Source of the DNA: Nitrosomonadales bacterium
GTDB lineage: Bacteria > Pseudomonadota > Gammaproteobacteria > Burkholderiales > Gallionellaceae
Length of the DNA: 33,427 bases
Assembly: GCA_016218475.1 (NCBI GenBank)
Contig: JACREB010000216.1
Coordinates: 1-33,427, forward strand
Direction of reading: 5' to 3'
Shown here: positions 1-33,427 of the stretch, piece by piece
Position numbering within the stretch: the first letter of the stretch is position 1
Layout of the letters: every line of letters begins with the position of its first letter
Notes under the pieces: model-generated
Databases searched by the model: none
What the model saw: the letters and a program-made list of their open reading frames with translations, nothing else
What the model was told of the DNA's origin: nothing
Made by a program: the position numbers and the translations under genes

Positions 1-31
1 CGCGTGGGCACAAAGAACGTGCCCACCCTAC
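1..31. repeat. Hairpin repeat CGCGTGGGCACAAAGAACGTGCCCACCCTAC, copy 1
   Basis: Self-complementary GTGGGCAC/GTGCCCAC; same-orientation copy at 4730. Confidence 0.85.
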
Positions 32-40
32 ACATCCGAA

Positions 41-3643
<3,603 letters not shown>

Positions 3644-3722
3644 CGAAAAACTCCTTCAGTCAGTATTGTTGTGTCCGGTTGCCCGGAGCTGGATTATTAA
3701 AAATGGGTTGTCCGGGGAAATT

Positions 3723-4625
3723 CTACTTGCCCTTGCTTTCAATCAAGTCGTGCAGGATCGGGGTCAGAATGATTTCCATCGCGAAGCTCATCTTGCCGCC
3801 GGGCACTACCAGAGTATTGGGGCGGGACATGAAGGAATCGTGGATCATGCCGAGGTAGTAGCGGAGATCAATGTATTCGGATTGGAGAAGATATTTATTG
3901 AAGCGGATCACCACGAAGCTTTCATCCAGGGTGGGAATGTCGCGCGCGATGAACGGGTTGGAAGTGTCCACCGTCGCGACCCGCTGGAAGTTGATGTGGG
4001 TGCGCGAGAATTGCGGGGTGACATATTTGACGTAGTCCGGCATGCGGCGCAGGATGGTGTCCACCGTCGCTTCGGCGGAATAGCCGCGCTCTTCCTTGTC
4101 GCGGTGGATCTTCTGGATCCATTCCAGATTGACCACCGGCACCACGCCGATACCCATATCCACGTACTTGCCCGCATCGATATCGCCATCCGTTGCCAGG
4201 CCATGCAGGCCTTCATAAAACAACAGGTCGGAGCCCGCTTCGATGTCTTCCCATGGGGTGAACGTCCCCGGCTTCAAATCGGTCAGGCCGAAGCGCTTTT
4301 TATGCAGGCCTGCCTCTTCTTCGCTATGCACATAGTAGCGCCGCCCGCACATGCCGGTTTCGCCGTATTGCCTGAAGGTTCCTTCGATCTTGTCGAAGTG
4401 GTTCGCTTCCGGGCCGAAGTGGCTGAACGAATGGTTGCCCGCTTTCGCGGCCTCGGCCACGGCGGCGCGGAACGCCATGCGATCCAGGCTATGCAGGCTA
4501 TCGCCCTCGATGATGGCGGCAGAAATCTGCTCGCGGCGAAAAATGTTTTCGAAGGCGCGCTTGACGGTGGAGGTGCCCGCGCCCGACGAGCCGGTGACTG
4601 CGATGACTGGGTGCTTGCGCGACAT
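3723..4625 (-). CDS. prkB: Phosphoribulokinase (Calvin cycle, bacterial type)
   Basis: 300-aa ORF; P-loop GSSGAGTSTVK; IIEGDSLHSLDR, HFGPEANHFDKIEGTF and YVDMGIGVVPVVNLEWIQKI are typical of bacterial PRK. Confidence 0.95.
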   Translation of the reverse strand: MSRKHPVIAVTGSSGAGTSTVKRAFENIFRREQISAAIIEGDSLHSLDRMAFRAAVAEAAKAGNHSFSHFGPEANHFDKIEGTFRQYGETGMCGRRYYVHSEEEAGLHKKRFGLTDLKPGTFTPWEDIEAGSDLLFYEGLHGLATDGDIDAGKYVDMGIGVVPVVNLEWIQKIHRDKEERGYSAEATVDTILRRMPDYVKYVTPQFSRTHINFQRVATVDTSNPFIARDIPTLDESFVVIRFNKYLLQSEYIDLRYYLGMIHDSFMSRPNTLVVPGGKMSFAMEIILTPILHDLIESKGK

Positions 4626-4729
4626 GATGTTCTTCCACTGAAACAGTGTAGATGAAATTTTTTATGGGCAGTAATTCTATAACAAAGGCTTCCGTATAAC
4701 TACTGCGAACCTGAAATACGGGGAACAAC

Positions 4730-4759
4730 CGCGTGGGCACAAAAGCGTGCCCACCCTAC
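4730..4759. repeat. Hairpin repeat CGCGTGGGCACAAAAGCGTGCCCACCCTAC, copy 2
   Basis: Near-identical to 1-31, same orientation. Confidence 0.85.
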
Positions 4760-4802
4760 GCATTGTAGCGCGATGCCGCTATCATGCCCCCTCTCCATGT
4801 CA

Positions 4803-5990
4803 TCAGCGTGCAAAATAGTGCGCCGGCATGCTGCGCTCGGTACGGATCAAATCTTCCGCACGCAGTGCACGGGCCGCTTTAAGAAGTTTTTTCGCCGTTC
4901 CGGAACAGATTTTGTGCGCCTCATCAGGCGTTTTATTATAGGCTTGAATTTCGGTCAACTCGCATACTTGGGTATCGCGCTGATCCCAATAACTCGAACA
5001 TTGGTTAAGCGTTTCATCGATGTTCAATTGAGGATTGCCGCCCTCCTTAACCTGCCAACACGCGGCCACAAGATCATCGCGCATGGCACGCAAGGCAAGC
5101 GTGCGGGATGTTTTAGCGACGTACCAGATATAACTGGGATGGTTGGCGCCGAGAAAAGGAACATGCGATATCTGCCCGACGTTTACATAGGCGGGACTTG
5201 CGGAAACCGGCAAGTTCACGCCAAGGTTGTCCTGCACCCACTGCCGCACCGGAGCGCCGTAAGCCACCACAGGCAACGGAAACTTTCCCGCTGAAGCGGA
5301 TATCGAATAGCCCAACATATTAAACGCATAATCCTTGAAATAGGCATACGTTGCCCCCAAAGCCGCACCCGCATTCGCCGGTGCGGCGACCGGAGCGATA
5401 TCGACGATGCGTTCGAACAAGGGCGTATCGGCGCTGGTTGCGCCATTGATCTGCAACAGGCTTTCCCAGCGGCGGCTGGTGGCCGAATTCAGATAATCCT
5501 GCAAAGTCAGGCTCGTATCCGGCGGAAAATGCAGTAGCTGGGCCGACTTTTGATTGGCCATCGCCAGCCCAAGCGGCAGGTAAAAACGCCAATTTTTCTC
5601 ATCCCATTTCCCGTCTTGCTGCAACTTGAGTTTCGCGGCATAGCCTTGACCGCCAATGTTCAGAAAGTTTGTAATCCTGTCCGGGTAATTTTCGGGCACT
5701 GTGCCGCTTAACACGGCGTAATACTGGCCGCTGACAGTCTGCACGTTGACGTTGACATCCCCCAACCCATCCCGTTTAACGCTTTGTCGCAAATACAACT
5801 CGATCGTCTGGGCCAAGGTTTGTGGATCCTTGTTATTCGGATAGGCGAACAATTCGGTTAGCGTTTCTTCATTTCCGAGCTGGACGCTCGTTTGTGTTCC
5901 CGCAACATTGCCGGGGTTGTCGGCATAAGCGGCGGTGACGAATATCGCAAGCAATGCAATGAGAACGTGGCGAATGCAAATCCTTATCAT
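4803..5990 (-). CDS. Hypothetical secreted protein (395 aa)
   Basis: Start placed at 5990 (MIRICIRHVLIALLAIFVTAAYADNPGN, signal-peptide-like, preceded by GGAGGGAG). The longer tracked ORF runs into repeats. Confidence 0.75.
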   Translation of the reverse strand: MIRICIRHVLIALLAIFVTAAYADNPGNVAGTQTSVQLGNEETLTELFAYPNNKDPQTLAQTIELYLRQSVKRDGLGDVNVNVQTVSGQYYAVLSGTVPENYPDRITNFLNIGGQGYAAKLKLQQDGKWDEKNWRFYLPLGLAMANQKSAQLLHFPPDTSLTLQDYLNSATSRRWESLLQINGATSADTPLFERIVDIAPVAAPANAGAALGATYAYFKDYAFNMLGYSISASAGKFPLPVVAYGAPVRQWVQDNLGVNLPVSASPAYVNVGQISHVPFLGANHPSYIWYVAKTSRTLALRAMRDDLVAACWQVKEGGNPQLNIDETLNQCSSYWDQRDTQVCELTEIQAYNKTPDEAHKICSGTAKKLLKAARALRAEDLIRTERSMPAHYFAR

Positions 5991-6102
5991 GTTTGAGTCT
6001 CCCTCCGAGAATGAATAATTGCCATGCTGTGCGCATTGCACAACCTGGCGCTTGGGGCGCATTAAAGTGTTGGTCAAAAAATCAGGCGCTGGGCATGGGG
6101 TT

Positions 6103-6229
6103 ATCGTTCCCATGCCTGTCCTGAGCCTGTCGAAGTGGCTCCAGCGTGGGAATGCAGTTTGTGCCGCTCCTGCGGCACGGGACGCAGAGCGTCCACAGAG
6201 GCGTTCCCACGGAGACCGTGGGAACGATG
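6103..6229. repeat. Composite palindromic repeat cluster, including a CCTGAGCCTGTCGAAG unit
   Basis: ATCGTTCCC..., GTGCCGCTCCTGCGGCAC and CGTTCCCACGGAGACCGTGGGAACG hairpins, with CCTGTCCTGAGCCTGTCGAAG in the first hairpin. Confidence 0.8.
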
Positions 6230-6368
6230 CAAAACTCCCTTGCCTACCAACACTTTCAAATGCACCCGGCACCTATACTGTATAGCACACAAACAATGCC
6301 ATGCACTACAATGAAAAGCTGGCCTCATCAACACGACTGCGGATACAGCAAAAAAACAGGCCGGTAAA

Positions 6369-8876
6369 ATGGAAAAATCATTGGAAGCCAGCAGACAAAA
6401 CATGACGAATGGTGAACCCCAGGACGAAAGCTATCGCCCCTTATCGCCCTTGCAGTTTTGGAAAGAAAGCGATCCGCGCACGCGCGGCATCGTCCTGGCG
6501 GCCTGGCTGCTGACACTCGCCGCCAGCATCGGGCTCGGCATCGCTTCAATCGCCTTCGAATGGTCAGGACTGCCGATGCACTTCGGCGGCGTGGATGTCA
6601 GTATCACGATATACCCCACGCTGATCTTTTGCATGCTTTGGGTGGTGTGGTTCGGGTTCTGGTGGGGGTTCATTCCCGCTTACTTATCCACTCTCGCCCT
6701 GGCTCTCTACTCGGGCATGCCCATCGGATGGGCGTTCGTGTTCGCCTTCTCCGATCCGATAGGATTGGCGGTATTTGCCATTACCTGCCGGGCGATCCCC
6801 GTTCCGCTCAATTTGCGTTCGCCGAATTCATCGGCTCTGTTTGTATTTATTTCCTTCGTTTCCGGAATGTTTGGTTCATCCGGCGCCTTTATCTGGGTGT
6901 TCGCACAAGGCATCGCACCCTCTGCCTTGCTGCCAATCTGGCAAGGGTGGTGGCTCGGCGCCTTCCTCCAGAATATCGTGCTGGTCGCGCCCGTTCTCAT
7001 GCTGGCCACCACCAGAGTCATGCGCTGGCGAAACAAACATGATTTGATGAAGCAAGGTACGCCGCATACGCAACGCCAAGTATTATTGATGACCGCCGCC
7101 ATTCTCGCCGGCGTATTGCTCTATCTTTACGTCGCGATTCGTTTGGTTGGCGGGCAAATTGAATCGGCGCTTCATAGCCCTGATCCCGCCGCATTTAGAG
7201 ATGTGGCGCGGCTGCAAGTGGAATCTATGCACGGAGTGTTCTGGGTAATTTCTATTCTCATCGCCTTTATTGCATTCTTCGGCTACCAGTTGTTCATTCT
7301 ATGGGTCGAACGCAAGCAAGCGGAATATGACTTGAACCTTCAAAAGTCCGGGCTTGAAGCCATGGTCGAACAACGCACGCACGATCTCGACGACCGGAAC
7401 ATGAAAATAGCAAAAGCCCTGTCGTTGCAACAGGCCACGCTGGAATCCACCCATGATGCCATCCTGGCCGTTGACCTGAACAACGCATGGGTGCTGTACA
7501 ACCGGCGGTTTATTGACCTGTGGCATATCACGGATGAAATCATCGCAGCCGGGGATGATAATGCCGCATTGGCCTATGTGCTGGATCAACTGCAAGATGC
7601 CGATGGTTTCTTGAACAGGGTGCGCGAGCTATACGCCACCCCGGAAGCCAGCTCTTTCGATATCATCAAGTTCAAGGACGGGAGAATCATCGAACGAAAT
7701 TCCCTGCCGCAGTTTATCGACGGCAAAGTGGCGGGCAGGGTGTGGAGTTTCCTCGATGTCACCGAGCGCAAACTGGCCGAGACCGAACTGCATCAGGCCA
7801 AGGAACTGGCGGAAGCTTCTGCCCATCTGAAGGATCAATTTGTCGCCCTCGTTTCCCACGATCTGCGTTCGCCCCTCCTCAGCATAAAAGGCATGCTTGA
7901 TATGGCGAAAGCGGGGGGTCAGGACGGCCTCCGGGAGACGGATAAAAACCGCACGCTTGACCGGATAGCCAAGTCGGTCGAGGGGCTGATTTCCCTTATA
8001 GAATGTTTGCTCGACCATAACCGCCTCCAGACGGGCAGCATAAAACCGGAAATGAGGTTTAGCAATGCCCGGTCTCTCGTTGAAGGGCGGATCGGCAGGA
8101 TATCGCATCTGGCTGCCGTCAAAAATATAACGATACAAAACACCCTGCCGGATTCGATGCACCTCTATGCCGACCCGGATTTATACGGGGAGGTCATTCA
8201 TAACCTCCTGTCGAACGCCATCAAATTTACGCGCAGAGGAGGGGAGATCGCTATTCTCCCCGCGGGCGAATCAACGGTTATCGTCCGGGACAACGGCGTC
8301 GGTATCGATGAAAAGATGCTTCCCGACCTGTTCAACATCGGTGTGAAAACCACCACCTATGGCACTGACGATGAAAGGGGGAGCGGGCTTGGATTACCGT
8401 ATTCGTTCGGCATTATGAAAGCGCATGGGGGGAGCCTGACGGCGGTGCCGATAAAAGGCGGGGGGACAGAATTTCATGTCACCCTGCCCAGGCATGACAC
8501 CATCGTACTCATCGTCGACGATCAGGATATCCAGAGGGCTATCATGAAAGACATGCTTGCCAAACTGGGTAGTATCCAGGTGGTCGAGGCGCGCAACGGC
8601 GCCGAGGCGTTGGAGATGCTGCAACACATCATGCCCGCCGTCATCGTCACCGATATCCAGATGCCGGTGATGGACGGCTTTGAACTGGTGCGGCAGATAC
8701 GGGATTTGCCGCAATACGAGATGGTGCCCATCATGGCGGTCACGGCGTTCGCCGGAGCCGATCCCGCAGAATTGCGGGAAAAGCTCCTTATGCTGGGCGC
8801 TGACGATTTCGTTGCCAAGCCGCTAACGGAAGAAGAGTTCCTGCCGGTGGTGGCGCGGTATCTGGGTATTGCGTGA
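6369..8876 (+). CDS. Hybrid sensor histidine kinase: MASE1-like membrane domain, PAS-like region, HisKA/HATPase, C-terminal receiver
   Basis: Multi-TM N-terminus; H-box LVSHDLRSPLLSIKG; N-box HNLLSNAIKFT; GSGLGLPYS; receiver VLIVDDQD...VIVTDIQMPVMDG...PLT. Confidence 0.93.
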   Translation: MEKSLEASRQNMTNGEPQDESYRPLSPLQFWKESDPRTRGIVLAAWLLTLAASIGLGIASIAFEWSGLPMHFGGVDVSITIYPTLIFCMLWVVWFGFWWGFIPAYLSTLALALYSGMPIGWAFVFAFSDPIGLAVFAITCRAIPVPLNLRSPNSSALFVFISFVSGMFGSSGAFIWVFAQGIAPSALLPIWQGWWLGAFLQNIVLVAPVLMLATTRVMRWRNKHDLMKQGTPHTQRQVLLMTAAILAGVLLYLYVAIRLVGGQIESALHSPDPAAFRDVARLQVESMHGVFWVISILIAFIAFFGYQLFILWVERKQAEYDLNLQKSGLEAMVEQRTHDLDDRNMKIAKALSLQQATLESTHDAILAVDLNNAWVLYNRRFIDLWHITDEIIAAGDDNAALAYVLDQLQDADGFLNRVRELYATPEASSFDIIKFKDGRIIERNSLPQFIDGKVAGRVWSFLDVTERKLAETELHQAKELAEASAHLKDQFVALVSHDLRSPLLSIKGMLDMAKAGGQDGLRETDKNRTLDRIAKSVEGLISLIECLLDHNRLQTGSIKPEMRFSNARSLVEGRIGRISHLAAVKNITIQNTLPDSMHLYADPDLYGEVIHNLLSNAIKFTRRGGEIAILPAGESTVIVRDNGVGIDEKMLPDLFNIGVKTTTYGTDDERGSGLGLPYSFGIMKAHGGSLTAVPIKGGGTEFHVTLPRHDTIVLIVDDQDIQRAIMKDMLAKLGSIQVVEARNGAEALEMLQHIMPAVIVTDIQMPVMDGFELVRQIRDLPQYEMVPIMAVTAFAGADPAELREKLLMLGADDFVAKPLTEEEFLPVVARYLGIA

Positions 8877-8886
8877 CCGAAACGTG

Positions 8887-8924
8887 ATGATAGTGCTTGC
8901 ACTTTTCATATAAAACGCTATCAT
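8887..8924 (+). promoter_or_regulatory. Candidate hicAB operator/promoter
   Basis: Inverted repeat ATGATAG (8887-8893)/CTATCAT (8918-8924); TTGCAC at 8897-8902, 16-bp spacer, TATCAT at 8919-8924; directly upstream of hicA. Confidence 0.4.
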
Positions 8925-8930
8925 TTCGCC

Positions 8931-9185
8931 ATGAACAACAAGCATCGCAAGACGCTCGAAACCGTCTTCTCTGACCCGATTAGCGGAAACCTGCCGTGGG
9001 ATCGTATCGAGGCGCTACTGGTGGCTGTCGGCTGCAATGTTGTAGAAGGAAGCGGATCGTCGGTGACATTCGAGAAGGATGGCAGGCGGGCATATTTTCA
9101 CCGCCCGCATCCGCAGCGCGAAGCGCTCATATATCGCGTCAAGGCGGCACGCGAATTTTTGATAAAACTGGAGATCACACCATGA
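8931..9185 (+). CDS. hicA: HicA-family mRNA interferase toxin
   Basis: 84 aa; pattern LPWDRIEALLVAVGCNVVEGSGSSVTFEKDGRRAYFHRPHP; followed by an overlapping HicB gene. Confidence 0.9.
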   Translation: MNNKHRKTLETVFSDPISGNLPWDRIEALLVAVGCNVVEGSGSSVTFEKDGRRAYFHRPHPQREALIYRVKAAREFLIKLEITP

Positions 9186-9517
9186 AAAACACGATGACAT
9201 ACCGTGGTTATACGGCCAGCATGGAATTTGACCCGGACGATAACATCCTGATCGGGCGAGTGCTGGACATCGACGACATTATCAGCTTTCACGGGGAATC
9301 GGTCGCCACGTTCACGGGCGCTTTCCATGAGGCTGTTGACGACTATGTTTCCGCCTGCGAAAAGCTGGGGCAGACGCCTGAAAAACCCGCTTCCGGACGA
9401 CTGATGTTGCGCGTTGACCCCGCGGTTCACGCTGCGGCACTCAAGGCCGCAGCGCACACCGGGCAGAGCCTTAACAGATGGGCTGAGCGGGTGCTGCGGC
9501 AAGCTGCCCATGCTTGA
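9182..9517 (+). CDS. hicB: HicB-family antitoxin
   Basis: MKNTMTYRGYTASMEFDPDDNILIGRVLDIDDIISFHGES...; RHH-like C-terminus; ATGA overlap with hicA. Confidence 0.92.
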   Translation: MKNTMTYRGYTASMEFDPDDNILIGRVLDIDDIISFHGESVATFTGAFHEAVDDYVSACEKLGQTPEKPASGRLMLRVDPAVHAAALKAAAHTGQSLNRWAERVLRQAAHA

Positions 9518-9670
9518 CGTTGAGTGACCGAAACACCTGTTTAACGTGGAATTCGCGAAGCGATTCGTTTGCCCTTTCTGGGTGAAACAACTAGCCATTC
9601 GACTAGGCTGCAAACAACCGCAGCCAAGTCGCTGGTTATCCCGCCTGCGGGGGAAAGTTGGATAGGGGGA

Positions 9671-9722
9671 AACGGTCATGGCAAGTTTCATAATCAGGGG
9701 CGACAAACTTGCCATGACCGTT
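9671..9722. repeat. 18-bp perfect inverted repeat, candidate bidirectional terminator
   Basis: AACGGTCATGGCAAGTTT (9671-9688)/AAACTTGCCATGACCGTT (9705-9722); right arm overlaps the stop codon of the downstream minus-strand gene. Confidence 0.8.
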
Positions 9723-10344
9723 AGATCAACCCTTCTCTTTTCGCCCTTATCAACGCTTCCTCGCGGCAACCTGCTTGCAGTTTTTTGTAAATGCCTTTGA
9801 CGTGCCAGTGTATGGCATGGGTGGTCACACTCATCTTCTTCGCTATCTCCTTGTAGCATAGCCCCAGGCTGATCTGGCGAAGGATGTCCCTTTCCTTGCC
9901 GCTTAAGGCGGGGGCGGAATCCGGGTCGCCGATCTGCATATTCGCGATGATGCCGCGCGCGATTTTTGGCGTGATCGGCACCCCTCCGCTGTCGAGTTCG
10001 GTGATCGCCTCAAGCATGTCCGCCCCGGAAATATTTTTAAGCAGATAGCCCGTAGCCCCGGCTTTAAGGGCATCGAACACGGTTGGCATGTCATCGTGGG
10101 CGGTGAGTGCGATGATCTCCATCTCCGGCAATCGGGCCTTGGATTTTTTGATAAGCTCGATGCCGCTCATGTCGGGCATGCCGATGTCGGTGATCAGCAG
10201 GTCTGGCATGACGGTTTCCAGCTCATCGTAGGCAAGCCGGGGATCGGCATACGCCCCCGCCATTTCCAGTTTTTTATCTCCGCGCAACACCAACTGAAGT
10301 TTATCCAGTTGCACCGGGTCGTCATCGACAAGGATGATCTTCAT
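9721..10344 (-). CDS. NarL/LuxR-family response regulator
   Basis: Start at 10344 (MKIILVDDDPVQLDKL); receiver LLITDIGMPDMSG; HTH LSGKERDILRQISLGLCYKEIAKKMSVTTHAIHWHVKGIYKKL. Confidence 0.93.
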   Translation of the reverse strand: MKIILVDDDPVQLDKLQLVLRGDKKLEMAGAYADPRLAYDELETVMPDLLITDIGMPDMSGIELIKKSKARLPEMEIIALTAHDDMPTVFDALKAGATGYLLKNISGADMLEAITELDSGGVPITPKIARGIIANMQIGDPDSAPALSGKERDILRQISLGLCYKEIAKKMSVTTHAIHWHVKGIYKKLQAGCREEALIRAKREGLI

Positions 10345-10583
10345 GCTTTTCCATTCTCTCGGGTTTCCTGTTTGCGGATAGTACGGGTTTGGTGACAGTT
10401 CCGCCAACGAATAGCAAAGCACCTACCAATAATCTACCCATCTAATTTTCGTGTGGAATACCGCAACGCGTAATAATGGTTTCACGCCGAATTCGCCCAA
10501 CACCTGATCGGGCAAGCGCAAACTCTACGCGCAAGTCACCGTACATTTCGCTGCCGGTTCATCCGGCCCGGAGAAGAAACCGT

Positions 10584-11339
10584 ATGAAAATTTTGCTGAT
10601 CGACCACCATGCATTGTTCCGCGAAGGGCTGCGCCGGATATTGCAGCAACTGCCTGGCGGCGTGGGCGAGATATTGGAGGCAGGGAACTTCACCGATGGC
10701 TTGAATCTTGCCAGGCATCACCCGGATCTGGATTTGGCGTTGATCGAGTCGAAGTCGCCGGGGTGCGAGGGCGCAATTTCCATCAAATTTTTCCGCCAGT
10801 GTTACCCGCATATTCCGGTCGTGGTGGTGTCCAGTGAGGAAGGCCATCTCGCCACAAACAAGGCCTTGAACAATGGCGCAAGCGGCTTCGTGAACAAGAG
10901 ATCAACCGTGCCGATCTTGCTGAATACTTTAAATTTAGTGCTTCCCGGCAATGTATATGTGTCGCCGCAGTTTTTACAAAAATCCGGTATGGCAACCTGG
11001 AACAAAAGCAATCCCAATGGGATTCGGGGTCCGAATGCGGGTGAACATGGCTTAACCGCACGCCAGGTAGATGTTTTGAGATGTCTGGCTGCGGGTCTCA
11101 GCAACAAGGAAATTGCCGAAGCGATCAATCTTGCTGAAGGAACCGCTAAAGCGCATATAGCGGCGATATATCAGATATTGCGCGTTAATAACCGCATAGA
11201 GGCAATGCGGGTTGCAAAGCAGCTAGGCTTGGGCGGTATGCCCCATTCCGCAGTTAAACCTGAATCCGGCAAATTACCCGGTCATGCAGGGCTAATTGGG
11301 AGTGGCGCTGAAACAATGATGAAGCGAATTCAGATCTAA
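10584..11339 (+). CDS. LuxR-family response regulator with atypical receiver
   Basis: Start at 10584 (MKILLIDHHALFREGLRRIL); HTH LTARQVDVLRCLAAGLSNKEIAEAINLAEGTAKAHIAAIYQIL. Confidence 0.9.
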   Translation: MKILLIDHHALFREGLRRILQQLPGGVGEILEAGNFTDGLNLARHHPDLDLALIESKSPGCEGAISIKFFRQCYPHIPVVVVSSEEGHLATNKALNNGASGFVNKRSTVPILLNTLNLVLPGNVYVSPQFLQKSGMATWNKSNPNGIRGPNAGEHGLTARQVDVLRCLAAGLSNKEIAEAINLAEGTAKAHIAAIYQILRVNNRIEAMRVAKQLGLGGMPHSAVKPESGKLPGHAGLIGSGAETMMKRIQI

Positions 11340-11385
11340 TTCCAATTCTAAATTAAACCTAAGCCGGACAAGCCGGAACCAAACA

Positions 11386-11447
11386 GTAGGAGCGCCGCCC
11401 TCGGCGCGAACAGGGGCTGCAAATCGCGGCGAGGGCGCCGCTCCCAC
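11386..11447. repeat. Palindromic intergenic repeat
   Basis: GTAGGAGCGCCGCCCTCGGCGCG ... CGCGGCGAGGGCGCCGCTCCCAC arms. Confidence 0.7.
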
Positions 11448-11570
11448 AAGGTTGTTTTGCGCGCTGAATTTTTTATCGCCCAACCCATTATTGCTGCTTT
11501 GTAAAGACGGAAATCTTGTCATGAAATGAGATCATTTGACCGGTAAGAGGCTAAAAACCTCAGTTCGAAC

Positions 11571-11606
11571 CACGGAAGACACGGAAGACACGGAAGACAC
11601 GGAAAA
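11571..11606. repeat. Short 9-bp tandem repeat, (CACGGAAGA)x3 plus CACGGAAAA
   Basis: Direct reading. Confidence 0.9.
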
Positions 11607-11645
11607 GGCGGGGTTTGTTGGAGTATACTGTACAGCACAGTAAGA

Positions 11646-14258
11646 TTAATACACTCCCTTTTCATTGAGAAATGTGCCGTACTTCCGATCCTCGTCGAGA
11701 ACATGGCGCACCAGCCAATGCTCCATGAAATTCGGGAAACCCTCTTTGGCAGACATATCGCCTCCAAGCACCCGTTCCTTATATCCGACGACCTGCCGGA
11801 TCAGCTCGCCATGTTTTTTGCCATGCCCGTTGGCGCCCGGATAACTGTAAAGCGCCATCAACTTCTCCTCGGCGGCGAAGTGATAGTGTGTGTAATCGAC
11901 CAGTGCGTCAAAGGCGTTGGAAAGCGAATCGCGATCCGAGTTATTGCGCAAATGCTCCATGATCGTATTGGCGATCTCGAATAGCCGCTTATGATGGCCG
12001 TCCATTTGGGCTACATGGATGGAGAATGAGTCATTCCAGATAAATGTTTCCGCATGGTTATCGCCACGCACAATACGTGCAGCCCTTTGCTGGTGGCTTT
12101 CAAAAATTTTCCAGCGCAGTATCGGCACATCTTCCAGAAGTTCACCGGGTATCTGCACAGCTATCGTCTCTTCCAGCACGCGCAGGCGAAACAGGCTGGG
12201 AACCTTGAGAACTGCGCCTTCCTCACCGAAGAAATCGCGCTGTTTCAGCATTTCCAGAACTTTGCTGTCCACCGTGCGCTCGACGAGGCCGGAACGGATA
12301 ATGTTGACAACTTGAATATCCTTGCCGCCGATAATTTCGCCAAGCTGGAAACACCGCTCTGTCGCACCGTCGATGATGCGCCCGAAAACCGCAACCGGAA
12401 GGCCTTCGCTAAACAGGCTTGTCGCATTCAGGAAGGTGCGCATATCGGCAACGCGGCGCACGCGATCCAGTAACCCGTTGCGGCGTACGACTTCGGCATA
12501 GAGGCCGACCGGTAGCCGCAACACCCGCACGAAGGAGGATGCACGATAGGTGTGCTGGGCAGGGCAGTTGTCCAGCATGGTGTCGTCACCGATCAGCGAA
12601 CCTGCCGACAGGCTGCCAAACAGGTTATCGCGGGTGCGTATCTTCTCCACCCGCCCGCTTAGCAGCAACAACAACTCCTGAGGTGTCTCGCCTTCCTTGA
12701 GGAAGATGGCTCCGGGGTTGATTTCCCTGATGTGGTGATTGACCAGCATCCGCAGGTCATGGAACGATACTCCGGGAAGATTGGCTTGCAGATAGTTATA
12801 AGCATGGCGGCGCAAGCTCTCCGACTGCCCCTCTATCAATACGTCAACGGTGCCGAATGCGGCGCTGGAGCCGATCTCCTTTTCCTCCGGAGTCAGTTCG
12901 GTGGCACGGTGGGCCAGCAGGATGCGGGTGGAAGTATCTTCCCGGAAGTCCTTTGCGTCGCCGTGGATCAAGCCACCGCCCACGTCGATTTTTTTCAGGT
13001 CGAACGGAACCAGATAGGCCGCACGGGTGCGTTCAAAGGCCGGTTGGTCGAGACCCGGCGCCTCGTGCCGGTCGGTGACCATACCCTTGAGAACATTCAA
13101 CGACACGATATCCGCGAAATGGGCATAGGTGCGGTAACCGTCGCCCCACAGGGTGCGAAATACGAAGATATTGGTCTCCACGGGATGCGGCGATAAAACC
13201 GGCATCACTTCCAGGCCATCGACATCGTTCCACGTATCGAAAACGAGATCCCTGACATCGAAGAAATCGGTAAAGCGCTCTTCTTCCGCTCCCAGCAATG
13301 CGGCCAGTTTTTTCTCCACAGAAGCACGCACCAGCGGCGTCGCAAAATAACGGATGCGCCGGCCGGCACGCATCAGCGCGGTAAGCCCGGCGAAATGGTC
13401 ATCGTGCGCATGGGTATGAAAAATACCGTCCACCTGGTCGATGCCGATGCCCAATGCTGCCATGGTGTTGACAAGATGCGGGCCGGCGTCGATCAGGTAG
13501 AGGTTTCCCTGATAGGTGATGATGCTCGACATGCTGGGGCGATTGACGTCCCATCCATCGCCCTCGCCCGAGTGGATGACGGCAAAATATTCCGGCTCGA
13601 ACCTGCGGAAGCCCAGCGGATAGGCGCATTCGTAGGCAACGCCGGGAGGGAGGTTGAGATCGGCCGTCGCCGTCTCACCCCTGTAAGAAAATTCAAAAAC
13701 ATTGGGCCGCAGCCGCCGCAGGCTTACGCCATCCGCGATCTCCACCGCGCCGTCGCCGACAACGCGGGTATCGATAAAATCGCTGGTTGGCCGGATACGC
13801 CCAAAGGCAAACTTCAGCTTCAGGCGCATCATCTCGGTGGCCTGTTCCTCGGGTACGCCCGCCTGAATGATTTCCTCGCGCGACACCAGCCCGTAATTTC
13901 CCCGGTAGATATAGCGCATCTGCGATTCGACCTGGTCAGCCGAGCCGATCAGCACGGGCTTATGTCCGGTGTTGTTCGGATGCCCTGGCAGAATCAATCC
14001 CTGCTTGTAGAGCATCTGCAAAACCGGGAATTCGGCAAGATTGGCAAACTCTCCGTTCTGCAACAAAATATCCGAAAGCAGGATGGCGTTGGGTCCGGTC
14101 TCGCAGGTAACGCCTTTAACCTCTTTCGGCAGGATCAGACCGCGCTTGATCAGATGTTTGACAGCATCCGCCGGACACCCGCACAGCACGCGCAGGTTGG
14201 CTTCGGGAACCTCTACCCACTGAATCCCGTGCGCGACATCAATCTTTTGAATTCCCAT
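11646..14258 (-). CDS. Multidomain protein: metallo-beta-lactamase fold, two cyclic-nucleotide-binding-like domains, C-terminal bacteriohemerythrin
   Basis: 870 aa; MBL motif HTHAHDDHFAGL; CNB-like LLSGRVEKIRTRDNLFGSLSAGSLIGDDTML and the later IIGGKDIQVVNIIRSGLVER...RDFFGEEGAVL; hemerythrin FSIHVAQMDGHHKRLFEIAN...HYHFAAEEKLM...HGKKHGELI...HWLVRHVLDEDRKYG. Confidence 0.88.
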   Translation of the reverse strand: MGIQKIDVAHGIQWVEVPEANLRVLCGCPADAVKHLIKRGLILPKEVKGVTCETGPNAILLSDILLQNGEFANLAEFPVLQMLYKQGLILPGHPNNTGHKPVLIGSADQVESQMRYIYRGNYGLVSREEIIQAGVPEEQATEMMRLKLKFAFGRIRPTSDFIDTRVVGDGAVEIADGVSLRRLRPNVFEFSYRGETATADLNLPPGVAYECAYPLGFRRFEPEYFAVIHSGEGDGWDVNRPSMSSIITYQGNLYLIDAGPHLVNTMAALGIGIDQVDGIFHTHAHDDHFAGLTALMRAGRRIRYFATPLVRASVEKKLAALLGAEEERFTDFFDVRDLVFDTWNDVDGLEVMPVLSPHPVETNIFVFRTLWGDGYRTYAHFADIVSLNVLKGMVTDRHEAPGLDQPAFERTRAAYLVPFDLKKIDVGGGLIHGDAKDFREDTSTRILLAHRATELTPEEKEIGSSAAFGTVDVLIEGQSESLRRHAYNYLQANLPGVSFHDLRMLVNHHIREINPGAIFLKEGETPQELLLLLSGRVEKIRTRDNLFGSLSAGSLIGDDTMLDNCPAQHTYRASSFVRVLRLPVGLYAEVVRRNGLLDRVRRVADMRTFLNATSLFSEGLPVAVFGRIIDGATERCFQLGEIIGGKDIQVVNIIRSGLVERTVDSKVLEMLKQRDFFGEEGAVLKVPSLFRLRVLEETIAVQIPGELLEDVPILRWKIFESHQQRAARIVRGDNHAETFIWNDSFSIHVAQMDGHHKRLFEIANTIMEHLRNNSDRDSLSNAFDALVDYTHYHFAAEEKLMALYSYPGANGHGKKHGELIRQVVGYKERVLGGDMSAKEGFPNFMEHWLVRHVLDEDRKYGTFLNEKGVY

Positions 14259-14327
14259 GCGTGGCCTTTTGCACTAAAGCTTTATAACAACATCCATTTT
14301 ACGATGGAAGATTCGACAGAGGCATAA

Positions 14328-14470
14328 TCTTACTGTGTCACAAAGCGCTGAAGGGCGCATTGCGGCGTTAAAATCAGGCTCAAAATGCTCATTTACTACA
14401 TGTAAACTCCGCTTTTTCGCCCGATTTCGCCTTGCACCGCATCCCTTGATCGCTTTGTGACACAGTAAGA
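14328..14470. mobile_element. MITE-like palindromic element, copy 1
   Basis: Termini TCTTACTGTGTCACAAAGCG / CGCTTTGTGACACAGTAAGA are perfect inverted repeats; interior is an imperfect palindrome around TACATGTA; second copy at 33292. Confidence 0.75.
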
Positions 14471-14482
14471 ATAAAAATCGCA

Positions 14483-14845
14483 TCAAGGGCCATCACCTTT
14501 GCAATCCCTATCCTCGAATGAGCAGGTGTTGTCCTGTATGTGGCCTTTGTAATGCTTCTCGAACGAACGGCATAAATCCGGTTTGAAAAGCCACTGATGA
14601 TCCGCGTCGGCAAACAGTTTTGCGTCTATCGGAAATTCCTGCTTCTGGTAAACCTCGATAATTTGCACATCATCGGGCGCTATGTCATTCCGGTGGAGAT
14701 ATTCCACCAAACCGCAAATCGTATCCGAGAAATAGGAATTGTATTCTTCGCTCCCCTCAAAGATGCGAATTCTGGCCTCATAGGTATAGGGCAGGCTCTT
14801 ATCGTATTTCGATTTTGGACCGAGTAATTTTTCAAATAAACCCAT
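14483..14845 (-). CDS. Hypothetical protein (120 aa)
   Basis: Start chosen at 14845 (MGLFEKLLGPKSKYDKSLPYTYEARIRIFEG); upstream extension enters a repeat. Confidence 0.6.
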   Translation of the reverse strand: MGLFEKLLGPKSKYDKSLPYTYEARIRIFEGSEEYNSYFSDTICGLVEYLHRNDIAPDDVQIIEVYQKQEFPIDAKLFADADHQWLFKPDLCRSFEKHYKGHIQDNTCSFEDRDCKGDGP

Positions 14846-14881
14846 GATAGCCCTCGTTGAAATTGCGCTTTGATCTAAATT

Positions 14882-14910
14882 CATCGTTCCCACGCTCCGC
14901 GTGGGAACGA
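14882..14910. repeat. Palindromic repeat ATCGTTCCCACGCTCCGCGTGGGAACGAT
   Basis: Direct reading; same family as the 6202-6226 hairpin. Confidence 0.85.
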
Positions 14911-15071
14911 TCATGAAAGTTTCTCGGCATTGATGTTGGGCGCGCTACGCTTTGCCCAACCTGCGCACTGTGCCAGCCAGCATACCAATGGCGACCCTTT
15001 TAATCAATGCTGGTTTTGCAACTGGCGCTTTCAATCGTGTATCATTACGCCATGTTTTAGCAGGGGGAATT

Positions 15072-16043
15072 GTGAAAGCATCATTATTTCTGGATTTTGA
15101 AAACCCCATCGCCGAACTGGAAGAAAAAATCGAGCAACTGCGCTATGTGCAGGACGATTCGGCACTCGATATTGCGGATGAAATCACGCGCCTGTCCAAA
15201 AGGAGCGAGGCGCTGACCAAAGATATTTATGCCAAGCTTTCACCCTGGCAAATCTCGCAGGTTTCGCGCCATCCGCAACGCCCTTACACGCTGGATTACA
15301 TCGAAAACCTGTTCACCGACTTTGTGGAGCTTCACGGCGATCGCGTGTATGCAGACGACAAGGCCATCATCTGCGGTTTGGGGCGTTTCAACGGGCAAAG
15401 CGTGATGGTGATCGGCCATCAAAAAGGCCGCGACACCAAGGAAAAGATCGCGCGCAATTTCGGTATGCCGCGCCCCGAAGGCTACCGCAAGGCGATGCGC
15501 CTGATGCGCGCGGCGGAGAAATTCGGCATCCCCATCATGACTTTCATCGATACTCCAGGGGCTTATCCGGGTGTGGGTGCGGAAGAGCGCGGCCAGTCCG
15601 AGGCAATCGGGCGCAACTTGTATGAGATGACTGAATTGCGCGTGCCGATTATCTGCACCGTGATAGGCGAGGGCGGTTCTGGCGGCGCGCTGGCGATTGC
15701 GGTGGGCGATGTATTGCTTATGCTGCAATACAGCACTTACTCGGTGATTTCGCCGGAAGGCTGCGCTTCGATTCTGTGGAAAAGCGCGGAAAAAGCGCCG
15801 GATGCCGCGGAGACTTTGGGCATTACCGCGACGCGCCTGAAGACCTTGGGGCTGATAGACAAAATTATCAGCGAGCCGCTGGGCGGTGCGCATCGCGATT
15901 ATGCGGCGACCATGCAGAACGTGAAAAAAGCGTTGCAGGAAGCGCTCAAGGCCGCACAAAGCAAGCCGACGGCCACCTTGTTGCAGGACCGTTTCAACCG
16001 CCTGATGAGTTATGGCAAGTTCAAGGAAGCCAAACCCGGCTAA
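15072..16043 (+). CDS. accA: Acetyl-CoA carboxylase carboxyltransferase subunit alpha
   Basis: GTG start with upstream [68 protein letters not shown]. Confidence 0.96.
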
Positions 16044-17553
16044 TTTCACCGAGCGGGTCGCGGCACAGATCGCGCCGTTGCTTCCCGCGCACAGCTCGAT
16101 CCTGATCGGCCTGAGCGGCGGAGTGGATTCGGTGGTGCTGCTGCATCTGCTGCACAAACTCGCGCCCCGTTTTTCATGGCAGATATCCGCGCTGCATGTC
16201 CATCACGGCATCAGCCCGAACGCCAACAAATGGGCGGATTTTTGCGCCGATCTCTGTGCGCGCTACCTTGTTTCCCTGCATATCGAACACGTGGACATCG
16301 CGCCGCTGCGCGCGCACGGCATCGAAGCGGCGGCGCGCAAGCTTCGCCACGCGGCGTTTGCCGGCCAACCCTGTGATTTTGTGGCGCTGGCGCACCACGC
16401 CGACGATCAGGCGGAAACCCTGCTGCTGCAACTGTTGCGTGGCGCAGGAGTGCGTGGCGCAAGCGCCATGCCTGTCCTGAGCCAGTCGAAGCGGCCTGCC
16501 CTGAGCCTCCTGAGGTATCGAAGGGCGGAGCAACCGCCACTTACCGAATGCACAGCAGAGCCCAATTTTGTGCGCCCGCTGTTGCACTGCTCGCGGCAGG
16601 AAATTCTCGACTACGCCGTAGCGCATCATTTGCAGTGGATAGAAGACGAAAGCAACGCCGACGACAGCTATCCGCGCAATTTTTTGCGGCATCGCGTGAT
16701 GCCGTTGCTGGGTGAGAAATTTCCGGCCTGCCGCGACACCCTGGCGCGTAGCGCGCAGCATTTCGCCGAAGCGAGCGAACTGCTCGATGACTTGGCGCGG
16801 CTGGATGCACCAAACTTACTCCCCTCTCCCGCAGGGATTGAACAGGGCTTTTCTCGTTTGCCCCCTCTCCCGCTTGCGGGAGAGGGTTGGGGAGAGGGCT
16901 TCTCGGGGAGAGGGGCTGGGGGAGAGGGTTTGGGGAGGGAAGATGTCCACGATGAAACCCTTGAAATATCGCGCCTGCAATCCTTTTCTCACCCCCGAGC
17001 AAAAAATCTGCTGCGCTATTTTCTGCACAGTATCGGAGCGCCGATGCCGCAAGTCACACAACTGGACGATATGCTGCAACAGCTATGCAATGCGCGGCGA
17101 GATGCGGCGGTATGTGTCGAATATGGCGATGGCTGGCAGGTGCGCCGCTATCAGGGCAGGGTGTATGCGCTGCGCGCGCCGGGCGATTTCGACCGGAACC
17201 TTGTACTGACATGGCATGGCGAAGCGGAACTGGGCTGGCCTGCGTCGAATACACGGCTGCGCTTTGATCCCGCACATGCAACCGGCCTCAGCCTCGCGAA
17301 ATTGCAGCGCGCGCCGGTAACGCTACGCCTGCGGCACGGCGGCGAAACCCTGCACCACCACCCCAATGCCGCGACGCGCACACTGAAGAATCTGCTGCAG
17401 GAACACCGTGTCCCACCCTGGCAACGCGACCGTTTGCCGCTGCTGTATTGCGGCGAAGAACTGGTATGCGTGCCGGGTGTGGCGATTGCGGCGGAGTATC
17501 AGGCTGGTGCGGAAGAGGCGGGGGTGCAGTTTTGTGTTGTAAATTCAACCTGA
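16012..17553 (+). CDS. tilS: tRNA(Ile)-lysidine synthetase, with in-frame repeat-derived segments
   Basis: PP-loop [60 protein letters not shown]; overlaps accA end by 32 bp. Confidence 0.93.
16471..16527. repeat. CCTGAGCC..TCGAAG-type repeat pair inside tilS
   Basis: CCTGTCCTGAGCCAGTCGAAG and CCTGCCCTGAGCCTCCTGAGGTATCGAAGGG; related units at 6113-6134 and 19108-19127. Confidence 0.8.
16821..16940. repeat. CCCCTCTCCC / GGGAGAGGG repeat cluster inside tilS
   Basis: CCCCTCTCCCGCTTGCGGGAGAGGGTTGGGGAGAGGGC... read directly. Confidence 0.85.
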
Positions 17554-17634
17554 AAAACGCAGTTAATGAAGAACATTCCAATATTTCAACGGATTATGCC
17601 GCTTTCGTAGGTGCGAATTTATTCGCACATAACC

Positions 17635-17904
17635 TGTTGTTTGGTCGAAGGCAAAGTCGCCCACCTCAGCGCCGACGCCAGCCAACAGCAACAAACCAAC
17701 AACAAAACCGGCAGCAACCCCCCGTCAACCTACCGCGCCCTGATCGACCTCAAGGCGCAACACCTCATCGCCGACGGCGTGCGCCACAGCCTCACCCCCG
17801 GCATGCAAGTCACCGCAGAAATCCACCTCGGCATCCGCACCATCCTCGAATACCTGCTCTCGCCCGTGATGGGCGCGTTTCAGGAAGCGGGGAGGGAGAG
17901 ATGA
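17635..17904 (+). pseudogene. Truncated C-terminus of an HlyD-family type I secretion periplasmic adaptor
   Basis: STYRALIDLKAQHLIADGVRHSLTPGMQVTAEIHLGIRTILEYLLSPVMGAFQEAGRER matches the HlyD C-terminal pattern; N-terminus absent and replaced by a GTAGGTGCGAATTTATTCGCAC repeat. Confidence 0.7.
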
Positions 17905-18123
17905 GAAGGATGAACCGGATGAGCACACCGAAAAACATAGTAGGTCGGATTAGCGTTTTTTGCGTAACCCGACATGCGCCTTGGCAGCAAAATGCACTGT
18001 CCTCAACAAACCACACCTATAACAAGGAATGGCGGCAAGAGCAAAAAAACCGAGAAAATTTTGCACGGAATAGCGTGGCGGACATGTGGGTGGGGCGACG
18101 GCATCCTCCCGGCTGGAGCGGGC

Positions 18124-18522
18124 TCAGTTACTCCATTTTTCCCAGCACACTCTAGGCGAAATAACAGGCAGATTATCCACCATCTCAAGCGCCAGCAACT
18201 CGGCGTCGCCCGTGACAAAACAATCCGCATCGGCCTGCAATGCGCACGCAATAATCCACGGATCATCCACGTCACGAATAGGCAAAGCGGGCGCAACGGC
18301 CTGCGCGGGAATCACACGCAACAAACGCAACTCGGCCTCAACTTTGATCAGCAACTCGCTGTTAGCGCGAAACTTGCGTTGCAGAATATCCAGCACTTCA
18401 ATAATCACGGGTTCGCCGATAACGATTTCATGCCCGGTCAACAGCCGCTCGTACAAATCGGCGCACAACCCGCGTGTGGCCAACGCGCTGACCACAACGT
18501 TGGTATCCAGAAACACCTTCAC
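18124..18522 (-). CDS. PIN-domain toxin (putative TA component)
   Basis: MKVFLDTNVVVSALATRG...; DVDDPWIIACALQADADCFVTGDAELLAL; partner gene immediately upstream with 4-bp overlap. Confidence 0.88.
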   Translation of the reverse strand: MKVFLDTNVVVSALATRGLCADLYERLLTGHEIVIGEPVIIEVLDILQRKFRANSELLIKVEAELRLLRVIPAQAVAPALPIRDVDDPWIIACALQADADCFVTGDAELLALEMVDNLPVISPRVCWEKWSN

Positions 18523-18737
18523 GAAACGGCCTTAAACACATCCTCGTCAGTTAAAAAACCATTTTGTTCGGCGAACGGCATCACCTCGCCGCGCACCGAT
18601 CGAAACCTCACCAACGCCAATTGGCGGCGCAACGCCTCGCGCACAATATCGCCCTTGGGTCGATGTGCGGCCAACGCAGCCTGCGTGAGTTCACGCTCAA
18701 GCGCATCGTCGATACGAATACTTAAAGTAGCACCCAT
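18519..18737 (-). CDS. Ribbon-helix-helix antitoxin of the PIN pair
   Basis: MGATLSIRIDDALERELTQAALAAHRPKGDIVREALRRQL; GGAGG upstream of ATG at 18737. Confidence 0.8.
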   Translation of the reverse strand: MGATLSIRIDDALERELTQAALAAHRPKGDIVREALRRQLALVRFRSVRGEVMPFAEQNGFLTDEDVFKAVS

Positions 18738-18854
18738 GGCAACCTCCAAATCAAGTGTGCTTCATTGTAACACGGCGAGCTATTCTTACACATACAATCA
18801 AGCGGCGAACGATGCAGCGCACCTACCTTATCAAACGGAAGAGAAGAGCCTCTC

Positions 18855-19079
18855 ATGCTAACCCTGCTGGCATTTCTTGAACTCCTGCACTCGCTCATCC
18901 GGCGCATCGCGCATTGGATGCGCACACCGCATGGTTTGCACTACCCCCGCAAACTCGCGCAACCGGTTGACAGGCGCAACCACCGCCACACCCCGCAAAA
19001 ACCGGAATGGCTCAAAGCCGAAATCATCCGGCTCAAAGCGCTTATGCCCCAGGCCGGATGGGCTGCTGGTGGGATATGA
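18855..19079 (+). pseudogene. Truncated transposase/integrase N-terminal fragment
   Basis: PEWLKAEIIRLKALMPQAGW resembles the N-terminal region of IS-type integrase-core ORFs; homology ends at GWAAGGI*. Confidence 0.45.
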
Positions 19080-19413
19080 ATTGAGGCGTTAACAAGAAAT
19101 TCCGTTCGCCCTGAGCCTGTCGAAGGGTGTCCGCGACAAAACGCGCCCGTGGTGAGGAATGATAGTGAGAACGAGGAGAAAATTGCGGAAAGTTTATGCA
19201 ACGAGCAAGAATTTTAAGAAAAGCAGGGAATGGAAACACCAAAAAACTGATGGAGAGGCGAAAAAAATGAAGAAATCATCACATGAAATAGTACGGCGGA
19301 CGCGCGGACGGGACACTGGGGCTGCAAATAAATCGCTTGAGCCAATTCGAACGCAAGCGCAAAGCAGGCGCGAAGCTTGACTAACTCGATGAGCCATGCG
19401 AAGGTTCGGCATC

Positions 19414-20274
19414 ATGGAAAACAATATCAATATTGCCGAACTGGTGAAGGGTGTAGGCGGGCTGGTCACGCTGCCGGATGTGTTCATCCGCATCAATCAA
19501 CTGGTCGAAAACCCCAACAGCAGCACAGCCGACATCGCCAAAGCGGTGAGCCAGGATCCTTCGTTCACCGTGCGCCTGCTGCGGGTGGCCAATAGCCCGT
19601 TCTACGGCTTTCCCTCCACCATCGATACCGTTTCCAAAGCCGTGTCGGTGATCGGCACCAGCCAGATCCGCAATCTGGCGCTGTCGATGTCCGCCGCGAG
19701 CACCTTTGCCGGTTTGCCCAACAATCTGGTGTCGATGGACAATTTCTGGCACCACAGTTTGTATTGCGCACTGGTTGCGCGCATCCTGGCCAGGCAGGCG
19801 CGCAAGTGCGATCCTGAAGCGTTGTTTACGGCGGGATTGTTGCACGACATCGGCGAGCTGATCATTTTCAACCGCTTGCCGGAGCAGGCCAAGGAATCCT
19901 TGCTGCTGGTGCTGGATCAGGTTGACGATTTGCCGGTGTACCAAGCCGAACGCCAGATCATCGGTTTCGACCACGCTCAGGTGGGCGGTGAATTGGCGCG
20001 CCAATGGGGTCTGCCCCCGCTATTGGAGGAATGCATCGCCTACCATCACTCCATCGCCGAGGCGAAACGCTACCCGAGAGAAACTGCGCTGGTTCACCTT
20101 GCCAACATTCTTGCGCAGATGGCGGAAGTGGATACGCTGGCGCTTGAGGATGTCTCGTCAGTCGCCCCTCTGGCCTGGCAAATCACCGGCCTTGGCGAAG
20201 ATGTTATCGAACTGGTAGTGCGCGAGGCGCAGGAAGAAATTGTCGAGGCCAAAAAACTGTTTCTCGGAAATTAA
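19414..20274 (+). CDS. HDOD-domain signalling protein
   Basis: LVTLPDVFIRINQLVENPNSSTADIAKAVSQDPSFTVRLLRVANSPFYGFPSTIDTVSKAVSVIGTSQIRNLALS. Confidence 0.93.
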   Translation: MENNINIAELVKGVGGLVTLPDVFIRINQLVENPNSSTADIAKAVSQDPSFTVRLLRVANSPFYGFPSTIDTVSKAVSVIGTSQIRNLALSMSAASTFAGLPNNLVSMDNFWHHSLYCALVARILARQARKCDPEALFTAGLLHDIGELIIFNRLPEQAKESLLLVLDQVDDLPVYQAERQIIGFDHAQVGGELARQWGLPPLLEECIAYHHSIAEAKRYPRETALVHLANILAQMAEVDTLALEDVSSVAPLAWQITGLGEDVIELVVREAQEEIVEAKKLFLGN

Positions 20275-20315
20275 CCGGGATTGACCGGCGAAGCGCTTCA
20301 TACAGAACCCACATC

Positions 20316-20951
20316 ATGGCTATATCTTCCATCCCGCGTGCCCCGCTTGTTTTACCCGGCTTCGAGCATGTCCGGCGCAACTGGAACGCTACCTACGAAA
20401 CTTATGCGGCCCGTCTCCTTCCCGGCGAGTATTACGTCACGATTAACGACGAGGGCGTCTATACGACGCTCGGTTCGTGCATTTCCGCCTGCATCCGCGA
20501 CCGGGTTTCCGGAGTCGGCGGCATGAACCATTTCATGCTGCCCGCTTCCGCCGATGCCGACGGCTGGAAATCGACCAGCCTGAGCGCCGCGACCCGCTAC
20601 GGCAATTTCGCCATGGAGCACCTGATCAACGTGATCATGAAAAATGGCGGACAGCGCCAGAATCTGGAAGTCAAACTTTTCGGCGGCGGGCGCATCCTGC
20701 AAAATATGACCGATGTCGGCATGCGCAACATCAGCTTTGCCCGGGACTACATCCAGACCGAAGGGCTCAAAGTGGTGGCGGAGGATGTGGGGGATGTCTA
20801 TCCGCGCATGGTGGTTTATTTTCCCGCCACCGGAAAAGTGCGGGTAAAGCGGCTGCGCTCCTTGCATAACAACACCATTGCAGAAGAAGAAATTCGTTAC
20901 ATCAGCACCGTGGAAAGCAAACCGGTGAGCGGCGAGATCGAGCTGTTCTGA
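20316..20951 (+). CDS. cheD: Chemoreceptor glutamine deamidase CheD
   Basis: TTLGSCISACIRDRVSGVGGMNHFMLP; VKLFGGGRIL; 211 aa. Confidence 0.93.
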   Translation: MAISSIPRAPLVLPGFEHVRRNWNATYETYAARLLPGEYYVTINDEGVYTTLGSCISACIRDRVSGVGGMNHFMLPASADADGWKSTSLSAATRYGNFAMEHLINVIMKNGGQRQNLEVKLFGGGRILQNMTDVGMRNISFARDYIQTEGLKVVAEDVGDVYPRMVVYFPATGKVRVKRLRSLHNNTIAEEEIRYISTVESKPVSGEIELF

Positions 20952-21008
20952 GATTGTGCCATTCTGTTCTATCAGCAGAGTGCAATCAAAAATGCTGGAA
21001 TTCTACTG

Positions 21009-21067
21009 GTAGCGTGCGCTGTGCGCACGACAATACGGCCATGAACCGTGCGCACAGCGCACGCTAC
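21009..21067. repeat. 21-bp perfect inverted repeat
   Basis: GTAGCGTGCGCTGTGCGCACG (21009-21029)/CGTGCGCACAGCGCACGCTAC (21047-21067). Confidence 0.9.
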
Positions 21068-21070
21068 GAA

Positions 21071-21162
21071 GGGTGCATTCGAAAGTGGTGGACAACAAGC
21101 AAAAGCCCCTCTCCCCTTGCGGGGTGAAAACCGCTACCCGTCCACCACTTTCAAATGCACCC
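21071..21162. mobile_element. 92-bp miniature inverted-repeat element with 9-bp target-site duplication
   Basis: Arms GGGTGCATTCGAAAGTGGTGGAC/GTCCACCACTTTCAAATGCACCC (22/23 match); flanked exactly by CGCTACGAA at 21062-21070 and 21163-21171. Confidence 0.75.
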
Positions 21163-21258
21163 CGCTACGAACGAAAGCAATCCTGAAGCTCCAGGAATTG
21201 TTATCATGTCCGACCTTGAAGGTACCCCGAATTTATTTCGCAACGAACAGGATCGCAA

Positions 21259-21429
21259 ATGGCAAAAACAAATTACACTTTCGAGAAGCGCCAAAAAGAA
21301 CTGGCCAAGAAAAAGAAGCAGGAAGAGAAGCGGTTGAAGAAAGCTGCATCACAGGGCGGGCAGCCGGTGGATGGTGCATTGCAGGATGACACCCCGCAGC
21401 CACCCGTTGATGGGGCGACGGCTATCTGA
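21259..21429 (+). CDS. Small conserved-looking Lys-rich protein (56 aa), below the ORF-track cutoff
   Basis: MAKTNYTFEKRQKELAKKKKQEEKRLKKAASQGGQPVDGALQDDTPQPPVDGATAI; resembles small MAK(T/S)NYxFEKRQ(K/R)ELAKKKKQ proteins of betaproteobacteria. Confidence 0.75.
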   Translation: MAKTNYTFEKRQKELAKKKKQEEKRLKKAASQGGQPVDGALQDDTPQPPVDGATAI

Positions 21430-21443
21430 TTGACGCTACGCAT

Positions 21444-23222
21444 ATGGGTAAAGAAACTGCGCAGCAGCCCCACGAGCACAAGCTAACGCTGGACGAGCTG
21501 TTGCACTTGCTGCTGCAAGACGGCATGGTGTCGCCGGAGGAGGCGGGAAAGCTTTCCAGGAACCGCAAGTCTGACCATTCCAACGTGCATCCGCTGGTGG
21601 TGATCGGCGAGCAGAAGTGGCGCAGCTTGCTGCCCCCGTTCAAGCCGCTCGGTGTCGAATTCCTTACCGAGTGGCTTGCGGCCCGGATCGGTATGCCGTA
21701 TTTCCACATCGATCCGTTGCAACTGAATTTTAGCGGCATCGCCAATGTCGTTTCCAAGTCTTACGCCGAGCGGCTCAAGATCATGCCGGTCAAGATTGGC
21801 GCGGGCGAGGTGACCGTCGCCACCGCCGAGCCGTTCCTTACCGATTGGGTGGCAGAACTGGAGCGCATCCTCAACCTGAAAATCAGGCTGGTGCTGGCCA
21901 GCCCGCTCGACATTAACCACTATTTGCCGGAAATCTACAGCCTCGCCAATTCGGTGCAACTCGCCAATAAGGCCAGGGCGGGGCAGGGTGTCGGCGTGCA
22001 GAATTTCGAGCAACTGATCGAGCTGGGCAAGAACAAGAATCTGGATGCCAACGAGCAGCATGTCGTCACGCTGGTGGACTGGCTGTTCAAATACGCCTTC
22101 GAACAGCGCGCCAGCGACATCCACCTGGAACCGCGCCGCGATATCGGCATCGTGCGTTTCCGCATCGACGGTGTGCTGCATCAGGTCTACCAGCTTCCCG
22201 CCAATGTTACCAACGCCATCACCAACCGCATCAAGCTCCTCGGGCGCATGGATATGGTGGAGAAGCGCAGGCCGCAGGATGGACGCATCAAGACCGTGAG
22301 CGACGATGGCGATGAAATCGAGTTGCGCCTTTCCACCATGCCGACGGCCTTCGGCGAAAAACTGGTGATGCGGATTTTCGATCCGGAAATTCTGGTGAAA
22401 AACTTTGCCGATCTCGGTTTTTCGCGCGAACAGACCGCGCTATGGAGCAGTTGGACGCGCCAGCCCAACGGCATCGTTCTGGTGACCGGCCCAACCGGCT
22501 CCGGCAAGACCACCACGCTGTATTCCACGCTGAAACAGATTGCGACCCCGGAAGTGAATGTCTGTACGGTGGAAGACCCGATCGAAATGATCGAACCGGC
22601 GTTCAACCAGATGCAGGTGCAGCACAACATCGGGCTGAACTTCGCCGACGGTGTGCGCACCCTGCTGCGGCAAGACCCGGACATCATCATGGTGGGCGAA
22701 ATCCGCGATGTGGAAACCGCCGAAATGGCAATACAGGCGGCGCTTACCGGGCATCTGGTGCTGTCGTCCCTGCATACCAACGACGCGCCTTCCGCCATCA
22801 CGCGCCTGCTCGAACTGGGCGTGCCCGCTTATTTGCTCAATTCGACGTTGCTGGGGGTGATGGCGCAACGCCTCGCGCGCACCCTGTGCCCGCATTGCAA
22901 AACAAAAGGCGAAATCAGCGACGAGACCTGGCAGGAACTGGTCAGCCCGTGGAAAGCGGCAAAGCCCGTGCAGGTCAACATTGCCACCGGCTGTCTCGAA
23001 TGCCGCATGACCGGCTATCGCGGGCGCACCGGTATCTATGAAATGCTGCCGCTCGGCGCGGAAATGCAAAAGCTGGTGGTCAAGGATGCCGACCTCGCCA
23101 AGATCAAGGCATTGGCGCAACGCGAGGGCATGAAGCCGCTGCGCCTGAGCGGGGCGGAAAAAGTTGCGGCAGGATTGACCACGGCGGAGGAAATCATCAA
23201 GATCGCGCCGCCTATGAGTTAA
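21444..23222 (+). CDS. Type II secretion/type IV pilus assembly ATPase (GspE/PilB family)
   Basis: Walker A VTGPTGSGKTTTLYSTL; RASDIHLEP; Walker B DPDIIMVGEIRDVETAEMAIQAALTGHLVLSSLHTNDA; CPHCK...CLECRMTGYRGRTGIYE. Confidence 0.95.
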   Translation: MGKETAQQPHEHKLTLDELLHLLLQDGMVSPEEAGKLSRNRKSDHSNVHPLVVIGEQKWRSLLPPFKPLGVEFLTEWLAARIGMPYFHIDPLQLNFSGIANVVSKSYAERLKIMPVKIGAGEVTVATAEPFLTDWVAELERILNLKIRLVLASPLDINHYLPEIYSLANSVQLANKARAGQGVGVQNFEQLIELGKNKNLDANEQHVVTLVDWLFKYAFEQRASDIHLEPRRDIGIVRFRIDGVLHQVYQLPANVTNAITNRIKLLGRMDMVEKRRPQDGRIKTVSDDGDEIELRLSTMPTAFGEKLVMRIFDPEILVKNFADLGFSREQTALWSSWTRQPNGIVLVTGPTGSGKTTTLYSTLKQIATPEVNVCTVEDPIEMIEPAFNQMQVQHNIGLNFADGVRTLLRQDPDIIMVGEIRDVETAEMAIQAALTGHLVLSSLHTNDAPSAITRLLELGVPAYLLNSTLLGVMAQRLARTLCPHCKTKGEISDETWQELVSPWKAAKPVQVNIATGCLECRMTGYRGRTGIYEMLPLGAEMQKLVVKDADLAKIKALAQREGMKPLRLSGAEKVAAGLTTAEEIIKIAPPMS

Positions 23223-23412
23223 GCCCTACCGCGACCATTGGCACAAAGTTGTGCCACGCGACGCATAGCAGCTCATCCACAACATGCACCTGAATACGTT
23301 CTTTGCCAAATCAACACCCGTCGCAGCAACCTTCACTCGGCTGGTAGTGCATATTGGCCGTATCGAAACATGAACTGTCTTTCACCACTTCCAGGACAAG
23401 TAAAGGAGAAGC

Positions 23413-23928
23413 ATGTATCAGCAGTTTAGCATCTCACCCGAAGAGGGTAAGCGCGCCAAATGGCCGCATGAAATATTTCTGATCAACCTGGTCTTAAACC
23501 ACATATTTGTATTTGTCGCCACGGTTGCGGTGGCCAATGCTTTTCCCCTGTTGCCGGTGCTGGTCCCTGTCATTTCACTCTCCATCACCGGCTACATCCT
23601 GCTCAAGGCCCGGCAGGTTGCCGCAGGAAATGACACATGGTTCGTAAAATCACACTGGCGGATTGCGGCCGGACGCAACCGGATTTTCATGTTATTGCTG
23701 GCCGTTGCCTGCGTGGTCAGCGGTGGCGGGCTTTGGCTTTCCAGAATGATGGGCTGGGCCAAAATTCAGACCATCGCCCTGATTGGCGGCGTGGGGCTGT
23801 TGCCCTTCATGATGTCGCTGCTGGTGCTGATCGTGCTCGGCAATGACTCCGTGTTTCAGGCGCGCACCGGCAAACTGCCGAAACATTTTGTAGAGCAAAA
23901 CCCCGACCCGCAACCGGCTACCCGATAA
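23413..23928 (+). CDS. Hypothetical membrane protein (several TM segments)
   Basis: Long hydrophobic stretches; coupled to next gene by TAATG. Confidence 0.75.
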   Translation: MYQQFSISPEEGKRAKWPHEIFLINLVLNHIFVFVATVAVANAFPLLPVLVPVISLSITGYILLKARQVAAGNDTWFVKSHWRIAAGRNRIFMLLLAVACVVSGGGLWLSRMMGWAKIQTIALIGGVGLLPFMMSLLVLIVLGNDSVFQARTGKLPKHFVEQNPDPQPATR

Positions 23929-24602
23929 TGGCAACAGAACATAAACTCTACTGGAGCGTCGGCATCTTCTCCGCCCTGATCTTCGTTGGCTCATTATTAG
24001 TGCCGGGCAAGCCAGTCGAAAAAACAGACTTGCCCTGGCACATCGAACACCCTGCGGCAGGCGCGACGCGCATCTTCGGTTTGACATTGGGGCAGGCCAC
24101 CACCAACGAGGCCGAGCAGCGTTTCCGGGAAGGGGCAAAATCCAGCCTGTTCAAGTCGCCTGAAGGAAAACTGGTCGCCGAGATGTTTTTCGAGCAAGTC
24201 ACCATGGCGGGATTGAAATCCAGAATCGTCGTAAGCATCGCCGTTCCAGAGGCAGAACTGCAAGGCATGTACGAACGCGGCTTGCGTATGAGCGGCACCG
24301 GCAGCGGCAAGAAAATCACGCTGGCGACGGATGATGTGGCACGGGTGCGCACACTGCCGATCAGCGGCTTGACCTACATGCCGTCGGTTCGCCTGGAAGA
24401 AGAGGTTGTCAGCAAGCGCTTCGGCCAACCGGCACAACGCATCAGGGAAAAGAAAAGCGGGGCAATCCATTGGCTGTACCCGCAACACGGGCTGGACATC
24501 ACGCTTGGCAACGATGAAAAACCCGTGCTGCAATATGTCCCGCCCAAGGATTTCGATAGGCTGTTGCAGCCATTGCTCTTGAATGGAGAAGCGCTCAGCT
24601 AG
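23928..24602 (+). CDS. Hypothetical protein with N-terminal signal anchor
   Basis: MATEHKLYWSVGIFSALIFVGSLLVPGKPVEK; TAATG overlap with upstream gene. Confidence 0.75.
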   Translation: MATEHKLYWSVGIFSALIFVGSLLVPGKPVEKTDLPWHIEHPAAGATRIFGLTLGQATTNEAEQRFREGAKSSLFKSPEGKLVAEMFFEQVTMAGLKSRIVVSIAVPEAELQGMYERGLRMSGTGSGKKITLATDDVARVRTLPISGLTYMPSVRLEEEVVSKRFGQPAQRIREKKSGAIHWLYPQHGLDITLGNDEKPVLQYVPPKDFDRLLQPLLLNGEALS

Positions 24603-24792
24603 ATTTGCCTGTTTTGCCGCTCTTGCTGTTATCCGGGTAGTCCATCATATCTTCATCGTCATCGAGCAGAATCCGGTTTGCATTGCCTTCCATGTCTTCG
24701 TACTGTCCTTTCTTCACCGCCCATATCAGCACGGCGAGGAACACCAATCCGAAAATCAGCATACCGGGTATCAAACTGTAAATTACTTCCAT
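24595..24792 (-). CDS. ccoS: cbb3-type cytochrome oxidase assembly protein CcoS
   Basis: Start at 24792: MEVIYSLIPGMLIFGLVFLAVLIWAVKKGQYEDMEGNANRILLDDD. Confidence 0.92.
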   Translation of the reverse strand: MEVIYSLIPGMLIFGLVFLAVLIWAVKKGQYEDMEGNANRILLDDDEDMMDYPDNSKSGKTGKSS

Positions 24793-24825
24793 ACCACCCC
24801 CCAATCCGGGTGAGCCGAAACCAAT

Positions 24826-24869
24826 GTAGGTCGGGCTCTGCCCGACATGGTGGGCAGAGCCCACCCTAC
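24826..24869. repeat. Palindromic repeat between ccoI and ccoS
   Basis: GTAGGTCGGGCTCTGCCCGACATGGTGGGCAGAGCCCACCCTAC. Confidence 0.85.
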
Positions 24870-24904
24870 GGTTTCCGTTGAAAAATTCTTGTCATGTTTT
24901 GAGA

Positions 24905-27379
<2,475 letters not shown>

Positions 27380-27396
27380 GGCAGCCTGTTTGAATT

Positions 27397-27915
27397 TTAC
27401 AGCGCAGCCGCGACCATGAATCTATCGGTGCCAACCTCTAATGTATCTTTTCCGCGTTTAATGCGGATACGTAATTCCCAGTAGCCCTTGAGCGGAAAAT
27501 TGACATAGCCCTGATAGTTTCCCGGTGACGACTCCCTGAAGGTCATGGTGAAGTCCTTGCGTTCGTCTGATGCGCGGTAGGCTTCCACTTCCATTGCCCC
27601 ACTGACAGGCACGCCTTCCCGATCCGCCACGCTGATTTCATATCCTGCGGGTGAGCCCATCACAACAGCCTTGGGCTGCTTGAGGGTGATCTTCCAAGCA
27701 AGCGCTTTTTGCTCTTGCAACTCATCGACCACGGCAGCATTGGATTTGCGGTCTCTGGTGCTGTAATCCCTGTCCACCAGTGTGGAGCGGTTGTGGGTGG
27801 CAAACCAGATGAAGGCGACGTTCACGCCCAGCACCAGAAGAATCAGCGCTATCATGCCGAGCAGCCATGGGTTGCGCATGCCTTTCTTGTTGTGCTGCGA
27901 GATCATCTCTGCCAC
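27397..27915 (-). CDS. ccoH: FixH/CcoH family protein
   Basis: Single N-terminal TM, NPWLLGMIALILLVLGVNVAFIWFA; position between ccoG and ccoI; FPLKGYWELRIRIKRG. Confidence 0.9.
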   Translation of the reverse strand: MAEMISQHNKKGMRNPWLLGMIALILLVLGVNVAFIWFATHNRSTLVDRDYSTRDRKSNAAVVDELQEQKALAWKITLKQPKAVVMGSPAGYEISVADREGVPVSGAMEVEAYRASDERKDFTMTFRESSPGNYQGYVNFPLKGYWELRIRIKRGKDTLEVGTDRFMVAAAL

Positions 27916-27960
27916 TCCTTAGCCCGGACGAGCCGACACCAAAAATGGAACTTGCCTTCT

Positions 27961-27996
27961 CGTAGGTTGGGCAAAGCGTAGCGTGCCCAACCTACG
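27961..27996. repeat. Palindromic repeat between ccoG and ccoH
   Basis: CGTAGGTTGGGCAAAGCGTAGCGTGCCCAACCTACG; related copy in opposite orientation near 14936-14962. Confidence 0.85.
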
Positions 27997-28010
27997 CACT
28001 ATCTGCACAA

Positions 28011-29441
28011 TCAAGGCTTGGGACCGTTAAATTTGGCTTTATATTCCGCAGCTATCAGAGGGTCTTCGACGCTCTGCACGCGGAATGCTACCGGCGTTAC
28101 TTCATTTTTTACATTATCGCCGGGCGCCTTGACGAAAATGGTGAAGGAGGTGCCACGGCCATGGTGTGCCAGCAATGGTTTTTCGGCGCCGATAATGATT
28201 TGATCTTTCACCCCGCCCTCCGCCGTGACCGTCACAAAAAGATCCTTGCCGGTCTTGTTGAGCACCTTGAATTCATATTTATTCTGGATCGAACCGTCAC
28301 TCATTCTTACAAATAATGGCTGACGTTCCGGTATCACCTTTAGCGTCAACGAGCCCAGATGGGTCAGGCCGTAAACGATGCCGCCAAATGCAAGCAGAAT
28401 AATGCCGAGGTACACCAGTGTGCGCGGATGCCGGTATATCTTCTTTGCCGGCTTGCCTTCCAGTTCATCCAGCGAGGCATAGCGGATCAGGCCGCGCGGC
28501 TTGCCAACCTTGTCCATGATGGAATCGCAGGCATCCAGGCACAGGCCGCAAGTGATGCAGCCCAATTGCTGCCCGTCACGAATGTCCACGCCGGTCGGAC
28601 ACACCTGCACGCACTGGTAGCAGTCGATGCAGTCGCCTTGCGCCATACTTTCACCGGCTGCTTTCCGGTGCAGTTTGCCGCGCGGCTCGCCGCGATTGAA
28701 GTCGTAAGCCGGGAGTATCGTCTGCGAATCGGTCATCACTCCCTGGATGCGGGCATAAGGGCACATCCACATGCATACCTGCTCCCGCAGCAGCCCGGCC
28801 ATGATGTAAGTGCCGAAAAAGAATGCGGCCAGCGTTACCCAGCCGACCAGCGGCAACCGGAAATGCGCCAAGTCATTCCAATAACCGCAGGCATCCACGA
28901 ACCAGATGGAGAAACTTATCCCGGTAAAAAGCGCAATCGCCATCCAGACAAGATGCTTGATGACTTTCTTCCGGATTTTTTCCGCGATCCATGGCGCCGC
29001 ATCCAGCCTGCGGCGGGCATGAGGCGGGCCTTCGATCTTGTCTTCTATCCAGGTAAACCAGTCAGTCCATGCGGTCTGGAAGCAGAAATAGCCGCAAAAC
29101 ACACGGGATGCCACGGAAGTCACCGCGAACAACGCCATCGCCAGCAACAGCAGCAACAGGGACAACATCCAGATATCCTGCGGCAATATGGTCAGGTCAA
29201 AGAAATGAAATTGCCGGTTGGTGGTGTCGAACAAAATGGCCTGCTTGCCGTTCCAGCGCAAATAGGGAATCAGAAAAAACAGCAGGTAGAGCGACTGGGT
29301 ATGGTTTTTTACCGTGCGGAAAAAACCCGGCATGCGCTTGGCGTGGACGGTACTGTCGCCGGTATTGACCTGCCAGGTCTCAAACTCCTGGTAAATCCCC
29401 GTGACGATGCCAGTCTCTTTTTGCCCTGTTTCCTTATCCAC
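28011..29441 (-). CDS. ccoG: cbb3 oxidase accessory ferredoxin-like protein CcoG (RdxA/FixG)
   Basis: CIDCYQCVQVCPTG and CITCGLCLDACD motifs; multiple TM; VFCGYFCFQTAWTDWFTWIE. Confidence 0.96.
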   Translation of the reverse strand: MDKETGQKETGIVTGIYQEFETWQVNTGDSTVHAKRMPGFFRTVKNHTQSLYLLFFLIPYLRWNGKQAILFDTTNRQFHFFDLTILPQDIWMLSLLLLLLAMALFAVTSVASRVFCGYFCFQTAWTDWFTWIEDKIEGPPHARRRLDAAPWIAEKIRKKVIKHLVWMAIALFTGISFSIWFVDACGYWNDLAHFRLPLVGWVTLAAFFFGTYIMAGLLREQVCMWMCPYARIQGVMTDSQTILPAYDFNRGEPRGKLHRKAAGESMAQGDCIDCYQCVQVCPTGVDIRDGQQLGCITCGLCLDACDSIMDKVGKPRGLIRYASLDELEGKPAKKIYRHPRTLVYLGIILLAFGGIVYGLTHLGSLTLKVIPERQPLFVRMSDGSIQNKYEFKVLNKTGKDLFVTVTAEGGVKDQIIIGAEKPLLAHHGRGTSFTIFVKAPGDNVKNEVTPVAFRVQSVEDPLIAAEYKAKFNGPKP

Positions 29442-29535
29442 GCTCTCGCTCCTGGCTGACCCGCCAAATTATCCGGGGTTATGCCGTTTCAAAATCACTA
29501 GGTGAACATTGTAACCATTGTTTATCCTAGAAACG

Positions 29536-29669
29536 GCAGTTCAATCCGCAGATTAACGCAGATTTTCATGCAGTTATCAGTGATGACAGCATCACCCAAA
29601 AGGTGGGTACGCTAAACGGGGAATTCTTTGTTTAATCTGCGGAAATCTGCGTAATCTGCGGAGAACTGC
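29536..29669. repeat. Inverted-repeat element between ccoG and ccoP
   Basis: GCAGTTCAATCCGCAGATTAACGCAGATTTTC at left; reverse complement of the right end reads GCAGTTCTCCGCAGATTACGCAGATTTCC. Confidence 0.75.
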
Positions 29670-29722
29670 TTTTTGTAGGTTTATCCCGTTCCGGTTCAAA
29701 AACCATCTTAATTCTCATAATG

Positions 29723-29753
29723 AAAAAGGGGGAGATGTAACTCTCCCCCTTTT
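29723..29753 (-). terminator. Intrinsic terminator after ccoP
   Basis: 12-bp perfect stem AAAAGGGGGAGA/TCTCCCCCTTTT, 6-nt loop, T-run on the minus strand, about 28 bp past the ccoP stop. Confidence 0.85.
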
Positions 29754-29780
29754 CACGTGCGCATGAAGCCTGCTGGCTGT

Positions 29781-30740
29781 TTACCTGGCAACTCCGGCGG
29801 TCGAGGCTTGGGCCGCTGCGGGCGCATCAGCCAGTCCGCCGCCAAACTTGTATACGTACACCGCCAGCTTCTTGATCTCGGCATCGCTCAGCTTGCCTGC
29901 TGCCTTGAAGCCGGGCATCGCCGCCACGCGCGCCTGGGGATCACCGGAGTTCACGCCGTAGGTGATGGTGCGCCTGATGCTGTCGGCAGAGATACCATAG
30001 GTTCCATCCGCGTTTTTGATGTCAGCAAAGCGATACACTTTGTCGGTCAGGTTGGCCGAACCCATCGCCTGGATACCCTTGCCATCCGGGCCGTGGCAAG
30101 CGGTGCAGTCGCTCTCCATGAACACCTTCTTGCCAACTGTTTCGGAATCGCCCTTGCCTTCGCTCAACGCGAGGACATACTTTGCCACGGCGTCAATTTG
30201 CTCGGGTTTCAGGCTATCTTTGTGCGCCATCATTATCCCCTGGCGGCCACCGGTGATGGTTTCGTGAATGTTGTCGATCTTGCCGCCGTACAGCCAATCA
30301 TCATCATTCAGGATAGGCGCAAACAACCCTTCCTTATCTCTGGTGCCAACGCCATTCTGCCCGTGACAGGCCGCGCAGTTGTCGCCGAACAATACCTTGC
30401 CGGAACGCTTCACATACTCGCTCAGTTCGTTGTCGGCCAGGATGGCCGCCGGTGTCATGTCCTTGAGCCTGGATTCAAATTTGCCGCGTATCGCGTCCAC
30501 TTCACCCTTGTCGGCTTCCATTTCCTTGATCGCCGTCCAGCCGCCGATGCCCTTGAAGAAGCTGCCCGCCGAAGCGAACGGGATGGAGGGATAGTAGGTC
30601 CAGTACACCACGACAAACAACGCGCTGGCAGCCAAGCCCAGTATCCACCACTTGGGCGGCTGGTTGGTGAAGTCCCCCAGGTCATCGTCCCATACATGGC
30701 CGGTTGTCGGCACACCTGATACATCGTATTTTTCATTCAT
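29781..30740 (-). CDS. ccoP: cbb3-type cytochrome c oxidase subunit III (diheme)
   Basis: DNCAACHGQNGVG and DCTACHGPDGKG heme c motifs; N-terminal TM; VPTTGHVWDDDLGDFTNQPPKWW. Confidence 0.97.
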   Translation of the reverse strand: MNEKYDVSGVPTTGHVWDDDLGDFTNQPPKWWILGLAASALFVVVYWTYYPSIPFASAGSFFKGIGGWTAIKEMEADKGEVDAIRGKFESRLKDMTPAAILADNELSEYVKRSGKVLFGDNCAACHGQNGVGTRDKEGLFAPILNDDDWLYGGKIDNIHETITGGRQGIMMAHKDSLKPEQIDAVAKYVLALSEGKGDSETVGKKVFMESDCTACHGPDGKGIQAMGSANLTDKVYRFADIKNADGTYGISADSIRRTITYGVNSGDPQARVAAMPGFKAAGKLSDAEIKKLAVYVYKFGGGLADAPAAAQASTAGVAR

Positions 30741-30946
30741 CTTTTTTTTCCCATGCTGATAGCGTCTTCATCATCCAGCGCCATGCCGCGCTGCGACTCA
30801 AACATGTCCTTGTTGGCGGGGCGGAATACCATGACATAAACCACAACCATGCCGATGAATGCGACCAGGGTAAAGAACACCCCGACCCAGTCATTCGCGG
30901 ACATGGCGGCAGTGTCCATGCCCAGATATCCAAGCAAGTTAGTCAC
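30737..30946 (-). CDS. ccoQ: cbb3-type cytochrome c oxidase subunit CcoQ
   Basis: Short single-TM protein between ccoO and ccoP; VAFIGMVVVYVMVFRPANKDMFES. Confidence 0.88.
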   Translation of the reverse strand: MTNLLGYLGMDTAAMSANDWVGVFFTLVAFIGMVVVYVMVFRPANKDMFESQRGMALDDEDAISMGKKR

Positions 30947-31742
30947 GGTAATTCACGCCTTCTTCGAACTTGATGTGATTGCCCAAGCCTTGCAGGAAGG
31001 CAATCAGCGCATCCATATCGGTCTTGCCTTCGAGTTGCGTTTTTGCGCCGTCGATATAGGCATCGGTATAGATGGCCTTGGGCACCGGATTGAACGGCAT
31101 TCTGGTCATCACCTTCATGGTTTCTATGGTTTCAGCCACATTCACCGGCATTTTTTCCAGCCAGAAATAATTGGGCATGACAGACTCCGGCACCACATCG
31201 CGCGGGTATTTCAGGTGGCGGCGATGCCACTCGTCCGAGTACTTGGCGCCGACACGCGCCAGATCAGGGCCGGTGCGCTTGGAACCCCATTGGTAGGTGT
31301 GGTCGTACATGGATTCTTCCGCAATCGAGTAATGCCCATAGCGGTCTTTTTCATCACGGAAGGGGCGGATCATCTGCGAGTGGCACAGGAAGCAGCCTTC
31401 GCGGATGTAGATCGCGCGTCCGGCCAACTCCAGCGGTTTGTAGGGCCGCACGCCATCGCCGGGCTGCCAGTCTTCCAGCGTCTTGTGCCCGGAGGTGGCA
31501 GGGTTCCACACGATCTTGTCCATCGAAACAACCTTGCCCTTGCCATCTTTATGGGCCGTGCCGTTGAAAGTGCCGTCCCCGCCGGTCATCGCAGTATTCG
31601 GCAAATAAAACAGCGGCACAATTTCCACGATGCCGCCAATCGCCACAGCAATGGCGGTCAATACAAACATCAGGACGGTGCTTCGCTCGGCCTTGTCCTG
31701 TAATTTGGATGAATAAATTTTGTCGTGATCGGACATGTTCAC
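30939..31742 (-). CDS. ccoO: cbb3-type cytochrome c oxidase subunit II (monoheme)
   Basis: YIREGCFLCHSQMIRPFRDEKDRYGHYS; RTGPDLARVG. Confidence 0.97.
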   Translation of the reverse strand: MNMSDHDKIYSSKLQDKAERSTVLMFVLTAIAVAIGGIVEIVPLFYLPNTAMTGGDGTFNGTAHKDGKGKVVSMDKIVWNPATSGHKTLEDWQPGDGVRPYKPLELAGRAIYIREGCFLCHSQMIRPFRDEKDRYGHYSIAEESMYDHTYQWGSKRTGPDLARVGAKYSDEWHRRHLKYPRDVVPESVMPNYFWLEKMPVNVAETIETMKVMTRMPFNPVPKAIYTDAYIDGAKTQLEGKTDMDALIAFLQGLGNHIKFEEGVNYRD

Positions 31743-31745
31743 TCC

Positions 31746-33179
31746 TTATGCGTTGGCAGGAACGGCATCGGCGCCGCGCACGGCATTTGCTTGGCGCACC
31801 GTCATGACGATGTTGTACAACGCTATCCACGCACCCAGGTTGAAAATCATCCCACCGATGGCGCGCATTGCGTAGTAGGGGTGCATCGCGGATACCGATT
31901 CGACGAAGGTGTAGGACAGCGTGCCGTACTCATCGTAATCGCGCCACATCAAACCCTGCATGATGCCGGATACCCACATTGCCACGACGTAAACCACGGT
32001 GCCGATGGTTGCCAGCCAGAAGTGCGTATTGACGAGGTTTTCGGAGTACATCTTGTCCACGCCCCACAACTTCTTCACCATGTGGTACATCGCGCCATAG
32101 GAAACCATCGCCATCCAGCCCAGTGCGCCGGAATGCACATGGCCTATGGTCCAGTCGGTGTAATGGGACAAGGCGTTCACCGTCTTGATGGACATCACCG
32201 GGCCTTCGAAAGTGGACATCGCGTAAAACGCCAGGGAGACCACCAGAAAACGCATGACGTAATCGGTGCGCAGCTTGTCCCATGCGCCGGACAGCGTCAT
32301 CATGCCGTTCATCGCGCCACCCCAGGACGGGATAATCATCGCCAATGAAATTCCAGCGCCAAGGGAACCTGTCCAGTCGGGCAACGCGGTGTATTGCAGG
32401 TGGTGGGCGCCCAGCCACACGTAGCCGAAAGTCAAAGCCCAGAAGTGCAATACGGACAGGCGGTAGGAATACACCGGGCGGCCCGCCTGCTTGGGCACGA
32501 AGTAATACATGATGCCGAGGAAGCCGCCGGTCAAATAAAACCCCACCGCATTATGCCCCCACCACCACTGGATCATGGCGTCCTGCACGCCGGAGTAAAT
32601 GGAGTATGACTTGGTCAGGCTGACCGGGATGGCCAGGCTGTTCACGACGTGCAGATAGGTGATCATGACGATCATGCCCATCGTGAACCAGTTTGCCACA
32701 TAGATGTGCGAAGTCTTGCGGATCGCTATGGTCATGATGTGATTCAGGCCGAAAGACAGCCAGACTATCGCGATCAGGATATCGATCGGCCAGGCCAGTT
32801 CGGCATATTCCTTGCCTTGGGACATTCCCAGCGGAAGGGTGATCACAGCCAGTACGATGATCAGGTTCCAGCCCCAGAAGGTGAACCGCGCCAAACCGTT
32901 GCTCCATAATTTGGTCGAACCGGTGCGCTGCACCATGTAAAAACCGGTTCCCATCAGCACACAGCCGCCGAACGCAAAAATCACCGCGTTGGTATGCAAC
33001 GGGCGCAAGCGTCCGAAGCTGAGGTAAGGGCTGTCAAGGTTCAGGAACGGCCACGCCAGCTCAGACGCGATCCACACGCCGATCAGCGTACCCACCACGG
33101 CGTAGATGGCGGCCGCGATGGTGAACCACCGAACCACCTCCATATCGTACTTTACCGGTGTCGCTCGGGTTGCTTCCAC
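31746..33179 (-). CDS. ccoN: cbb3-type cytochrome c oxidase subunit I
   Basis: GTG start at 33179 with GGGAGGAGAG upstream; [61 protein letters not shown]. Confidence 0.96.
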
Positions 33180-33291
33180 AGTATCTCTCCTCCCTTTGAT
33201 CAAAAATTCCCAATCAACCCGCCGCAGTCGCACCCATCAACCGAACTGCTCAATATCCAGCGGGCTTACTGCATTTTCTGATTGAAAATAA

Positions 33292-33427
33292 TCTTACTGT
33301 GTCACAAAGCGCTGAAGGGCGCATTGCGGCGTTAAAATCGGGCTCAAAATGCTCATTTACTACATGTAAACTCCGCTTTTTTGCCCGATTTTGCCTTGCA
33401 CTGCATCCCTTGATCGCTTTGTGACAC
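33292..33427. mobile_element. MITE-like palindromic element, copy 2 (cut by window end)
   Basis: TCTTACTGTGTCACAAAGCG...CGCTTTGTGACAC; same as 14328-14470 apart from four transitions in the visible part. Confidence 0.75.

Follow-up and report, generated by a model that had tools for sequence, protein, structure and literature searches.

Introduction

Bacterial MITEs such as RUP, NEMIS/Correia, ERIC, Nezha and MITEAba12 are short, multicopy, mostly non-coding and intergenic elements, with terminal inverted repeats (TIRs) of the 20-bp class and a target duplication of fixed length. The family described here, with lengths of 92–543 bp, resembles them in these respects, and differs in that no insertion sequence (IS) with the same ends was found, several unrelated palindromic cores are carried, and DUF559 is present in some members. 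Target duplications of 9 bp are made by IS1, IS4/IS10/IS50, IS903, some IS256 and ISLre2 elements; these share the duplication length with the family, and several also have TIRs beginning with GG, but the ends are not recognisably common.

REP/REPIN sequences moved by RAYT make no target duplication and consist of a 20–40-bp palindrome with a GTAG/CGTC tag at its end. In A. variabilis and H. neapolitanus, REP dimers have been described as parts of long palindromes, and the same paper cites REPs as IS targets (Di Nocera et al. 2013, PMC3733652). The inner cores GTAGCGTGCGC..., GTAGGGTGGGCA and GTAGGGCGG of the present family resemble GTAG/CGTC REPs in starting with GTAG, but here the outer shell generates 9-bp duplications and can enclose cores of several families. 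Assignment of the element to RAYT-moved REP/REPIN was rejected: it has TIRs and a 9-bp duplication, and the GTAG tag is found only on the neighbouring hairpin. No tyrosine transposase was seen in shell elements.

EDxHD/Vsr-like nucleases (I-Bth0305I, Vsr and DUF559; PDB 3r3p, 1vsr and 3hrl) are related in sequence and predicted fold to the gene of the longer elements, which, unlike them, has no intron, intein or methylase context and lies between palindromes in a TIR shell. In the literature collection searched, no relevant report came up for the TIR sequence, for MITEs with DUF559 or for MITEs of Gallionella.

Results

The element occupies positions 21071–21162 (92 bp) of a 33,427-nucleotide stretch (the window) from the metagenome-assembled genome of a Gallionella-type, iron-oxidising bacterium of the Nitrosomonadales, between two copies of CGCTACGAA. 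The left TIR (GGGTGCATTCGAAAGTGGTGGAC, 21071–21093, plus strand, 23 nt) and the right TIR (GGGTGCATTTGAAAGTGGTGGAC on the minus strand, 21140–21162, 23 nt) are complementary at 22 of 23 positions, and 46 nt separate the arms. This core (21094–21139, plus strand) is made up of a subterminal arm AACAAGCAAAAG, a half palindrome CCCCTCTCCCCTTGCGGGG and a subterminal arm TGAAAACCGCTACCC. The 9-bp target-site duplications (21062–21070 and 21163–21171, unstranded) are identical and directly abut both TIR arms. Across the family, the shell ends span ~21 bp and read GGGTGC(A/G)(A/T)TYRAAAGTGKTGG, also given as GGGTGCATTYGAAAGTGKTGG. A first-pass annotation of the window had placed the element, its 23-bp TIRs and its perfect duplication correctly to the base, and had noted that a core motif is shared with tilS, which is the case: CCCCTCTCCCC recurs at 16905–16915 on the minus strand, giving two occurrences in the window against 0.01 expected, the tilS copy being without flanking TIRs.

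The left duplicate covers the last 6 bases of an older hairpin (21009–21067), an overlap also noted in the first pass, and the proposal that one repeat had landed in another was right: the hairpin forms the core of a superfamily member that is older and has been truncated. This target (20980–21067, plus strand) retains a decayed left shell end GAGTGCAATCAAAAATGCTGG (~20980–21000) followed by AATTCTACTGGTAGCGTGCGCTG, an arm AATTCTACTG beside the core, and a GTAG...CTAC hairpin core whose arms (21009–21029 and 21047–21067) pair at 21/21 positions; its right shell end is missing. The arm and core recur in complete shell elements (L166, L133 and L028), and in L166 TAATTCTACTGGTAGCGTGCGCTG adjoins the TIR. 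The GAGTGCAATCAAAAATGCTGG and AATTCTACTGGTAGCGTGCGCTG region thus represents the left-hand portion of a shell element with a GTAGCG core, and the MITE and the hairpin element are relatives.

Window CheD is 97% and 91% identical to CheD of two relatives (G016 and G020), in which the gene order (cheD, small ORF, gspE) is the same and ~200 bp including the hairpin and the MITE are absent; in G016, the equivalents of window positions 20963 and 21173 are linked by ~15 bases. The simplest reading of these alignments is that both insertions postdate the split from G016 and G020. The proposed comparison of orthologous cheD loci was thus borne out as to the missing insert, while a hairpin-bearing allele empty of the MITE was not found in either relative, both being without the hairpin too, and for this reason the pre-insertion site was deduced from the duplication.

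A search with the TIR pattern, allowing up to 3 mismatches, gave 18 matches in the element's own genome (2.3 Mb, 221 contigs, 86% complete) and 0 for the reversed-pattern control; since 9-bp duplications also recur at other copies, the combination of TIR and duplication is not due to chance. Paired ends in this genome are spaced 92–483 bp apart. The ends are present in a minority of relatives, namely 9 of 120 genomes of the family and, at 1 mismatch, 3 of 399 genomes of the order. Exact matching against 84,980 species genomes gave 25 stretches (Gallionella, Gallionellales, an uncultured Nitrosomonadales bin and Sulfuricella), and 56 ends were counted in Gallionella bin C24_metabat.bin.145. Searches of plasmids and phages gave chance-level matches only, and neither the TIR query nor the DUF559 protein query matched viral contigs. 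Multiple dispersed copies, together with orthologous sites that lack the insert, are what is expected of a MITE. A second, decayed shell element lies in the window at 6055–6267 (unstranded), with 5 mismatches in its left end, a right end GGGTGCATTTGAAAGTGTTGG at 6247–6267 (minus strand) and no clear duplication. One pair of ends 4.2 kb apart (G521:C151) was set aside as coincidence, as it encloses several genes, including one that from its ORF we take to be IS630-like, and its flanks do not match.

The set in which target duplications were examined comprised 55 non-redundant Gallionellaceae and Sulfuricella elements bearing these ends, and flanks swapped between different elements served as control (n = 2,970). 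The flanking 9-mers were alike at ≥7/9 positions in 34/55 elements, 14 of them perfectly, against 2/2,970 swapped pairs, so that 9-bp duplications at this boundary are shared by other copies; in a looser set, perfect 9-mers were found at 17/63 and perfect 10–12-mers at 0/63. Decay, recombination or mis-paired ends are possible causes in the 21/55 elements with no clear duplication. Duplications accompany all main core classes, with 9 bp as the length across them, and so belong to the shell and not to the core. They are also found at DUF559-carrying forms (C164, 8/9; C57, 7/9; G521:C235, 7/9; G523:C48, 9/9), and the 9-mers of the C164, C56 and C10 copies are different. At L078 (JAUYJO010000054.1, 1735–2300), two different shell elements stand in tandem, each bounded by the 9-mer ATGCCGCAG, in the order TSD-element-TSD-element-TSD, as if the second insertion had re-used the first one's duplication.

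The same genome holds a 483-bp element (C164:7846–8328) with a DUF559 ORF between CCCCTCTCCCC palindromes. The first 50–53 and last 39–42 bases of the 92-mer equal those of this element with 1 mismatch. Between them 391 bp have been lost, and a GGG microhomology (element positions 51–53, ~21121–21123) leaves the exact junction ambiguous. A 97-bp copy (C56) has a separate 386-bp deletion, likewise with 1 mismatch, and the C164, C56 and 92-bp copies carry the same difference between left and right TIR (C vs T). In these alignments the 92-bp element is clearly recognisable as an internal-deletion derivative of a ~480-bp DUF559-bearing parent. The deletion may have preceded insertion here, or may have taken place in situ after a longer form had inserted.

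The parent gene is assigned to DUF559 by Pfam (E = 1e-39) and is present in four shell elements, two in the own genome and one each in G521 and G523. These copies, each inserted elsewhere and spread over three genomes, show mostly synonymous differences (Ka/Ks 0.08–0.16; Fisher p 0.002 to 3e-7), a pattern indicating that the gene is under purifying selection. A sequence profile matched PDB 3hrl (E = 4e-40) and 3r3p (E = 0.006), and an AlphaFold model built from ten relatives (pLDDT 86, pTM 0.77) had 3hrl as its first match, followed by the homing endonuclease domain of I-Bth0305I (E = 4.5e-4), with a weak match to Vsr (E = 0.06). In homing endonuclease elements the nuclease cuts the empty site and the element is copied by gene conversion; the resemblance of the present elements to these is one of fold. 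PADLOC gave no clear defence-system link for DUF559 (best match to a short part of DpdF, E = 0.002).

At three further DUF559 loci (L088, L093 and L096, in G008, G013 and G010, respectively), CCCCTCTCCC-type palindromes lie on both sides of the gene and there is no GGGTGCA shell. This arrangement suggests that palindrome-DUF559-palindrome may be a unit of its own, later enclosed in the shell; these loci possibly represent an independent mobile unit. In an overly strict test, perfect 11-bp-arm hairpins were found on both sides of 2/26 DUF559 genes and on at least one side of 6/26 (one being an N run), against 0 and 7, respectively, of 818 controls.

The same ends surround the palindromes TTCGACAGGCTCAG, GCGGGCATCTTGCCCGC, GTAGCGTGCGCTGTGCGC, CTCCCCTTGTCAGGGG and GTAGGGCGGATGAGC. 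For GTAGGGTGGGCA and TCCCACGG...CCGTGGGA palindromes the same arrangement is less certain, the cases being single, decayed or nested. Subterminal arms are mostly tied to one core; at L064, L162 and L078:1744–2120 the left arm comes from one core lineage and the right arm from another, a sign that elements have recombined with one another. TIR subtypes (ATTYG..G, GATCA..T and AAATA..T) correlate partially with core and genome. Further palindromic elements are nested inside the shell elements L171 (G523:C48), L069 and L259, for example AACCAGCGACTTGGC...GCCTAGTCGAATGGCTAGTTG and another with ends near AGGGTAAATTTGTTCTCCAAA. The tilS gene (16012–17553) contains a naked CCCTCTCCC/GGGAGAGGG palindrome that includes CCCCTCTCCCC (~16862–16935); it is in frame and falls between the PP-loop domain and the substrate-binding domain of TilS, and the G016 orthologue is ~30 residues shorter at this site. 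Another inverted-repeat family in the window, ~149 bp with ~31-bp ends CTTACTGTGTCACAAAGCG..., is found at 14325–14473 and, at the contig end, 33299–33427, with exact 19-base end matches at L153, L172, L265 and L277.

Autonomous elements bearing these ends were sought without success in the own genome, in the searched Gallionellaceae genomes, among exact matches in the 84,980 species genomes and in viral contigs, and the full-length IS anticipated in the first pass did not come to light in any of these sets; MAG contigs break at repeats, which bears on the missing partner. End pairs at IS distance with matching flanks were absent from the data. Transposases of PF01609, PF00872, PF12762 and PF03400 are all absent from the own genome, and in carrier genomes those of the same four families, where flanks were readable, had other ends; the IS elements retrieved via PF01609, PF00872 and PF12762 were rejected as mobiliser, as their ends differ. 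Reading of flanks by this method can detect duplications, since an IS1595-type element (L241, G521:C214; ends CGTGCTTATCCGGTTGTTTCCCC) showed an 8-bp target duplication. The 92-bp element is without a transposase gene, longer family members encode DUF559 only, and a transposase gene is present in none of the elements that have these ends, in agreement with its earlier designation as non-autonomous. On the simplest reading, the trans-acting transposase has been lost, is unassembled, or belongs to a family outside the four searched.

Discussion

Very probably, the 92-bp element is a non-autonomous MITE, moved in trans, and a 391-bp deletion derivative of a DUF559-bearing element of ~480 bp. A transposase acting in trans would recognise the ~21-bp ends, and insertion at a 9-bp staggered cut would generate the duplication. 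The 92-bp copy derives from an internal 391-bp deletion at the GGG microhomology within the CCCCTCTCCCC palindromes, and sits at the edge of the older truncated superfamily member, downstream of cheD. For the cut-and-paste transposition proposed in the first-pass annotation, the target duplication is seen; excision is not shown by the data.

The nuclease might instead be the driver and not a passenger, cutting empty alleles in a homing-like manner or cutting element ends beside a transposase, with the 92-bp form a defective derivative. Purifying selection on the gene in its four copies, which stand at separate sites in three genomes, the match of the model to the I-Bth0305I homing domain together with the weaker Vsr and 3r3p matches, and the DUF559 genes lying between same-kind palindromes without a shell in G008, G013 and G010 are consistent with such a role. 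Most shell elements, though, are without DUF559 but do not differ in their ends or in having 9-bp duplications, so that DUF559 need not be element-encoded for insertion, and homing by itself does not create 9-bp target duplications. The selection could stem from a host or defence role, for which the PADLOC result gives no clear link, or could predate divergence of the copies. We regard a driving nuclease as unlikely.

That the element is a host regulatory hairpin or terminator downstream of cheD, and not mobile, is very improbable: it lies between co-directional genes and its predicted fold is very stable (−50.2 kcal/mol, z = −8.1), but TIRs of such length necessarily pair, making this stability a trivial consequence, Rfam gives no match, dispersed copies carry duplications elsewhere, and absence from orthologous loci contradicts this reading. 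A secondary effect on cheD mRNA is possible. It is equally hard to credit that the 9-bp repeats are accidental, CGCTACGAA being part of a hairpin and shell block that moves together with no separate insertion. The overlap of the left duplicate with the hairpin end would fit, as would the same hairpin core within the same kind of shell in sister species, but in those species the shell encloses the hairpin instead of adjoining it, 9-mers at the C164, C56 and C10 copies are different, the length of 9 bp holds across core classes, and no hairpin-CGCTACGAA-shell block was seen as a repeated unit among the loci read.

The deletion derivative is an ordinary MITE in kind; what is unusual is the exchangeable cores of a modular shell and the selected nuclease of its parent. 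It illustrates how tiny bacterial MITEs can arise, from a nuclease-bearing parent through microhomology deletion to a small derivative, and points to a selected role for the DUF559 nucleases, a widespread group that is still poorly understood. A more far-reaching and rather doubtful reading is a modular shell in which one transposable end set swaps or captures REP-like cores, including a selfish palindrome-DUF559-palindrome unit whose selected nuclease aids spread; if true, this would be a transposon shell with a homing-type nuclease in place of a transposase. The pairing of one end set with many unrelated palindromic repeats offers a possible dispersal route for palindromic repeats of proteobacteria.
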